From Paenibacillus sp. G2S3 (GTDB lineage Bacteria > Bacillota > Bacilli > Paenibacillales > Paenibacillaceae): DNA of 64,000 nt. Shown here one piece after another: positions 1-64,000 of the stretch. The notes beneath the pieces were generated by a model. The model ran no database searches, was not told the DNA's origin, and was given only the letters and a program-made list of their open reading frames with translations. Position 1 is the first letter of the stretch; each line of letters begins with the position of its first letter. Location of the stretch: the NCBI RefSeq assembly GCF_030123105.1, contig NZ_CP126095.1, forward strand, positions 4,898,001-4,962,000, read 5' to 3'. A program made the position numbers and the translations under genes.

Positions 1-1243
1 CGATAACAACATAACCAGCCAAGAAACCTGCAGCCAGACCGCCGAGGAATCCAGCATTGGAATTCAAGGCCATGTATCCGCCAACCATACCTGGCATTAG
101 GGCTGGACGATCCCCAATACTAATCGCAATAAATCCAGCAAGAATAGGAATTAGGAAATGGAAGGCCCCATCGCCGCCACCAATCGTCTGCAGCAACTGG
201 AATAGAGGGTGATTCTCTCCAGCGACTTGTTCGATCAAGAAGGAAATCGCCAGCAAAATACCACCGCCGACTACAAACGGCAGCATGTGGGAGATACCGT
301 TCATCAAGTCCTTATATATTTTACTACCGATACTGCCAGACTTCTCATTTGACTCTCCGTCATTGCCGCTGCGACCTTCATTATGGTAGATGGGTGCATC
401 GCCGTTCATAGCTTTGCGAATGAGCTCTTCCGATTTGCGAATACCGTCACTAACCGGTCTTTGCAGCACTGGCTTACCATCGAAACGAGCCATTTCCACT
501 TGTTTATCTGCTGCGACAATTACGCCACTTGCTCGACGAATCTCATCGGGTGTTAATACATTTTTAGCACCCTCTGAACCATTCGTCTCTACACGGATAT
601 TGACTCCCATTTCAAGAGCCTTCTTCTTAAGTGCATCTTCAGCCATAAAGGTATGCGCAATTCCAGTAGGACAAGCAGTAACAGCTACGACGAATGCTTG
701 GGAATCTGGGTTGCCGACGATCAGCTTTTCAGGCTCTGACTTCGCGACAGTTTCAGCAGCTTCGTTCTCTTTCTCCTTAGCTTCCCCTTCCGCTTGCTTG
801 GCATCGAACAAAGCAGCTACCTCATCTGGCGTTCGGGTATTCATCAGCTGTTCAATGAATTCGCTATCGATCAACAGTCTGGACAGCGAGGCCAAAGTAC
901 GAAGATGCATGTTGCCCGCTCCTTCAGGGGCGGCAATCATAAAGAAGATCCGAGCCGGCTCATCATCTAACGATTCAAATTCCACGCCCGTCGCACTCTT
1001 AGCAAACACAACCGTCGCTTCATTTACCGCTTTAGTCTTGGCATGAGGCATTGCGATACCGCCACCAATCCCAGTACTGGACTGCTCTTCACGCTTCAGA
1101 ATCATCTCTTTAAATAGAACAGGATCATTAATTCGACCACTAGCGGCGAGACTTGCAATCAATTCATCAATTGCGCCTTCTTTAGTGGTTGCTTTTAAAT
1201 CCATAATCATTGTATCTTTTATCATCAAATCCGTAATTTTCAT
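1..1243 (-). CDS. fruA: PTS fructose transporter EIIABC, 3' end cut by window edge
   Basis: Membrane permease that imports fructose and phosphorylates it to fructose 1-phosphate. The frame is open from ATG at 1243 to the window edge, so about 414 N-terminal residues are visible. The EIIA domain comes first, with the phospho-His in GGIAMPHAK (about residue 67). The EIIB domain follows with the phospho-Cys in VAVTACPTGIAHTFMAED. After a polar linker the EIIC membrane domain begins (ISHMLPFVVGGGILLAISF) and runs off the edge. It lies 38 bp behind fruK and is last in a fruR-fruK-fruA operon. Domain order A-B-C is the usual one for Gram-positive FruA. Confidence 0.93.
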   Translation of the reverse strand, partial: MKITDLMIKDTMIMDLKATTKEGAIDELIASLAASGRINDPVLFKEMILKREEQSSTGIGGGIAMPHAKTKAVNEATVVFAKSATGVEFESLDDEPARIFFMIAAPEGAGNMHLRTLASLSRLLIDSEFIEQLMNTRTPDEVAALFDAKQAEGEAKEKENEAAETVAKSEPEKLIVGNPDSQAFVVAVTACPTGIAHTFMAEDALKKKALEMGVNIRVETNGSEGAKNVLTPDEIRRASGVIVAADKQVEMARFDGKPVLQRPVSDGIRKSEELIRKAMNGDAPIYHNEGRSGNDGESNEKSGSIGSKIYKDLMNGISHMLPFVVGGGILLAISFLIEQVAGENHPLFQLLQTIGGGDGAFHFLIPILAGFIAISIGDRPALMPGMVGGYMALNSNAGFLGGLAAGFLAGYVVI

Positions 1244-1281
1244 GTCTTTCAACTCCCTTGAGTACTTTGAATGCTGTTTGC

Positions 1282-2193
1282 TTACACTTCTGAGATGTCG
1301 ATCAGCGGTCTAAGTTTCTCGATGAATTCTCTATTTGCCAAGTCATCAGAGAACGCGGTTGCGCTGCCCGAGGCGACTCCTGCACGGAAAGCCTCCATTA
1401 AATCTCCAGTCAAGGACAGTGTGCCAACGAATCCGGCGATCATAGAATCCCCTGCGCCTACAGAATTCTTTACTGTTCCTTTGGGAGCATTGGCGTGATA
1501 TACCCCCTGATCCGTAATGAACAAGGCACCTTCACCAGCCATTGAAACTAACACATGCTTCGCGCCAGCTTCGAGTAGCTTGCGACCATAAGTAATAATT
1601 TCTTCCTTAGTCTGTATCGTCACGCCGAATAGCTCTGCAAGCTCATGATGATTAGGCTTAACGAGCAACGGCTGATGTGGGAGTGCCTTTTCCAGAGCTG
1701 AACCTGTAGTATCAATGACGAATTCGGCCCCTCTCTGCTTGCAAACAGATATCAACCTGTCATAGAAATCAGCACCCAGTGATGGGGGAACACTTCCGGA
1801 CAAAATCACAATATCCCCTCCATTCAGAGCAGACATTTTCTGTAATAATGCCTCTGCCTCCGTATCTCGGATGATGGGTCCTGCACCGTTAATCTCCGTT
1901 TCCTCTCCATGCTTAAGCTTGATGTTAATTCGGGTATCATCAGAAACAAATACGAAATCACTTGAAATCGATTCTTTCTGCAGCCATTCCTCAATATATC
2001 TCCCGGTGAATCCACCAAGGAAGCCTATAGCCTTATTCTGAACTTCAAGCTGATTTAACACGCGTGATACGTTAATCCCTTTACCGCCGGGAAGCTTCAA
2101 ATCACGTTTCATCCGGTTCAAGTTACCTAGTCTCAAATCTTCAACTTCCACGATGTAATCAATGGAAGGATTAAGTGTTACTGTATAGATCAT
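1282..2193 (-). CDS. fruK: 1-phosphofructokinase
   Basis: Phosphorylates fructose 1-phosphate, the product of FruA, to fructose 1,6-bisphosphate using ATP in the cytoplasm. The 303-residue length fits the PfkB/ribokinase family. The family start MIYTVTLNPSIDY, the glycine-rich PGGKGINVSRVL segment and the C-terminal catalytic GAGDSMIAGF motif with its base Asp are all visible. It sits between fruR and fruA on the same strand, which makes the fructose assignment safe. The gap of about 110 bp to fruR is short enough for co-transcription. Confidence 0.95.
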   Translation of the reverse strand: MIYTVTLNPSIDYIVEVEDLRLGNLNRMKRDLKLPGGKGINVSRVLNQLEVQNKAIGFLGGFTGRYIEEWLQKESISSDFVFVSDDTRINIKLKHGEETEINGAGPIIRDTEAEALLQKMSALNGGDIVILSGSVPPSLGADFYDRLISVCKQRGAEFVIDTTGSALEKALPHQPLLVKPNHHELAELFGVTIQTKEEIITYGRKLLEAGAKHVLVSMAGEGALFITDQGVYHANAPKGTVKNSVGAGDSMIAGFVGTLSLTGDLMEAFRAGVASGSATAFSDDLANREFIEKLRPLIDISEV

Positions 2194-2305
2194 AATTATC
2201 CCTCAATTATTTTGGTTTTCTAAGCCATAGATTACCGCCAAAACATGCGGCAAATGTAATTTCTCCAAACGATCTTGCGATGATTCCTCACCCTTCAAAT
2301 TAAGG

Positions 2306-3070
2306 TCATACCAGTGAGACATCAACGCCCATTTGCGTGAGCTCACGAATGAACTTGTCAGATGCACCAGCATCAATAATGCAGTGATCCATTTCCATCA
2401 CATCGGCAACCTTGCAGAAGGATACCTGACCCAGCTTGCTATGATCAGCCAGCAGAATCACTTGCTTCGCAACCGAGATCATCTTGCGCTTAGTCGCAGC
2501 TTCAAGCATATTTGGTGTTGTGATGCCATCTCGCAAATCCAATCCGTTGGTTGCAAGAAACGTTTTATCCACCCGCACCATGTCTAATGAACGTTCAGTC
2601 ATCGGTCCTACAAAGGCCAACGTATCCGGTCGCAACATACCGCCTGTAATCGAGACTTCAATATTGCGACAATCCCGCAGTTCATTAAGCGCCATGATCG
2701 AATTCGTAATAACCTTGATATTAGAAAAAGTCTTCAGCTCTCTGGCGATCTGCAGAGTTGTCGTTCCAGCATCCAGCAAAATAGCGTCGCCTTCCTGAAT
2801 CATCTCTACAGCCTTGCGTGCAATCCTCTGCTTCTCATCCAACAAGCGATCTTCCTTATCTGGATAGGTCGCCTCAAAGTTGACACTCTGCAGTGAAACA
2901 GCCCCGCCATGCGTTCGTTTCAACAGCTTAGCTTCTTCAAGCTCCTTCAGGTCACGGCGCACAGTAGACTCGGATACACCCAGTTCCTGACTTAGCTCTT
3001 GGACCGAAGCTCTTGAATTCTTTTCTACAAAAAGCACGATTCTTTGTTTTCTCTCTTCCTCAAACAACAT
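2306..3070 (-). CDS. fruR: DeoR-family repressor of the fructose operon
   Basis: Likely represses the fructose operon and is released by a fructose phosphate. Translation reads MLFEEERKQRIVLFVEKN, then a DeoR winged helix (SVQELSQELGVSESTVRRDLKELE), then a sugar-phosphate isomerase-like sensor domain with GDAILLDAGTTT. An upstream in-frame ATG at 3106 exists. The start at 3070 is preferred because AAAGGAG lies 9 nt upstream and because this gives 254 residues, the normal family size. First gene of fruR-fruK-fruA. The ligand is inferred from family and context. Confidence 0.9.
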   Translation of the reverse strand: MLFEEERKQRIVLFVEKNSRASVQELSQELGVSESTVRRDLKELEEAKLLKRTHGGAVSLQSVNFEATYPDKEDRLLDEKQRIARKAVEMIQEGDAILLDAGTTTLQIARELKTFSNIKVITNSIMALNELRDCRNIEVSITGGMLRPDTLAFVGPMTERSLDMVRVDKTFLATNGLDLRDGITTPNMLEAATKRKMISVAKQVILLADHSKLGQVSFCKVADVMEMDHCIIDAGASDKFIRELTQMGVDVSLV

Positions 3071-3193
3071 CGTGGTTCGCTCCTTTAAGGTACAGCGTTT
3101 TGTCATCTATTAAATACGCTTATCTTTGGAATTTCTTGACCATGATTTGATTAAATATGACTGATGTTGATCATTTGTGCTCGTTTATGATTT

Positions 3194-3229
3194 TAACAGC
3201 GTTTTCATCATCTGTAAAGCGCTTTATCA
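3194..3229 (-). promoter_or_regulatory. Two cre-like sites upstream of the fructose operon
   Basis: On the minus strand 3194-3207 reads TGAAAACGCTGTTA, matching 12 of 14 positions of the cre consensus TGWAARCGYTWNCW. A few bases away 3213-3229 reads TGTAAAGCGCTTTATCA, a palindromic but less exact relative. Both lie 120-160 bp upstream of the fruR start, where CcpA could act. The rest of the 318-bp gap (3071-3388) is AT-rich. It holds repeated TGAT-type half sites around 3143-3175 that could serve FruR; no clear promoter hexamers were found. Confidence 0.5.
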
Positions 3230-3388
3230 TTAAAAATAACACTTCGACAGATTGTAATAACTGGAAGCTTTTCAGCTTTTCTTAAAGGTGAAACTGCCCC
3301 TTTAGAAAATTACTTACCAATTGCCTATCTCATCACGGGTGTTTAAAACATATTAATACTACATATAGGAAAAAGTGGGTGATCAGAA

Positions 3389-3691
3389 ATGGCTAACGGA
3401 AGAAATAACGGAAGAAACAACAAAAAAAACAACAGTAAAGGCAATACGAATAATAATGGAAATAGTAATGGAAATGACAATGGGAATGTTACTAGCCGTG
3501 AGGAAACAGCAGAATTAAGCGCTGAAGATTATGAGATCATTGCTGCCGGACTGGCCACTTTAGGTGAATTTTTCGCCTTTTTATCTCTCGTCAAAGCAAG
3601 ACAAGTTACGAAGGAAAGCGGAGGCGAGATTGAAGTGCCAGAAATATTCACCCTATCCACGAAGAAATCTTCTAAGAGGAAGTTAAGATAA
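3389..3691 (+). CDS. Asn-rich small protein of unknown function
   Basis: A 100-residue protein not recognised from any family. Residues 1 to about 37 are a low-complexity Asn/Gly/Lys tract (MANGRNNGRNNKKNNSKGN and on). Residues about 45-70 form a probable amphipathic or buried helix (AEDYEIIAAGLATLGEFFAF), followed by a basic tail ending KKSSKRKLR. There is no signal peptide. GTGGGTGAT lies about 10 nt before the ATG as a modest ribosome binding site. The codon bias toward AAT/AAC suggests slippage-driven growth of the Asn tract. It stands alone and no function is proposed. Confidence 0.7.
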   Translation: MANGRNNGRNNKKNNSKGNTNNNGNSNGNDNGNVTSREETAELSAEDYEIIAAGLATLGEFFAFLSLVKARQVTKESGGEIEVPEIFTLSTKKSSKRKLR

Positions 3692-3900
3692 TTCACGAAG
3701 CCCCCGAGTGATTGAAATGATGATGTTTAGGGCATGAGTTGTGAACCTTTTACTTGGCGTAGCCTTCGTCATATGGTCATCCTCTACGGATATTCCAGAA
3801 ATTACTTATAAGGGAGTAATCCAATCTTTTGAATCAAGACCTGTGAATTAGGGTTATTAAACTACATAGATTGTTATTTTAAACTTGGGGGATGTTCCTA

Positions 3901-5001
3901 TTGCAACAACAGAAGTATTTTCGGACAAGTCTTGCTATTATCGCTTTTTTACTTATTTTGTACTTAGGCTCCAAAGTAATGTTTCTATTCGCACCACTGG
4001 CTGCCATTTTCAGATTATTACTCGTTCCCATGGTACTATCAGGTTTCATGTACTACCTGTTACGACCTTTAGTAAGGCTTCTTGAGAAAAGAAAATTAAA
4101 CCGGGCATTCTCCATCCTGCTCATTTATTTCCTGTTCGCGGGGTTATTCGTTCTTTTTTGGATTTTAGTCTGGCCAACGTTGCAAGAACAAATTCAGAAT
4201 TTTATTGATAATACTCCTTACCTTGTTCAGGGACTACAGGATCAGTTCAATGCATTAAAGGAAAATCCGACACTGTCACGCTTTTTTACAGGAGAATCGG
4301 ACATTGCCGCTCGTCTATCAGAATATCTTAGTGATGCTATTACCTGGGTGACTAACTCGATGTCTAATTTGATCGGCGTAGTTTCGAGTATTGTTATTCT
4401 AATCGCTACCTTGCCCATCATTCTGTACTACATGCTGAAGGATGACTATAAACTGTCACCAAAACTACAGGGCTTAATCCCTAGAAAGTACCGTAAGGAA
4501 GGAAAAGAGATGTTTGGAGATATCGACAGTGCGCTCAGCAGTTTCATCGTCACGCGTGTGGTGCTAAACGTCGTACTCGGTATTATGTTGTATATCGGTT
4601 TCCTTATCATCGGACTGCCCTACTCACTGCTGCTCGCAGTAATTTCTGTACCGCTCAATTTCATTCCTTATGTAGGTTCTTTTCTTGCGGGAGTACCAGT
4701 AGTTATTGTTGGATTCATTGAGTCACCTACGATGGCCATCTGGTCCCTGGTCGTCATCTTCATTGCACAGCAAATTCAGGATAATGTGCTCTCCCCGATC
4801 ATTTACGGAAAATCATTAGATGTTCATCCACTGACCACTGTCATTCTTGTTCTTATAGGTGGGGATTTCTACGGTATTATTGGCGTGCTTATTGCGCTGC
4901 CCGTCTATATGATTGCCAAAATTATTTTTCTGCGAGTGTATGAAATTATTGTTGCAGATCGAGAAGAAGAATCTGAGCCGCTCAAGAATGAGAATCTATA
5001 G
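3901..5001 (+). CDS. AI-2E family transporter (YtvI/PerM-like)
   Basis: Integral membrane protein of the AI-2E/PerM exporter family; substrates in the family vary and cannot be read from sequence. It has about seven to eight hydrophobic segments, a soluble loop after the third (TLQEQIQNFIDNTPYLVQGL) and the hallmark VPLNFIPYVGSFLAGVP near residue 260. An ATG at 3892 is in frame but sits directly on the GGGGG ribosome binding site. TTG at 3901 lies about 9 nt from it and is the better start, giving 366 residues. Monocistronic, with a strong terminator behind it. Confidence 0.85.
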   Translation: MQQQKYFRTSLAIIAFLLILYLGSKVMFLFAPLAAIFRLLLVPMVLSGFMYYLLRPLVRLLEKRKLNRAFSILLIYFLFAGLFVLFWILVWPTLQEQIQNFIDNTPYLVQGLQDQFNALKENPTLSRFFTGESDIAARLSEYLSDAITWVTNSMSNLIGVVSSIVILIATLPIILYYMLKDDYKLSPKLQGLIPRKYRKEGKEMFGDIDSALSSFIVTRVVLNVVLGIMLYIGFLIIGLPYSLLLAVISVPLNFIPYVGSFLAGVPVVIVGFIESPTMAIWSLVVIFIAQQIQDNVLSPIIYGKSLDVHPLTTVILVLIGGDFYGIIGVLIALPVYMIAKIIFLRVYEIIVADREEESEPLKNENL

Positions 5002-5033
5002 CACTTACGAACTGAATGCAGTTTTATAAATAA

Positions 5034-5075
5034 AAAAAGGTGCCGTCTCCAATTGGAGACGCACCTTTTTGTTTT
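5034..5075. terminator. Bidirectional intrinsic terminator
   Basis: GGTGCCGTCTCC, AATT loop, GGAGACGCACC, then a T-run, with a matching A-run on the left. The hairpin has one bulged C. It lies between convergent genes at 5001 and 5097 and can serve both. Confidence 0.85.
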
Positions 5076-5096
5076 TCTTTTATAGGGTTACTGAAA

Positions 5097-5501
5097 TTAA
5101 CCCCGTAAAGAACGAACCACAAATATGTGATTGCCTTTCATAAGGTTCTGTCCATCTTGTAGTGTAACTGAACCTTTCGTATGCGAAACGATGGTCGTAT
5201 TCAGAGCAATCAATCGATCCTCTTTCCAAACGCTTACCGCCGATTTAAAATACACTGCATTATCAAATTGCTGCCGTTCCCTCATCACATAACCCACAGA
5301 ATGCAAGACTGGAGGCAGTGCTCTTTCTCTAGGAGCCAAAGCCTTGATGACCACAATATCCTGAAACGGCACAGCGATTTCCTGATGACCGATAACCGCT
5401 ACAGAAGCGGAAAGATCCCATTTGCGCAAAATGCCCTTCATGATTGTGTAAGGTTCGTCGCCGCAGTACATGATAACCGGTTTACCAACCCAATGCTTCA
5501 T
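5097..5501 (-). CDS. Hypothetical protein, 134 residues
   Basis: Not recognised. A soluble, beta-rich protein starting MKHWVGKPVIMYCGDEPY, with SVAVIGHQEIAVPFQDIVVI in the middle and FVVRSLRG at the end; the pattern suggests a small barrel. AAGGAGGGAGCT directly before the ATG is a strong ribosome binding site, which supports a real gene. It follows ung by about 30 bp on the same strand and is the last gene before the shared terminator at 5034. No function is proposed. Confidence 0.7.
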   Translation of the reverse strand: MKHWVGKPVIMYCGDEPYTIMKGILRKWDLSASVAVIGHQEIAVPFQDIVVIKALAPRERALPPVLHSVGYVMRERQQFDNAVYFKSAVSVWKEDRLIALNTTIVSHTKGSVTLQDGQNLMKGNHIFVVRSLRG

Positions 5502-5532
5502 AGCTCCCTCCTCCTTCCCAACATCCCATTAG

Positions 5533-6201
5533 CTATAAGTCCGAAATGAACCAATCGATCCCTTTCATTCCCTTCGACTCCAAAAACTGATTGACCTTCG
5601 AAAAAGGACGACTGCCAAAGAATCCACGATATGACGAGAGCGGACTCGGGTGTGGAGACTGAATAACCTCATGTCGACTTTGGTCTATGAAGGCGCCTTT
5701 TTTTTGTGAATGACTTCCCCATAAAATAAAAACCATCGGTGTAGTTCTTTCATTTAACTTCTTCATTATGGTGTCAGTAAATGTCTCCCAGCCTAGACCT
5801 TTATGAGAATTCGCTTCTCCCTCACGTACCGTTAGTACCGAGTTGAGCATAAGCACTCCTTGTTCTGCCCATTTCATTAAGTAGCCGTGGTTTGGAATCG
5901 GTGCACCTATATCCTCCATTAACTCCGTATAAATATTACGAAGAGAAGGGGGTATACGCACCCCCGGATTTACCGAGAAGCTCAAACCATGAGCTTGCCC
6001 CGCTCCATGGTAAGGGTCCTGTCCCAAAATAACAACCCGTGTCTCACTATAAGGTGTATGCTTTAACGCCGTGAACAGTAATTCTTTTGGCGGATAGACT
6101 GTATGTTCCTTATATTCATTTTCCAGATTAGCCATTAGCTCCAGAAAATAGGGCTTTTGCATTTCATCCTGTAATATCTCATCCCAATCGTTGCCGAACA
6201 T
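5533..6201 (-). CDS. ung: Uracil-DNA glycosylase (family 1)
   Basis: Removes uracil from DNA as the first step of base excision repair. Catalytic GQDPYHG (Asp at about residue 62) and the HPSPLS loop (His at about residue 184) are intact, as are the uracil pocket and Leu-loop region. The frame is open upstream to 6297, but GAGGAGGAG 8 nt before the ATG at 6201 fixes the start and gives 222 residues, typical of bacterial Ung. It is 44 bp downstream of the RNase H gene on the same strand, so the two may be co-transcribed. Confidence 0.96.
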
Positions 6202-6245
6202 CCCCAATTCTCCTCCTCTAGCCGAAACCCAGAACCTTACTGTAC

Positions 6246-6908
6246 CTATTTCCGACCATAATCTGCTTTGATCTCGCCCCACTCTTTGGTCTGCCACTTA
6301 AGTACCTTATTGTCATATGTATTGGTTTGCAACCAACGTTCTGCCCGATCAATAAGCACCCATATTTCCTCTGTTGAAGCATCACGTGGCAAGGTTGTAG
6401 CAACCTTTTTCTGTTTTACCCACTTCATTGCATTCACAGAGTCACTGTAGACCGTTTTAGTGCTTCCTTCTTTCTTCAGGAGCGCCAAGGCATGCACAAT
6501 CGCTAAAAACTCACCTAGATTATTAGTGCCCTTCTTAATCGGACCACAAGAGAAAATAATATCGCCCGTTTGTGTATCCACGCCTTTGTATTCGACTGGA
6601 CCCGGATTTCCACGCGTACCTACATCCACAGAAATGCTGTTGTAATCGATCTCCGCTGAGGTCTCCACTGTAGCGCTTCGTTTAAAAGAACTTGTCCCTT
6701 TAGTCTTAGCCGCACCTGATGCCGATGCCCCAGTTCCCCAATTACCTTTCCAACCTGCTGTATAAGCCGCATCTGCCGCCGCTTTAGATTCATACGATTT
6801 ATATTTGGCTCCGGTATAGTGATCGGTCTGCGCCTGGCATTCTGCCCAAGTGCTGTAGACTCCCGGCTGCTTGCCTTCCCATACTACATAATATTTCTGT
6901 TTAGCCAT
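6246..6908 (-). CDS. rnhA: Ribonuclease H with N-terminal viroplasmin-type domain
   Basis: Degrades the RNA strand of RNA-DNA hybrids. Residues 1-45 are the caulimovirus viroplasmin/RNase H1 N-terminal domain ([20 protein letters not shown]). After a low-complexity linker comes an RNase H fold with acidic residues in [20 protein letters not shown] and a late Asp (IKADYG). AAAGGAG 8 nt before ATG 6908 sets the start, giving 220 residues; an ATG at 6929 lies in frame upstream. This hybrid-binding plus catalytic layout is that of eukaryote-type RNase H1 proteins also found in Bacillota. Confidence 0.9.
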
Positions 6909-7094
6909 TGGTACAGCTCCTTTTTTCACCTTAACTTATTGTAATCCAAAATGCTGCTTCATCAAAAGAAGAATGTTATTTTCCGTAAATTTCTTCGAAT
7001 AATTCATTTTTTCCAGGTCATACTATACGCCAGAGATGTCCAGGCCTATATTACCATTTGTAGAATGATCGGTAAATATTATTGTGTCCACAAG

Positions 7095-7190
7095 CAGAAA
7101 CGGCTTCAGCGTACCTCAAGGACGGTAAGCGTTTGTGTGAGAAATATAAGGATAATGTATGGCGCGAAAATTATACTTTCTTATATTTTA
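7095..7190. repeat. Dispersed two-hairpin intergenic repeat, copy A
   Basis: Matches the element at 55281-55376. The first module is an imperfect palindrome (AAACGG... with ...AGCGTTT). The second module carries GAGAAATATAAG, then ATAATGTAT, a short loop and TATACTTTCTTATATTT, which folds into AAATATAAG/CTTATATTT plus an inner stem. It occupies most of the 366-bp gap between rnhA (6908) and the lipoprotein gene (7275). The bases from 6909 to 7094 show nothing else clear. Confidence 0.6.
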
Positions 7191-7274
7191 TGAAATACAG
7201 CACATTAATAGGAACTAATCAGTCTATATTAAGCACGAAGGATATCAGTACAATTACTCAGGGAGGTTATACAG

Positions 7275-7847
7275 ATGAGAAAGATAGCAAGCGTAGCCGC
7301 AGTATTTGCAATTGTGCTATTGGTCGGATGCGGAAACTCAACCAATAACAACGCTAACGTCACCCCCACCGCCACAACTACACCTGGTAACACCAATAAT
7401 GCTGGCAACACTAATAACACCACAGATGCTGTAACCTCAGCGTCGGTAGTGGACAATGAAGAGGCCTTTAAAAAGGCTATCAGTGCAGAAGGTACTTGGA
7501 TTGCTGCTACACTGAAAGACTTGACCTTCACAGAGGATCTCGTGCTGGACGGACAATTTACGAATAAAGATGAACCCGCTCGTAAAATTGCTCTCTACAC
7601 ACAAGATGCAGATCACAATATCACCAACTCCTTTAAACTAACTGCACCTAAACTTACAATCAAAAGTAAAAACGCTCGTATTCAAGGCGGTACATTTATT
7701 GGTGATGTATACGTAGAAGCGGATGGCTTCAGCTTAGTAAATGCAACGGTTGAAGGGAATGTTTACTTCGCAGATGCTAAGTATCAATCCACCTTCGATA
7801 CCTCGGATCAAGGAAAAGTAACGGGTGTAACAGAAGTGAAAAAATAA
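7275..7847 (+). CDS. Secreted lipoprotein of unknown function
   Basis: A 190-residue lipoprotein. The signal peptide MRKIASVAAVFAIVLLVGC ends in an LVGC lipobox, followed by an Asn/Thr-rich linker of about 35 residues. The mature part alternates short beta strands (LTIKSKNARIQGGTFIGDVY, VEADGFSLVNATVEGNVYFA), a pattern like one or two turns of a right-handed beta-solenoid. GGGAGG lies 8 nt before the ATG. It stands alone between a repeat element and a terminator. Family not recognised; a cell-surface role is inferred from the lipobox. Confidence 0.8.
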   Translation: MRKIASVAAVFAIVLLVGCGNSTNNNANVTPTATTTPGNTNNAGNTNNTTDAVTSASVVDNEEAFKKAISAEGTWIAATLKDLTFTEDLVLDGQFTNKDEPARKIALYTQDADHNITNSFKLTAPKLTIKSKNARIQGGTFIGDVYVEADGFSLVNATVEGNVYFADAKYQSTFDTSDQGKVTGVTEVKK

Positions 7848-7850
7848 GCA

Positions 7851-7893
7851 AAAAGGTGCTCTCAAGTCGATAAGACCTGAGAACACCTTTTTT
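7851..7893. terminator. Bidirectional intrinsic terminator
   Basis: AAAAGGTG and CACCTTTTTT arms with inner TCTCA/TGAGA and GTC/GAC pairs form a long stem between convergent genes at 7847 and 7904. Confidence 0.85.
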
Positions 7894-7903
7894 CATGACT
7901 TCA

Positions 7904-8476
7904 TTATTCTTGATAAAATCCATTTTTGAAAAAGTTATACCATCCATCGATTTGTTCTAATGGTATAACCTTTAACTTCTTCAAAACTTCCCTTGTAAAT
8001 TCCAATGAAGCTGTGCCATTAGCAGTAATGATATCGTCACTCGAAACGGTCTGTTTTTCTAAAAAATTTGCGTGTCCTTTATAATTAGGAGCGAACTCTT
8101 TTAAGTAATCTAATGAATTTCCAGTGTGAGGAATCTCATCTAAATAGCCATGTTCTGCTAAAAAGGTTGATGCGTCACATATAGCGGCTATAGGAGTTCC
8201 ATTCTGTATACATCTTTCAATCACTGGAGTAATTGCTGAATTATCTTTCCAGCCTGTACCCCCAATTAAAATTAACATTTCAAACTGGGCGGGTAAACTG
8301 TCTATAGTATAGTCTGGAATAACAGTAAATCCGCCCATAGATTGTACATTGTCATTATTTAAAGAAACTGTCCTAACTTTGTATTCACTTTCTGGCTTGT
8401 TTAGTTCAGCACTTATATACCCAGCTTCCCAATCCGCGTATCCATTAGAAATAAAAATCAATACTTCTTTTTTCAT
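7904..8476 (-). CDS. DJ-1/PfpI family protein
   Basis: Member of the class I glutamine amidotransferase-like DJ-1/PfpI superfamily; members include glyoxalases, deglycases, chaperones and proteases, and the activity here cannot be chosen by eye. The nucleophile elbow reads PIAAICDASTFLAEHG with the conserved Cys, and the early Glu region MKKEVLIFISNGYADWEAGY is present. Length 190 fits. The start overlaps the alkC stop by ATGA, and GAGGGGG lies just upstream, so the two genes are translationally coupled. A link to damage repair (alkylation or glycation) is an inference from this coupling. Confidence 0.82.
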   Translation of the reverse strand: MKKEVLIFISNGYADWEAGYISAELNKPESEYKVRTVSLNNDNVQSMGGFTVIPDYTIDSLPAQFEMLILIGGTGWKDNSAITPVIERCIQNGTPIAAICDASTFLAEHGYLDEIPHTGNSLDYLKEFAPNYKGHANFLEKQTVSSDDIITANGTASLEFTREVLKKLKVIPLEQIDGWYNFFKNGFYQE

Positions 8477-9588
8477 TTACTGACCCCCTCAAGTTTCAAC
8501 AACGTATCTGCAACTTCCCGCCCGTTAACCAACAACACAATCCGATGTTCCCCGGGATAATGACGACGAGTGGTTAAATCCGCCCAGCGATGCGTCCGTT
8601 TGCCCGACAGAACTGTACCCCCAGGTACTGTTTTATCCGATAGTAAAAAAGATTTACGAGAGGTTCGACCTGAAGCCTTCACGAAATAGATTCCATATTC
8701 TATTCGAACACGGGCAGGAGTTCCTTCACAAACTTGAAGTTCGTATTGTAATTCAGAGCTTTCGCCAATCCGCAGGATAGAAGGATCAATCCCGATGGAG
8801 GCACTCGTTATTAGCGGTGTTGCTTCGTCTGCTTGCTCCGCATAACCGAATAAAGCCATAATCTCCGGATTAGCTTTACGGATTAATGAACGACAACCAT
8901 GCCGCACAATCCAGTCTGTAAGGGGATCTGTACCTATCCAGCGGCGAGCTGTCTCAAGTACCACCTCGGGGTGATCCTTCGCAATATCGTTCAGATTGTT
9001 AGCCACGCTTTTGCGCACATATAAGGAGGAATCCTTCTTCAGTTGCTCAAGTACAGGTAACACAGGGGCTGGATCTACCTTAAACATTGGGAGCGCCTGT
9101 CCCCATGGTAGACGAGGGCGACAACCCTCACTTGCTAATCGTCGCACATGCTCATCGGGGTGCTTCGACCATACTAGCATTTGCGCCATCATCCGCTCCG
9201 GTTCACGCAAGAGAAACGGTCTAACCGCAAACTCTGCTGATGATTTCGGTGTGAACCTTTCCAGCGCCTGCATAGACAACTCCCAATGCTCAGCCCCTTG
9301 ACCAAATACCTCAACAAAATCTGGAAAGATCAAGTATGGAAATCCCACACAATCCTCAGTAATGGCGAACAAAATCGCCAGCGCTTCCTCATAAGGAAGC
9401 TGTAAATGACTTCCCAATGTCTCCGTAATCCGCCGCATCCTCGCCTTCAGTTCAAGCGAATCCCAGGGCTCTGTCATAGCCGAAATTACAAATGCATCCG
9501 TGTCGAAAACACTATGTACAATGCGAATCTTTTCGCCGAAATTATGCAAAAATTGTTCATTATACATCGCTTTTAAAGGTTCAGCCAT
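8473..9588 (-). CDS. alkC: DNA alkylation repair protein, AlkC type
   Basis: HEAT-repeat DNA glycosylase that excises alkylated bases such as 3-methyladenine without base flipping. The first 240 residues are helical repeats, with LASEGCRPRLPWGQAL and SLYVRKSVANNLNDIAKDHP as recognisable AlkC/AlkD-family stretches. The last 100 residues are beta-rich (LQYELQVCEGTPARVRIEYG), fitting the Ig-like domain known in AlkC but not in AlkD. Length 371 also fits AlkC. It is coupled to the downstream DJ-1 gene through an ATGA overlap. No Ada-type regulator lies nearby. Confidence 0.82.
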   Translation of the reverse strand: MAEPLKAMYNEQFLHNFGEKIRIVHSVFDTDAFVISAMTEPWDSLELKARMRRITETLGSHLQLPYEEALAILFAITEDCVGFPYLIFPDFVEVFGQGAEHWELSMQALERFTPKSSAEFAVRPFLLREPERMMAQMLVWSKHPDEHVRRLASEGCRPRLPWGQALPMFKVDPAPVLPVLEQLKKDSSLYVRKSVANNLNDIAKDHPEVVLETARRWIGTDPLTDWIVRHGCRSLIRKANPEIMALFGYAEQADEATPLITSASIGIDPSILRIGESSELQYELQVCEGTPARVRIEYGIYFVKASGRTSRKSFLLSDKTVPGGTVLSGKRTHRWADLTTRRHYPGEHRIVLLVNGREVADTLLKLEGVSK

Positions 9589-9687
9589 TGTGTATCCCTC
9601 ATTTTCTTCTATAGATCATCAGAGTTAATCTGTTATGAAATCGTAGCACACCCAATTTGACAACAGTATGTCAACTTCAGCCACTCC

Positions 9688-10335
9688 CTAATCTAGAATA
9701 TCAACCTGCCTAGTCTCGAGATTAATAATGCGACTTCTCGTATCATTACGCGAAATATAAATAGGTTGTCCGGTAGAGTCGATCCAATATGAGATGGGAA
9801 TCGAGATTTCACAGTTTCGGTAAGATCCGTCAGCATGGCTTGTCCCAATAATCATCGTGTTATATTTCACGGCGATCCTAGTGGCTTCCTCGATCCATAA
9901 TGCAAGCTGGTTTTCGCTGAACATGCCCACCCCAATCGGATGCGCAATGAAATCTAACGACTCAGCCTGTCCTTCCAAACCAACATACCCCTGCAGCAGC
10001 TCAACGCACAGCAAATAACCAATACTGAGGCCATCCGCTTCCGCAACTGACGGGCGATACAGCTGTTCATCCATCGGCGATTTGGCTCGTTCCAAAATGA
10101 TGTCCCCAGAAGAATCAACCATTAGCGCTCTATCCTTGTTATTGCTGTTTCTATATCCTGTAATGATCAGCTTTTTATATGTTTTGGCGACTTCACATAA
10201 GGTCTTTACACTGGCTTCATCTGCTACATAACCTTCTGGATACAACACCGCGTCAAAAGAATCCTGTCTGCTCATTTCTTCGAGCAACTGCTCCAAATGG
10301 GGTTCGTGATTAGGTTGCGCTACGAGTAATCTCAT
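9688..10335 (-). CDS. Carbon-nitrogen hydrolase (nitrilase superfamily) homologue
   Basis: Probable amidase or nitrilase fold. The catalytic Glu is plausible in AVLYPEGYVAD (about residue 34), the Lys in LERAKSPMDEQ and the Cys in GYLLCVELLQGY, in the right order for a Glu-Lys-Cys triad. At 215 residues it is shorter than the usual 260-300, with compact loops between the motifs. GGAGGGG stands 5 nt before the ATG. It lies 16 bp after the 10352 gene in the same direction, so the two probably form an operon. Substrate unknown. Confidence 0.65.
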   Translation of the reverse strand: MRLLVAQPNHEPHLEQLLEEMSRQDSFDAVLYPEGYVADEASVKTLCEVAKTYKKLIITGYRNSNNKDRALMVDSSGDIILERAKSPMDEQLYRPSVAEADGLSIGYLLCVELLQGYVGLEGQAESLDFIAHPIGVGMFSENQLALWIEEATRIAVKYNTMIIGTSHADGSYRNCEISIPISYWIDSTGQPIYISRNDTRSRIINLETRQVDILD

Positions 10336-10351
10336 ATTTCCCCTCCAATGG

Positions 10352-10882
10352 TTAATTAATTAGCACCTTCACCTGTTCTAAGCTTTGCTCTGCACGACTA
10401 TTCAAAGCTCTCTTATCTTTTAGGCCAAGCTCCTTAAGCTCATGTCCAGGGTCAATGACCAGCGGCTGAGAGATTACATTTTCGAGAATTTGCACAGCAA
10501 CTTTACAGGCCTCAAATAACAGTTCTTTTGGAATCACTTGTTTATGAGAGCCAATAATTCCAACCAGTTTCTCTGCGTAGATCAATCTAACCAGACTATC
10601 CGCACTCATCATATTACGCGAGGCAAAAGAGGACACTTTCTCCACAATCCAGCTATCTTGATAAATTCTCGCTAAGGCATCTAATGCAGTAATTGCACCC
10701 CAATCTCGGATCGACAACTGCTCGGCGTGCTCCGAGGCCATTTCATTGAGCCATTCTATCTCTTGTTCTCTAGGAATTTCAAAACTCTTATACTCTTTAA
10801 GCAAACCTGCCTTGTGCATATTTAAAAAATGACCCAGAAATCGTGTGTATAACTCCTTGGCTCTTTGTAGCTGTTCTGTCAT
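10352..10882 (-). CDS. Hypothetical helical protein, 176 residues
   Basis: Not recognised. It looks all-helical and soluble (MTEQLQRAKELYTRFLGHFL, LSIRDWGAITALDALARIYQ), with a Ser-Ala-Asp-rich middle. AAAGGATGATC upstream of the ATG is an acceptable ribosome binding site. It precedes the nitrilase-like gene by 16 bp and is the first gene of that pair. Its own upstream region contains a terminator-like hairpin (10947-10986), which may attenuate it. Confidence 0.65.
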   Translation of the reverse strand: MTEQLQRAKELYTRFLGHFLNMHKAGLLKEYKSFEIPREQEIEWLNEMASEHAEQLSIRDWGAITALDALARIYQDSWIVEKVSSFASRNMMSADSLVRLIYAEKLVGIIGSHKQVIPKELLFEACKVAVQILENVISQPLVIDPGHELKELGLKDKRALNSRAEQSLEQVKVLIN

Positions 10883-10946
10883 TTGGCGATCATCCTTTCA
10901 CTACACAAATCATATCCGTCCGCAGGATTCTTTTCAAACCAGAAAG

Positions 10947-10986
10947 TAAAAAAAAGACAGACAGCGAAACAACTTCGCTACCTGCC
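10947..10986 (-). terminator. Terminator-like hairpin in front of the 10882 gene
   Basis: On the minus strand GGCAG..AGCGAA, GTTG, TTTCGCT..CTGTC is followed by eight T residues. It ends about 65 nt before the start of the gene at 10882, so it either ends an upstream minus-strand RNA or acts as a leader attenuator. Confidence 0.6.
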
Positions 10987-11097
10987 CTCGTATGATCTTC
11001 GGATTTTAATACAATTACAACCAAATTTCGCATATTTTTGAGCAAAATCAAGTAATTCCTCCTCAAAATCATCCGAAAATCGTGGTAAAATAGTTCC
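10978..11097 (-). pseudogene. Protein-like reading frame without a start codon
   Basis: A minus-strand frame from 11097 to TAG at 10978 encodes 39 residues including DDFEEELLDFAQKYAKFG and ends in IRRSYEGR, directly followed by the terminator hairpin. The composition is protein-like (acidic amphipathic helix, then a basic end). There is no ATG, GTG or TTG in frame after the preceding TAA. It may be the tail of a decayed gene or start at ATT behind AAGGAA. Weak evidence. Confidence 0.3.
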
Positions 11098-11148
11098 TTA
11101 GGATTATTTATATTCATACATGTTGAAGATATCACCGGAGGGAATACC

Positions 11149-11367
11149 ATGCCACATACACTTAATAAAAATATTGATTTTTTTATAGCTGCTTTATCCC
11201 AAACTTATATCACTGCCCTACAGCTTGACCCTGATGGAATGTATTCTGAGGTAGCCTCAGGAATCGTTGAACAGTTCTCTGATGAACAGGTACGCCTAAG
11301 AAGATATGATGGCTCCGTATCGCACTATGCTAGGGACAATACAAAATTCCAGCGCAATAAAGGATAG
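11149..11367 (+). CDS. Small hypothetical protein, 72 residues
   Basis: Not recognised. GGAGGG 6 nt before the ATG is a strong ribosome binding site and supports expression. The sequence is soluble, with a helical first half (FFIAALSQTYITALQLDPDG) and a basic C-terminus (RLRRYDGSVSHYARDN). It is divergent from the 10882 gene and stands alone on its strand. Confidence 0.6.
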   Translation: MPHTLNKNIDFFIAALSQTYITALQLDPDGMYSEVASGIVEQFSDEQVRLRRYDGSVSHYARDNTKFQRNKG

Positions 11368-11382
11368 GCTAAAATGCACAAC

Positions 11383-11432
11383 AAAAAGACGTGACTGGAG
11401 GAATCATCACAATGATCTATCCTCCAGTCACG
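11383..11432 (-). terminator. Intrinsic terminator of the dehydrogenase/epimerase operon
   Basis: A 13-bp perfect stem, CGTGACTGGAGGA with its complement, around a 17-nt loop (11390-11432). On the minus strand it is followed by TCTTTTT. It lies 23 bp after the stop of the 11455 gene. Confidence 0.85.
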
Positions 11433-11454
11433 CCTTTGCATCCTCTATATCCTA

Positions 11455-12468
11455 CTAGTTAAGTACAATCCATTCTCCTTCAGCATTCGCTGACTGTACT
11501 TCCGCCTCTATGATTTCCAAAGATTCTGCTGCACTCTCCGGCGTACAAATGACAATAGGCTTATCTTGAACAATCGCATCCAGGAAATAAACCAGCTCTC
11601 TGTAGTAACCCGCATCCGGGGATAGCTCCACCGTAAAGCCTGCTCCATCATTGGGATTCACCTTGACTTCACTACCATCAAATACAACATTTCCTCGCTC
11701 GAAATTCACCCGATAGCCCATGTAAAAACCGAAATCGCCCTCCAGTGTCCAGTCCACCTGAGCATTGATCACCTTGGCATCCTTATAAAAATAGTGTGTA
11801 GAAGCTATATCATATCCGCTTCCCGGCAGAACGTTCCGTCCCAAAGTCGATACTTTATCCGGTCTGCCGAACAGATAGTTAATCATATCCGTATCGTGAA
11901 TATGCATATCCACAATGCATCCACCGCTTAGCTTCTCATCCAGAAACCAATCTTTAGGAGCCCCTGATCCACGGTAGAAATACCCTTCCATCACTTTACC
12001 AAATTGCTCAGTTTCCACTACTTCTTTCAAATACTCATACCCCGGCCAAAAACGAAGACACTGTCCGATCATTAGCTTCTTTCCACTGCGTTCCGCGGTT
12101 TCTACCATTTTCTGCGCTTCTACTGAAGTTCTAGCCATCGGCTTCTCACAGAAGACATGATATCCTCGTTCCAGCAGCGAACAAGCCATTTCAGCATGCA
12201 GATAAGTAGGAACTGCAATATCGATCATATCCAGTTCCTCATTCGCTATCATTTTCTCCAGATCATCATAGAGACTGTAAGCTGTTAAATCATACACTTC
12301 TTGAGCGGTACTCATATTGCCGTCCGCTTTACCGTCCTTCAATTCCTCAATTCGCAAGTCACAGATGGCTTTAAGGGCGATGGGATGCCCCTCTTCCGTT
12401 AAGCGAACATAATTATCAAAATGCATCCGGCCCATAAAACCAAAGCCAATCAAACCTATTTTCAACAT
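11455..12468 (-). CDS. Gfo/Idh/MocA family sugar or inositol dehydrogenase
   Basis: NAD(P)-dependent oxidoreductase of 337 residues. The Rossmann start IGLIGFGFMGRMH and the family signature HVFCEKPMARTSVEA (Lys in EKP) are clear, as is GGCIVDMHIHDTDMINYLFG in the substrate domain. The substrate (myo-inositol, glucose or an amino sugar) cannot be told. GGAGGCTTCACT precedes the ATG. It is the second gene after a sugar epimerase and last before the terminator at 11383. Its last 23 codons match the relic at 12500-12592. Confidence 0.88.
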   Translation of the reverse strand: MLKIGLIGFGFMGRMHFDNYVRLTEEGHPIALKAICDLRIEELKDGKADGNMSTAQEVYDLTAYSLYDDLEKMIANEELDMIDIAVPTYLHAEMACSLLERGYHVFCEKPMARTSVEAQKMVETAERSGKKLMIGQCLRFWPGYEYLKEVVETEQFGKVMEGYFYRGSGAPKDWFLDEKLSGGCIVDMHIHDTDMINYLFGRPDKVSTLGRNVLPGSGYDIASTHYFYKDAKVINAQVDWTLEGDFGFYMGYRVNFERGNVVFDGSEVKVNPNDGAGFTVELSPDAGYYRELVYFLDAIVQDKPIVICTPESAAESLEIIEAEVQSANAEGEWIVLN

Positions 12469-12499
12469 AGTGAAGCCTCCCCAGCTAAATGATTAATAA

Positions 12500-12592
12500 T
12501 TAAACAAGCTCTATCCAAGCACCTTCCAGACCAGCGGATTGTATCTCAGCCTCAATGATTGCTATAGACTGAGCATCGCATTCCCCCTTACT
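12500..12592 (-). pseudogene. Relic C-terminus of a second Gfo/Idh/MocA dehydrogenase
   Basis: Directly after the stop of the epimerase gene, in the same frame, 30 codons end in AIIEAEIQSAGLEGAWIELV and a TAA. The intact dehydrogenase ends EIIEAEVQSANAEGEWIVLN; 14 of the last 23 residues agree. There is no upstream part and no start codon, so only the tail of a paralogous gene is left. It points to an ancestral tandem pair with one member deleted, possibly as the present epimerase junction formed. Confidence 0.72.
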
Positions 12593-13447
12593 TTAAGCTT
12601 TGAAAGTGGTACGTCCGAGAATGGCATCCATAGCTGCGGAAGTATTAAAAATAATCTGCTCCGTATAATGTTTGTATGACGGTATCATTTCACCGGTAAC
12701 ATAATTGTCGTATCCAATGTCTTCAAGCGCTTTCATGACTGCTGGATAATCCACATCCCCAGCGAGCAGATCAACAAATCCGTGAAGCCCACCAGCCGTC
12801 CGACGGTAATCCTTGAAATGCACCTTTTTAATTCTATGGCCTAGAATCCGTATCCACTGCTCTGGATAACCGGAATGCACGATATTCCCAACATCAAGAT
12901 AGGAACCTACATAACTGGAACCGACGGTATCAATAAAAGTACGTAATTCGAGCGGAGACAACAGGAATTTATTCCACACATTTTCAAGACCAATAGAAAC
13001 GCCTGCTTGCTCAGCATCCTTGGCTAAATGACTAATCGCTTCCAGCGCTCTATCATAAGCTTTTTCATAATCAACAACCTCACAGCCCTCGATGAAATCC
13101 ACACCAACAGCGCCAGGAATGACAAGAATCGTATCTACACCAAGCGCAGCTGCCAGCTCCAGTTGCTTTTTGCATACGTCGATTGCCTTAGTTCGATTAG
13201 CTTCAGATTCACTAGTCATTGCATAAGACCAATACAGACCTGTTGCCAGACCAGCGATCTCAAGACCTGTTTCATTAATAGAATCCCGAAGGATACGTGC
13301 CTCTTTCTCAGTGGTTTGCAGACCAAGTTCACCTGACTCATTTAATGACAGCTCGATCCCCTCAAATCCAGCCGCTTTGGCTAGGCGTACGCATTCTTTA
13401 ATTTCAGTTCCTTCGCGAAACGACCAGATGTTTATTCCCTTTTTCAT
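12593..13447 (-). CDS. Sugar phosphate isomerase/epimerase (xylose isomerase-like TIM barrel)
   Basis: A 284-residue AP-endonuclease-2/xylose isomerase-like barrel. Metal-binding positions are plausible in SIGLENVWNKF (Glu), GSYLDVGNIVHSG (Asp), KVHFKDYRR (His, Asp) and YVTGEMIPS (Glu). Such proteins epimerise or isomerise ketoses, or act in inositol catabolism. The frame is open to 13504, but AGGAGGAGGATTCAA before ATG 13447 fixes the start. It leads the operon with the dehydrogenase at 11455 and is divergent from the AraC gene at 13621, its likely regulator. Confidence 0.86.
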   Translation of the reverse strand: MKKGINIWSFREGTEIKECVRLAKAAGFEGIELSLNESGELGLQTTEKEARILRDSINETGLEIAGLATGLYWSYAMTSESEANRTKAIDVCKKQLELAAALGVDTILVIPGAVGVDFIEGCEVVDYEKAYDRALEAISHLAKDAEQAGVSIGLENVWNKFLLSPLELRTFIDTVGSSYVGSYLDVGNIVHSGYPEQWIRILGHRIKKVHFKDYRRTAGGLHGFVDLLAGDVDYPAVMKALEDIGYDNYVTGEMIPSYKHYTEQIIFNTSAAMDAILGRTTFKA

Positions 13448-13505
13448 TTGAATCCTCCTCCTATTTGTTCTTTTCCGTTTTCCACTTTCTAGACTTAGAT
13501 ACACT

Positions 13506-13534
13506 TTGTATCCCTTAATTATTTATATTATACT
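13506..13534 (+). promoter_or_regulatory. Probable sigma-A promoter of the AraC gene
   Basis: TTGTAT at 13506-13511, a 17-bp spacer, then TATACT at 13529-13534. It lies about 87 bp before the ATG at 13621 inside the divergent gap with the epimerase gene. Confidence 0.5.
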
Positions 13535-13620
13535 AGATTTAAAATTCGATTTATTTAGGCGAAGAAGAGACTTTTTGCATTATTCCGGTCTATTCTATTA
13601 AACATTCAGGAGGCAGTGAC

Positions 13621-14526
13621 ATGTCTGACAAAGATCCCTCTTACCCACTGAGAAAGCAGGTACCCTCTCGTGATTGGTCACCCGGAATTCACTATGCACA
13701 ATTGCAGACACTTCCCCCTTGTACCTTCCCAAGAAGAAGACTATATGACTTCGAGCTACTATATGTTCGCCAGGGCAAATTATTAACAAAGATGGATACG
13801 GAGGAATATATACTGAACGCTGGGCAGCTAATTTTCCTCTCATCTGGGGTATATCATCAGAATGCTATCCTGTCAGATTCAGATACTAAGCTTATTGGAA
13901 TCCATTTTGATTTCTTTGGGGAGTCAATCATTACACATGATGAAGATATGGTAGTTAATGAGGATGAAGTCATGCACGATAAATTTGCCTTTGAAGCCGT
14001 AACCGCTCCTTTCATGCCATTATCACAAGAACCGATCTACTCCCCGCCACCCGAATGTGTTCATGCCATGGAACAACTCGTTCATGAATTCACCATGCGG
14101 CCTGTCGGCTATGAGTGGGTCTGTCGAGGGCTACTACTTGGTATTCTGACTTCGTTGCTTCGAACGCAAAACTCCCGAGATGCAGCTAAATCTTCAGTTC
14201 ACACCGAGCGGATCAGGGCATTAATAGATGAGATAGAAGAGCGGTCAGCAGAGCGCTGGACCAATAAATCCATGGCCGCAGTCATGAATATGCATGAGGA
14301 CCATTTTGCCAAGCTCTTTCGTGAAGTAGCGGGTATGCCCCCTGGAGAATACCTCCGCTCGATCCGGCATAGGGAAGCGCGTAAGCTACTGCGAGAAACG
14401 GATTGGCCGATTGAGAGGGTGGGCGATCAGGTCGGCTATCCCGATATCCATTATTTCAGTAGAGTGTTCACGGCGAATGAGGGGATTTCTCCGCGGGCGT
14501 ATCGCAAGTTGTCTCGGATTCTCTAG
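13621..14526 (+). CDS. AraC-family transcriptional regulator
   Basis: A 301-residue regulator. Residues about 30-110 form a cupin-like sensing domain (DFELLYVRQGKLLTKMDTEE, IFLSSGVYHQNAIL). The C-terminal 100 residues hold two helix-turn-helix motifs (AAVMNMHEDHFAKLFREVAG and VGDQVGYPDIHYFSRVF). AGGAGG lies 7 nt before the ATG. It is divergent from the epimerase/dehydrogenase operon and probably activates it with an incoming sugar; that target is inferred from position. Confidence 0.9.
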   Translation: MSDKDPSYPLRKQVPSRDWSPGIHYAQLQTLPPCTFPRRRLYDFELLYVRQGKLLTKMDTEEYILNAGQLIFLSSGVYHQNAILSDSDTKLIGIHFDFFGESIITHDEDMVVNEDEVMHDKFAFEAVTAPFMPLSQEPIYSPPPECVHAMEQLVHEFTMRPVGYEWVCRGLLLGILTSLLRTQNSRDAAKSSVHTERIRALIDEIEERSAERWTNKSMAAVMNMHEDHFAKLFREVAGMPPGEYLRSIRHREARKLLRETDWPIERVGDQVGYPDIHYFSRVFTANEGISPRAYRKLSRIL

Positions 14527-14611
14527 ATACGGAAACCCCAGAACATCTCAATCCAAGTAAGAAGAACTCGCCAAAAACATTGCGGTTGATGGATTCATGC
14601 TTATGATTAAA

Positions 14612-14657
14612 AAGCAAAAGCCCCCTTCCCTGAAAAATGGAAGAAGGGGGCGGTTCT
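14612..14657. terminator. Intrinsic terminator between convergent genes
   Basis: GCCCCCTTC and GAAGGGGGC arms (14620-14628 and 14643-14651) around a 14-nt loop. The T-run is better on the minus strand (CTTTTGCTTTTTAATC), so it may serve the GH112 operon as well as the AraC gene. Confidence 0.7.
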
Positions 14658-14663
14658 AAAACT

Positions 14664-14851
14664 AATTAGGGAAAAACTCCCTGAAAATAATCAAAATTCG
14701 CTCTAAACGAACGAAATCAGGGAATTCCTCCCTAATAATAAGGGGGATTCCTTTAATTGCTATCGAATCAGCTAAACTTTAGGGAGGTTTTCCCTGATTA
14801 TTAGTCTAATGACCAAAAATCCCGGAATTTCAGGGAGAAATTCCCCAATTA
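14664..14851 (+). repeat. Four-palindrome intergenic element, copy 1
   Basis: Four AGGGA-N5/6-TCCCT palindromes with T/CAGGGA starting at 14667, 14718, 14780 and 14831, that is at 51, 62 and 51 bp spacing. Spacers are AT-rich. The reverse complement of 29546-29740 aligns with this stretch, including spacer words such as ATTATTAGTCT and ATGACCA. It fills the gap between convergent genes (14526 and 14960). A degenerate extra palindrome (AAGGGGGATTCCTTT) lies at about 14740-14755. Confidence 0.8.
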
Positions 14852-14959
14852 CTCTATCGAAGCGGTACAATTCAGGAAAGTTTGAGACAACAGCGGCCGG
14901 AAGTCCAAATATTCTCCGTAGTTACGACTGACTCCTTAAATGTATGTCTTAAAGTGAAG

Positions 14960-17113
14960 TTACATATTCATGTCCATCCACACACTTTCCATCCCGTTCA
15001 ATTCCAGCTCTATTCTCAAATCATTCTCCATCAGGATCGTCGTCTTTTGGGTCTCCGCTGTGTTATTTATAGCACAATATCGGCCAGTTTCAGGGTAAGC
15101 ATGACACTCCACATTCGGATTCAATGAGAACCAAGAATACAATTGTTCCTCTTGATGTGCAGCCCAATAGATCGCCCGGCTCAGTAATCTAGTATTCTGG
15201 ATACTATACGGCAGTCCTGCAATATAAACGCCTCGCCCCTGCCCAAATGAATTCACGGCAAGATTGCAGCTATTGTCGTGCACATCCAAGACTTGTGCTC
15301 CAATCTCCGCTTGATAAATCATGGTCATCCCTTCACCATAATCAATGTCGCCTTCCAGATCTTCCGTAATGAAATGCTCCTTTACTGGCGTTACCTTAGG
15401 CTTATTAACGCTTGCTGTAAAACCCATTTCCTTTTGAACACCTAAAATATCTGCTAGTTGAAAGAGAACCCCTTGATGCTCATAAGCCGTTGGATCACCA
15501 ATTCCAATAAAGCCGCCGCCTTGATGCACCCATTCACGAATGCTAGAAACCACTTTTGGATCGCCCCAATGATCTCCGCCACTCCAAGAAGTATGAACAT
15601 CACCCGCGTTAATAATCACACCGATAGTAGGATCAATCCCGTGTTGTCTAATATCATCAAAGCTTATAAATTCAATGTCGAAAGGCAATCCTGCGAGTGA
15701 CTCCAGTGCCCCTATGTAGGAATAACATCTTTGATTCCATAAAGAGTGAGCCACTTGGTGCGTCTGCCAGCTGCGAATGTAGCCCCAAGTATTAAGAATC
15801 GCCACTTTAAACGATGCCTTATACGGCAGAGTCCCTTCAGCATTTGCATGAATTCCTTTAAACTGAGTCGCAATCTCCGTCACATGATCAATAAAATTAG
15901 GGAATTGGTACGCCAGACTTAGATATCCACCATACCCCATTCTTCCAACCGATTTACGCATAAGTGCCCGGCGACATTTTATCCAGATCGGCATGGACTC
16001 TCCAACAGGATCTCCACCTTCAAAGAATACATCTGGGAAGAAGTACGGGTAGAACCGGGCTTCGGTATCCTTAATCGGAATATCCGCGATCATACGGGTC
16101 GTAACCCCATCTCCGGCAGCCCCGACCACTGCATCTAGCCCAATCTCGGAAAAATATTTACCATAAGGCTCTGTCCCTGCCCAGTGATCCCCAAAGAACA
16201 TAATGGCTTTCTTACCGAAATCATGCACCATATCCACACATTGTTTGGCATAGCCTGCAATGAATTTCTGATTAAATTCCATCCAGTCCAAATACCTTGG
16301 CGTCGGATTCATAAACGGTGTGTTATATCGTCCTTGATCCACAAAATCTTCCGCAGTCAGACGATATCCATAAGCTTGCTCAAACTGATCTAATGCTAAT
16401 GGACTTACGCAGCTTAGATAGCCAAACCAATTCACTTGCTTCTCCTTACCTTCCTTATTAAAAATCAAGTCGAAATTATAAAAGAAGGTAGTAAAACGAA
16501 CGATATCAGTCTTCGGATGCTTTGCTAGCCAATCTTTCAGCACCTTCAATACATGCTCTTGCGCCTCGGGATAACGAACATCCAGTGGTAAGCGATGCTC
16601 TTCCGTCCAGTTATTCGTGATGTGATTGTACATAGAGACCGGTTCCCAAATCTGATAGGCCAAGAAACTGACGGTATATTTGTGAAACTGTTCCGCCTGC
16701 TCAAGCGTGACGATCCCCTCTGCATAACTCCAATGTGCCAAAGGTACTATTTCTCCTGTGGTCCGGTTTACAACCTGCCAATACTTTTTAATATCCACAT
16801 CTGTGTTAGGAACAAATTGATCGGCAAAAAAATCTGCCATAATATCGATGGTCTTCACCTTCGATGTCACAATCAATGGAGCAGACATCAGATAAATCTG
16901 CTGTCTATACTGTGGATGCTGCTTTGCCCACTCGTTGTCCTCACGTACCAGACAAAGCGTTGAATAGATTTGCAGACCCATATCAAGAATGTCCTGCGAT
17001 AGACTCGTACCATCACTGTCACGTACAGCATCTACGCCCCATCTCTCTACAAGATCGGCTATGACCTCTTCCATTCCTGTTTCACCAGGTAGTGTAAATC
17101 TTCCTTTGTCCAC
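14960..17113 (-). CDS. GH112 beta-galactoside phosphorylase (galacto-N-biose/lacto-N-biose or galactosyl-rhamnose)
   Basis: Cytoplasmic phosphorolysis of a beta-galactoside disaccharide to galactose 1-phosphate plus the acceptor sugar. Family marks are DIVRFTTFFYNFD, MNPTPRYLDWMEFNQKFI and IMFFGDHWAGTEPYG; the Asp in the last (about residue 309) aligns with the catalytic acid Asp313 of the Bifidobacterium longum enzyme. The frame opens at ATG 17128, but that ATG lies in the GGAGGG ribosome binding site. GTG at 17113, 8 nt on, is the better start (717 residues). It follows a three-gene importer. Substrate choice among GNB, LNB and Gal-Rha cannot be made by eye. Confidence 0.9.
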   Translation of the reverse strand: MDKGRFTLPGETGMEEVIADLVERWGVDAVRDSDGTSLSQDILDMGLQIYSTLCLVREDNEWAKQHPQYRQQIYLMSAPLIVTSKVKTIDIMADFFADQFVPNTDVDIKKYWQVVNRTTGEIVPLAHWSYAEGIVTLEQAEQFHKYTVSFLAYQIWEPVSMYNHITNNWTEEHRLPLDVRYPEAQEHVLKVLKDWLAKHPKTDIVRFTTFFYNFDLIFNKEGKEKQVNWFGYLSCVSPLALDQFEQAYGYRLTAEDFVDQGRYNTPFMNPTPRYLDWMEFNQKFIAGYAKQCVDMVHDFGKKAIMFFGDHWAGTEPYGKYFSEIGLDAVVGAAGDGVTTRMIADIPIKDTEARFYPYFFPDVFFEGGDPVGESMPIWIKCRRALMRKSVGRMGYGGYLSLAYQFPNFIDHVTEIATQFKGIHANAEGTLPYKASFKVAILNTWGYIRSWQTHQVAHSLWNQRCYSYIGALESLAGLPFDIEFISFDDIRQHGIDPTIGVIINAGDVHTSWSGGDHWGDPKVVSSIREWVHQGGGFIGIGDPTAYEHQGVLFQLADILGVQKEMGFTASVNKPKVTPVKEHFITEDLEGDIDYGEGMTMIYQAEIGAQVLDVHDNSCNLAVNSFGQGRGVYIAGLPYSIQNTRLLSRAIYWAAHQEEQLYSWFSLNPNVECHAYPETGRYCAINNTAETQKTTILMENDLRIELELNGMESVWMDMNM

Positions 17114-17139
17114 ACAAATTCCCTCCATGACTTTGTAGT

Positions 17140-17994
17140 TCAGCCCTTAATTCCACCAGCGCTTATTCCTTGGAGCAATTGTTTTTGTCCTACCACATAT
17201 AGGAGAATCGTTGGAATGAGTACCAAGATCAATGCGGCAAATAGTGCGCTCCAATCTGTAGCATACCTTTGAACCTCAAACAGATTGGCTAAACCCACCG
17301 GTAATGTTTTTTTGCTATCCGTTTGAATTAGAACTAATGCCAGTGGATACTCATTCCAAAAGCCCATCGCTGCCAGCATACAGACCGTTACAATTCCCGG
17401 CTTAGCTAGTGGCGCAATGATTCTGACGAGTACCCCTGTATTCCCGCAACCGTCAATCTTGGCGGCCTCTTCATAATCTCTAGGGACAGATCTTAGAAAT
17501 CCGCTTAACACAAAAATCGCAAAAGGAAACTGAAGGACAGCATAGATCAAACCGAGCATCCCGCGATTGTCCAGCATTCCGAAAGAATTCACCTGAATAA
17601 ATAAAGGAACCATGATATAAGAAGCTTGGAGAAAGATACAGGCCATATAAATATTAAGAATCATTTTAGAACCCCAAAACTTAAATCTCGTTAATACATA
17701 AGCTATAGGGACCACAAAAATAACTAGAATCGCAGTGGAAAGCACCACTAGAAAGATAGAGTTCAGGAAATAACTCCCCATCTTGGATTTCTGAAAAGCA
17801 CGTACATAGTTATCCAAGTGTAAGGCTTGTGGAAAGGAGAAAGGATCGGTTAGAAATTCCGTGTTGCTCTTAAATGAGGCTAAAAGATTCCATACAAACG
17901 GATATAACAAAACAATAGTAGCTACAATCAGAAACAGCCGAGTGATCCAATTGATAATGTTCATTTTCAAAAGACTCTGTTGATTACTATTCAC
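17140..17994 (-). CDS. Carbohydrate ABC importer permease (MalG type)
   Basis: Inner-membrane subunit of a CUT1 sugar importer, 284 residues with six hydrophobic segments. The EAA loop reads DYEEAAKIDGCGNTGVLVRI, where the shared ATPase docks. It starts at GTG 17994 close behind GGGGAGAAGG and 9 bp after the partner permease gene. No ATPase gene is nearby, so a shared MsmX-type ATPase elsewhere is likely. The cargo should be the disaccharide cut by the GH112 enzyme downstream. Confidence 0.9.
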   Translation of the reverse strand: MNSNQQSLLKMNIINWITRLFLIVATIVLLYPFVWNLLASFKSNTEFLTDPFSFPQALHLDNYVRAFQKSKMGSYFLNSIFLVVLSTAILVIFVVPIAYVLTRFKFWGSKMILNIYMACIFLQASYIMVPLFIQVNSFGMLDNRGMLGLIYAVLQFPFAIFVLSGFLRSVPRDYEEAAKIDGCGNTGVLVRIIAPLAKPGIVTVCMLAAMGFWNEYPLALVLIQTDSKKTLPVGLANLFEVQRYATDWSALFAALILVLIPTILLYVVGQKQLLQGISAGGIKG

Positions 17995-18003
17995 CCTTCT
18001 CCC

Positions 18004-18945
18004 CTACCCTTCTGCTCGATTTGTAAGTAGTCTAGACAGAAAAGAAAGGACAAAGGCAAATGCAAGCGTAAAGATTGCGATAGCCATGGCATAACCAAAG
18101 TTCGCATTTTGGAACCCTTGAGTGTACATGTAATGGAGTAATACAGTAGTACCACCTGCCGGTCCACCGCCGGTCATGATTGTTACGACGATAAAGCTTA
18201 AATTGATCGTACCCGCCAGGGACAGCACGAAGGTTATTCCAATGATTTCTTTTAACAGTGGGATCGTAATGCTGACAAGCTTCCGGAAATACCCCGCACC
18301 ATCAATGGTCGCCGACTCGAACACATCCGCGGAAATCCCATCTATTGCAGCGATATACATCACCATATAGTAACCAACCGCCTGCCAGATCAGTGTGACC
18401 GCTACGCACCATAATGCAGTTCGGCTATCCCCAAGCCAAGTCATAGTCAGTTGATCCAGCCCAATACTTGAGAGAATATTGTTCAAGATCCCCATGTTCG
18501 GATGAAACACAAAGGACCATATGATCCCGACTACCGTCAAAGAGATAATGCTGGGGAAAAAGAATACCGTCCGGTAAAAGCCTCTCTCTTTCAGCTTCGT
18601 CTGCGTCAATAGAAAAGCAAGCACTAAGCCAAAGGCTAAGGTAACCACTGGCACGACCAGCATCAGCTTGAACGTATTACTAAGCGCTTTGAGGAACATC
18701 TCATCTTGGAACATATATTTATAGTTATCCAGAAAGATAAACTTGTTCTCATCACTCATCCCGGTTGCATCCGTAAAAGACATAAAGAATGCCCGAAAGG
18801 TTGGAATGATCATAAATACGAGAGTCAACAGGAGCGCAGGAATGGTACAAACGGCTATGAATAGCTTCGGATTTTTAGTTTTCGTTGGCTTAGTCTTTAA
18901 TTTTCTGTTTCTAGGAGCTACTTCCGTTAGTTGCATCTCAGACAT
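18004..18945 (-). CDS. Carbohydrate ABC importer permease (MalF type)
   Basis: Partner membrane subunit, 313 residues, six transmembrane segments after a basic N-terminus. The EAA loop reads VFESATIDGAGYFRKLVSIT. The frame opens at 18954, but GAGGAG 8 nt before the ATG at 18945 marks the start. It lies between the binding-protein gene and the second permease gene of the GH112 operon. Confidence 0.9.
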   Translation of the reverse strand: MSEMQLTEVAPRNRKLKTKPTKTKNPKLFIAVCTIPALLLTLVFMIIPTFRAFFMSFTDATGMSDENKFIFLDNYKYMFQDEMFLKALSNTFKLMLVVPVVTLAFGLVLAFLLTQTKLKERGFYRTVFFFPSIISLTVVGIIWSFVFHPNMGILNNILSSIGLDQLTMTWLGDSRTALWCVAVTLIWQAVGYYMVMYIAAIDGISADVFESATIDGAGYFRKLVSITIPLLKEIIGITFVLSLAGTINLSFIVVTIMTGGGPAGGTTVLLHYMYTQGFQNANFGYAMAIAIFTLAFAFVLSFLSRLLTNRAEG

Positions 18946-19035
18946 CTTTCTCACTCCTCTTCATGCAAAATGCATCCTGTTCATTGATGTCCTTATCCAT
19001 TCTTAACAGGATGCATTGGCATGAGATGCTATAAA

Positions 19036-20514
19036 TTATTTACTAGCTGCTTTCTCTTTACGAATCTGTGCAAAAGCTTTTTCAACATTATCCATCCATT
19101 GGTCAGTGGTCATTTGACCTGTCATGACTGGCGTCATCGTATTTTTGAACATTTCAGTGACTACACTAACTTTGGAGCCCTTCGGTAAGGATTGCCAGCC
19201 TTGCAAAATTGAAATGGAACCATTGTAAGCCTCAAACATGTCATATACACCTTTGGTCAAGTATGGCTTCGACAGCTCCTTCGCACCATTAAGTGCGTAC
19301 GCACCATTAGCTTTTTCCGCGAATAATTTAACGGACTCATCCGTATACAGGAACTTTAAGAATTCTTTAGCCAGCTCTGGATTTTTAGCTTTTGCTGGAA
19401 TGGAGAATTGCTCATAGCTGGAAAGCACGTACTTCTGATCTCCTTTATTAAATACAGGGACGGTTGTCATCCCAAATTCAAAGCCATTTTCTCTTGGTGA
19501 ATCCTTCATTTCATTTTCCATCCAGTTGCCGTTTACAATAAACAACGCTTTCCCCATCATCATATCGGTCTGCGATTGGGTATGGTTCAAGGCGACCGTG
19601 CCATCCATCAGATATCCGTCTTTAGATATTTTGTAGAATATATCCAATACTTTTTTGATCGTGTCGTTCTTAAATGAACCTTCCTCATAAGCAAAGACTT
19701 TATCTAATGTTTCTTTACCACCCGCACTAGCAATGGCAGGATACAGAATTTCTTCCAAGTAGTCCGGATAGATGCCTTGGTAAGTGAACAACGCTCTTTT
19801 CGTTTTCGTCCCATCTGCATTGACTAAGAAGTTTTCTTCTTTTTTCAGCTCATCCCCTAAAGCAAAGAACTCGTCCCAAGTCTCAGGAACACTCCAGCCT
19901 TTTTCCGCGAACAAAGTTTTGTTGTAAATCAAGCCCATCGGTCCAGCGTTAAAAGGTGCCAGATAGATCTTCCCGTCTTGATACGGCTGGAATCTTGTGC
20001 TGTCCAGCATCCCTGGAAGAATCATATCCTTAAGCGTCTCATCTTTATCTAAGGCCTTGCTTTCGAATACATCAGTGATGTCTAGAAGTCCTTTTTCTTT
20101 AATGAGGGAAAGCATAATCCCACTTTGCTCTGTATCCGTAACGGATAGGAAGTCAGGAGGATTACCGGCAACAATCTGTGGTCTGATCACTTCACCAACC
20201 TTAGGGTTGATCGTCATATTCACTTTTACCCCTGGATAAGTACTCTCGAATTTACTAACAATTTCATTCCAATAATCGGCGCCATATCCACCTTGGAAGA
20301 CAGCAATACTCAGTTCCTTGTTATCAAAATCCTTCTTAACATCCTCTTTAGAAGTATTCTCGGCGTTCGTTGTACTTGTCGCTTCCGCTGTACTCGTAGC
20401 TTTTGTAGAATTAGAATCCTTTGAGGCAGCAGGTGTATTCGTGCTATTCCCACAGCCAATCAACCCCACACCCAGCAGCGTAACTGCTAATAACGTACTC
20501 ATCGTCTTTCTCAT
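19036..20514 (-). CDS. Sugar-binding lipoprotein of the GH112 importer
   Basis: Extracellular solute-binding protein (family 1), 492 residues. The signal peptide MRKTMSTLLAVTLLGVGLIGC ends in an LIGC lipobox, followed by a Ser/Thr/Ala linker. Typical lobes follow (LSIAVFQGGYGADYWNEIV, ETWDEFFALGDELKKEENF, SIPAKAKNPELAKEFLKFLY). AAGGAGGGCG precedes the ATG. It is first in the operon binding protein - two permeases - phosphorylase and is divergent from the YesM/YesN pair; a cre site lies 53 bp upstream. Confidence 0.92.
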   Translation of the reverse strand: MRKTMSTLLAVTLLGVGLIGCGNSTNTPAASKDSNSTKATSTAEATSTTNAENTSKEDVKKDFDNKELSIAVFQGGYGADYWNEIVSKFESTYPGVKVNMTINPKVGEVIRPQIVAGNPPDFLSVTDTEQSGIMLSLIKEKGLLDITDVFESKALDKDETLKDMILPGMLDSTRFQPYQDGKIYLAPFNAGPMGLIYNKTLFAEKGWSVPETWDEFFALGDELKKEENFLVNADGTKTKRALFTYQGIYPDYLEEILYPAIASAGGKETLDKVFAYEEGSFKNDTIKKVLDIFYKISKDGYLMDGTVALNHTQSQTDMMMGKALFIVNGNWMENEMKDSPRENGFEFGMTTVPVFNKGDQKYVLSSYEQFSIPAKAKNPELAKEFLKFLYTDESVKLFAEKANGAYALNGAKELSKPYLTKGVYDMFEAYNGSISILQGWQSLPKGSKVSVVTEMFKNTMTPVMTGQMTTDQWMDNVEKAFAQIRKEKAASK

Positions 20515-20566
20515 AAACGCCCTCCTTAAGATGTTCTTGCTAATGACCCAACCACAGATTAAATAT

Positions 20567-20580
20567 TGAAAACGCTTTAT
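20567..20580 (-). promoter_or_regulatory. cre site of the GH112 importer operon
   Basis: TGAAAACGCTTTAT on the plus strand matches 13 of 14 positions of TGWAARCGYTWNCW. It lies 53 bp before the binding-protein ATG, where CcpA binding would block transcription. The rest of the 329-bp divergent gap (20515-20843) is AT-rich, with TTTACATTTACAAT-like half sites near 20615-20630 and no certain promoter. Confidence 0.65.
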
Positions 20581-20843
20581 CTGATGACTTAAGTATAGAA
20601 GTGTTTACGTTTTATTTACATTTACAATACAAACGTACCTATGTATTATTTTATCCATCTATCATTCAGGTTTCAGATATGCTTATTCATCAGAATCACA
20701 TGACTTGTAAACTTAGCGGTCAAAGGAATGGATAATACTAACGATTCCATAGATTATTCTTGCTTTTCGCCCGTGCATATATATTCCATTCTTCTTTTTA
20801 TGTTAACTTGTAAGTAAAGGATATCGAATGGGAGGTCATCCAC

Positions 20844-22634
20844 CTGAGTCATAACAAAGGGAAGCGGTATTTTCCTAGTCCCCCACAAATCATACGAAAA
20901 ATTAAAATTCAAAATCGCTTAACCGTTATCTTCTTAATCGTTTCCGTGATTCCCATCATCTTTATAGGTTTCTATTCCTATACTATCTACTCCAAATCCA
21001 TTCACAATAAATTAAGCAAATCTACCTTTCAGGCTTTGACACTGCTCAATCGAACGATGTTAAGCGAGCTTAATAACTATCAATATCTTGCCGGATCTGT
21101 TTCTACCAATCCTATTATTCAGGAGCGTTTAACGGCAGCACCTAATGAACCCGCTCCTAGCAATGCTACCATTAACCACGCTATGGATAATGTGTACAGA
21201 ACCATTTATCCGGGATATGTTCAGAACGTTCGGATCATAGATTCCAAGAACGAACCTATTTATGAATTAGGCTATGATGGCATTCCCAATCCAAAGTATG
21301 GGGAAATCATGAAACAGGTAGATCTGAATGCCCCTTATGACAGTCTTAATTATGTAAAAAGCTATCGTGCTTCCCATACGATTGTCCTGGGGCGTAAAAT
21401 TTTTGATCAAGATGACATTGGCGTTCCATTAGGTTATGTGTTTGTTTTTATCGGCGGGGAGTTATTCTCAAAAGTCATTCTTTCCAGTGTGGACTTAGGA
21501 ACAGGTTCTAATCTGCTTATCATGAATAGAGAAGGAATAGTGATGTCCTCCAACCTAAAGGGTACAACACTTGGAGAAGCCTATGATAAAGGTCAACTGT
21601 TGAAGCAAATCAAGGAACAAGAGGCTCAGAAGAACCATTCCTTTCAAGGCTTAGTCAATGGCAAAATGCATCAGATCTCCTATATCAATAATAATCAATT
21701 AGGCTGGTATATGATTTCTACGGTTCCTTTCTCTTATATTAATTCTGAGACAAGTAAAATCACCACTGGACTCCTTATCGTCGTCAGCATCATTGTAATC
21801 CTTTGTATCCTAATTATCATCGTCTTGTATAAAAGTATCCTAAAGCCTATCAAACAAATTATTGTCTTCTGTAATCAAATTTTTTATGGCAATTTATCCA
21901 ATCGTATAGAAGATCACAGCAACGATGAGATGGGTGTTCTGGCTAATAGGATTAATAGCATGGTCAGCCGGATTGAGCAACTGATAGAGGATCAACAGAA
22001 GGATCAAAAGAGGCAGCGTTCGCTTGAATTACAAATGCTACAATCACAGATTAACCCTCATTTTTTATTCAACACTCTAAATTCCTTGCGATGGCTCGCA
22101 ATGATTAACCAGGTTCCGGTGCTAAGTGATGGTATCTCCTCTCTCGCAGAATTACTGCGCAGTACCATCATCGATCAAGATGAGGAAATAACTATCAAGC
22201 AAGAGCTTAATAATCTGGACAATTACTTTGCTATTCAAAAAATACGTTATGCTGATCGATTTGACGTTGAATATGATCTAGATGAATCGGTATTACATAG
22301 TCTGATCCCTAAACTTATTCTGCAGCCGATCGCTGAGAACGCTATCATCCATGGGGTTACGGATATTGGAGGAAAAGTTCTTATCCGCATTAAGGCTTAC
22401 GCAAAAAATGAATACACACTTGTTATAGAAATCATTGATAACGGAAAAGGCTTTGACACGAAAAAATCGGAAAAGGCTGATACGCTGTCCGGTATCGGAA
22501 TTTCTAATGTAGCCGATCGCATTAAGCTTCAATATGGTGAGAGCTACGGACTATTCATCACAAGCTTGGTGGGTCAAGGAACCTGTTGCCGCCTGATTAT
22601 CCCCAAACAAACCTACGAAGAAGATAAGGGGTGA
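20844..22634 (+). CDS. YesM-type sensor histidine kinase
   Basis: Membrane sensor that phosphorylates the following response regulator. The first transmembrane helix is RLTVIFLIVSVIPIIFIGF, followed by an extracellular sensing domain, a second helix near residue 280 and a HAMP segment. Next is the His-kinase box LQSQINPHFLFNTLNSLRWL with the phospho-His, and an HATPase with IDNGKGFD and GIGISNVADRIKLQYG. A GTG at 20946 is inside the first helix and would cut it. GGGAGG at 20830 is 8 nt before an in-frame CTG at 20844, with no ATG, GTG or TTG between, so a CTG start (596 residues) is proposed. Confidence 0.88.
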   Translation: MSHNKGKRYFPSPPQIIRKIKIQNRLTVIFLIVSVIPIIFIGFYSYTIYSKSIHNKLSKSTFQALTLLNRTMLSELNNYQYLAGSVSTNPIIQERLTAAPNEPAPSNATINHAMDNVYRTIYPGYVQNVRIIDSKNEPIYELGYDGIPNPKYGEIMKQVDLNAPYDSLNYVKSYRASHTIVLGRKIFDQDDIGVPLGYVFVFIGGELFSKVILSSVDLGTGSNLLIMNREGIVMSSNLKGTTLGEAYDKGQLLKQIKEQEAQKNHSFQGLVNGKMHQISYINNNQLGWYMISTVPFSYINSETSKITTGLLIVVSIIVILCILIIIVLYKSILKPIKQIIVFCNQIFYGNLSNRIEDHSNDEMGVLANRINSMVSRIEQLIEDQQKDQKRQRSLELQMLQSQINPHFLFNTLNSLRWLAMINQVPVLSDGISSLAELLRSTIIDQDEEITIKQELNNLDNYFAIQKIRYADRFDVEYDLDESVLHSLIPKLILQPIAENAIIHGVTDIGGKVLIRIKAYAKNEYTLVIEIIDNGKGFDTKKSEKADTLSGIGISNVADRIKLQYGESYGLFITSLVGQGTCCRLIIPKQTYEEDKG

Positions 22635-22639
22635 TACTA

Positions 22640-24256
22640 GTGTATCCAATGTATAATGTAATGCTGGTGGATGATGAACCTATTGTAAAAGTCGCGCTCA
22701 GAACCATGATTCCATGGGAAGAGCTTGGGTATATGATCTGTGCTACAGCCTCTGACGGAGTTGAAGCTTTAACCCTTGTTGAGAAGTTTAATCCCCATAT
22801 CATCATTACAGATCTCAAAATGCCTAATATGGATGGCTTGCAGCTGATAAAAGAACTGAATAACAGAGGGTTTGCAGGAAAAATTCTAGTGGCAAGTAAC
22901 CACGGGGAGTATGAGTTGGTTCGTGAAGCATTAGTTCTTGGCGCAGTAGATTATATGCTTAAGATTAGTATGAAGACTGCGGACCTCATCCAGTTGCTGG
23001 AGAAATCCACGCAGCTAATCCAAGAACAGCTTCAGTCCAGACAGCAGCTGGAGACACAATCTCAGCTATTGCAACATAATTTAAAGAGTGTAAAGAATGC
23101 GATTTTAAAAGATTATTTTACTGATCCATATTATGATATGAACCAGCTTGAGCAGCAAAATTCTATAACATTCTCTTTTAGTGAAAACAGCTGCTACTTG
23201 TTCTACATCACCTTTGAGCAAAATAGCGCCAGCCCTAGCGAACGGAAAAACCAACTTTCGGTATCCTTCATTGAAAACATCATCTTAGATATCCTGGAAA
23301 CCGTAGATCAATTCGAGATTATTCAGCTTGAGTCGAATGCATTGTTGCTGCTTATCTCCACTGATACCTTAGACAATCAGCAAATTATCCGTACCGACTT
23401 CATTCATAGAGTCATTCAGTTGATCAAAATGTATATTTCCATTACTCCTACCATTGTTTATTCCCAGCCCATTAGAGGATATGCTGAGGCGAAAGTAATG
23501 CTAGAGCGATGTAAAGAATCCTTGGAAATCCAATTTTACAACGAAATAACGATTATTGATCCCGAGATTGTCCATTTAAATGATACGCTCGATTTCGAAA
23601 ACGTTCATGAGTTCTCTAAGAATTTAATACAGGCCTGGAAACGTTCCGGCGTTGAAGCCGTTAATCAAGCCACTCAAAATTTTCTTGAGACCTGCAGATC
23701 TAAACAATTAAAGCCCGCTGAAGCCAAAACATTCATCGTTAATTGTCTGCACTATCTTCCATTATGCGATGCTCATATTATCGTTGAAGATCCAAAGCTT
23801 TTGAAAACAACTATTGAGAATATAGCAAATAGTAAACGAAGTGCCGAGATTCTAACGCAGATGGAGCTTTTGTTTCAATTATTCTCACATCAAAAACAAC
23901 AGATTGTGACTACCCATAATAGGGATGTTAAACAAACGATTGATTATATCAATGCAAATTATCAGAAAAAGCTGACCTTATCTCTGATTGCCAAGCAGGT
24001 CAACTTAAGTGAGAACTATCTATCCAGAATCTTTAAAGAAGAAGTCGGCCAAAGTATCATCCATTACATTAACACCGTAAAAATGGAGAAAGCTGCAGAG
24101 TTAATTCTAAAGGGCAACCCTTATGTCAAAGAGATTTCTACTCAAATCGGTATACATGATCAATTTTATTTCACCAGACTTTTCAAGAAGCATTTTGGAG
24201 TTAATCCGAGTGAATATAAAGATTATGTTCAAGCGACGCTTGGTTCAGGAACTTAA
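22640..24256 (+). CDS. YesN-type response regulator (receiver plus AraC HTH)
   Basis: Partner of the kinase just upstream. The receiver domain has VMLVDDEPIVKV and the phospho-Asp in HIIITDLKMPNMDG (about residue 58). A long central region follows, then a C-terminal AraC DNA-binding domain (ISLSENYLSRIFKEEVGQSI-like helix and IHDQFYFTRLFKKHFG). AAGGGG lies 8 nt before GTG 22640, the chosen start; a GTG at 22631 and an ATG at 22649 are alternatives. It likely activates the divergent GH112 importer operon. Confidence 0.9.
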   Translation: MYPMYNVMLVDDEPIVKVALRTMIPWEELGYMICATASDGVEALTLVEKFNPHIIITDLKMPNMDGLQLIKELNNRGFAGKILVASNHGEYELVREALVLGAVDYMLKISMKTADLIQLLEKSTQLIQEQLQSRQQLETQSQLLQHNLKSVKNAILKDYFTDPYYDMNQLEQQNSITFSFSENSCYLFYITFEQNSASPSERKNQLSVSFIENIILDILETVDQFEIIQLESNALLLLISTDTLDNQQIIRTDFIHRVIQLIKMYISITPTIVYSQPIRGYAEAKVMLERCKESLEIQFYNEITIIDPEIVHLNDTLDFENVHEFSKNLIQAWKRSGVEAVNQATQNFLETCRSKQLKPAEAKTFIVNCLHYLPLCDAHIIVEDPKLLKTTIENIANSKRSAEILTQMELLFQLFSHQKQQIVTTHNRDVKQTIDYINANYQKKLTLSLIAKQVNLSENYLSRIFKEEVGQSIIHYINTVKMEKAAELILKGNPYVKEISTQIGIHDQFYFTRLFKKHFGVNPSEYKDYVQATLGSGT

Positions 24257-24277
24257 GATCCTTTCTTTTACGACGAA

Positions 24278-24313
24278 AGGCCTTTGCTGTAGATCAGCAA
24301 AGGCCTCTTTTTT
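24278..24313. terminator. Intrinsic terminator after the YesM/YesN pair
   Basis: AGGCCTTTGCTG, TAGAT loop, perfect complement, then six T. It ends the plus-strand operon just before the convergent DinB-like gene. Confidence 0.88.
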
Positions 24314-24317
24314 GGTA

Positions 24318-24863
24318 TTACATCACTTTCCGAAACAATTCTTTGTTTAATCGCTCCAGCTGCAGAAGATGATGACGATAGTGCATTTCAATAAGTAGGA
24401 ACCATTCCTCCGCACATAGTCCACCAAATCGCGGGTGAGATACGGTGTTTTGTTTGGACGCTTTTTCAAGGGACGGTTGGATCTCCCTCATTCTCTGGAT
24501 AACTGAATGTAACCCTTGAATTAATTGTTCTTTGCTCTCCGGCTGCTCCGGTGTATATTGGGCGGAAGGCGGAACCTGAATACGAATGGGTGGAAAGCTT
24601 CCTTGTGCAAATATAGCCGCACCATCCTCGGTTTTCCCTACATAAGATGCTAAGGGATCTTGGTTGGGCACTAGACATTGATCAATATTACGAAGCTGCA
24701 TATACAGTGCCGAGTTAATGAGATGTTGAACCATCTGTCCGATGGACCACTCGTTTTCACTCGGCTTTTGCTTCAGCTGCTCCAGATTGAATCGCTCTAA
24801 TTCATGAATATAGTATGTCGCAGTTTCTTCAAAACGTTGTAAGGCTTCTTTAGTTGTAATCAT
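24318..24863 (-). CDS. DinB-like four-helix protein
   Basis: DinB/YfiT-type putative metal-dependent enzyme, 181 residues, with no link to the DinB polymerase. Helices with conserved His are visible in EWSIGQMVQHLINSALYM and LLIEMHYRHHLLQLERLN, the usual three-His site. Relatives act as thiol transferases or stress proteins; the function here is open. GGAGCTG lies upstream of the ATG. The gene follows the WYL regulator on the same strand, separated by a terminator. Confidence 0.8.
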   Translation of the reverse strand: MITTKEALQRFEETATYYIHELERFNLEQLKQKPSENEWSIGQMVQHLINSALYMQLRNIDQCLVPNQDPLASYVGKTEDGAAIFAQGSFPPIRIQVPPSAQYTPEQPESKEQLIQGLHSVIQRMREIQPSLEKASKQNTVSHPRFGGLCAEEWFLLIEMHYRHHLLQLERLNKELFRKVM

Positions 24864-24904
24864 TATATATCAGCTCCTGTAGTCATTGATTATCCAAGTA
24901 TACA

Positions 24905-24940
24905 AAAACGCTACTGACAGCGTTATGTCAGTAGCGTTTT
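24905..24940 (-). terminator. Terminator overlapping the 3' end of the WYL gene
   Basis: AAAACGCTACTGACA and its complement form a 15-bp stem around a short loop, with T-run on the minus strand. The first arm contains the last codons and the TGA of the WYL regulator. Confidence 0.85.
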
Positions 24941-25875
24941 AACATTATTTCTAGTTCGTTTCTAACTTGATGGCGAAAAGATTCCGGCTCTAGCACAACC
25001 ATGCCGCCTCCCCAGCCCAGCACCCATTGCAGCAATTCCGCTGGCTCTCGAACTCGAAAAGTAACCAGTAAGCCTTCCGCATGATCCTCTATAGTTTCCA
25101 TATAGAAATTGTTCGATTCCCTTACCTTATCAGCTATGTCAGAATGGACTAAGATAAGCACATGAAAGTTGCGATCATCAGGAGGTTGGTATACCTCCAA
25201 TTGAAAATCCGCTGGCCGTATAAATTTATCTTCCAGATCAATAAGCTCCCTCATTCGGGATAACCGGAAATGACGGATGTCTTGACGCAATTCACACCAG
25301 GCGACGAGTACCCATGATCCTTGATGAAGCACAAGTCCGTAAGGAGCAACCGTACGAATACTTTGACGGTTCCCATCGGCTTCGGCGATTCTTTTGGAAT
25401 AACGAAATCTTATTTTCCTTTCCTCCAATATCGCTCGACGAATGGCTTCCAGACATGCCTTTTCTTGTATTGGTGCTATATCTGCTGCGGATGCAAATAA
25501 ACGAAAACTTTTGCGGATCTGTGATGCTTCACTGCGGATGGCTTCTGGCAGGATAGCTTCTATTTTCGCTTTAGAACTTCTAGCCTTATTGCCATAGTGG
25601 GCATCAAACCACTGCTCGATAAAGTCAGTCCCGATAAGCAATGTCACTGCTTCGTCCAGCGTGAAACTAACGGGTGGCAGGAAATAGCCCTCAATCAAGG
25701 AGTAGCCCTGCCCTGGCGCTCCTATTATGGATACGCCCGCTTCACTAAGTGCCTGAATATCCCGATAAATAGTTCTCACGCTCGTTTCAAACGTAGCCGC
25801 CAAATCCTCCGCTCGCAACACTTTATTACGCTGCAATTCAAGCACTATAGCTAACAAACGGTCCATTTTGTTCAT
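24928..25875 (-). CDS. YafY-type HTH/WYL transcriptional regulator
   Basis: A 315-residue regulator. The N-terminal HTH_11 reads RAEDLAATFETSVRTIYRDI. The WYL domain spans about 140-230 (KIRFRYSKRIAEADG, VAPYGLVLHQGSWVLVAWCE), followed by a WCX-type C-terminus with the VREPAELLQWVLGWGGGMVV stretch. GGGAGGGAGAG precedes the ATG. Such proteins sense nucleic acid or small ligands and often control stress genes. It may control the DinB-like gene next to it, though a terminator separates them. Confidence 0.88.
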   Translation of the reverse strand: MNKMDRLLAIVLELQRNKVLRAEDLAATFETSVRTIYRDIQALSEAGVSIIGAPGQGYSLIEGYFLPPVSFTLDEAVTLLIGTDFIEQWFDAHYGNKARSSKAKIEAILPEAIRSEASQIRKSFRLFASAADIAPIQEKACLEAIRRAILEERKIRFRYSKRIAEADGNRQSIRTVAPYGLVLHQGSWVLVAWCELRQDIRHFRLSRMRELIDLEDKFIRPADFQLEVYQPPDDRNFHVLILVHSDIADKVRESNNFYMETIEDHAEGLLVTFRVREPAELLQWVLGWGGGMVVLEPESFRHQVRNELEIMLKRY

Positions 25876-25988
25876 ACGGCTCTCCCTCCCCGAGAAATTG
25901 ATTTTCTATCTCTAACGACAATGCAAAAAACCTCTAAAAGCTTCTATATCTATAAACCATTTTTATATTAGATATTATAAACATTAAT

Positions 25989-26018
25989 TTTACTTATATC
26001 GCTCTAAAAGGGTATAGT
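25989..26018 (+). promoter_or_regulatory. Probable promoter of the F420-ligase-like gene
   Basis: TTTACT at 25989-25994, 18-bp spacer, TATAGT at 26013-26018. A perfect 12-bp palindrome, AGAGTATACTCT at 26050-26061, lies between it and the ribosome binding site and could be an operator. Confidence 0.4.
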
Positions 26019-26080
26019 AATATAGGGTTTATAACCATTACTTATATATAGAGTATACTCTTATAAGAGGAGAGATCATA

Positions 26081-27271
26081 TTGGAAAGAGTAGTTGGAAC
26101 AGTAGTACGTGGACTCCGCGGGCCTATCATTAACAATGGGGATAACATTGAAGAAATCGTAGTGCAAACGGTATTGAATGCAGCAACAGTCGAAGGTTTC
26201 ACGATCGAGGATCGTGATATTGTAACCGTAACGGAATCCATTGTGGCTCGGGCACAAGGAAACTATGCGACAATTGATAATATTGCTGCTGATATAAAGG
26301 CAAAATTCGGTGAAGAAACTGTGGGTGTTATTTTCCCTATCCTTAGCCGTAACCGATTTGCTAACTGCTTACGTGGAATTGCCAAAGGAGCAAAAAAAGT
26401 AGTCTTAATGCTAAGCTATCCAGCTGATGAAGTGGGCAACCATCTTGTAGACATCGACGAATTAGATGCTAAGGGCGTTAATCCATGGACGGATGTGTTA
26501 ACAGAGGCTCAATTCCGTGAGCTTTTCGGCTATATTAAGCACCCATTCACAGGTGTTGACTATATCGAATATTATAAAGGTTTGATTGAAGCTGAAGGTG
26601 TGGCTTGCGAAGTCATCTTCTCCAACAACCCAAAAACCATTTTAAACTATACAAAAAATGTATTAACTTGCGATATTCACACTCGCTTCAGAACCAAACG
26701 CATTCTCACAAACAACGGTGCTGAAAAAGTATTTGGCCTGGATGATATTCTTACACAATCCATCGATGGCAGTGGCTTTAACGAAGCTTATGGTCTGCTT
26801 GGATCCAATAAAGCAACAGAAGAAAGTGTAAAGCTATTTCCAAACAACTGCCAACCTATCGTAGATGGAATCCAAGCTAAAATCAAAGAGATTACAGGTA
26901 AAACTGTAGAAGTTATGGTTTATGGCGATGGAGCATTCAAAGATCCAGTCGGTAAAATATGGGAACTGGCAGATCCAGTTGTATCCCCTGCTTACACTGC
27001 AGGACTTGATGGAACACCAAATGAAGTGAAATTGAAATATTTGGCCGATAACAACTTCTCTCATCTTCGTGGTGAAGAGCTGAAACAAGCCATTTCTAAA
27101 TACATCCAGAATAAAAATGATGACCTGGTTGGTGCGATGGAAGCACAAGGGACTACTCCTCGTAGATTAACGGACCTGATTGGTTCATTATCTGATTTGA
27201 CTTCTGGTAGTGGCGATAAAGGAACACCGATGATTTATATTCAAGGTTATTTCGATAACTATACAAAATAA
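26081..27271 (+). CDS. Coenzyme F420-0:L-glutamate ligase-like protein
   Basis: A 396-residue protein of the F420_ligase (CofE) superfamily. The recognisable core is GLRGPIINNGDNIEEIVVQT and the DRDIVTVTESIVARAQGNYA strand-loop. Later segments (LSRNRFANCLRGIAKGAK, VMVYGDGAFKDPVGKIWE) are typical of the longer Bacillota version. CofE adds glutamates to coenzyme F420 in archaea and actinobacteria. F420 is not expected here and no other F420 gene is seen in the window, so another amide ligation is likely. GAGGAGAG precedes a TTG start. Monocistronic. Confidence 0.75.
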   Translation: MERVVGTVVRGLRGPIINNGDNIEEIVVQTVLNAATVEGFTIEDRDIVTVTESIVARAQGNYATIDNIAADIKAKFGEETVGVIFPILSRNRFANCLRGIAKGAKKVVLMLSYPADEVGNHLVDIDELDAKGVNPWTDVLTEAQFRELFGYIKHPFTGVDYIEYYKGLIEAEGVACEVIFSNNPKTILNYTKNVLTCDIHTRFRTKRILTNNGAEKVFGLDDILTQSIDGSGFNEAYGLLGSNKATEESVKLFPNNCQPIVDGIQAKIKEITGKTVEVMVYGDGAFKDPVGKIWELADPVVSPAYTAGLDGTPNEVKLKYLADNNFSHLRGEELKQAISKYIQNKNDDLVGAMEAQGTTPRRLTDLIGSLSDLTSGSGDKGTPMIYIQGYFDNYTK

Positions 27272-27283
27272 GATTAGTACAAA

Positions 27284-27314
27284 CAGGGAGTCTCGTAAAT
27301 GAGGCTCTCTTCTT
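27284..27314 (+). terminator. Weak intrinsic terminator after the F420-ligase-like gene
   Basis: AGGGAGTCTC, GTAAAT loop, GAGGCTCTCT, then TCTT. The stem has about ten pairs with two G-T pairs. Confidence 0.5.
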
Positions 27315-27360
27315 GCTATCTGGGGTATAATAAAGCAAACAGCGGTAAGCGGAGGATCCT

Positions 27361-28260
27361 ATGAACATAAGAAGGATTAAATATTTTATTGATCTCGTTG
27401 AATGCAGAAATTTTACCGAAACAGCTAAAAAGAACTATGTATCGCAGACCACCATTAGTCAACAAATCGCCGCGCTTGAAGAGGAATTCAACATTCAATT
27501 GATTGACAGAAAGCAGATCCCTATCGAACCAACCAAAGCCGGATGGCTTTTTTATGGCGAAGCCCTCATCCTCTGGAAGCAATACAATCATATGAAGATA
27601 AGTATGGAGAATTTCCAAAAGTATAATACGCAATCCCTGAGTATCGAATATGCGGCGATGACAGATATCCAAAGCTTGTTGACATTGATTCCCTCGTTCC
27701 AGGATCATCATCCGAATATTAAGCTTGAACTGAATAAAGTATTGCTGAAGGATATTGCGGAATACTTACAAAAAGGAATTTATGACGTAGCGATTGCCTT
27801 TGACTCCGAGTTTCATGGAAAAGAGGACATTGTAACCTATCCCTTATATAAGGGGCGGTATTGCGCGGCTGTGAGTCATCACCATCCCCTTTTCCATCAT
27901 GAATCGATCACTAAAGAGGAGTTATACGAACATGCACTTGTCATGTTGAATCCAACGGTTATTGGAAGCTCCTATCATCTGATGATCCAGCATGCAATTG
28001 AAGACGGGTATCAGCCGAACATTCTTCGAACCGCGGACGATGTGGAGACAGAGTTGTTTTATATCATCACGGAGAATTTAATCGGTTTTTTTCCGGATAA
28101 CTATCAGCTCGCCTATCTTCAAGATAAAGTCCGGTTAATTCCATTAGATGATTCACATCATACCTTTGCAATCGAAGCAGGGTATCTTAAAAACAATACA
28201 AACCCTGCCCTGCCCTCCTTCCTTCAGCAAATCCAAATTGGTTTTAGCAATCGACCATAA
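27361..28260 (+). CDS. LysR-family transcriptional regulator
   Basis: A 299-residue LysR protein: N-terminal winged helix (FTETAKKNYVSQTTISQQIA) and a two-lobe effector domain (SIEYAAMTDIQSLLTLIPSF, YDVAIAFDSEFHGKEDIVTY). GGAGGATCCT precedes the ATG. It lies 72 bp before an NmrA-type oxidoreductase gene on the same strand and probably controls it. This orientation, not the usual divergent one, suggests they may share a transcript. Confidence 0.88.
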   Translation: MNIRRIKYFIDLVECRNFTETAKKNYVSQTTISQQIAALEEEFNIQLIDRKQIPIEPTKAGWLFYGEALILWKQYNHMKISMENFQKYNTQSLSIEYAAMTDIQSLLTLIPSFQDHHPNIKLELNKVLLKDIAEYLQKGIYDVAIAFDSEFHGKEDIVTYPLYKGRYCAAVSHHHPLFHHESITKEELYEHALVMLNPTVIGSSYHLMIQHAIEDGYQPNILRTADDVETELFYIITENLIGFFPDNYQLAYLQDKVRLIPLDDSHHTFAIEAGYLKNNTNPALPSFLQQIQIGFSNRP

Positions 28261-28332
28261 GTTTTATGTGTTAGACTATGTTCATTTTTTCACATACTAT
28301 AAGGATATAAATCATATCCACAAGGAGTGACG

Positions 28333-29280
28333 ATGATCATGGGTAAATTATTGTTGACAGGTGTCGATGGAAATCTAGGGAAACAAGCAGCGGAATATTT
28401 GTTGGAACTGGTAGATAAAGACCAACTTATTTTTTGCGCCTACGATCCAGCCTGTTTGAAGGAATATGCGGAACAAGGGATTGAAACACATGTGACCAAC
28501 TTTAATAATAAGGACGGCCTTGCCGAAGCTTTTGCTCATGCTGATAAACTTGCTCTGATCTCCATGCCTTTTGTTGGGGAGAAACGCCAAAATGCACACA
28601 GAAATGTGGTCGATGCTGCCAAAGAAGCCGGAGTCAAACAGATCATTTATACTTCTCTAGTAAACGCGGCTGATGAAACCAATCCAAGCGTTGAGAAAAT
28701 TGATCATATTTATACTGAACGTTATGTTCAAAGCGTGGGTTTAGATTATATTTTCCTTCGTAATTCCCAATACGCGGAAGCGATGATTACCAACTACTTC
28801 ACTTATGTGAAGGGTGACGGGGTATTAACAAACAATCAGGGTGACGGTAAGATGGCTTATATCTCGCGGAAGGATTGCGCAAAAGCCGTTGCTCATGCCC
28901 TAGCCTCTAATAATTATCATGAAGCGATCCTTGATATCAATGGACAAGAATTAATGACGATTACCGACTTCATTAAGATCGGGAATGAAGTAACCGGTAA
29001 TCATATCACCTACAAAGAAAACACGGATGAAGAGAATTATGCCGTATTTGAAGCCATGGGTGTGCCTAGAACTACCGACGGTGCATTTAAAGAAGGTTCC
29101 GAAGCGCCCTTTTCATCCGAAGGCATGGTTACTTTTGGACAGGCTATCCGGGAAGGGAAAATGGATATTTTTACAGACGACTTTAAAAATTTGACGGGGC
29201 AAGAGCCACTAACCGTGAAATACATGTTTGAACATGCCGATGAATTTCAGGTTGGCGAAAGACATGCTAAAGACAATTAA
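28333..29280 (+). CDS. NmrA-type NAD(P)-binding oxidoreductase (YtfG/QOR2-like)
   Basis: Atypical short-chain dehydrogenase of about 315 residues. The nucleotide-binding start is KLLLTGVDGNLGKQAAEYL; QIIYTSLVNAADETNPS and GLDYIFLRNSQYAEAM are characteristic of the NmrA/quinone reductase QOR2 group. Related enzymes reduce quinones with NADPH. AAGGAG stands 5 nt before ATG 28333; GTG 28327 and ATG 28339 are alternative starts. It follows the LysR gene and ends before a very strong terminator. Confidence 0.83.
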   Translation: MIMGKLLLTGVDGNLGKQAAEYLLELVDKDQLIFCAYDPACLKEYAEQGIETHVTNFNNKDGLAEAFAHADKLALISMPFVGEKRQNAHRNVVDAAKEAGVKQIIYTSLVNAADETNPSVEKIDHIYTERYVQSVGLDYIFLRNSQYAEAMITNYFTYVKGDGVLTNNQGDGKMAYISRKDCAKAVAHALASNNYHEAILDINGQELMTITDFIKIGNEVTGNHITYKENTDEENYAVFEAMGVPRTTDGAFKEGSEAPFSSEGMVTFGQAIREGKMDIFTDDFKNLTGQEPLTVKYMFEHADEFQVGERHAKDN

Positions 29281-29307
29281 TAAGTGGCACCTCATACCTC
29301 TTAGACT

Positions 29308-29344
29308 AAATCACCCCCGTTTATAAACGGGGGTGATTTCTTTT
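29308..29344 (+). terminator. Strong intrinsic terminator
   Basis: AAATCACCCCCGTTTATAAA-type perfect stem: the arms AAATCACCCCCGTT and AACGGGGGTGATTT surround TATA, followed by TCTTTT. From 29345 to 29545 (about 200 bp) no gene was recognised. Confidence 0.9.
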
Positions 29345-29545
29345 ATGCTGAGGGTGGCACAAAAACAACCCGTTCTCCAAGGTGAGAAGGAGCATTCCAA
29401 GCTTCCTCTACTTACTGAACACTCACAATTTTCTGCCATTGCAACCACAATCGTGGGCAACTCAGCAAGTGGCGCGAGTTAATAATTCCAAATTAATTCT
29501 CTGTCTCTCTGCTCCGTAAAGCTCAATCGTATGCTCGCTCTGGAG

Positions 29546-29740
29546 ATAATTAGGGAATTCCTCCCTTATTATCAGAGGATTCTGGTCATCAGACTAATAA
29601 TTAGGGAATTCCTCCCTGAAATTCGACTGATTTGACGGTAAAACTTGATTTCACTCTGTTTTTTAGGGAGGAATTCCCTGATTCCATTCATTTAAAGCAA
29701 TTATCGGCTTTTATTAGGGAGCTTTTCCCTAATTACTCTC
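29546..29740 (-). repeat. Four-palindrome intergenic element, copy 2 (inverted relative to copy 1)
   Basis: TAGGGA cores begin at 29551, 29602, 29664 and 29715, again 51, 62 and 51 bp apart. Two of the palindromes are TAGGGAATTCCTCCCT. Read on the minus strand, it aligns along its whole length with 14664-14851. It lies between convergent genes (29280 and 29873), the same setting as copy 1. Confidence 0.8.
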
Positions 29741-29797
29741 AATCCACTGGTATAGTGACAGCACGCCAAGTAAATCCATGTACACTCTTTAAATCAA

Positions 29798-29847
29798 AAT
29801 ACACCTTTAACCGTACGGATAAACATCCGAATGGTTAAAGGTGTATT
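29798..29847 (-). terminator. Intrinsic terminator of the MetE-like gene
   Basis: AATACACCTTTAACC and GGTTAAAGGTGTATT form a 15-bp stem around 20 nt; on the minus strand it is followed by TTGATTT. It lies 25 bp after the stop of the gene at 29873. Confidence 0.75.
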
Positions 29848-29872
29848 GTCTCTGTCTACTTTTTAATTAGAG

Positions 29873-31012
29873 TTAATTCCAGATCTCTTCAGCAATCTCT
29901 TTAATATAAGCAAGCTTACGCCATTGCTGCTCTTCTGTTAGGTGGTTGCCTTCTTCCGTCGAAGCGAAGCCGCATTGTGGGCTCAGGCATATCCGGTTTA
30001 GATCGACATATTGCTTCGCTTCCTCAATACGCTTCAGAATATCTTCCTTGCTCTCCAGCTCACCAAATTTGGAAGAGAACAGGCCAAGCACAACCTGCTG
30101 ATTGTCTTTCAAGAAGCGCAACGGCTTGAAATCGCCTGCACGTTCTGTATCAAACTCCAGGTAGTAACCTGAGTAGTTATTAATGTTCAGAAGTGTTTGC
30201 GCGATAGGCTCATAACCTCCACCTACTCCAGCATAAGTAGAAACATAATTGCCTCGGCATACATGTGTCGTTACAACGAGATCTTCCGGCAGACCGGATA
30301 CCACTTCCTCGTTCAATTTTGCAAGCTCGTTCGCATATTCAGCTACATTCACACCTACCTGATCCATAAATGCTATAAACTGTTCGTCGCACAGCGCTCC
30401 CCACGTGCAATCGTCGATTTGAATGCTGCGGCAGCCCGCTGCATAAAAGGCAAGAATTGAGGCTTTGTATGCTTTGGCAATATCCGAAATTAGCTCAGCA
30501 CGATTCGGGTATAATTCATTCGTGCTTTCCTTATTTTCTGCCCGATCCAGCTCAAACAGGAATTGCGCAGCCGCAGGAATCGATTGACGCGCAACAATGT
30601 CCTCACCAGCAGCGCCTTTTAAAAATTCATAATGTGATACAAAAGGGTGGCTGCTGTAGCTTATTTTTCCGGTCAGTCGGGCAGTTTCTGGTCTCGACTC
30701 CGCGCCATTAAATTGGTAGCCTTGATCAATAATGGTCCGCTCTACACCGTCAAAGCCCCAGAAGAAGTCGAGATGCCACCAAGAGCGGCGGAATTCGCCG
30801 TCGGTTACCGCTTGAAGACCTACCTCTTTTTGTTTTTGTACGAGCTTCACGATCTCGTCGTTCTCTACTTCCTTCAACTGCTTAGCAGTAATTTCGTTGT
30901 TTTTGAATTTCAATCTAGCCTCTTTTAACGCTTGAGGGCGCAGGAAGCTGCCAACAATATCATATCGAAATGGAGTAACAGTCCGCTTTTTAGGTTCGGT
31001 TTGAGTGCTCAT
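29873..31012 (-). CDS. Cobalamin-independent methionine synthase-like methyltransferase (YxjG/YxjH type)
   Basis: A 379-residue protein equal to the catalytic half of MetE. Zinc ligands are plausible in VTTHVCRGNYVS (His, Cys) and CLSPQCGFAS (Cys); QIDDCTWGALCDEQ is a family mark. Such stand-alone proteins move a methyl group to homocysteine or a related thiol. GAGGAG lies upstream of the ATG. No S-box-sized leader fits in the 130 bp upstream, unlike B. subtilis yxjG and yxjH, so SAM riboswitch control is not seen. Monocistronic. Confidence 0.85.
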   Translation of the reverse strand: MSTQTEPKKRTVTPFRYDIVGSFLRPQALKEARLKFKNNEITAKQLKEVENDEIVKLVQKQKEVGLQAVTDGEFRRSWWHLDFFWGFDGVERTIIDQGYQFNGAESRPETARLTGKISYSSHPFVSHYEFLKGAAGEDIVARQSIPAAAQFLFELDRAENKESTNELYPNRAELISDIAKAYKASILAFYAAGCRSIQIDDCTWGALCDEQFIAFMDQVGVNVAEYANELAKLNEEVVSGLPEDLVVTTHVCRGNYVSTYAGVGGGYEPIAQTLLNINNYSGYYLEFDTERAGDFKPLRFLKDNQQVVLGLFSSKFGELESKEDILKRIEEAKQYVDLNRICLSPQCGFASTEEGNHLTEEQQWRKLAYIKEIAEEIWN

Positions 31013-31142
31013 ATATTAATCTCCTCGTATAAAAAATTATTAAAATTAATATAGCACATCCGACCAATTATACCGTTACACCAATGAGCTATGGCAGGCT
31101 ATAAGTATTAGCTATACCCGGGCGGTGAAACGATTGTGTACG

Positions 31143-31916
31143 CTAGTATTGCCCCAGAAGACCCTTCTTCATGGCTATTTTCTCGCAGCGATCAAACACA
31201 ACAAGCCCTAGAATCAAATAAACCAGCGAATTTAATATTAATACGCCATAGTCAGATAAAGGTAAATCCGATAACGTTAGATTCTCTAGCATCACCGTTC
31301 TTACCATATTCACTCCTTTAACGAAAGGGGCAAAAGCTAAAAACGGAGCTACAGTTATCGGAACAAATACAAGTCCCATCAAGACAAATTGGAATATCTG
31401 TAGAAATGCTTGAATTTGTTTCACAATAATAGCCAAACCAGCAATCATAAAACTAACGCCTACCATGCTTATCATAGTAACTATAATGATTGGGATCGTT
31501 GTCATGGGATTAAGACTCAACCACTGTCCCGAGGTTAGCATCGCACCAAACAGCAAGAGAATCATAATGACGGACTGTAAGCCCAATTGACTGACGATCC
31601 GCGTGAGCATAATTTTCCACACACCCATGGGAGACATATATAACTGTTCTAACGTTCCACGCGTCGCTTCTGTGATTACCGAATAACCAATAAAGTTCAT
31701 CGTCATCATCGTTAAGCTCCAAAAGACCACACTGACAATTGAATATTGAACATTCGTATCAAAACTAGCTGGATCCCCTATAAACATAATTCCAAAAAAT
31801 GCAGCCAGAAATATAATATAAAAAGTGACTACTAATGCAATCGTGTTCGGTAAATAACGTTTCATCTCAATATATTCCTTACGAAAATTAGCATTAAATA
31901 AATGGAGCCATTTCAT
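31143..31916 (-). CDS. ABC-2 type exporter permease
   Basis: A 257-residue membrane protein with six hydrophobic segments (TIALVVTFYIIFLAAFFGIM; VIMILLLFGAMLTSGQWLSL; VSFMIAGLAIIVKQIQAFLQ). The central EATRGTLEQLYMSPMGVWKI is the typical ABC-2 coupling segment. It starts at ATG 31916, 23 nt inside the end of the ATPase gene, with GGAGG upstream, so translation is coupled. Substrate unknown; drugs or peptides are common for this type. Confidence 0.87.
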   Translation of the reverse strand: MKWLHLFNANFRKEYIEMKRYLPNTIALVVTFYIIFLAAFFGIMFIGDPASFDTNVQYSIVSVVFWSLTMMTMNFIGYSVITEATRGTLEQLYMSPMGVWKIMLTRIVSQLGLQSVIMILLLFGAMLTSGQWLSLNPMTTIPIIIVTMISMVGVSFMIAGLAIIVKQIQAFLQIFQFVLMGLVFVPITVAPFLAFAPFVKGVNMVRTVMLENLTLSDLPLSDYGVLILNSLVYLILGLVVFDRCEKIAMKKGLLGQY

Positions 31917-32877
31917 GAGTCTTACCTCCCTTCACAATCTGAATAAACACTTGTTCAAAATCAATGGTTATTCGATCAATACTTTCCACCATCGTTCCCT
32001 CCTCTTTCAGAAGGTCGAACAACTCGTAGATATCCTGACCATGCTCTAAATTCACTTCCACGATCGTTTCATGAGAGCTTGCTTTATAAGTACTTAAAGG
32101 AAATATACTCAACAGTTTGTTCTCCTGTTCTAGGCTTAATTGCTCGCCCAGCTTAATGGAATATGCTCTTGTTTCAAATAGCTTAAGTAAATTCTCCACC
32201 CTGTCGTCAATCACAACTTCACCTTTGTTAATGATAATGGCACGGTCACACAGCTCCTGAACGACAGGCATATCATGTGAGCTAATAATGATCGTACGTT
32301 TCTCTTCCCTCACTATCGTTTTTAGAATATTTCGTAATTCATAACTAACCTCAACATCCAAACCGAGCGTTGGCTCATCCAGCAAGATGACATCCGTATT
32401 AGCTAATAGCGCCACAGCGATTGCCAGCTTTTGCTGCATCCCCCGAGATAATCCATTAACCAGCTCATCCTCCTTTTCTTTAAGGTTGAATTGCTCTAAT
32501 AATTTATCTGTTTGATCGGCTATTTGCTTCCGAGAGTACCCCCGGTTACCTGCAAAATATTCTAAATTTTCCCGAACCGTAAGACGCCAATATAAATTTC
32601 GGTTCCCTTCTAATACAGCGCTGATATGCTCTAGCGCTTTGAGTCTCTTCTTACAAATATCTAAGCCATTAATGGATATAGAACCCCCATCCGATTCTAA
32701 CAAACCACAGAGCATCTTTATTGTTGATGTTTTCCCAGCACCGTTGGGACCTAGTAAACCAAGCACCTCTCCACGATTCACATGAAAAGAAACATCGCGA
32801 ACGGCATGGATCTTTTCTTTCGTCTTTCTTTTCTCGTACACCTTGCTAATCCCTCGTACTTCTATAATTTTCTCCAC
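31894..32877 (-). CDS. ABC exporter ATPase
   Basis: ATP-binding subunit of the exporter, 327 residues. It has Walker A GPNGAGKTS, signature LSRGMQQK, Walker B VILLDEPTLGLD and the switch His in SSHDM. The C-terminal 100 residues beyond the NBD (LLKLFETRAYSIKLGEQLSL) are the extension common in drug/lipid exporter ATPases. It starts at GTG 32877. It overlaps the permease gene by 23 nt. No regulator gene is adjacent on its strand. Confidence 0.9.
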   Translation of the reverse strand: MEKIIEVRGISKVYEKRKTKEKIHAVRDVSFHVNRGEVLGLLGPNGAGKTSTIKMLCGLLESDGGSISINGLDICKKRLKALEHISAVLEGNRNLYWRLTVRENLEYFAGNRGYSRKQIADQTDKLLEQFNLKEKEDELVNGLSRGMQQKLAIAVALLANTDVILLDEPTLGLDVEVSYELRNILKTIVREEKRTIIISSHDMPVVQELCDRAIIINKGEVVIDDRVENLLKLFETRAYSIKLGEQLSLEQENKLLSIFPLSTYKASSHETIVEVNLEHGQDIYELFDLLKEEGTMVESIDRITIDFEQVFIQIVKGGKTHEMAPFI

Positions 32878-33046
32878 CTTATAACCATCCTCTCTCGTAC
32901 GATTTAACAGAGTGTTCCATTGTTAAATTCATTTTATTTTAGTATCTAAATTTAGATAACTGGCTCCAGATGGATACTTTCTCCGTCTGAGGAATGAGAT
33001 TTGGGTATGGTGTGCGAAGGCTTTTTAAGTTCTTTTATTCACAATA

Positions 33047-33075
33047 TTGACACAAACTAATAGACAGGTTACTAT
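33047..33075 (+). promoter_or_regulatory. Sigma-A promoter of the MFS gene
   Basis: Perfect TTGACA at 33047, 17-bp spacer, TACTAT at 33070-33075. It lies about 110 bp before the ATG at 33185. Confidence 0.7.
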
Positions 33076-33243
33076 AGTAAAACAATAAACTTTATAAAAG
33101 TAAGAAGCTAAACATTAATAAGCACTTGCGATTGTGAAGTTCACTGTAAAGGTATTTCATCATAGAGAAAATGAGGCGAACATCATGAACCACAACAAGA
33201 GAAAATCCATTTCGCATGGTGGGTATTAGTAGGACTAGCTTTA

Positions 33244-34446
33244 ATGGTTGGAGTTGCAAAAGGTGGCGTTATGACAGCAGGCGGACTATTCTTGACACCT
33301 GTAACACAGGATTTAGGTATTGGTATGGGGAGTCTATCCTTATACTTTAGTATTTCATCTATAGTAACGATGATATTTCTTCCAATTGCAGGGAAGATGA
33401 TGGGTAAATTTGATATTAAGGTGCTGTTAATCGGAGGGGTTATTCTACAAGCTGGATCCTTCGCAATGTTTGGATTTATGAACTCGGTATGGGGATGGTA
33501 CTTATTCTCGATCCCTATGGCAATTGGTTCTATATTTGTTACTCAAATGGCGGCTCCCGTACTTATCAACAACTGGTTCAAAAAACATAATGGATTAGCC
33601 GTGGGAATTACAGTGGCTTCAGGTGGTATCTTCGGAGCTATCCTTCAGCCTATGGCAGGTAACTTAATCGCTAGCGAAGGCTGGAGATATACCTACATCT
33701 TCTTGGGCATATTAGTAATGGCAGTTGTTATTCCAACGGTTATCCTTACAATCAAAATGGCTCCAGGGCAAAAAGGCTTGCAAGCCTTAGGCGCGGATGA
33801 AGTAAAAGAAGAGAATACAGCACAAACAACTACAGCTAAAGGCATCAAAGCAGCTGTAGCAAGAAAATCTACTGCATTCTATGCACTACTTCTGTTCTTT
33901 TTCTTTATTACTTCCATCGGAAGCTTTGGTCAGTACGTAGCACCGTTTGCAATGGGAATCGGTTATGATGTCACATTTGCAGGTAGTGCAATGGGTGGCT
34001 GGTCTATCGGTGTAATGATCGGGGCATTAGCTTTTGGAGCATTAACAGATAAAATAGGCGCTAGAAATACAGCCATCTTTGCAATGGTACTAGGCTTAGT
34101 TCCAATTATCTTACTGACAACTATTCCTGAGAATCCAGTCGTCTTTAATATAGCTATTGCAATCTATGGGTTCGTAGTCGCTTCAATCGGAACATTAGGC
34201 CCCCTACTCACAACTGCATTGTTTGGGAATAATAAAGAATATGCACAAATCTATTCTTCAGCTGTTATCGGATTAGCTGTCGCAGGTATCGTCGCACTAC
34301 CAGCTTACGGTTTCATCGCTGAATGGACTGGCAGCTATTCCTCCATTTTGTATGCAGTTGGGATTATGTTAATCGTAAATATTGTATTACTGGTCATAGC
34401 TTTCAACGGTAAGAAGAAACTAGAAAAAGCAGGACTTTGGAATTAA
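33244..34446 (+). CDS. MFS transporter (OxlT-like), apparently frameshifted near its start
   Basis: Twelve-helix major facilitator of the oxalate/formate antiporter-like group, 400 residues in the open frame (GGLFLTPVTQDLGIGMGSLS, NNWFKKHNGLAVGITVASGG). In frame before ATG 33244 there is more protein-like sequence (IHFAWWVLVGLAL) but no start codon before a TGA. A well-placed ATG with GAGG lies at 33185 in another frame and stops after 14 codons. One extra base near 33190 would join them and restore the first helix. As it stands the first helix is cut, so the gene is either broken or carries a sequence error. Confidence 0.8.
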   Translation: MVGVAKGGVMTAGGLFLTPVTQDLGIGMGSLSLYFSISSIVTMIFLPIAGKMMGKFDIKVLLIGGVILQAGSFAMFGFMNSVWGWYLFSIPMAIGSIFVTQMAAPVLINNWFKKHNGLAVGITVASGGIFGAILQPMAGNLIASEGWRYTYIFLGILVMAVVIPTVILTIKMAPGQKGLQALGADEVKEENTAQTTTAKGIKAAVARKSTAFYALLLFFFFITSIGSFGQYVAPFAMGIGYDVTFAGSAMGGWSIGVMIGALAFGALTDKIGARNTAIFAMVLGLVPIILLTTIPENPVVFNIAIAIYGFVVASIGTLGPLLTTALFGNNKEYAQIYSSAVIGLAVAGIVALPAYGFIAEWTGSYSSILYAVGIMLIVNIVLLVIAFNGKKKLEKAGLWN

Positions 34447-34512
34447 ACAACAGTTCGGCATAGAGAAGAGCATTGTTCACAAAATATATTAAATACGTTA
34501 GGAGAATATAAA

Positions 34513-35247
34513 ATGAAAAGATTAGACAATAAAGTAGCTATCATTACAGGCGGTGCTTCGGGTATTGGCGAGAGCATGGTAGATCTGTTTGCACAAGAGG
34601 GAGCTATCGTTATTGCTGCAGACATTAATGAAGCAGCGCTAGAAAAAGCAAGCCAGAAGCAAAATGTTTATGGAATGAAATTAAATGTTGCCTCAGATGA
34701 GGATTGGAAGGCGCTAGCAAAGGAAATACATGATCGTTTTGGTAAGATTGATATTCTTGTCAATAACGCTGGTATTTCTTCTGAAAAACCATTTGATCAA
34801 ATTAACATTGAGGATTGGCAGAAAATCAACTCCATCAATGGCTATGGTCCATTCGCTGGGATTAAACATGTCGCACCTTATATGGCAGCCCAAAAGAAAG
34901 GCTCGATCATCAATATTTCTTCTTACACAGCTCTCATCGGCCAAGGCTTTAATCACTACTCGGCATCCAAAGGCGCGGTTCGCGCATTGTCTAAAGCGGC
35001 TGCTACAACCTTTGGTCGTAAAGGCGTACGAGTAAACACTCTATTCCCTGGCATCATTGAAACACCAATGACTCAAGCTTTAAGCACCTCAAAGGACCTG
35101 TTAGACCAATTAATTCAGGCAACGCCTTTGCAGCGTTTGGGCCAAGCCATCGATATTGCCCAAGCGGCGCTGTTTCTGGCAACAGATGAATCTTCGTACA
35201 TTACAGGTTCGGAAATAGTCATCGATGGAGGATTCTCAGCTCAATAA
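34513..35247 (+). CDS. SDR-family oxidoreductase
   Basis: Classical short-chain dehydrogenase/reductase of 244 residues. Cofactor motif ITGGASGIGES, structural NNAGISSEKP, catalytic INISSYTALIG-YSASKGAVRAL (Ser, Tyr, Lys) and FPGIIETPM are all in place. TTAGGAG lies upstream of the ATG. It follows the MFS gene by 66 bp on the same strand and ends in a terminator, so the two are likely one operon handling one substrate. Substrate not known. Confidence 0.9.
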   Translation: MKRLDNKVAIITGGASGIGESMVDLFAQEGAIVIAADINEAALEKASQKQNVYGMKLNVASDEDWKALAKEIHDRFGKIDILVNNAGISSEKPFDQINIEDWQKINSINGYGPFAGIKHVAPYMAAQKKGSIINISSYTALIGQGFNHYSASKGAVRALSKAAATTFGRKGVRVNTLFPGIIETPMTQALSTSKDLLDQLIQATPLQRLGQAIDIAQAALFLATDESSYITGSEIVIDGGFSAQ

Positions 35248-35252
35248 CGATA

Positions 35253-35290
35253 AAGACAGCTCTCAAGTTTAATGAGGGCTGTCTTTTTTT
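35253..35290 (+). terminator. Intrinsic terminator of the MFS-SDR unit
   Basis: AAGACAGC-TCTCA, AGTTTAA loop, TGAG-GGCTGTCTT, then a run of T. Confidence 0.85.
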
Positions 35291-35303
35291 GATTACAAGG
35301 CCA

Positions 35304-35492
35304 TTAGAAGATCCATATGAGTAAGAAAATAACCGCAATTATTGCCACCGCGATCAACAGATTGGTTACCTCGCTCCAAAACCCAGGGACGCCTTGTGTA
35401 TGATATTTTTGCGCATTGACATCATGGTTTGCTTTATGACCACCAGGATCCGTCATATTTGAATTAGATCCTGGATCAAAAAAGTCTGACAT
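35304..35492 (-). CDS. Small tail-anchored membrane protein, 62 residues
   Basis: Residues 1-40 are polar (MSDFFDPGSNSNMTDPGGHK, then HTQGVPGFWSEVT) and the end is one hydrophobic helix, LLIAVAIIAVIFLLIWIF. GGAGGGGG lies 9 nt before the ATG at 35492, which is preferred over an in-frame TTG at 35501. No signal peptide. Not recognised; small C-tail anchored proteins like this occur in spore and membrane proteomes. Monocistronic, convergent with the SDR gene. Confidence 0.65.
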   Translation of the reverse strand: MSDFFDPGSNSNMTDPGGHKANHDVNAQKYHTQGVPGFWSEVTNLLIAVAIIAVIFLLIWIF

Positions 35493-35566
35493 AGGAATCA
35501 ACCCCCTCCATGATTATAAACCATATTATACCAGTTAATTCCCTTTTTAAAAATAATCTCCTTTGC

Positions 35567-36190
35567 TCAATTCATTTGAGAATAAAAATAAGGTAAGTGT
35601 TTCTTTGATAGAGCTTTTTCGATTAGTTCTTGATCGTAGCCATATTTTTGCAATGCAGTAATAATCGCTTGTGTCCTGTCTGACCGTTGTCGTCTTAAAT
35701 TAGATTCTAGCTGTATTTCTAGAGGAACCGTAGGAATAGTGTACCGTCCGATTGTCACATTCTTAAAATGGCTCCAAATGAATTGTCCGCCTTCCCATAT
35801 CCCATCGCCATCCATAGAATCAGGAATTCCCGCTGAGTTGGAGATATGAACGACTTCCACTTTAAATCCATCGATGATCCAACTCCCCTTTGTCCATGAA
35901 AAGCCCGAAGAAAAGGTCTGCGTGTATGTAGGTTCTTCTAAAGAGGATAACCAGTTCTCTCCATGAGGGAATTCACATTTATCCAGCAGGGAATAAGCTT
36001 TAAATAGTTCTGCAAATTGTGCAATCCCCTCTTTATTCTTTATATAAATATCAACGTCTCCCGGAGTCATTTCGCAGCCCTGTAAAACCGAACCCACCGA
36101 GCCAACCAAGATCCATTCTAATTCCGAATTCACATCCGATGAAAAATAAAGCTCACATACCTTTGACAAAGCTGTTTCCCAGCTATTCAT
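35567..36190 (-). CDS. Nucleotidyltransferase-fold protein
   Basis: A 207-residue protein with a polymerase beta-like nucleotidyltransferase motif: WILVGSVGSVLQG followed by GDVDIYIKNKEG (paired Asp), and a later acidic strand DGFKVEVVHIS. This matches minimal or GrpB-like nucleotidyltransferases; the substrate is not known. Its ATG overlaps the TGA of the LysR gene upstream (ATGA), so they are translationally coupled. Confidence 0.7.
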   Translation of the reverse strand: MNSWETALSKVCELYFSSDVNSELEWILVGSVGSVLQGCEMTPGDVDIYIKNKEGIAQFAELFKAYSLLDKCEFPHGENWLSSLEEPTYTQTFSSGFSWTKGSWIIDGFKVEVVHISNSAGIPDSMDGDGIWEGGQFIWSHFKNVTIGRYTIPTVPLEIQLESNLRRQRSDRTQAIITALQKYGYDQELIEKALSKKHLPYFYSQMN

Positions 36191-37083
36191 AGCTCCACCC
36201 CAAATTGACTTGATAACGATCCGAAATATTCTACAACTACCTCACGAAATTCCAAAGCAGCCCGAGAAATGTACCGACTCTTGTGCCATATTAGAGCAAT
36301 TTCCCGTACCAATTCGTGATTCTCTATTTGGAGATATTTGATGTCTTCCCGTGAATTTCTTGCCGTACTTGGTATGAAGGCTAGTCCGATTTCAGCTTCC
36401 ACAAGAGTGATTAATCTTGCAGGTTCATCCCCCTCATACACATATTTAGGCGTAAATCCAACCGATTGGCACACAGAGTCTATTAAATCGCGAGTTCCAT
36501 AACCACTCTTAACACCTACAAACCATTCATCCCTTAACTCAGTCAAGGATACACTGCTTCGATCTGCCAAACGATGCCCCTTAGGTACAGCGACAAGGAT
36601 TGGGTCGATAAACACGATTTGGCATTCGATGTCATCCCCTTCTATAGGAGGGGATGACAAGCAAAAATCCACCTCTCCTCTATCCAAAAGTGTAACCATT
36701 TCCTTCGTAGTCAGCATCTGCACATGAAATTGAATATCGGGTCGCTTTTTCCGAAACTCGCGAAGGATATTGGGTAATGTACTGGCGGTGGTCACCGCTA
36801 ATTCTAGCGTGTTATGTTCCGGGTGAGATAAATCGCTAAGCTCCTGCTTTCCCTGTTCCAATTCAAACAAAGCTCTTTCCGCACGGCGAAGGAATCTTCT
36901 TCCGAACTCATTCAGACGCAGGTTCCGCCCTACTCGATCGAATAAAGGTACCCCTAAATCCTCCTCCAAGCGCTGTATTGTTTTGCTAAGTGATGATTGA
37001 GTAACGTGCAGATTTCGTGCAGCTTCGGTCACATGTTCCAACCGAGCTACCGCGAGAAAATATTGCAGCTGTAGAAGTTCCAT
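36187..37083 (-). CDS. LysR-family transcriptional regulator
   Basis: A 298-residue LysR protein: winged helix (VTEAARNLHVTQSSLSKTIQ) and an effector domain (NTLELAVTTASTLPNILREF, EVDFCLSSPPIEGDDIECQI). ATG 37083 with GGGGTG before it is preferred over an in-frame ATG at 37095. It is divergent from the MFS efflux gene at 37194, its likely target, and coupled to the nucleotidyltransferase-like gene. The 110-bp divergent gap is AT-rich and would hold its operator. Confidence 0.9.
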   Translation of the reverse strand: MELLQLQYFLAVARLEHVTEAARNLHVTQSSLSKTIQRLEEDLGVPLFDRVGRNLRLNEFGRRFLRRAERALFELEQGKQELSDLSHPEHNTLELAVTTASTLPNILREFRKKRPDIQFHVQMLTTKEMVTLLDRGEVDFCLSSPPIEGDDIECQIVFIDPILVAVPKGHRLADRSSVSLTELRDEWFVGVKSGYGTRDLIDSVCQSVGFTPKYVYEGDEPARLITLVEAEIGLAFIPSTARNSREDIKYLQIENHELVREIALIWHKSRYISRAALEFREVVVEYFGSLSSQFGVEL

Positions 37084-37193
37084 TTCGCACCCCATTCATT
37101 CCTTTAGGTCAATGAGAATATAACATAAAATGCGTTGGAATGAATAATTAAAATCAAGTAGGATGACATTAATACGCTTTAGGGGGACCCAAA

Positions 37194-38585
37194 ATGAGTG
37201 CTCGTAATCGGTGGTTAATGATTTCAGTGGGTCTAGGGATACTATTGAACCCATTAAACTCTTCAATGGTTTCTGTTGCTATTCCAAGATTGCAAAATGT
37301 ATTTCAACTTGACTATACAGGTGTTTCCTGGATTATTTTTTCATTTTACATTGCTAGCAGCATCGCTCAACCCGTCATGGGAAAGGCCAGCGATTTATTT
37401 GGTAGGAGGAAGATATTTCTTACCGGGCTTGTAGTAGCCTTCATTGCCTCATTATTAGCTCCATTCGCACCAAGCTTCGCGTGGCTCATCGTGTTCCGCA
37501 TTGTGCAAGCCATTGGAACAAGCATGATGGTTGCCGTTGGGATGGCTATAGTGCGAATTCATGTAACGGAAAAACAAGCGACAGCGCTGTCTGTTTTGTC
37601 CATCTTCCTATCCGGTGCGGCAGCCATTGGACCCTTTATTGGCGGGGTTATCATTCACTGGTGGGGCTGGCCGGCTATCTTTTTCGTCAATATTCCATTT
37701 GTGGTAGTGAGCTTTCTATTGTCTTGGAGAAATATCCCTAAGGAAAACTCTTCATTAACCGTTGCATCAGGCATGTCCCTTCGCAAATGGTTCGATTGGA
37801 TGGATGGATCAGGGATCCTGCTCTTCACAATGGGTCTGGTTGCTCTCCTCATTGGATTACTCTCAGCAAAATCATCTGGGCACATCGCTTTAGAAAATGT
37901 CATTGTTTCACTGATAGGACTCGCTCTGCTGGGAGTATTCGTACGACATGAGTTAAAAGCGGCCTCACCTTTTATTCCTTTACGCACATTCGCTAAATAT
38001 CCTGCGATGACTTGGGTTAATGTAGAGTTCATGCTCGTTAACGTACTTTATTACTCACTCTTTTTCGGAATTCCGTCCTACTTACAAATGGTTCGCCATA
38101 TCAGCGAGTATCAAACAGGGATACTTATGCTAACCTTAGGCCTCTGTTCTCTAGTTACTTCGCCAATAGCAGGACGATGGATCGATAAATCCGGACCAGG
38201 ACCGGCATTGCTGGTCTCTGCAATTTTAATGACTTTGGGATCGGTATGGCTCGTGACCTTGAATCAATCTTCACCGGTTATTAGCGTGTGTCTGGTTTTG
38301 GCTGCATTCGGGATTAGCAACGGGTTGAATAATGTAGGTATGCAAGCAGCTTTGTTCCAAAGTTCACCAAAGGAAATCATCGGTGTAGCATCCGGATTAT
38401 TTAATACATCAAGATATATGGGAACTATCCTCTCTTCCTTGTTGATAGGAATCGTAATGAGAGATAAGTTCAGCTTCGAGGGGTTTCAAGTACTTGGGAT
38501 TATTCTCACGATTATTGCATTATCTTTAGTATTCATGAGTCGTCGGCGCCGGAAGACAGGGGAGTTGCAAAAGCACTTAAATTGA
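37194..38585 (+). CDS. MFS drug efflux transporter (DHA2/EmrB-like)
   Basis: A 463-residue, 14-helix type major facilitator. Motif A reads GKASDLFGRRKIFLTG and the antiporter motif C IGPFIGGVIIHWWGWPAIFF; the start is RWLMISVGLGILLNPLNSSM. AGGGGGACC lies just before the ATG. These proteins export drugs or toxic metabolites in exchange for protons. Control by the divergent LysR gene is expected. Confidence 0.88.
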   Translation: MSARNRWLMISVGLGILLNPLNSSMVSVAIPRLQNVFQLDYTGVSWIIFSFYIASSIAQPVMGKASDLFGRRKIFLTGLVVAFIASLLAPFAPSFAWLIVFRIVQAIGTSMMVAVGMAIVRIHVTEKQATALSVLSIFLSGAAAIGPFIGGVIIHWWGWPAIFFVNIPFVVVSFLLSWRNIPKENSSLTVASGMSLRKWFDWMDGSGILLFTMGLVALLIGLLSAKSSGHIALENVIVSLIGLALLGVFVRHELKAASPFIPLRTFAKYPAMTWVNVEFMLVNVLYYSLFFGIPSYLQMVRHISEYQTGILMLTLGLCSLVTSPIAGRWIDKSGPGPALLVSAILMTLGSVWLVTLNQSSPVISVCLVLAAFGISNGLNNVGMQAALFQSSPKEIIGVASGLFNTSRYMGTILSSLLIGIVMRDKFSFEGFQVLGIILTIIALSLVFMSRRRRKTGELQKHLN

Positions 38586-38705
38586 TTAACTACTAATAAG
38601 TTTGCGAATTTCTTTATAATCTTCATCCGTTATCAGTCCATCATAACTTGAGAAATCTAAAGTGAATTGCTTTTTAATAAAGAAAGTCCCTATGAATGAT
38701 CGCAT
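38586..38705 (-). pseudogene. Remnant C-terminus of a small protein
   Basis: A 39-codon frame starting ATG 38705 and ending YDGLITDEDYKEIRKLISS. The GLITDEDY-KEIRKL end is typical of SHOCT-like or short bacterial membrane-protein tails. There is no ribosome binding site, and the first codons fall in the hairpin at 38681-38720, so this is more likely the left-over 3' end of a lost gene than a working peptide. Confidence 0.35.
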
Positions 38706-38720
38706 CATAAGGACTTTCTA
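38681..38720 (-). terminator. Hairpin after the LtaA-like gene
   Basis: AGAAAGTCC and GGACTTTCT arms with inner ATGA/TCAT pairs, followed on the minus strand by TTATTAAAAAG. Only moderately T-rich. It lies 12 bp after the stop at 38732. Confidence 0.5.
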
Positions 38721-38731
38721 ATTGCAGCTTA

Positions 38732-39931
38732 TTAAAGATTCTCCGTCACTTTTTTCTTGTGAATAAATAATCGAGCAGGTGACAACAAATAGACAATACT
38801 AATCAATCCAAACAAACAGGCGCTTACTTGAAAAGGCAACAGTTCATTTCCTGAGCTTCCCAGCCAGCCTCCAATTAGTGGACCAATAACTACCCCTAAA
38901 CCTTCTATGGAAAACAATAGTCCCCAGCTGATCCCTACGGAATCTTCGGGAATGTAGCCAGCCATTAAGGCATTCCAAGAGGGAAGCAAAGCCGCATAAG
39001 CACACCCCAGCAGAAGCGAGAGCCCAATGGCGGCGGAGAAGGAGTTAATAGAAGTTAAGCCGAACAAGGCAACTGCAAACACGCCAAACCCAACGACAAG
39101 GAACCATTTACCTCCCACTTGATCGAACCATTTTCCCATAGGTACAAGAAATAGAACTACGCCTACGCCTCCCATAAATAACACGATAGACAGCTGAGAA
39201 TGGGACAGACCCAGATGAGAAACAGCAAAGCTTGTTAGAAAAGGTACCAGTATCCCGCCCGCTGTAGTCTGCAGCAACATGCCAGGGACTAGAAATCCTC
39301 CCTTCTTCACTTTTTTCCATAGAGATACAAACTGCTCACCTACGGATATATCCACACACTTCACCGAGACCTTGTTCATCCTTACAAGACCTACCATGCT
39401 CCAGCCTGCTACGAAAAATAATCCAATGACGGCAAGGGACAGTGACAGCCCACCACCAATTAACAAATTCATCATTACGGGGCCCAGACCTAGACCAGCC
39501 ATCCAGTATACGTACAAGGTTCCCATCTGCTGTGCTCGTTTTTCCTCTGATACCTGGCTCATACATAGAATCCAGATCGGTGAGAATCCAGCACCCAAGC
39601 AAGCTGAAGCTACAATAATCATCCACGGACTATGCGTTGTCACCATTATCAATAATCCAATAAACCCAAGAAAGAACCCTCCATGAAGCACGGTGCGCCC
39701 AGGATATCTATCCAAGAGATAACCGATAAAGCTTTTGATCAAACTGTCTGTTAAATAGTGTATAGAGACCGCAAGGGCTACCACTGAGGTTGTAAGATCC
39801 CCATTCGTCAATACATAAGCCGGCAAAAAAGCGATCAGAACAGCCCCTCTTATCCACTCCATAAAAAAAAGAATCACTGCAAGGCGGGTAAACGTCTGCT
39901 GTGATCTTTCTTTCTTACCAATAATATCCAT
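38732..39931 (-). CDS. MFS transporter, LtaA-like candidate glycolipid flippase
   Basis: A 399-residue, 12-helix major facilitator. The first helix LAVILFFMEWIRGAVLIAF resembles the LtaA start (ILFLMEFARG). Motif A is seen in FDQVGGKWFLVVGFG-type loops. The chosen ATG 39931 lies inside the end of the glycosyltransferase gene (17-nt overlap); the frame is open to 39979. In Staphylococcus aureus ypfP-ltaA has this order and makes and flips the diglucosyl-diacylglycerol anchor of lipoteichoic acid. The pairing here suggests the same role, which is an inference. Confidence 0.75.
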   Translation of the reverse strand: MDIIGKKERSQQTFTRLAVILFFMEWIRGAVLIAFLPAYVLTNGDLTTSVVALAVSIHYLTDSLIKSFIGYLLDRYPGRTVLHGGFFLGFIGLLIMVTTHSPWMIIVASACLGAGFSPIWILCMSQVSEEKRAQQMGTLYVYWMAGLGLGPVMMNLLIGGGLSLSLAVIGLFFVAGWSMVGLVRMNKVSVKCVDISVGEQFVSLWKKVKKGGFLVPGMLLQTTAGGILVPFLTSFAVSHLGLSHSQLSIVLFMGGVGVVLFLVPMGKWFDQVGGKWFLVVGFGVFAVALFGLTSINSFSAAIGLSLLLGCAYAALLPSWNALMAGYIPEDSVGISWGLLFSIEGLGVVIGPLIGGWLGSSGNELLPFQVSACLFGLISIVYLLSPARLFIHKKKVTENL

Positions 39932-41102
39932 GAATCGTTTTCGCCTGCCCTTCAACAACCATAGATTTTGCAGATACAACGGAAGGCTGACGCAATTTAA
40001 TAGCCTCTAAAGCTTCGGTAACGATAATATCCGAGGCTGATTTTCGCGAAAATCCCTTCATATGCCGTTCTCTTTCATCGCTGTAGACCGTATCCTCTAA
40101 TCGTTGAAGCCGCTCTACTAACTGCTCCTCATTTCGTGCGATCTCTATCAAATGGTGCTCAGATAACCATTCTGCATTGCCTGCCTCCTGGCCAGGAAGC
40201 GGTCGATAGACGATAACCGGAAGTGTCTGAGCCATCGCCTCCGTCAATGTAATCCCACCTGCTTTGGTCAAAAGACAGGAAGCTATGCACATCAGCTCCT
40301 GCATTTCTTCCGTATATCCCAAAATGTGAACTCGTGGGTTCACTTGAAAAAGCTCCATCGTAGCTGTTCGAAGCTTATGATTATTCCCGCACAATACGAT
40401 GACATCGAAGCTTGATTGAAGAAGTATTCGTTTTATTAAACTGCCAATGTCACTTAATACGCCATAAGCTCCTGCCGCTAGTAATAGATATTGACGATTT
40501 CCGTTTAACCCATGTTTACGCAAAAGCGCTTCACGGTCCTGAGTCTGTTCAAAAGCCTCGCGAATAGGAATCCCACTGACTACAAGCTTCTCTTCAGCGA
40601 TCCCTGCTGACATCAAAGTTGCCTTCATGCTTTCTGAAGCGATAAAATATTTCGTCGTTTGTGGATGAAGCCACCTGCCATGAACCACATAATCCGTCAT
40701 AACGGTGAACAGAGGCATTCGACTGCCTGTTGTTAATGCTAGCTCAGCAGCGGCCAAATAAGGAAAAGTATGAATAATGATATCCGGCTGTATCTCGTTG
40801 ATGATCCTTCGTACTTTTCGTTTGCCCATAGAATGTAAGAGTTTACCCATGAACTGTTCTGGTCTCATCTTGCTCGTCACCGTGTACAAGAATCCATAAA
40901 ATTCTTGCGTATACCCTGTGTTGTTTAAATAGAATTTTCGGGACAACTCATTCAGGGTAGGATGGACTGCAGCGAATAGATCCAAGGTGGTAATCCGACT
41001 AATCCCTCTACGTCGAAATGAATGTTCGATGGCCTCAGCCACTTTCATATGCCCGTCTCCAAATGCCGAAGTAACAATAAGTACCTTAGGATCTGTGTTC
41101 AT
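39915..41102 (-). CDS. Processive diacylglycerol glucosyltransferase-like protein (UgtP/YpfP, GT28)
   Basis: A 395-residue GT-B glycosyltransferase. The N-terminal MGDG-synthase domain starts VLIVTSAFGDGHMKVAEAIE and carries IIHTFPYLAAAELAL; the C-terminal GT28 part has LLLAAGAYG, ILGYTEEMQELM and LTKAGGITLTEAMAQTLPVI. Family members add glucose from UDP-glucose to diacylglycerol at the inner membrane face. AAAAAGGAG sets the start at 41102 (frame open to 41123). It overlaps the LtaA-like gene behind it. Confidence 0.85.
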   Translation of the reverse strand: MNTDPKVLIVTSAFGDGHMKVAEAIEHSFRRRGISRITTLDLFAAVHPTLNELSRKFYLNNTGYTQEFYGFLYTVTSKMRPEQFMGKLLHSMGKRKVRRIINEIQPDIIIHTFPYLAAAELALTTGSRMPLFTVMTDYVVHGRWLHPQTTKYFIASESMKATLMSAGIAEEKLVVSGIPIREAFEQTQDREALLRKHGLNGNRQYLLLAAGAYGVLSDIGSLIKRILLQSSFDVIVLCGNNHKLRTATMELFQVNPRVHILGYTEEMQELMCIASCLLTKAGGITLTEAMAQTLPVIVYRPLPGQEAGNAEWLSEHHLIEIARNEEQLVERLQRLEDTVYSDERERHMKGFSRKSASDIIVTEALEAIKLRQPSVVSAKSMVVEGQAKTIHGYYW

Positions 41103-41456
41103 GACAAAGCTCCTTTTTCTCATGGCCTCCTTTAACTCTAACTCTGAATCGTAAACTGATAGTGAAGGGATTCTTAACTGAATATTAATTTCAATATTTA
41201 TAAAAAAAAGATCTCGTCTTTGTATGACCTGCCATTCTCTTTAGAACGCAAAAAAACGCTGACTTATGGCGATTAGCCTATAGTCACCGATTCGAAATAA
41301 GTATTCTGATTAATAACATCAGCAAGGTATGGATATACATAATTATGACAAAAAAGAAAAATTAGTTAGTAAAATACCGATTAAAGCGTTGATTGTTACA
41401 AAGTTATATAGTATTTTATGGAAGAAAGGTAATTTAAAAGAAGGGAGGAATTAAAC

Positions 41457-41669
41457 ATGGACAAGATGTGTATGGAAATGATGATGAACATGTGTATGGA
41501 TGATATGATGGCGAAGATGAACTGTATGAAGATGGGCATGGAAAAAATGTCTGAAATGGGCATGATGGACATGAACATGGATATGATGATGAAAAAAATG
41601 CAGGACTGCGATGAAATGATGACTATGTGTATGACAATGATGCGTGAAGGAATGCAAATGTCTAAGTAG
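41457..41669 (+). CDS. Methionine-rich (46%) Cys-containing small peptide
   Basis: A 70-residue peptide with 32 Met, 5 Cys, many Asp/Glu/Lys and almost no hydrophobic residues other than Met. It starts MDKMCMEMMMNMCMDDMM and ends MREGMQMSK. GGGAGG lies 8 nt before the ATG and a clean terminator follows at 41691, so it looks like a real transcription unit. Repeated MxM, MxxM and CxM spacings resemble copper(I)/silver binding patches of Met motifs, but no known family was recognised. No signal peptide. The reverse strand frame (His-rich) is its mirror, since ATG reads CAT. The 354-bp gap upstream (41103-41456) is AT-rich with no certain promoter. Confidence 0.75.
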   Translation: MDKMCMEMMMNMCMDDMMAKMNCMKMGMEKMSEMGMMDMNMDMMMKKMQDCDEMMTMCMTMMREGMQMSK

Positions 41670-41690
41670 CCAATAGACCATCGTAAGTTT

Positions 41691-41721
41691 GGCAGAGCAG
41701 ACTAACTGCATGCCTTTTTTT
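41691..41721 (+). terminator. Intrinsic terminator of the Met-rich gene
   Basis: GGCA-GAG-CAG, ACTAA loop, CTG-CA-TGCC, then seven T. Confidence 0.7.
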
Positions 41722-41752
41722 ATTTTCTCTTTAGAAACAAAATAGGCTTGAA

Positions 41753-42064
41753 TTATATCCTGATAAATCTATTCTGAATTTTCTTCGATATATTAATCCG
41801 TTCCAGCTTTAACTCCCAGATTTTCTCTTTCCACCGATACTGCTCTACTAGATCTCCACTTTCCCTCAGCTTACTAAATAAATCCATTAATATTGCGTTT
41901 ATATCATCGAATTGAATCCACAGCTCTTTCACGCTTTGTTCTGTTGTCTCAGCAGGAGAAGCTGTATTCAGCTTTTTCAAATGGTCTATGATGTCAGCTT
42001 GCCACTGCCCATCGTTAATTGCTTTGGCGTAGTTTAGTAGATCCAGATAATCATCGACAGACAT
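41753..42064 (-). CDS. Hypothetical helical protein, 103 residues
   Basis: Not recognised. An all-helical soluble protein (MSVDDYLDLLNYAKAINDGQ; LRESGDLVEQYRWKEKIWEL) with a coiled-coil-like end. The N-terminal half resembles the short IDEAL-like or YpiB-like helical segments of Bacillota only in general character. AAGGAG lies 10 nt before ATG 42064; the frame runs open to 42148. It is behind the glutamine-type importer operon on the same strand, after a terminator. Confidence 0.65.
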   Translation of the reverse strand: MSVDDYLDLLNYAKAINDGQWQADIIDHLKKLNTASPAETTEQSVKELWIQFDDINAILMDLFSKLRESGDLVEQYRWKEKIWELKLERINISKKIQNRFIRI

Positions 42065-42137
42065 TTTCACCGACTCCTTATTCTGTGTATACCCAGTATT
42101 ATACTCGGCATTATAGAAATTGCAATAGCAATACCTA

Positions 42138-42163
42138 AGAAAAGGCATCTTTTCAGATGCCCT
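42138..42163 (-). terminator. Intrinsic terminator of the amino-acid importer operon
   Basis: GGCATCT, TTTCA loop, GATGCC, with TTTTCT on the minus strand; 22 bp after the stop at 42185. Confidence 0.65.
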
Positions 42164-42184
42164 GACAATAGGATTCTTAATAAT

Positions 42185-43060
42185 TCACTGAACTTTTCCA
42201 CCTTCGACTACAAGCTCATCGGTAAACCCTTCGCCGTAAATTTCATTTAATGTTTCTTTGTAGGCTTTGTGGATAAATTGTTCTTTACCCAGGGTATCAA
42301 GTTCTGTATTAATCCAGTCCAGCAATTCCTTATTCCCCTTGGCCACCGCTGGGGCAATTGTATCCTGTCCCCCGAAGGCAGGAATACTGACTGTAAATTC
42401 AGGATTGGATTTAGCCCAAGCAATGAGTTCTGTATTATCGTTAGCTATTGCCGCACCCCGGCCATCTTTAAGTGCCGCGAAGATCTCTGTGTATTGATCG
42501 AATTTGAGTAACTCAATGTCCGGATATTCTTTAGTAAAATAGGTTTCTGCTGTCGTCCCCTTAGCCACAATAAGCTTTTGATTCTTCCCTTTCAATTGAT
42601 CGATAGAAGTAATTGGAGCACTGTTTGGAGATACAATTCCAAAGGATAATTTCATATATGGATTGGCAAAATCCACTTTTTCCTTTCTTTCATCAGTGAC
42701 CGTAAAGTTAGCCAAAATGATATCAACCTTACCCGATTCCAGATAAGCCACGCGACTGGCCGCATCGACTAGCACAAATTCAACCTTCGATTCATCTCCT
42801 AAAAGATCCTTAGCAAATCGCTTGGCAATATACACATCAAAACCTTGGTTTTTACCCTCAGAGTCCACATAACCAAAAGGTGGTTTGTCTGCAAATACAC
42901 CAATCTTTATCTTCCCTTTCTTCTTTAGCTGTTCAATAGAAGTAAATTTAGATGATGATGAATCACTATTGTTATCCGAAGTATTGCCGCAAGCTGCCAA
43001 TCCCATCAATAATATACTAACTCCTACCAGCATCGTTAGCCATTTCAACCTTCTCTTCAT
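42185..43060 (-). CDS. Amino-acid ABC importer binding lipoprotein (GlnH-like)
   Basis: Polar amino-acid binding protein, 291 residues. The signal peptide ends LLMGLAAC (lipobox AAC), then a Ser/Asn/Asp linker. Ligand-pocket marks are KIGVFADKPPFGYVDSEG, LVDAASRVAYLESGKVDIIL, NFTVTDERKEKVDFANPY and KGTTAETYF. Glutamine, glutamate or cystine-like cargo fits the family; this cannot be settled. Last gene of a four-gene operon permease-permease-ATPase-binding protein. Confidence 0.9.
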   Translation of the reverse strand: MKRRLKWLTMLVGVSILLMGLAACGNTSDNNSDSSSSKFTSIEQLKKKGKIKIGVFADKPPFGYVDSEGKNQGFDVYIAKRFAKDLLGDESKVEFVLVDAASRVAYLESGKVDIILANFTVTDERKEKVDFANPYMKLSFGIVSPNSAPITSIDQLKGKNQKLIVAKGTTAETYFTKEYPDIELLKFDQYTEIFAALKDGRGAAIANDNTELIAWAKSNPEFTVSIPAFGGQDTIAPAVAKGNKELLDWINTELDTLGKEQFIHKAYKETLNEIYGEGFTDELVVEGGKVQ

Positions 43061-43079
43061 TTCTCTTCATCTCCTATTT

Positions 43080-43835
43080 CTATAGTTTATCGTACTGAAA
43101 TATATCCAGAAAATGCTGAGCACGTTCTGTCACAGGGAGGGTGAAAAATTGTTGGGGTACAGCGATCTCACATATCTTGCCTTGATCCATAAATACGATT
43201 CGATCTCCAACCGACTTGGCAAACCCCATTTCATGGGTCACGATGATCATCGTCATGCCTTGCTGAGCAAGCCCCAGAATTACGTCAAGTACTTCTCGAA
43301 CCATTTCAGGGTCCAGTGATGCCGTCACTTCATCAAATAACATGATTTCCGGATTCATACATAAAGCTCTCACTATAGCTATTCTCTGCTTCTGTCCTCC
43401 GGAAAGCTGTCGTGGGTAGTCCAGTTTCCGCTCAAGCAGCCCAACCCGCTCTAATAGCAGTTCCGCCTGCTGCGTGGCTTCCTTAAGCTCTCTCTTTTGG
43501 ACCTTAAGAGGGCCTAAAAGTATGTTATCTATAACCGTCATATGCGGGAATAACTCATAATTTTGAAACACCATTCCGATATGCTGCCTCAATTCACACC
43601 AATCTACTACTGCCTCCGCAAGGTTCTGCCCGCGATATTGTATCGCACCTCCCTGAACCGGTTCCAGACCGTTAAGACAACGTAGGAATGTACTTTTCCC
43701 ACATCCAGAGGGACCGAGAATAACGATTACTTCTCCTTTTATCACCTGCAATTCAATACCGTCCAGAACCTTTCGCTCTCCAAAATATTTTTGTAATTGT
43801 TTAACCTCCAGTAAGAGTTCTCCGGAATCTGCCAT
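43080..43835 (-). CDS. Amino-acid ABC importer ATPase (GlnQ-like)
   Basis: A 251-residue ATPase with Walker A GPSGCGKST, signature LSGGQKQR, Walker B IMLFDEVTASLDPE and switch His in VTHEM. These are the usual polar amino-acid importer forms. AAAGGAACG precedes the ATG. It lies between the second permease gene and the binding-protein gene with gaps near 20 bp. Confidence 0.93.
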   Translation of the reverse strand: MADSGELLLEVKQLQKYFGERKVLDGIELQVIKGEVIVILGPSGCGKSTFLRCLNGLEPVQGGAIQYRGQNLAEAVVDWCELRQHIGMVFQNYELFPHMTVIDNILLGPLKVQKRELKEATQQAELLLERVGLLERKLDYPRQLSGGQKQRIAIVRALCMNPEIMLFDEVTASLDPEMVREVLDVILGLAQQGMTMIIVTHEMGFAKSVGDRIVFMDQGKICEIAVPQQFFTLPVTERAQHFLDIFQYDKL

Positions 43836-43857
43836 TACAAACGTTCCTTTCTAAGCC

Positions 43858-44535
43858 TTAATTTTGCCATCTAGTTTCAGCTCTTTTGGAGAGTTTAGAC
43901 AATGGAAAGCACACAGAAAAATATAATATAAAGATGAAGCCATATACCCAGACTGAAGCGGTAGGTGCTTTTATCACGCCGAGTTCAATAATCTGCTGTC
44001 CGATCTTTACCACCTCTATTACTCCAATCAGTACCACAAGCGACGTTGTCTTGATCATTCGTGTAGCAAGATTAATCATTCCCGGTAGCATTCTGCGTAC
44101 CGCCTGAGGAATCAAAATATGCCGATAGAGTTGTATGCTACTCAGCCCAAGTGCCCTTGCTGATTCCACCTGATGTTTCGGCATAGATTGCAAGGCTCCA
44201 CGAACAAGATCTCCAATCTCCGCAGCCCCCCATAAGCTGAACACCAATACAGAAGTAGCCTCCCCGCTGATATCGATATGAAGTAAGGGGGAGAAGCTGA
44301 AATATACTACATACAACCACACCAAGATCGGAATAATTCTAAAGGTCTCCAGATAAAGACGTAATAAAAACCTTAATGGCTTCGATTCCAGCGTCCTAAG
44401 TAATCCCATAAGAATGCCTAATAGCGTACCAATAGCAATGGAGAGGAATGAAATTTCAATCGTTACAAGCAACCCTCCCAATAAACGTTCAAAATTAGAG
44501 CCTTCAAACAGCACCTCAATCCCCGAATTCTGCAT
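43858..44535 (-). CDS. Amino-acid ABC importer permease
   Basis: A 225-residue HisM/GlnP-type permease with five hydrophobic segments. The family loop QSMPKHQVESARALGLSSIQ (EAA-like motif) contacts the ATPase. The ATG overlaps the end of the sister permease gene by 20 nt and has GGAAGGTGAG upstream, so translation is coupled. Confidence 0.9.
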   Translation of the reverse strand: MQNSGIEVLFEGSNFERLLGGLLVTIEISFLSIAIGTLLGILMGLLRTLESKPLRFLLRLYLETFRIIPILVWLYVVYFSFSPLLHIDISGEATSVLVFSLWGAAEIGDLVRGALQSMPKHQVESARALGLSSIQLYRHILIPQAVRRMLPGMINLATRMIKTTSLVVLIGVIEVVKIGQQIIELGVIKAPTASVWVYGFIFILYFSVCFPLSKLSKRAETRWQN

Positions 44536-45181
44536 ATCTCACCTTCCTTTCCACCCAAGTCAACAAAAGCGACAAAGGCAGGACTAACACAAGATAGGCA
44601 AGTACCAGAAGAAGCAGGGATTCCGCTGTTTTGTAATGCAAGCCGATCAAGTCTTTTGCCACATTCATCAGATCCATTAAAGCAATGGCACCCACAATAG
44701 AAGTCTCCTTCAGAAGAAAAATAGCATTTGCCCCCAAAGAAGGGATACTTATCGCAAAGGCCTGGGGGAGGATGACATATCTGACCAGCTGCACCTTAGA
44801 CAATCCAATGCTCTGCCCTGATTCTATCTGTGATTGACTAACTGCCTCGATCCCACCGCGAAAAGCCTCCGTCATATAGCTCCCACCCAAAAAGGTCATA
44901 CCTACAATCGCACAGGTCATCTCACTAAAGTGAATTCCAATCTTAGGTAAGCCATAGTAAAGAAAAAAGAGCTGCACAAGTAAAGGCGTGTTCCTTGAAA
45001 GCTCGATGTAGATCTTAATAACATCACTAACGACTCTGATCTTATAGTACAAGACGACACTGAACATTAATCCAATAACGAGTGAGAATAGAATAGCTAA
45101 AAAAGCCAGCTTCACAGTCAACCACATAGCGTCACCATAAAGCGGTAAACTCTCGTAGATAAACTCCCAGTCAAAATTCAT
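44516..45181 (-). CDS. Amino-acid ABC importer permease
   Basis: First gene of the operon; a 221-residue HisM/GlnP-type permease. The ATPase loop is VSQSQIESGQSIGLSKVQLV, and RNTPLLVQLFFLYYGLPKIG is the typical second-helix stretch. ATG 45181 with AAGG 9 nt upstream is preferred over GTG 45187. The 243-bp gap upstream holds no other gene. Confidence 0.9.
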   Translation of the reverse strand: MNFDWEFIYESLPLYGDAMWLTVKLAFLAILFSLVIGLMFSVVLYYKIRVVSDVIKIYIELSRNTPLLVQLFFLYYGLPKIGIHFSEMTCAIVGMTFLGGSYMTEAFRGGIEAVSQSQIESGQSIGLSKVQLVRYVILPQAFAISIPSLGANAIFLLKETSIVGAIALMDLMNVAKDLIGLHYKTAESLLLLVLAYLVLVLPLSLLLTWVERKVRYAEFGD

Positions 45182-45353
45182 AGGCACTTACCTTCTATTT
45201 GATAGTGTATTAATCCGATAAACACGATCTCCTTTTTGTAATTTCTAATAATTATCAAAATCTTACATTAATCCTTACGCGGGGTGATATGATTTTATTC
45301 ATACTATTCCAAGTAATTAACTACGATTTAAAAAGTTGGATAAAACCCATAAA

Positions 45354-45396
45354 AAAAGAAAACCGCTAAGAGATTACTCTTAGCAGTTTTCTTCTT
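45354..45396 (-). terminator. Intrinsic terminator of the uronide operon
   Basis: AAAACCGCTAAGAG, ATTA loop, CTCTTAGCAGTTTT, with a run of T on the minus strand. It lies 35 bp after the GH88 stop. Confidence 0.85.
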
Positions 45397-45430
45397 CTAT
45401 AGTCTAGCTTCGCCTCACTCTAAACTCCCA

Positions 45431-46546
45431 CTACCAATATCCTCGGATTCCAGTTTGCATGCGGATTAGAGCTTCTAAGTAATAATAGTCTCCCCAAATC
45501 ATATGACCATCAGGCACACGTCCACCTCTAACATGATAGGAGCCATGCTTCAAAAGTCCCTCCGCCTCCGGATTTCCAGCCGTCGCATAATGTTCCACTA
45601 AGGATTTCATGCTGCGGAGTAAGGCTGCTTCATAAATAGCCCGGTCTGGATCATCAGCGTCTAGAAGATCCAGCAGCTCCAAGAAACCTGAAGCCGCAAT
45701 TGCCGAAGCCGAGCTGTCACGAGGGGTTCCCGCTTCCACCGTCACATCGAAATCCCAATAAGCCACACTGTCCTCTGGAAGATGACTGATAAAATAATGA
45801 GCCAGGCTTTTAGAGGTATTCAGAAAATCTTCATTCTGCGTATAACGATAAGCCAGAGCAAAACCATATATTCCCCAGGCTTGACCACGAGTCCAGGTCG
45901 ATCCATCCTCATAGCCTTGATGTGTTCCACCACGAATTGCACTTCCCTTAGCCGGATCAAAGTAAAAAGTGTGATAAGAGGAAGCATCCCCGCGCACAAG
46001 AAATTTCCGGCTCTTTAACGCATGTTCGAGCGCTATATCATAATAGCGATTGTCCCCTGTTTCCTCCGTAGCCCAGAACAGCAGAGGCAAATTCATCAAG
46101 CAGTCAATAATGATACGTCCCGCATTCTCGGGATCACTCTCTAAACCCCAGGCCTGGAGGATTCCAGCGGTTTCCCGCCAGCGATTGCATAGTGTATCCG
46201 CAGCCTGTAGACCGACAGATCGGGCTTCTTCGTTGCCTGTTATTTTCCACTCCGCCACTGCAGTCAGTGAATACAAAAAGCCAATATCATGATGGTCCAG
46301 GGCGATGCGCTGATCCAGACGATGCTTAAAGTCTCCTAACCAAGAAGCTGCCGCCTCCTTATAGAATGAATCTTTGCTATATTCATAAGCAAGCCACATC
46401 ATGCCAACATAAAATCCCTCTATCCAATCGTCATTATCTCCCCATTCGTATTGTTGCCCCTCTGCGATATGAGGCAGTTTGCCTGGATGTCCCGTGATAT
46501 TACTCCGGATCTTGCGAATAGCCTCTTCAATTGCCGTTGTCCACAT
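45431..46546 (-). CDS. GH88 unsaturated glucuronyl hydrolase
   Basis: Cytoplasmic hydrolase of the unsaturated uronic acid left by polysaccharide lyases. The alpha/alpha-barrel marks are IALDHHDIGFLYSLTAVAEW (Asp87) and AGRIIIDCLMNLPLLFW (Asp148), matching catalytic Asp88 and Asp149 of the Bacillus GL1 enzyme; GYEDGSTWTRGQAWGIYGF and RDSSASAIAASGFLELL also fit. AAAGGAGAG sets ATG 46546 (371 residues), inside the end of the DUF2264 gene. It is last in the operon. Substrate could be glycosaminoglycan, gellan/xanthan or ulvan fragments. Confidence 0.92.
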   Translation of the reverse strand: MWTTAIEEAIRKIRSNITGHPGKLPHIAEGQQYEWGDNDDWIEGFYVGMMWLAYEYSKDSFYKEAAASWLGDFKHRLDQRIALDHHDIGFLYSLTAVAEWKITGNEEARSVGLQAADTLCNRWRETAGILQAWGLESDPENAGRIIIDCLMNLPLLFWATEETGDNRYYDIALEHALKSRKFLVRGDASSYHTFYFDPAKGSAIRGGTHQGYEDGSTWTRGQAWGIYGFALAYRYTQNEDFLNTSKSLAHYFISHLPEDSVAYWDFDVTVEAGTPRDSSASAIAASGFLELLDLLDADDPDRAIYEAALLRSMKSLVEHYATAGNPEAEGLLKHGSYHVRGGRVPDGHMIWGDYYYLEALIRMQTGIRGYW

Positions 46547-48401
46547 CTTTGTCTCTCCTTTCTGATACATCAACAGTATGGAGTACTTCATGGTTACGAG
46601 GATCGTAGATAACAATCCTTCCGTCCGGCTGTCGCTGAATAATCGGCGGCGAAGCCATACTGGCCTGGTTCTCTGGGGTATTCGTTGCTCCGAAGACAGC
46701 AGAGATCAATACTTGATCTCCAGGCTCCAGTCTGGAGATCAAGCTCGGAAGAAGAGTCCGTGACTTCAGCAGATTAGTATTCGGTTCGGGTTGCACGCAC
46801 TCACCCCGGTCAAAACCGCTTAGCATATGTATCGCACTAATTCCCCAGGGCAACTGCACCGAGACAGCAGTGTTAGATATATTAATGATTTCTCGTTCAC
46901 TGCGCGGGAAGCCAGCAGACTGGCCAATGGCAAATCCCCCCTCCGCTACGTCGAGACGCCGGGCGCTGTGAATGCTATGAATACGGACATGCCATAGACC
47001 TGCTGGAATAATCCATGTCTGCACATTTACATCGCTCCAAGGATGCCAGCGGGAATATACATAACGCTCTCCAATTTCCCAAGTCTCGCAGAATCTACGT
47101 ACGCGGTAGTGTTCATCACATTCGCACAGCGCTAGTGTAGAGTCGTAAGCACCTTGACTCAACCCATATCCTGACTTCGGCACACTGAAGCCAAACAGCG
47201 TAGAATAAGCAAACTTGGAATATTTGGCCGCGCTATGGGCCATATCAAAGTTAGCCATCTGACCAGAGGTATAGGCAATAACATGCTTATTTCCTTCCGG
47301 ACGACTCACAAGCATACGCGCCTCTTGAAGCGGCAGTTGATCTTTCAATACAGGCAGAGGTTCTTCTTCCGCTTGCCAAAAAGGATGATCATCTGGCAAG
47401 GCAAGAATAAGCATAGCTTTAAAGGCCCAATACGGTGATCCTGGGGCATTGTAGTTCTCTGTCATTACCAGATTCGGGTAAGCATATCCGATGCTTAGTA
47501 GTCCGTCTATTCCCACAATAGGTTTATCAAACCACCAACGAAAATGACGCATTATAATTCCTTTGAGAACGCCATATGAAAAAGGAAGGACCTCGGCATA
47601 CACCAGCGCACTCCAGAAAGAGACCTGTGCAAAACGATAGGTCAGACTACGTCCGAAAGGAATGGCACTTCCGTCCTCAGCAAACCAATAAATAAAATCC
47701 TGGGCAAATTGCGCGGATCTTTCCCGGTATACTGCAGCCCTCTGAGGATCATCATCCGCCATCAATTTAGCGTATATCAACGTGTAATAGTGCATAGCAA
47801 AAGCAATATAATAGTCTCTCTGGTCGGTCAGCCCGTCGGAATACCAGCCATCACCGAGGTAGTAGGTATCAATCTTCTCCAAATAATCATCCATTATCTC
47901 TTGATCGTAAGGCAATCCGATTTTCTTAAAACCCACGTTTACAAGGACCGTGAACATTAGCCAGTTATTCGGATTGGAACGATCCACATGATTGATCTGG
48001 TTCAACCAGTTATATACATTCTGCTTCTGAGTCTCGCTCAACGGCTCCCACAGCTTATGCGGTGCAAGAGCAAGTCCCAGTCCTAGCACAGCCTGTTCCA
48101 CCATACGCTGGTCTTTGGTCGAGAATTCACCCCAATATTCTTCATGTTCAGGATCAGTCCCATTAATGATCCCCTCTAGGAACATCGGCCAAAGTGCACT
48201 TTCCCCTCCACCACTAGCATGGGGAACAAGTCCCCATAAAGGACGGGCGAAGGCTTCCATAAGCGCAGTAGCTTCATTGTATATAGATCCTGTCGCCCCC
48301 ATTTCGATGCCTGCACGACCAGCAGTAAAGCGATTCTCTATTGGAGCATATAGGTCATTTAAGAACATTTGTAATTCGTTTTTAGTACCCTTCAGTTCCA
48401 C
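46527..48401 (-). CDS. DUF2264 family protein (alpha/alpha-toroid)
   Basis: A 624-residue protein of the DUF2264 family, found next to uronide catabolism genes. The N-terminal half looks like an (alpha/alpha) toroid (PLWGLVPHASGGGESALWPM; NWLMFTVLVNVGFKKIG; DGWYSDGLTDQRDYYIAFAM) and the C-terminal half is beta-rich, as in lyases and hydrolases of uronic acids. No signal peptide, so cytoplasmic. It starts at GTG 48401 with GGAGGG 9 nt upstream. A glycoside role is inferred, since the family lacks a settled activity. Confidence 0.87.
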   Translation of the reverse strand: MELKGTKNELQMFLNDLYAPIENRFTAGRAGIEMGATGSIYNEATALMEAFARPLWGLVPHASGGGESALWPMFLEGIINGTDPEHEEYWGEFSTKDQRMVEQAVLGLGLALAPHKLWEPLSETQKQNVYNWLNQINHVDRSNPNNWLMFTVLVNVGFKKIGLPYDQEIMDDYLEKIDTYYLGDGWYSDGLTDQRDYYIAFAMHYYTLIYAKLMADDDPQRAAVYRERSAQFAQDFIYWFAEDGSAIPFGRSLTYRFAQVSFWSALVYAEVLPFSYGVLKGIIMRHFRWWFDKPIVGIDGLLSIGYAYPNLVMTENYNAPGSPYWAFKAMLILALPDDHPFWQAEEEPLPVLKDQLPLQEARMLVSRPEGNKHVIAYTSGQMANFDMAHSAAKYSKFAYSTLFGFSVPKSGYGLSQGAYDSTLALCECDEHYRVRRFCETWEIGERYVYSRWHPWSDVNVQTWIIPAGLWHVRIHSIHSARRLDVAEGGFAIGQSAGFPRSEREIINISNTAVSVQLPWGISAIHMLSGFDRGECVQPEPNTNLLKSRTLLPSLISRLEPGDQVLISAVFGATNTPENQASMASPPIIQRQPDGRIVIYDPRNHEVLHTVDVSERRDKDVDNGN

Positions 48402-48425
48402 AGTAATGGTCCCTCCAATCCATAC

Positions 48426-50024
48426 TCAATGCCAAGCCGCATATTCACTGGGCCTCATGCCCATTTCTCGTTTAAACAGCTTGATAAAATAACTTTTGTT
48501 GGCATAACCCAGATACTCGGAGATCTCTTCCACAGTCTTTCCAGACTGATTAAGCAGCTCTTTTGCCTTTTGAAGCTTTAGCATATTTACATATTCAATG
48601 AAATTCTGGTTTGTTTCCCTTTTGAAGAGACGACTAAAATAGCTGGCATTCAAGTTCAGGCGTCCAGCCATGTCCTCTAGCGTTATTTTCTCCGTTACAT
48701 GACTAATCACGAACTGCTGGGCTTTGATAACCTCGCTCCGTTTGGACTTAATGGAGAAAATACTTATTTTCCGCGCTAATTCCTCCAAGTACTGAACTAA
48801 CCAATCTTCCAAATGCTCTAGGGTTTCAATGTCACCCACCACGCTGAACAGCTTCTCTTCGGCCATAGGCAATGGAGATTGCAGCAGCTGTTTCGTCTTC
48901 ATTTGCAAGTCCATCAGCAAGCGGAGCACACATTCCTTGACTTCATTGGGATGGAATTTTTGCGAGTACACCCATTCTCGCCATTCCTTTATATGAACGC
49001 GAAGCTCCGTGTCCCTGTTCAGAGCAATATCATCATTGATAACAGCGTACAGGCTTCCATATTCGGCATAAATATCTTCCATTGAAAAGCAAATCTCTTC
49101 AAAACGGTGGATTCCTGCCGTAGGAAAATAAAAGCGTTGGCTCTTCTCCCTTAACATCCGTTGCAGTGTTCCGCGAATTTCCTCAGGACTGCGCGCCTCA
49201 GCGCCAAATATGCAGGAGACGGACAGCTTGAGATATTTCTGCACTGCAGATGCTGCATTTTGAATAGAATGATAGATCGCTTGGTGGTCTTTGGATGGCT
49301 TGTCGCTACAAAAGAGAATGACAATTTCCTTATGGCTGTATCTCGAAATAAACAAGCTGTGATCAGCCTCAAGCACTTCCTGCATGATATTCTCAACTGC
49401 AAAAGAAATCGTATATTCACTCATCCGGCGCACCCTTGAAGCTTCCTCAGGTCGGTCAATTACAATAAGCAACGGAATATAATTCTTAGCATGGATCAAG
49501 ATTCCGTTTGACCTGGCTTGCTCGATCCAAGCCTCCTTGTCCCAGGACTGATACAGTGTATCTTTTAGAAACTTTTCCTTCAACGCGGCGCGGTTTTGAG
49601 ACTGTTTTTGCTTATAAACTAGCATTTCTGAATGCTGCTTCCTATTCAAACCCACTTCCGTCACAAGGGTTTTAAGGGCTTGCTGTAGCTGCTCGATATC
49701 CAGTGATTCCTTTAAAATGTATTCTCCTACGTTTAATTTCAGCGCCTGCTGAGCGTATTTGAATTCGTTGTGGCAGGAGAGAATGATCGCACGGGTTCCG
49801 GGCTTCACTGCTCTGAATTTCTCAAGCATCTCCAGACCGTTCATCTTGGGCATGCCAATATCGGTAATGATCAGATCTGGTGGATTCAGCTGTGCTTTTT
49901 CCCAAGCCTCGAGACCGCTATAATAACATCCGATAAGTTCAATACCGAGTTCGCTCCAAGGTACGGCCTGCGACAAATAACGGATAACCGGATAGTCATC
50001 ATCCACCAATATTGCCGTCAGCAT
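48426..50024 (-). CDS. YesN-type response regulator
   Basis: A 532-residue regulator: receiver domain (AILVDDDYPVIRYL; phospho-Asp55 in DLIITDIGMPKMNG), long central region and C-terminal AraC HTH pair (LNASYFSRLFKRETNQNF; LGYANKSYFIKLFKREMG). Its ATG lies 26 nt inside the kinase gene behind AAAGGTGG. It should activate the uronide operon in which it is embedded, forming a positive loop. Confidence 0.92.
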   Translation of the reverse strand: MLTAILVDDDYPVIRYLSQAVPWSELGIELIGCYYSGLEAWEKAQLNPPDLIITDIGMPKMNGLEMLEKFRAVKPGTRAIILSCHNEFKYAQQALKLNVGEYILKESLDIEQLQQALKTLVTEVGLNRKQHSEMLVYKQKQSQNRAALKEKFLKDTLYQSWDKEAWIEQARSNGILIHAKNYIPLLIVIDRPEEASRVRRMSEYTISFAVENIMQEVLEADHSLFISRYSHKEIVILFCSDKPSKDHQAIYHSIQNAASAVQKYLKLSVSCIFGAEARSPEEIRGTLQRMLREKSQRFYFPTAGIHRFEEICFSMEDIYAEYGSLYAVINDDIALNRDTELRVHIKEWREWVYSQKFHPNEVKECVLRLLMDLQMKTKQLLQSPLPMAEEKLFSVVGDIETLEHLEDWLVQYLEELARKISIFSIKSKRSEVIKAQQFVISHVTEKITLEDMAGRLNLNASYFSRLFKRETNQNFIEYVNMLKLQKAKELLNQSGKTVEEISEYLGYANKSYFIKLFKREMGMRPSEYAAWH

Positions 50025-51798
50025 TCACCACACCCACCTTTCCCTCATTCAGTGGAAACTCCAGACAAATCTCCGTACCCACATCAGGTTCGCTTTGAAT
50101 ATTCAGCTTGAAAGAAGCGCCATAAATCATACTGAGGCGTTGGGCCACATTGCGTAAGCCTATGCCAGAGAAGCCTTTTCTGTCCTCTTCTGCAATTTGC
50201 TCACTGCTGTATGCGGTTTCACGAAGCCTTTTTAAATTCTCCTGTGACATTCCCATGCCATTATCCTTAATCGTGATAACCAGCGTTCCGGTAGTTGCAA
50301 TTATACGAGCATCAATGTAAATCTCACCACCAAACTGCTCGAAACCATGGATGATGGCGTTCTCGATCATTGGCTGAATCATAAAGCGAGGTACTAGCGC
50401 TTCAGCGCTCCCATCCGCTAAATTCATTTCCAGCCTGACCTGATTGGCATGACGAAAATTCATCAAAGTCACATAATGAGATATCGTGTCTGTCTCCTCA
50501 CGAAGCGGGATAAACTCATTGTCTCTGTTAAAGGTCATACGGAGCAAAGACGACAGCGAACCAATCAGCTCGGCGTTCTCCTTGTCTCCTTGCATCAGAA
50601 TATTTAACCGGATCGAATTCAACAGATTAAACATGAAGTGCGGATTGATCTGCGCCTGCAACATCTCTAATTCAGCTTTTCTTTTTCCCGTTTGCTCATA
50701 AGTAATTTGTTCAATCATAGACTCGATTCGATCTAGCATTTGGTCTATGGTGCGGGCTAGCTGTGCCGCCTCATTATTTCCTCGAATGAATGAACGTTCG
50801 TCCAATTGACCACGACCAATTCGCTTTACAAAAGTACTTAATTTTACGATAGGCTGAGTTAGCTTAGAGATAAGAACGGTTAAGAGAACGGAAAACAAGG
50901 TAAAGAATAGAATTTGCACGGCTAAGCTGATAAATAAAATCTGTTTATTCTTTGACAATGCCGCCTTCATAGGGATAATGCTCACCATCTGCCATCTGTT
51001 GCTGCTCAGCTCCTGGTCAACATACAAAAATTTCTCCCCACTGATCTCGACAGTATCAAGCTCACCATCCTTTTTCCACCACGTCATCGTTTCACCAATT
51101 TGAGCCTTATCAGCATGCGAGACGACAGTTCCCTTGTCATCCAAAAGCATCATCTCTTTGCCATTGTCGTTATTCAGATAAGGGCGGAGTTTACGCTCAT
51201 TAATGTTGATAATCATATATCCGATCGTGCTACTGGAAGTCGATTGAATGGGTCTCGCAATGGTTACCCAATTAGCTGAGTCCTTATCCGAGTAGTTATA
51301 GTAAGTATCGTGTTCCGCTTTCCAATAGGTCGAGATAGGTTGAATCTGTTTCATCAGCGACATCCATTGCTCGTTATAAAAGGTTTTCGGATTGAAGTCA
51401 CTGTAAGGATAGCTGGTATAAATAAATCCATTTTTTCCTATCAGCGTTACTTTCAAATATTCTGTTAGAACGAACATATCATCCAGCATCCGTGACATAC
51501 GGTTGTACTGGATGATTTCCTTCGCTGAACGGAGCGTTTCTGCATCGGCAGACATCATCTGCCTGATTTCGCTGTTCTGAAGCACGAAATTGGACTGCTC
51601 CAGCGTTTGTTCAAAAATGGCATTCATATTGGCACTGGATGCATTGAGAGATTCTCTTGCGCTGCCAACGGCCTTCTCCAGAATCAGATCCCGGGTTAAA
51701 TAATCTGTAACCATGTAAATGCAGACTAGCGGGATCAGTACGCAGATCATTGAAGACCAGACAAGTTTCATTCGAAGTGATTGATGCTTTCTAAACAC
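49999..51798 (-). CDS. YesM-type sensor histidine kinase
   Basis: A 599-residue kinase: first helix LVWSSMICVLIPLVCIYMV, an extracellular dCACHE-like sensing domain, second helix near 290 (FISLAVQILFFTLFSVLLTV), HAMP, the phospho-His in LQAQINPHFMFNLLNSIRL and an HATPase (IKDNGMGMS, GIGLRNVAQRLSMIYG). GTG 51798 is the only early start and has a weak GGGG site, which may lower its level relative to the binding protein. Located inside the uronide operon. Confidence 0.9.
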   Translation of the reverse strand: MFRKHQSLRMKLVWSSMICVLIPLVCIYMVTDYLTRDLILEKAVGSARESLNASSANMNAIFEQTLEQSNFVLQNSEIRQMMSADAETLRSAKEIIQYNRMSRMLDDMFVLTEYLKVTLIGKNGFIYTSYPYSDFNPKTFYNEQWMSLMKQIQPISTYWKAEHDTYYNYSDKDSANWVTIARPIQSTSSSTIGYMIININERKLRPYLNNDNGKEMMLLDDKGTVVSHADKAQIGETMTWWKKDGELDTVEISGEKFLYVDQELSSNRWQMVSIIPMKAALSKNKQILFISLAVQILFFTLFSVLLTVLISKLTQPIVKLSTFVKRIGRGQLDERSFIRGNNEAAQLARTIDQMLDRIESMIEQITYEQTGKRKAELEMLQAQINPHFMFNLLNSIRLNILMQGDKENAELIGSLSSLLRMTFNRDNEFIPLREETDTISHYVTLMNFRHANQVRLEMNLADGSAEALVPRFMIQPMIENAIIHGFEQFGGEIYIDARIIATTGTLVITIKDNGMGMSQENLKRLRETAYSSEQIAEEDRKGFSGIGLRNVAQRLSMIYGASFKLNIQSEPDVGTEICLEFPLNEGKVGVVNADGNIGG

Positions 51799-51903
51799 GG
51801 ATGACAGGCCCCATATCTGTTTTAAATTTGGAGCAGGAGGCAGAAATGCTTTCCTGCCCCCACATTATAAGCCCCCTTGGGGAAGCCTACAATCAGTCTC
51901 CGC

Positions 51904-53268
51904 CTACTTTCCGCTGTTGTTCTGAACGACTTCCGAAATTTTCTTATCGATATTGGCAACGGTGACATCCAGATCCTGTTGGCCAAGGAGATACATTTCC
52001 GCTTCTGGAATAACGTTGTTCTTCGCTTCATCCGCATATTTAGCCGGAACTTGCGTCGCACCAGGTGTCGAATTCTCCATCGTATATTTCAGGGAATCAA
52101 CATCAATCTTAGATGGATCCTTAGAACCACTCACAATCGTATCCACCAATTTGTTCGTATCCGATTTCGCCCAGCCAGAGAAGACACGTCCGCCGATTTC
52201 CAGTCCTTCTGAGGTATACCAGCGCACAAAGGTGTAAGCAGCTTCCTTATGCTTAGATTTAGCAGCTATCCCCATATAGGTTGGCTGAACAGGTGAGTAA
52301 TGTTTGCTCTCACTATCCAGTCGAGGGATCGGGGCAAACGCTGTAACGAAGGTTGCTGGAATGGCATCCGTTCCACCCGATTCTGCAACCATCCAGTCTC
52401 CCATCGGAAGCATCGCTGCTAAACCGTTAAAATACTGATTCCGGTAGGCAAGTTTCTGCGAAATAATATCCTCATAAGGAGTTGCACTCTTATCCTCGTA
52501 CATCATTTTCTTCATCATCTGCAGATTAGCCTTAAACTGCGGGTCCAGGGCATTGGAGGTTCCGTCAGCTTTCAGAAAAGTATTATTCTCAGGTTTACTC
52601 ATTAGCTGGAGTTGGAAATAATCCGGCCAATTGTGCAAATATGCGCCAAAACGCTTCGTTGCACCCTCACCCTTGGTCAGTTTCTTGGCATACTCTTCGA
52701 AATCCGCCCAAGTCCAGTCGGTCGGAACCGGCAGACCAGCCTCATCTAGCATTTCTTTGTTGAGGAGCACGAACCAGCGCTGCATAGAAGACGGTAACGC
52801 ATAGATTTTGCCATTGACCGAAGTGTCCACTAGGTATTCATCTGAGAGCTTATACCCTTCTTTCTGAATATAGTCGTCCATCGGTGCTAACAAACCGATA
52901 TCTGCACGCTGCGAATAGTTGGTATACGGCAGTTCGACAATATCCAGCGGATCACTTGCAGCGGCCATCAAATCCAGCTTCTGCATGGAAGCTACAGAAT
53001 CGCCTTTTTCATTTAGTAGATCCACTTCTACATGAATGTCGGGATGCGCCTTCTCAAACTCTGCGATAATCGTGCTCCACTTCGCTTTGGCTTCCGTCTG
53101 CCAGGTACTCAGCTTCAGCGTAACCTTCTCTGCTGCAGGCTCCTTATTTCCACCAGCATCAGGCGCATCTGTTGCTCCTGCATTATTTGTTTTCGCATTT
53201 CCACCGCAAGCAGCCAATGACAACGCCATAGATGTGATCATAAGCACGGATAATAATTTCTTTTTCAT
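51904..53268 (-). CDS. Sugar-binding lipoprotein of the uronide importer
   Basis: A 454-residue extracellular solute-binding protein. Signal peptide MKKKLLSVLMITSMALSLAAC with lipobox AAC, Asn/Ala/Gly linker, then typical lobes (VTLKLSTWQTEAKAKWSTII; PVPTDWTWADFEEYAKKLTK). AGGAGGGTCT sets ATG 53268; the frame is open to 53349. The 139-bp gap before it contains TGTAACTGCTTACA at 53321-53334, a near-palindrome like cre with a changed centre. Third gene of the operon. Confidence 0.92.
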   Translation of the reverse strand: MKKKLLSVLMITSMALSLAACGGNAKTNNAGATDAPDAGGNKEPAAEKVTLKLSTWQTEAKAKWSTIIAEFEKAHPDIHVEVDLLNEKGDSVASMQKLDLMAAASDPLDIVELPYTNYSQRADIGLLAPMDDYIQKEGYKLSDEYLVDTSVNGKIYALPSSMQRWFVLLNKEMLDEAGLPVPTDWTWADFEEYAKKLTKGEGATKRFGAYLHNWPDYFQLQLMSKPENNTFLKADGTSNALDPQFKANLQMMKKMMYEDKSATPYEDIISQKLAYRNQYFNGLAAMLPMGDWMVAESGGTDAIPATFVTAFAPIPRLDSESKHYSPVQPTYMGIAAKSKHKEAAYTFVRWYTSEGLEIGGRVFSGWAKSDTNKLVDTIVSGSKDPSKIDVDSLKYTMENSTPGATQVPAKYADEAKNNVIPEAEMYLLGQQDLDVTVANIDKKISEVVQNNSGK

Positions 53269-53407
53269 ATAGACCCTCCTATTAATGTGTTGGGTATACC
53301 TCGCTTTACAGCCAAAGCTATGTAACTGCTTACAAGAACATCCTAACATGCAGGATAGACGAGGAAAGTTCTCATATTCTACCGAAGAGAAACTATTTTG
53401 ACTTTTA

Positions 53408-54232
53408 TTATCCTTTCACGCCTCCGAGGGCAATTCCCTCAATAACCTGCTTCTGACCGAGAGCAAAAATAATCAGCAGTGGCAGAATTGCAGATACCGC
53501 ACCAGCCATCATGAGGGAATAGACATCCCCATATTGGTCCCCAAACAACCGAATACCTAACTGAATCGTAAACAGCTCTTTAGATTTCAAAAAAATGAGT
53601 GGATACTGATAGTCGTTCCAGGTCCAGATAAAACGCAGAATAGCATAAGTAGCTACAGCGGGACGGATCAGCGGAAATGCAATTTGTAGAAAAGAGCGAA
53701 AATGACCTGCTCCATCCATCCGCGCCGATTCAAGATACTCGTTGTTTACCCCCATAAAAAATTGCTTGAGCATAAACGCACCAATAATACTAAAGCTGTT
53801 AATTAAGATCAATCCTAGGTGCGTATCAATCAGATTCAGCCAGTTAAACAGTAGAAACTGTGGAACTAGCGAAGCCTGCGGAGGAACCATGTAAAGCGCC
53901 AAGACAACTACAAACATGGCATCTCTACCCGGAAAACGTAGCTTGGAGAATCCATAAGCAGCCAGTGCGCATATCAGCACATTAATTATAGTCGTGGCTA
54001 GCGTAATATAAATGGAATTTCCATAATAGCGAGCGAAGTCACCCGACCAAACCTGTTTATAATTTTCAATGAGGTTCCACTGCTGTGGCAACCATTGAAT
54101 TGGAAAGTTAAATACATCTTTCTCCAGTTTAAAGGAAGTGGACAACATCCATAGAAATGGTAAAAGAAATGCGATGCCTAGCAGGCCCATTGCGATTGTC
54201 CAGATGGTTCTGGATAGAAGCTCTTTTCTCAC
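53408..54232 (-). CDS. Carbohydrate ABC importer permease (MalG type)
   Basis: A 274-residue permease with six hydrophobic segments and the EAA loop EYLESARMDGAGHFRSFLQI. AAAGGAG stands 7 nt before a GTG start at 54232. It pairs with the permease at 54254 (21-bp gap). No ATPase is in the cluster, so a shared one must serve it. Confidence 0.92.
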   Translation of the reverse strand: MRKELLSRTIWTIAMGLLGIAFLLPFLWMLSTSFKLEKDVFNFPIQWLPQQWNLIENYKQVWSGDFARYYGNSIYITLATTIINVLICALAAYGFSKLRFPGRDAMFVVVLALYMVPPQASLVPQFLLFNWLNLIDTHLGLILINSFSIIGAFMLKQFFMGVNNEYLESARMDGAGHFRSFLQIAFPLIRPAVATYAILRFIWTWNDYQYPLIFLKSKELFTIQLGIRLFGDQYGDVYSLMMAGAVSAILPLLIIFALGQKQVIEGIALGGVKG

Positions 54233-54253
54233 TGTAATTTCTCCTTTCTGCCT

Positions 54254-55153
54254 TTAATAATTGACCCATTTTTTTTGCGCTAACATCTGCAGGGCTGTAA
54301 TGATCAGGCAGATGAGGAACAGGACAAGTGCCATACTAGAAGCATAACCCGTCTTTAACTGGTTGAAGGCAGTGTCATATAGCTCATATACGATAACTGT
54401 CGTGGAGTTAGCAGGTCCGCCTTGTGTTAGTACTTGTATTAGATCAAAGATCTTAAAGGAGCCGATGACCCCCGTAACCAGCAAGAAAAAGGTGGTTGGG
54501 GAAATGCAGGGAACCGTGATATTGCGGAATTTCCGCCAGCTATTGGCGCCATCAATATCAGCTGCTTCATAAAGATCCTTCGGAATGCTCTGCAACCCTG
54601 CGATAAAAATAATAATGTTGTAACCGAGCTGAATCCAGATTTGGATCAACATAAGCGACGGCAAAGCATAATGAATATCAGCTAACCATTTTGGCGGATT
54701 ACTCCACCCCAGTGACATCAGGAATTGATTGACAGGTCCTAGTGAGGGATGGAACATTACCTGCCAAACCATAGCGATGGCAACTACACTGGAGATGTAC
54801 GGAAGGAAATAAATCACTTTAAACAAATCCTTCAGAAACACCTGTTTATCAATCAAGATAGCCAGCAATAGCGCAACGATGATCGTAACCGGTACTGTGA
54901 TAATAAAGAGCAGATTGTTCAGCAAGCTTTTCATAAAAGCATCATCATGAAAAAGCCTTATGAAATTATCCATGCCCGCGAACTTAATCCCCCCTAGCCC
55001 AGCCACAAAGTTCCAGTTCGTGAAGCTTAACAGCAGTGAGCCCAGCACGGGGATCAACGTCAAGATGACCAGCCCCAACATAAGTGGAGCGACGAATAAA
55101 TACCCAGCGATTGCTTCGCGTGTATCCATTTTAAGATGAAATTTTCGTATCAT
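54254..55153 (-). CDS. Carbohydrate ABC importer permease (MalF type)
   Basis: First gene of the uronide operon; 299 residues, six hydrophobic segments and the EAA loop DLYEAADIDGANSWRKFRNI. GGAGGAG precedes the ATG. Upstream, minus-strand TATAGT (55210-55215) may be a -10 without a good -35, as expected for an activator-dependent promoter; repeated GAAC/GTTC half sites surround it. Confidence 0.92.
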   Translation of the reverse strand: MIRKFHLKMDTREAIAGYLFVAPLMLGLVILTLIPVLGSLLLSFTNWNFVAGLGGIKFAGMDNFIRLFHDDAFMKSLLNNLLFIITVPVTIIVALLLAILIDKQVFLKDLFKVIYFLPYISSVVAIAMVWQVMFHPSLGPVNQFLMSLGWSNPPKWLADIHYALPSLMLIQIWIQLGYNIIIFIAGLQSIPKDLYEAADIDGANSWRKFRNITVPCISPTTFFLLVTGVIGSFKIFDLIQVLTQGGPANSTTVIVYELYDTAFNQLKTGYASSMALVLFLICLIITALQMLAQKKWVNY

Positions 55154-55280
55154 AGTTCTCCTCCTTTACTTATCCATAATTGTAGAAAAAGTAGGCGGTG
55201 ATCATAAGAACTATAATTGTTCATTTTGGAACTAATTTTACCGATCCTTTAGTTGCGAAATCTTCTAGACAACCAAATAT

Positions 55281-55376
55281 AAACACCTTTGGCGTCCTTA
55301 TAAGGACGCCAAAGGTGTTTATGCGAGAAATATAAGACATAAAGTATATTGTAAAACTTATACTTTCTTATATTTG
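55281..55376. repeat. Dispersed two-hairpin intergenic repeat, copy B
   Basis: Positions 55281-55320 are a perfect 40-bp palindrome with arms AAACACCTTTGGCGTCCTTA and its complement. Then GAGAAATATAAG, AAAGTATA, a 10-nt loop, TATACTTT and CTTATATTT form a second stem. The second module matches 7137-7190 closely. It lies between the MarR stop and the uronide operon promoter and could also end the MarR transcript. Confidence 0.75.
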
Positions 55377-55447
55377 CAAAAAAGCGCGAGCCAAGCTCCC
55401 GTCATCCACTACATTCATTTCTCGTATAATAGAGATCCTCCGAACTT

Positions 55448-55879
55448 TTATAGACTTGAATTTACTTTCTGTAGTAAAAACTTTAAGGTTGCAGTTTCTT
55501 CTGAGCTGAGTGCTTTTGTAATGCTTGCTTCTACCTCAGAAAAAATCTCATTAAACTCCTCAACCAACAGAGCACCCTTTTCCAAAACAAAAATACTCTT
55601 CTGTCGTTCATCATTCTCAGGAGTGACTCGCTTGATATAGCCTTTCTTCTCTAGCCCCTGAAGCATGCTGGTGATGCTCGCTCCTTTTCTATTAAAGACC
55701 TCCGCCAAATCCTTCTGAATAACACCTTTTTCTTGATTTTCAAAAATATAGCTGATCATATGTCCTTGCTGTGAATTCAAACCTAGCTCATTTAACCTAG
55801 CGTCAGCTGTACTTTTTATTTTCATCCCGATCTCTCGAATCAAATTAGAAAAAGGTGTATTTTCAACGTGTTTGTTCAT
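55448..55879 (-). CDS. MarR-family transcriptional regulator
   Basis: A 143-residue MarR protein: FSNLIREIGMKIKSTADARL, then the winged helix VIQKDLAEVFNRKGASITSM and wing KKGYIKRVTPENDERQKSI. GAGGAGG sets ATG 55879; the frame is open to 55993. A palindrome at 55937-55952 sits inside its own promoter, so it is probably self-repressed. No clear target gene is adjacent apart from itself. Confidence 0.88.
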   Translation of the reverse strand: MNKHVENTPFSNLIREIGMKIKSTADARLNELGLNSQQGHMISYIFENQEKGVIQKDLAEVFNRKGASITSMLQGLEKKGYIKRVTPENDERQKSIFVLEKGALLVEEFNEIFSEVEASITKALSSEETATLKFLLQKVNSSL

Positions 55880-55928
55880 TATTAATTCCTCCTCATACCT
55901 ATTAGTTAGAACACTTCCTAGCATCATT

Positions 55929-55957
55929 ATCCTAATAGTTAGAATTCTAACTGTAAA
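55929..55957 (-). promoter_or_regulatory. MarR promoter with operator in the spacer
   Basis: On the minus strand TTTACA (55952-55957), a 17-bp spacer and TAGGAT (55929-55934). The spacer is filled by AGTTAGAATTCTAACT, a perfect 16-bp palindrome at 55937-55952. Matching half sites GTTCTAACTA occur on both sides (about 55909-55919 and 55959-55968). Confidence 0.7.
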
Positions 55958-55972
55958 TGTTCTAACTAAATT

Positions 55973-56025
55973 TAAAAAGCTCCTCTCCAGCACTTGTCGA
56001 GTAGACAGGTACTGAAAAGGAGCTA
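55973..56025 (-). terminator. Intrinsic terminator of the M16C protease gene
   Basis: AGCTCCT arms with inner CAG/CTG and GTC/GAC pairs form a long imperfect stem, followed on the minus strand by TTTTTAAAT. It lies about 11 bp after the protease stop. Confidence 0.75.
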
Positions 56026-56035
56026 TTAGAGCATT

Positions 56036-58966
56036 TTACTTCACAAGTTCCTCTAAACTTCCGAATAATGCTTTTGTCGATTTCAGCTTCGACGCATTGC
56101 CGACCACTGTGAAATAGTTCTGTTCCGTCACAGCCTTAAGTAAATCGGCGTACTGTCTGATGTCTTCCGGTGTGGTCGACAAGATTTCATCCCGTTCTTG
56201 CTGTAGCTCGGCTTCCGTCACCTGTTCAAAATAATGTCGGTCTGCCCGCCGCCCCTGAGCGCTGGGACTAAGTGGCTGGTCCAGCATGGACAAGGTGCCG
56301 ATGATCGCTTTGGTCATCTCGTCGGCATCTGCTTCATATCCCTCAGCAAAACGGTACGCCTGATCATAAACCTCCAGCGTCTCCTGCAAATTCGGATCAC
56401 GGTAGGAAGTGAACATCAGCATCCCATCTCTGCGCAGAACCAGGTTTCCACCATAGGCACCGCCCTTCACACGCACCGCATTCCACAGATAGGTGAGGCT
56501 CAAGATTTTTTTGAGCACCTGCATTTTGCCGGAATACGTGAATCCTAATTTAGTAAAGTTGTATCCCTTGACCACATATTGTACCTGGCTGGAAGACATA
56601 AATCCTTCATTGTTTGCATGTCCCTGCGCCGTAATCTTTGGCATACTCACTACTGGTCGATCCTGGATATCCAGCCTCGCAACATTATTGGCGAATTCCT
56701 CATACAAGTCAGGTGTTCCGGTCACGCTGATGATCAAATTGTTTTTATTGAACAAAATCCCACAGATGTCCTTCAGTGTGTCTGCCACCTGAGCTCCCTG
56801 TTGGTCGAATGTCTCAGCAAGCTCACGGATAAAGCGGTAATAAGTTACACCGCCCTGTTGCTCCTGATACGCTCCCATATCCGAGAAATAGGACATCAGG
56901 CGGCTGGCCGCAATCTCATTCCCTCTTTGATTCAGAATCGATTCCATCTGCGAGGCTTCCCGGCGGACGATTTCCTGCAGCTTAGTCAGATTGTCAAGCG
57001 CACTTGTATAGAGGATCTCTCGCAGCAGATCCAGTGATTCACCAATATGCCCCGCCATCACCTTCACCAACGCAGAGAATTTAGGCTGATAACCCGCCCC
57101 CGTAGCTTTTGCAGCGCCAAAGAGCTCATTCCTGAAATATATGCCCCCGGTTTTGATCCCGATTTCACTGGTAAGCTCTTCAATGCTGTAGGATGCAGTC
57201 CCCATTTGGCCCAATACCTCTGCCAATAGTACCAAATAAGGAACTCGTTCAGGAGCTATAACACCCGTATCCCAATAAAGCTTGCAGTAGGCAATCTTAT
57301 GGGTAGCTACCTCATGGTGGATCACCTTTATGCCCTCATGGGTTTGTTCATGGGTCGGCACCTGAGGTTCTATGCTCCGGTTAATGTCCTGTAGCGACAA
57401 GCTCGGTAGCTTCTGCAAATCTTCGGCTGCATCCGGACGACTCTGCCGCGCCAAGAGGTTCTGTGTACGCTGAACTAGTTGCCCTAGTTCGTCTGGTTGC
57501 AGTGACGCTTTGTATTCACTCAATTGATGCTGAGTGGATGCTTCCTTTTCAGCTGCGATCGTCTTGGACGGGTTCAGCACCACCAGACTGCAATGATCAC
57601 TGTTCAGCAAATAATCCTCAATCAGCTTCTCAAAATAACGGTCCGCAAGCTTTTCCCGAATGGCCGTGAGCACCTCTTCATAGCGCATGTGAGTAGTCGG
57701 CTGACCGTCATAGAGCCAGGACTTCATCACTTCGATATTGTAAGTAAGACCCTTCGGATACTGGTTAAAGTCCCCTTCCCGCAGTTCAAATTCCTTGCTG
57801 TTGACCGCTGCCAGCACCAGCTTCTCATCTAGTCCGTCCTGGGCCAAACGCTTTAATGTAGTCTTCACCAGCTCCACGAAGGCATCTTTGGAGGAGGCAT
57901 TGGAATGCGTCAGCGTAATGCCAAGCAGCGGTTGAACCATACTGTCAGAATAAAAAGCAAACGCGTCTTTGCCCAGTCCGCTTTCGAGCAGGGCTTGCTT
58001 GAGCGGAGCTGCGTTGCTGTCCATCAGCATACTTTTTAAAATATCAAAAGCCAGGTTCAGTTCCCGATTTGTAGAGGTTCCAATCACATAATTTAGACTC
58101 AAATAAGTCTTGTCTGTGGCGGCTTCTGCTTCCAGAATCGGATAATCCGCTACCAGCTCCGTCATTCCAATGGGCTGTTGTAGGGGAATGGAAGTATCGA
58201 AGCTGTTTCGTTCATAAGACTCAAGATATTCTTGGTCTATAAATTGCAGCTTTTCTTCAATATTAACGTCTCCGTAGAGATAAAAATAACTGTTGGACGG
58301 GTGATAATAATTACTGTGCGCCTTAAGAAACTGCTCATACGTTAGCGCAGGAATCTCCTGTGGATCTCCACCTGAGGAATGGCGGTAAATCGTGTCCGGA
58401 TACAATGTCTTTTTGATTCTGTCCATCAATACCGTAGTCGGCGAGGAATAAGAACCCTTCATTTCGTTGTAAACCACGCCTTTATAGATAAGCTCATCTT
58501 CGGTATGCCGAAGCTCGTAATGCCAGCCCTCTTGCTCAAAGATTTCTTGTTGCTTATAAATATTTGGCTTAAAGACACTATCCAGATAAACCTCCACCAA
58601 ATTGGAGAAGTCCTGATCGTTCCGGCTCGCCACTGGATACATCGTCTTGTCCCCAAACGTAAATGCGTTCAGGAACGTCTGCATTGAGCCTTTCAGTAAT
58701 TCTACAAAAGGTTCCTTGACCGGATATTTCTCTGAACCACATAATACGGAATGCTCCAAAATATGAAAGACCCCTGTACTATCCTCAGGTGGGGTCCTAA
58801 AGCTTACGCTAAATACCTTGTTGTCATCCTGATTCTGCACGAACAGCAGCCTGGCGCCGCTCTTTAGATGTTCCAGCGTAAATACGTTGGATTCGTTCTC
58901 CCGGATATATTCCTCATTAACGACCTGAAATCCATAATAAGTGTTCCCTGTGATCAAACAGCTCAT
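56036..58966 (-). CDS. M16C zinc metalloprotease (presequence protease/insulinase type)
   Basis: A 976-residue peptidase with the inverted zinc motif in FHILEHSVLCGSEKYPVKEP (HxxEH) and the family stretch SMQTFLNAFTFGDKTMYPVA. The M16C-associated middle and the second M16-like half follow (GAYGGNLVLRRDGMLMFTSY, Arg/Tyr substrate-binding pair near the end). No signal peptide, so cytoplasmic oligopeptide degradation is likely. GAGGAGGG sets ATG 58966; the frame is open to 59017. A 13-bp inverted repeat lies just before the ribosome binding site. Confidence 0.92.
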   Translation of the reverse strand: MSCLITGNTYYGFQVVNEEYIRENESNVFTLEHLKSGARLLFVQNQDDNKVFSVSFRTPPEDSTGVFHILEHSVLCGSEKYPVKEPFVELLKGSMQTFLNAFTFGDKTMYPVASRNDQDFSNLVEVYLDSVFKPNIYKQQEIFEQEGWHYELRHTEDELIYKGVVYNEMKGSYSSPTTVLMDRIKKTLYPDTIYRHSSGGDPQEIPALTYEQFLKAHSNYYHPSNSYFYLYGDVNIEEKLQFIDQEYLESYERNSFDTSIPLQQPIGMTELVADYPILEAEAATDKTYLSLNYVIGTSTNRELNLAFDILKSMLMDSNAAPLKQALLESGLGKDAFAFYSDSMVQPLLGITLTHSNASSKDAFVELVKTTLKRLAQDGLDEKLVLAAVNSKEFELREGDFNQYPKGLTYNIEVMKSWLYDGQPTTHMRYEEVLTAIREKLADRYFEKLIEDYLLNSDHCSLVVLNPSKTIAAEKEASTQHQLSEYKASLQPDELGQLVQRTQNLLARQSRPDAAEDLQKLPSLSLQDINRSIEPQVPTHEQTHEGIKVIHHEVATHKIAYCKLYWDTGVIAPERVPYLVLLAEVLGQMGTASYSIEELTSEIGIKTGGIYFRNELFGAAKATGAGYQPKFSALVKVMAGHIGESLDLLREILYTSALDNLTKLQEIVRREASQMESILNQRGNEIAASRLMSYFSDMGAYQEQQGGVTYYRFIRELAETFDQQGAQVADTLKDICGILFNKNNLIISVTGTPDLYEEFANNVARLDIQDRPVVSMPKITAQGHANNEGFMSSSQVQYVVKGYNFTKLGFTYSGKMQVLKKILSLTYLWNAVRVKGGAYGGNLVLRRDGMLMFTSYRDPNLQETLEVYDQAYRFAEGYEADADEMTKAIIGTLSMLDQPLSPSAQGRRADRHYFEQVTEAELQQERDEILSTTPEDIRQYADLLKAVTEQNYFTVVGNASKLKSTKALFGSLEELVK

Positions 58967-58985
58967 AGATTTCCCTCCTCTGTTT

Positions 58986-59023
58986 AGGGATATGATAACT
59001 CTACATGAGCTTATCATATCCCT
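58986..59023 (-). promoter_or_regulatory. 13-bp inverted repeat in the protease leader
   Basis: AGGGATATGATAA and its exact complement flank a 12-nt loop. It lies 5-6 nt before the ribosome binding site of the M16C gene and is not followed by T residues, so it is not a terminator. It could be an operator or a 5' RNA hairpin. Confidence 0.55.
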
Positions 59024-59117
59024 GGGCGATTATTCCATCAGTAGAAGGTTTCCGGGATTAATTTCTGGTTCACATAAAACAAGACCACGCCAGTATAATC
59101 ACTGAAAAAGCCTTGTT

Positions 59118-59591
59118 TTATTTCAAATGATCTTTTAATATTGCTCCGAGTTCAGCTGTGTATTTAGTTAACCTTAAGCTTATCTCTGTACGCATAACAT
59201 CTCGAGTTAATCCAAAGCGTTCCTGATATCCTCGGCAAAAGATTTTGTAATACACCAAGAATTCCTCCTGTTCATCTGCCAGCACCCTGATATTTCGCTG
59301 TTTCAGCCCTTTTTGCAGCCGATAGGTATCCTGCATGATCCGGCGTTGAATGGCTTGACCAGCCATCAAATAGGCACGTTTAAGAATGTTGCTGGAGGGC
59401 TCAATCTCTTTCAGGCTCTTGCTAACCATAGTATCTATATAAGGAAGCAAAATGAGGTCTCGAACCATCGTACGTTCCTCCATAGTTATCATTTTATCTG
59501 GGTGCTCACGCTGCTGTTCCTCGTACTGCTCAACATGCTCGGTCATGATCATTTTCGTTTTCCAGCGTTCATTACCCTCAAGTTTACTCAT
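59118..59591 (-). CDS. Unknown helical protein of the SOS polymerase cassette
   Basis: A 157-residue, strongly helical, charged protein (HVEQYEEQQREHPDKMITME; VRDLILLPYIDTMVSKSLKE; KGLKQRNIRVLADEQEEFLV). No family recognised. Its ATG overlaps the polymerase stop (ATGA), so it is translationally coupled and very likely works with the polymerase or its control. Last gene of the three-gene LexA unit. Confidence 0.75.
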   Translation of the reverse strand: MSKLEGNERWKTKMIMTEHVEQYEEQQREHPDKMITMEERTMVRDLILLPYIDTMVSKSLKEIEPSSNILKRAYLMAGQAIQRRIMQDTYRLQKGLKQRNIRVLADEQEEFLVYYKIFCRGYQERFGLTRDVMRTEISLRLTKYTAELGAILKDHLK

Positions 59592-60850
59592 TTATAGTGA
59601 CCTCCAATCTGTTCAGCTCTTTCTAGGGCAACACCGGATTCAAGCATAGATGAAGCTCTGATTAGAGCTTTACTGCCATAACGGGCTTTTATTTGATCGA
59701 TTGCACGTTCTTTGTTGTAAGCCCGAACCCTGTCATCAAAGAGTGTAAGTTGGATGACGCTATCATCTGATAGGTTAGACAAGGAAATCGCTAATCGACC
59801 TATCGGGAGACCCGACCAGTTGTCTGCAAATAATTTTTGCGCAGCTGCAGCTACTTCGTGTGTTAGTGATGTTGGTTCGGGCAATGTCATCTGGCGCTCG
59901 TAAGCGTTTGAACGCTCTCCGTCCGTCTCAAAAACTGAAATAGATACTACCGATCCCATATAACCATACCGCCGAGCTCGCTGGCATACTTCAATGACAA
60001 GCTCAAGCAGCACAACCTCAATATCCGTATGCCTGGTGTATAAATTCCAGCGCAAAGCCTTGCCATGTCCCACTGATTTGATTTGATGACGCATTCCTGT
60101 GACCACTGGACTAGGATCTAGCCCTCGCGCAGTTTGCCAATAATATTCCGCTTGAATATCACTTTGCTTGCCCATGGTAGTTCGCATTCGTTGCTTAAAC
60201 TCTGACAGTTCCATTCGCGCAATATCTCCAATTGTGGATATACCCATACGCCAAAAATTCTTGGTCATTCTAGCCGCTACCATAAACATATCCTGCACGG
60301 GAAGTTTCCAAAGGGTCGTCTCTAATTGGTCAAAAGAAAGTTCATAGATCCCATCCTTCATCTTTTTGGCGTAGTTATCTGTCGCCATCTTTGCCATAAC
60401 CTTAGTAGATCCAATACCTACCCGTGTCCAGACTCCCGTCGAAAGTAAAACATGGTGCTGAATTTTATGAATCATATCCTGCAGCGATCCTCCGAAATAC
60501 GCAAGAGATCCTGTAACATCCAGAAACTGCTCATCGATACTGTAGGGTTCTACCAGATCGGTATATGTTCGGTAAATCTCTGATATTAAGAGTGATACTT
60601 TAATGTAAGTCCCCATACGTGGTCTTATTACGATTAGCTCTGGGCATTTTGCTAAAGCTTCACCTACACGCGAAGCCGTTGTTACCCCCTTCGCTTTTGC
60701 AAGCGGGCAGGCTGCCAACACAATACCGTTCATTCTTGTTGGATCCCCTACTGCAACAGGTTTATCTCGATATTCAGGGTGGGCAGCTTTCTCCACAGAG
60801 GCGTAAAATGCCTGGCAATCAGACAGTAGAATGACGCGATTCTTAGGCAT
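59588..60850 (-). CDS. Y-family DNA polymerase (UvrX/YqjW-type, ImuB/UmuC relative)
   Basis: Translesion polymerase of 420 residues. Palm motifs are ILLSDCQAFYASVEKAA (metal Asp and steric-gate aromatic) and EPYSIDEQFLDVTGS (catalytic Asp-Glu, with Gln replacing the more common Ala). A helix-hairpin-helix thumb and little finger follow, and QLTLFDD near residue 370 is a beta-clamp binding motif. It overlaps the small gene upstream by 8 nt and the 59118 gene by 4 nt. A LexA box lies before the operon, so damage induction is expected. Confidence 0.92.
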   Translation of the reverse strand: MPKNRVILLSDCQAFYASVEKAAHPEYRDKPVAVGDPTRMNGIVLAACPLAKAKGVTTASRVGEALAKCPELIVIRPRMGTYIKVSLLISEIYRTYTDLVEPYSIDEQFLDVTGSLAYFGGSLQDMIHKIQHHVLLSTGVWTRVGIGSTKVMAKMATDNYAKKMKDGIYELSFDQLETTLWKLPVQDMFMVAARMTKNFWRMGISTIGDIARMELSEFKQRMRTTMGKQSDIQAEYYWQTARGLDPSPVVTGMRHQIKSVGHGKALRWNLYTRHTDIEVVLLELVIEVCQRARRYGYMGSVVSISVFETDGERSNAYERQMTLPEPTSLTHEVAAAAQKLFADNWSGLPIGRLAISLSNLSDDSVIQLTLFDDRVRAYNKERAIDQIKARYGSKALIRASSMLESGVALERAEQIGGHYK

Positions 60851-61040
60851 GACGTTGTTCCTGCACGGGTTGCCATGAAAGAATATTTGCTTCCAAGAAT
60901 ATGCGAGGCGTTCCTTTAGTTAGACAGCTTGCTCGTATGCGGCCGTCACGGATACTGTGTATTTCAATTTTCCGCTGGCTGATATTTCTCGCTTTATCCT
61001 GATATATAATTTCAATTATTTGGCCGATGCTGATTTGCAT
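60843..61040 (-). CDS. Small WYL-like/YolD-neighbour protein, 65 residues
   Basis: First gene of the SOS unit. The protein starts MQISIGQIIEIIYQDKARNI and has RIRASCLTKGTPRIFLEANI, a compact beta barrel pattern resembling a minimal WYL or Sm-like domain rather than the longer YolD proteins that go with UvrX in Bacillus. GGAGGCG lies 7 nt before ATG 61040; the frame is open to 61136. Eight nt overlap with the polymerase start couples them. Confidence 0.75.
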   Translation of the reverse strand: MQISIGQIIEIIYQDKARNISQRKIEIHSIRDGRIRASCLTKGTPRIFLEANILSWQPVQEQRHA

Positions 61041-61062
61041 GCGATCGCCTCCATAAAAATAA

Positions 61063-61106
61063 GAACACTTGTTTGTATTATATGCGTAATCGGGAATTTT
61101 AAGCAA
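61063..61106 (-). promoter_or_regulatory. SOS promoter with LexA/DinR box
   Basis: Minus strand: TTGCTT (61101-61106), 18-bp spacer, TATAAT (61077-61082). At 61063-61074 GAACACTTGTTT fits the Bacillus LexA box GAACN4GTTC with one change. The box lies between the -10 and the ribosome binding site, a classic place for repression. Confidence 0.75.
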
Positions 61107-61107
61107 C

Positions 61108-61134
61108 AAAAAAGGTGAGGTAATTTCCCCCACC
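61108..61134 (-). terminator. Orphan terminator upstream of the SOS promoter
   Basis: On the minus strand GGTGGGGG, AAATTA, CCTCACC is followed by TTTTTTG. No minus-strand gene lies directly upstream, so it may protect the SOS promoter from read-through. The rest of the gap to 61358 is AT-rich and holds GTTTAC-N11-GTAAAC at 61278-61300. Confidence 0.4.
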
Positions 61135-61358
61135 ACACCGGATCTATTTTTTTAGAGCTGAGAATAATCTAACCCAAACCGAACGAGATCACAGTTCATT
61201 AGAGTGCATCCATATGCTATAAAAAATGAGTATCCAGCCTTGCGTATTCAACAGAGATTGAACAGATAACGAAAAAAGTTTACACTTTGATAGAGTAAAC
61301 AACAGTAGTAAATTATTGATCTGTACTCAAAAGCTTTTTCTAGAAAGGAAAGTTGCTA

Positions 61359-62237
61359 ATGTTCCGTTCCTCCTACACCTTTCGCTCGGAAGAAGAAGCT
61401 TCCATGCTTCTGTTTGATTCTATCGGCTGGGAACAACTTGATTCACCTACCTACTCCTTCAACGGCCAGAACCGGACGGAGAGAAGTTGTGTTATTTTTC
61501 AGTACACATTATCTGGAGAGGGTAGAATTGAAATAGATGGGGTTGTTCATCGGTTAACGAAGGGCAAAGCTTTTCTAGTGACTGTCCCCAGCATACACAG
61601 GTACTATTATCCGGAAGAAGGCACCGAGCCTTGGGAAGTTTTATGGCTCAATCTACGGGGGCCTTTAGCGATTTCACTTTGGAACCAACTCGCTGCTCAT
61701 TGCGGTCCAATTGTAGAACTCCCCCAAGAATCGGTTTCGATTGATTTATTGTGGAGTACATTCAAGGACATTCAGGTTCATGAAGAAAGAGATTTGCATC
61801 TTTTAACGGGAAAAGTCTTTCAATGGATCTTGTCCATGGAGAAATACCTCAAGAAACCAAATTTGTTAACCACCTATATAAAAAATGACAAGCTTCACGC
61901 CGCTATTCAATTTATGAAGGATGATCTGCATAATAATAATCTAAGCTTAGACGATGTTGCCGCTCATGTTGGTGTTTCCAAGCATCATCTTTGCAGACTG
62001 TTTCAAAAAAACATCAATCTTTCACCCTTTGAGTATTTAAAAAGACGGCGGATCGAGTTGGCAGCTTCTAAACTTAAAACAACAGATTTGAGTATCAACC
62101 AGATTGCGACGGAAACCGGATTTGATAATGCCAGCTATTTCGGAAAGGTTTTTCGGTCCTATTTTGGGGTCAATCCTTCGACGTACCGCGAGCAGGATCT
62201 AGAGTTCCAAACCAAACATGTATTTTTCGAGAATTGA
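61359..62237 (+). CDS. AraC-family transcriptional regulator
   Basis: A 292-residue regulator with an N-terminal cupin sensing domain (CVIFQYTLSGEGRIEIDGVV; FLVTVPSIHRYYYPEEGTEP) and a C-terminal AraC HTH pair (VGVSKHHLCRLFQKNINLSP; TGFDNASYFGKVFRSYFG). AGGA lies 9 nt before ATG 61359; TTG 61353 is too close to it. It is convergent with the alpha-galactosidase gene, which it may control, as this regulator type often accompanies GH36 genes. Confidence 0.9.
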   Translation: MFRSSYTFRSEEEASMLLFDSIGWEQLDSPTYSFNGQNRTERSCVIFQYTLSGEGRIEIDGVVHRLTKGKAFLVTVPSIHRYYYPEEGTEPWEVLWLNLRGPLAISLWNQLAAHCGPIVELPQESVSIDLLWSTFKDIQVHEERDLHLLTGKVFQWILSMEKYLKKPNLLTTYIKNDKLHAAIQFMKDDLHNNNLSLDDVAAHVGVSKHHLCRLFQKNINLSPFEYLKRRRIELAASKLKTTDLSINQIATETGFDNASYFGKVFRSYFGVNPSTYREQDLEFQTKHVFFEN

Positions 62238-62327
62238 TTCAGCGTGGTGCACCCTTTCGAGGTCATAATCGTCGAATCATAAACCCTGCTGGTTCCGAGT
62301 CATCACCATGCCCCCGCTACTTTCGAA

Positions 62328-62933
62328 TCATAACCACCTCCTTTGGCTATTGGACTCAGATGACGCTATTTGCCAATTCTTCGCCTTTTGAGCCTAGTTT
62401 CGGACTCCAGTGCAGCTATTCACTCGAAAGTGACTAATATTAGGTGGTTTTCGTGACAATAGCGACTATGCTGTCCGACAAAACTCCAAATGTGTGAAAA
62501 TGTCGCGTTTAGCGGCATCTGAGTCCGACTCATAACCACCCCCTCTGGCTTCCGGACCCAAATGACGCTATTTGCCACTTTTCGTCCTTTTAAGCTTAGT
62601 TTCGGACTCCAGTGCAGCTATTCCCTCGAAAGTGACTCATATGGGGTGGTTTTCGTGCCAATAGCGACCATGCGGTCCGACAAAACCCCAAATGTGTGAA
62701 AATACTGCGTTTAGGGGCATCTGAGTCCGAGTCATAACCACCCCCTCTGGCTTCTGGACCCAAATGACGCTATTTGCCACTTTTCGTCCTTTTAAGCTTA
62801 GTTTCGGACTCCAGTGCAGCTATTCCCTCGAAAGTGACTCATATGGGGTGGTTTTCGTGACAATAGCGACTATGCGGTCCGACAAAACTCCAAATGTGTG
62901 AAAATGTCGCGTTTAGCGGCATCTGAGTCCGAT
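62328..62933. repeat. Three tandem copies of a 202-bp repeat
   Basis: Units begin with TCATAACCACC at 62328, 62530 and 62732, an exact period of 202 bp. Each carries GACGCTATTTGCCA, TTTCGGACTCCAGTGCAGCT, a GGTGGTTTTCGTG stretch and GCATCTGAGTCCGA. Copies 2 and 3 are almost identical; copy 1 differs at scattered bases. Within a unit the ends can pair (CCACCCC with GGGGTGG). No reading frame is conserved. A partial degenerate unit may precede at 62240-62327. Confidence 0.9.
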
Positions 62934-63005
62934 GCGGCATCTGAGTCCGATAGCGGCGGCTGAGTCCGATAGCGGCATCTGAGTCTGATAGCGGCGACTA
63001 AGTTA
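62934..63005. repeat. Short 18-19 bp satellite next to the 202-bp repeats
   Basis: About four further copies of the unit AGCGGCATCTGAGTCCGAT follow the tandem array directly (from 62934, 62952, 62971, 62990), with GGCATC changing to GGCGGC or GGCGAC. The unit is the end of the 202-bp repeat, so it spread from the array by slippage or unequal exchange. Confidence 0.8.
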
Positions 63006-63091
63006 GTATCTTGCTGGCGCACCCATTCAGCCGCCATCTCCCGCTGGGACTCACCCTATTCGTGAGCAACTTCGGACGCGCAACGAAAACT

Positions 63092-63145
63092 CAAAAAAAG
63101 GGAGGGTATCCCAAAGCCAATGGCTTGTGGGACTACCTCCCTCTT
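63092..63145. terminator. Bidirectional terminator by the alpha-galactosidase gene
   Basis: GGGAGG-GTA-TCCCA-AAGCCA and TGGCTT-TGGGA-CTACCTCCC arms with A-run and T-run on the two sides. Lies just after the stop at 63149 on the minus strand. Confidence 0.8.
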
Positions 63146-63148
63146 TTA

Positions 63149-64000
63149 TTAAACTTCTTTAAGTACAATGAGTAAACTCTTGAAATCGCCCTCAAGCTGT
63201 GGAAGGGAGAGTCCGAAGTGCATCAGCTCATCCCCTCTGTATACTTCACCGTTAAGCTCAAGTTTGTAGTTTTTAGCTGGGTCGAGTCCTTTCAACCGCA
63301 ATCTGCGGAGAGGTGCATTAGGCTCGGCCAGAACTCTGAAATACGTGGCAAAAGCTTCTTTTTTATCATCCGAAACAAACATCCACGCAGTCTGATTCCC
63401 CTCAAATGGACTAAGCAGTCGATAGAAATCACCGAACTGAATCAGCATTCTCAGTTCTTTGTACTCAGAAACCTGCTTGCGGATATCTTCGCGTTCAGCT
63501 TCAGTGAGCTTGGTCATATCTAGTTCGTAGCCGAAGCTACCAGACATCGCGACATGACCACGTGTTTCCAAAGGCGTGATACGGTGCACCTGATGGTTAG
63601 GAACAGCCGATACGTGAGCACACATAGAACTTGAAGGATACACAATACTTGTTCCATATTGAATCTTCAATCTTTCAACGGCATCTGTATCATCGCTAGT
63701 CCAGGTCTGTGGCATATAGTGCAGCATTCCTGGATCAAAGCGTCCACCACCGCCGGAGCAGCTCTCGAATAGAATATGTGGGAATCGGGTGACGATACGT
63801 TCCAGCACATCATACAGCCCAAGAATATAACGGTGAGCCGTTTCGCGTTGACGTTCCGCTGGCAGAAGAGCAGATCCAATCTCCGTCATATTCCGGTTCA
63901 TATCCCATTTCACATAAGTAATCGGAGCCGATGACAGCACGGAGCTAACCGATTCTACAATATAATCACATACATCCTTACGGGATAGATCCAGAACAAG
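63149..64000 (-). CDS. GH36 alpha-galactosidase, N-terminal part outside window
   Basis: C-terminal 283 residues are visible; the frame is open to the window edge. Catalytic nucleophile in ITYVKWDMNRNM and acid/base in TWTSDDTDAVERLKI are both intact, as are the family stretch FESCSGGGGRFDPGMLHYMP and the C-terminal beta domain. It releases terminal alpha-galactose from melibiose, raffinose-type sugars or galactomannan, in the cytoplasm as no membrane part is seen here. It lies convergent with the AraC gene at 61359 across the repeat block. Confidence 0.93.
   Translation of the reverse strand, partial: LVLDLSRKDVCDYIVESVSSVLSSAPITYVKWDMNRNMTEIGSALLPAERQRETAHRYILGLYDVLERIVTRFPHILFESCSGGGGRFDPGMLHYMPQTWTSDDTDAVERLKIQYGTSIVYPSSSMCAHVSAVPNHQVHRITPLETRGHVAMSGSFGYELDMTKLTEAEREDIRKQVSEYKELRMLIQFGDFYRLLSPFEGNQTAWMFVSDDKKEAFATYFRVLAEPNAPLRRLRLKGLDPAKNYKLELNGEVYRGDELMHFGLSLPQLEGDFKSLLIVLKEV

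Follow-up and report, generated by a model that had tools for sequence, protein, structure and literature searches.

An open reading frame at positions 41457-41669 (plus strand) of the window, the 64,000-nucleotide stretch of Paenibacillus sp. G2S3 DNA analyzed here, raises the question of whether a protein made almost half of methionine is a true gene product and, if so, what it does in the cell. Its translation comprises 70 residues, of which 32 are Met (46%) and five are Cys, exactly as the first-pass annotation had read it. Such a richness (32 or more Met out of 70) has a binomial probability of ~5e-30 under an assumed background of 3%. Judged from sequence, composition alone cannot tell a gene from an ATG repeat, a distinction that conservation does provide. 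The start codon is preceded at 8 nt by a ribosome-binding-like GGGAGG (41443-41448, plus strand), the good ribosome-binding site reported earlier, and a similar site is present in 38 of the 39 homologous loci, a count that leans towards the motif as start codons were chosen partly by GGGAGG-like motifs. Further upstream, a promoter-like element (41389-41417, plus strand) is composed of TTGATT, a 17-nt spacer ending in TATAG, and TATTTT. The arrangement TTGnnn-N12-TRTAG-TAnnnT is found in most of 61 distinct upstream regions, the scoring pattern having been picked after viewing these regions, so that the counts lean towards it. Upstream of the Met gene in L073, L075, and L137, dyads seen by eye (e.g. 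CTTGAAAT-C-ATTTCAAG) run into the -35 region and are perhaps a candidate repressor site. The upstream glycosyltransferase gene (39915-41123, minus strand) is divergent from the Met gene, in agreement with the first reading of a divergent glycolipid gene.

The reading register is kept throughout 79 extracted Met proteins of 65-75 residues, a set in which some genomes appear twice and whose starts were trimmed by script. Over 28 distinct 70-codon genes, the sense frame has a pN/pS of 0.131, against 0.985 for the register of an antisense His-rich ORF and 0.58, 1.46, 1.86, and 3.66 for the remaining four frames, and the median pairwise dN/dS is 0.09 (13 members; 29 pairs with usable dS). The ORF 41457-41669 is a real gene under purifying selection, shared by many soil bacteria, and not a chance ATG repeat. 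The first-pass annotation would have fallen back on such a repeat if frame-conserved homologues or purifying selection were missing; the family is present in 112 of the order's 392 genomes, with a sense pN/pS of 0.13. The antisense frame (41451-41711, minus strand) is open over 86 residues and is His-rich, which could make it appear as the true gene, but no sign of selection was found in its register (pN/pS 0.98), and its openness is a by-product of ATG/CAT pairing. These pN/pS values by frame rule out both the chance repeat and the antisense gene, which we regard as exceedingly improbable.

With the single sequence as query, 37 of the 100 genus genomes are hit at E <= 1 (G075 and G077 only weakly), as are 99 of 394 genomes of the family at E <= 0.01. 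A 32-row profile identifies 35 of the 100 genomes in the genus and, across the order, 113 places in those 112 genomes, belonging to 24 of 49 genera; five of these places (G061, G093, G390, G407, and G424) cover only part of the profile. With a wider 20-row profile, 12 of 220 genomes of the class are hit, three of them from other orders. The Priestia relative P0025, used as a query, matches nine of 72,556 plasmid records, all from Priestia and none over 80% of the query. On the Priestia megaterium plasmid L123 (9917-10692), a Met-rich relative is followed by a convergent 53-residue ORF and a DUF2292 gene, without the partner gene described below. A phage origin was discarded, as 50,697 phage records gave zero matches with the low-complexity filter on. 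Neither Pfam nor NCBIfam matches the Met protein at E up to 1, consistent with the earlier statement that it is of a kind not recognised, and a search of PDB sequences gives no convincing relative, the two matches having E values of 0.85 and 1. Literature searches, mostly outside subscription journals, returned nothing on this Met-rich family. Of 26 relatives of the Met protein in databases, only six are from NCBI records, in which relatives of the partner are numerous, suggesting that gene callers skip the Met ORF. The family therefore seems largely missing from annotation, and similar low-complexity genes may be overlooked.

Conservation within the protein is positional. Nineteen positions are invariant in 32 members, six of which are not Met (C13, Q49, C51, D52, E53, and T56), the others being M8, M9, M12, M14, M17, M21, M26, M28, M39, M44, M45, M59, and M62; C51, E53, and several Met are still invariant in the wider set of 20 sequences. 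At the codon level, 20 ATG are invariant across the 28 distinct genes. Among Met/Cys pair spacings of 1 to 7, those of 3 and 4 are the commonest (21 each), and the number of Cys per protein varies between three and seven. The 2266 residues of the 32 members include neither His nor Phe, Trp, or Tyr, and Ile, Leu, and Val together account for 0.6%, so that Met is nearly the sole hydrophobic residue used; the wider set, in which some N-termini are untrimmed, has a few His, aromatic, or aliphatic residues. Met and Cys make up half of the protein, which also carries 12 acidic and eight basic residues. AlphaFold2 predicts, at moderate confidence (pLDDT 77.7, pTM 0.37), a hairpin of two helices (3-33 and 41-69), and the middle of the protein (residues ~30-42) is variable in length and sequence within the family. 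A Foldseek search of the predicted fold against the PDB reports zero matches at E <= 10. By eye, each half harbors a C-(x)-acid-acid-Met-Met stretch, at C13 and C51, in the manner of a pseudo-repeat. The N-terminus (MDKMCMEMMM...) displays no signal-like hydrophobic stretch by eye and the host is Gram-positive; the protein is probably cytosolic, as had been proposed at first.

Two features that the first-pass annotation missed surround the end of this gene: a near-obligate convergent partner and a covarying 3' hairpin. The partner (41753-42064, minus strand) encodes a 103-residue protein whose N-terminus bears the motif DDYLDLLNYA...D..W; were an in-frame ATG further upstream used, its start would be at 42148. 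AlphaFold models it as all-helical (pLDDT 79.1, pTM 0.52). A tail-to-tail partner of ~103-120 residues, 54-369 nt away, is present in all 49 loci tested, namely 39 of 40 fetched genome loci plus ten named contigs, partly redundant with these genomes, L058 being excluded because its Met gene is decayed. Clustering of the longest ORFs recovers the partner in 31 of 39 loci, the next commonest neighbor family of at least 90 residues occurring in only 19 of 39. From coordinates, the partner lies on the opposite strand within 2 kb at at least 110 of the 113 Met places (112 genomes), to which G407, which also carries it, is added; it is absent from the 11 kb fetched around the Met gene of G398. One genome of another order (L127) also possesses the pair. 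The partner could not be assigned to a named family: neither Pfam nor NCBIfam reports a match above cut-off, PDB sequences hold no convincing relative, and the 120 of 176 relatives listed are nameless, 'hypothetical', or bear scattered automatic names.

The N-terminal motif of the partner is found again in other proteins that this genome encodes, two of which have CxxC pairs, and is perhaps a recurring docking motif. D.LL..A....D..W is found near the end of these two small CxxC proteins (L089 1237-1644 and L090 1192-1644). A paralogue of the partner, L087 1522-1839 (at ~3024 kb of the same genome), follows a PTS-transporter-like gene and precedes a sigma-factor-like gene, both named by eye; neither Met gene nor hairpin was found at this locus. 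As the motif is common to paralogues, partner searches match 387 of 392 genomes of the order, and co-occurrence at the genome level is uninformative, adjacency being the useful measure.

The hairpin, GGCA-GA-GCAG-loop-CTGC-A-TGCC (41691-41714, plus strand), lies sense to the Met gene and is followed by a run of seven T (41715-41721, plus strand) that is terminator-like in this genome. It had first been taken for the gene's own terminator; hairpin and T-run are indeed there, but some homologues lack the T-run, and the supposed terminator is a conserved, covarying structured RNA element. Its folding energy alone is unremarkable (z -1.92 for a 38-nt stretch, z -1.19 for a 71-nt stretch). The motif GGCAGAGCAG-N3..8-CTGCATGCC has a single instance in this genome; across the order, 37 of the 392 genomes have it, always as one copy, and its reversed control was never found. 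It stands beside the Met gene in 36 of these 37 genomes (decayed in one, G093), and beside the partner in the 37th (G023), where the Met gene is absent from the stretch read. Of 90 loci in a redundant set, a relaxed scan locates the hairpin in sense orientation, 3' of the stop codon, in 83, with 0/90 in the antisense control and 3/450 in mononucleotide shuffles; counted by genome, the figure is 36 of 39 (L041-L080, L058 excluded). Seven of the eight base pairs change on both sides, which only 1/500 shuffles reaches, and the covariation score is reached by 0/500. Pairing affects 97.6% of hairpin cells vs 87.2% in shuffles (0/500), a share inflated by the pairing and motif filter with which the sequences were picked. 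Sliding the helix destroys the pairing. The alignment comprises 37 of the 39 distinct sequences, L059 and L060 having been dropped for their six-base loops.

The GA/A internal loop is largely kept, more than one copy, sometimes in tandem, is present in seven of the 90 loci, and the distance from the last codon varies between ~17 and 132 nt. A hairpin model reports a single convincing copy in this genome (35.3 bits), followed by matches of 22.3 bits (E 0.03) and 17.3 bits (E 1.2); the former, inside an apparent ORF by eye, was taken as chance. The scan is negative in the Saccharibacillus-like L064 and L065, in L071, and in L129, the last with a weak model match, and no hairpin was found in the three loci from other orders nor in the one Priestia plasmid scanned. 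Rfam analysis of 40900-42300 (E up to 5), and of five loci that carry one hairpin or several (E up to 0.5), reports nothing that overlaps the hairpin. A second, weaker type, GAAT-CYnnnnn-ATTC, is observed in 26 of 63 distinct stretches (L018, L075, and L130 for example), a count made without control and with a pattern drawn after viewing the sequences; absent from the window, it lies in several loci 3' of the stop codon and ahead of the main hairpin. At L075 only, a T-box leader (7363-7599, plus strand) is located ~1.7 kb downstream of the Met gene. Amino-acid leader peptides and attenuators have their regulated gene downstream on the same strand. Attenuation by Met starvation was rejected, since the next conserved gene is convergent at at least 110 of 113 places, and since the distance from last codon to hairpin is so variable.

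Loci devoid of the Met gene separate the three elements. Among 17 such loci fetched around the partner or a paralogue, the hairpin is found in six (L091, L093, and L102-L105) and a weak or variant form in two (L097 and L099); the model does not find it in the other nine, of which L092 and L094 at least resemble the paralogue locus. It also persists in two of three loci with a decayed Met gene (L095 and L106), where internal deletions have occurred between similar Met-rich stretches. The Met gene has lost its 3' frame in L107, has a 5' deletion in L093, and appears fully lost in L091. Such loss or decay in several loci indicates that the peptide is dispensable in some lineages. In L102-L105, close relatives that count as one case, a ~130-nt hairpin array stands beside the partner, between what by eye is a TATAAT box and a terminal T-run. 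Each array has two hairpins that the model recognises and a third visible only upon folding. From its sequence, this array is a candidate stand-alone small RNA. Folding of two among these four arrays gave z -4.95 and -3.50. A tree of 70 partner proteins, built on few columns, leaves 47 Met-bearing rows in no group, so that its change counts are uninformative on loss. By eye, Met-less rows adjoin Met-bearing ones in several starred clades (L093 with L054/L055, L110 with L136, and L099 with L059/L060).

Regarding function, the best supported reading appears to be a soft-metal trap, with an oxidant-responsive Met/Cys fold as a close rival. We tentatively propose, as plausible if still short of probable, a Met/Cys trap in the cytosol for Cu(I)/Ag(I)-type ions, with a regulatory hairpin and a coupled partner. 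The small cytosolic protein would fold as the predicted two-helix hairpin, possibly pairing into a bundle, and its hydrophobic and soft-metal-loving side chains would nearly all be Met and Cys. Its most likely cargo would be a soft monovalent metal, e.g. Cu(I) or Ag(I), for which the pseudo-equivalent stretches at C13 and C51 might form tight sites and the other thioethers a low-affinity reservoir. The conserved hairpin(s) ending the Met mRNA would probably bind a regulator or set mRNA lifetime, and the partner would be functionally coupled to the peptide. Ag+/Cu+ binding by helical Met is described for SilE, CueO, and hCtr1 (PMC5008109). Positional conservation and the invariant Cys speak for a metal or for a specific fold rather than for a simple sink. 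Against a metal trap count the absence of His and surroundings in which neither linked metal genes nor a metal operator were recognised, as well as the moderate AlphaFold confidence, the empty Foldseek search, and the loss of Met genes beside a kept partner. Copper, silver, or mercury genes were not seen to be linked, no neighbor family of at least 90 residues other than the partner exceeding 19 of the 39 loci, which bears out the early remark that the gene is not plainly part of a copper operon, and inspection of the upstream regions by eye recognised no metal-regulator operator. The sole copper-like context is that of L128, with a YtkA-like protein (below Pfam's cut-off) and a PepSY TM protein.

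Oxidation of Trp, Tyr, and His is not known to be repaired. The absence of these residues from the 32 members, together with repairable Met and Cys in half of the chain, is what an oxidant sink or a redox-switched fold would display, like MrpX/BcrX but inside the cell, a reading that we hold to be conceivable though rather doubtful. MrpX and BcrX would be its precedents, as sacrificial Met-rich peptides against hypochlorite (PMC8315932). Equally doubtful is the more specific form of a switch, in which oxidation of Met to sulfoxide would unfold the helices until MsrA/MsrB and thiol systems restore them. The Met gene of L127 is located 137 nt downstream of an ArsC-family gene that looks Spx-like. 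Composition would suffice for a sink, yet C13, Q49, C51, D52, E53, and T56 are invariant, the conserved neighbors seen in the 39 loci include no methionine sulfoxide reductase, and the MXKDX repeat named for BcrX was not seen by eye. The metal or oxidant buffer first suggested for this peptide would fit the near-invariant Met and Cys and the absence of His and aromatics, but a plain buffer explains neither hairpin nor partner, and the same holds for an oxidant fold. Hairpin and partner may be the most informative part of the locus.

The hairpin could instead be the main product of a dual-function transcript and the peptide the second, as in SR1/SR1P-type RNAs; this appears unlikely, as does its extension, a protein-binding or antisense RNA acting on the convergent partner. 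Such an RNA would account for the covariation (seven of eight pairs), the repeated hairpins, their retention beside the partner in six of 17 Met-less loci, the L102-L105 array with its TATAAT box, T-run, and low z, and the near-obligate tail-to-tail partner. However, the peptide is under strong protein-level selection, the array is a single case, and the tandem hairpins of the Met-bearing L067 and L075 fold less unusually (z -2.00 and -1.02). Moreover, 11 of the 17 Met-less loci, some of them paralogue loci, lack the hairpin or hold a weak or variant one (two), and it is absent from the three other-order loci and the scanned Priestia plasmid. The hairpin of L130 stays with the Met gene where the 11 kb fetched contains no partner, and an inserted gene separates the two elements, hairpin and partner, in L132. 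Alternatively, the Met core might offer a flexible hydrophobic surface to a protein client or to the partner, any involvement of metals and oxidants being incidental. The invariant polar residues adjoining Met and the near-obligate partner with its predicted helical fold suit this idea, which we judge decidedly improbable, as 0.6% of Leu, Ile, and Val and the absence of Phe in 32 members are unlike ordinary hydrophobic surfaces, and as peptide and partner occur apart in some genomes. A wider view, possible but more on the doubtful side, is that of a new three-part locus made of a helical hairpin protein with Met and Cys only, a dedicated bulged RNA hairpin in its transcript (present in one clade as a stand-alone RNA of several hairpins), and the near-obligate tail-to-tail partner, linked as a sensing circuit in which the metal or redox state of the peptide would control, or be controlled through, the hairpin RNA and the partner.

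If the Met protein does hold Cu(I)/Ag(I) or take up oxidants inside the cell, it would represent a cytosolic Met-based solution as opposed to Cys-based ones, the cytosolic copper proteins Csp3, CopZ, and metallothioneins relying mainly on Cys (PMC7558416). Hairpin and partner make the locus testable, peptide, RNA, and partner being separable.

The locus was compared with several known systems. A type I toxin-antitoxin system combines a hydrophobic membrane peptide with an antisense RNA overlapping its 3' end. The convergent layout fits, but the Met peptide is charged and the opposite strand encodes a conserved protein. SR1/SR1P of Bacillus subtilis also associates a small ORF with a transcript thought to have a second role at the RNA level (PMC8501984), while the conserved part here is a bulged hairpin, sometimes in tandem. 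MrpX and BcrX are likewise small and very Met-rich, with a plausible sacrificial oxidation; according to PMC8315932, their genes are linked to, or cotranscribed with, those of methionine sulfoxide reductases, MrpX is periplasmic, and BcrX is an MXKDX repeat protein. The Met protein, in contrast, has no export signal (by eye), no linked Msr, and no MXKDX repeat, and possesses conserved Cys. An MsrP/MsrQ-type operon was not encountered, the downstream gene being convergent and no same-strand neighbor of at least 90 residues being widely shared. SilE and PcoE share Met-containing helical motifs that could hold Ag+/Cu+, but SilE is periplasmic, has ten His, and uses His together with Met (PMC5008109), whereas the Met family is His-free in 32 members and no sil/pco-like neighbor was recognised. 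Csp proteins, four-helix proteins binding mainly via Cys (PMC7558416), are alike in the cytosolic location of Csp3 and in a helix bundle filled with soft-metal ligands; they differ from the two-helix model described here, in which Met replaces Cys, only 3-7 Cys remain, and no Pfam match is returned. MrpX/BcrX, SilE/PcoE, and Csp are thus each alike in one respect and each fail at least one tested defining feature; the Met protein may work like any of them without being a member.
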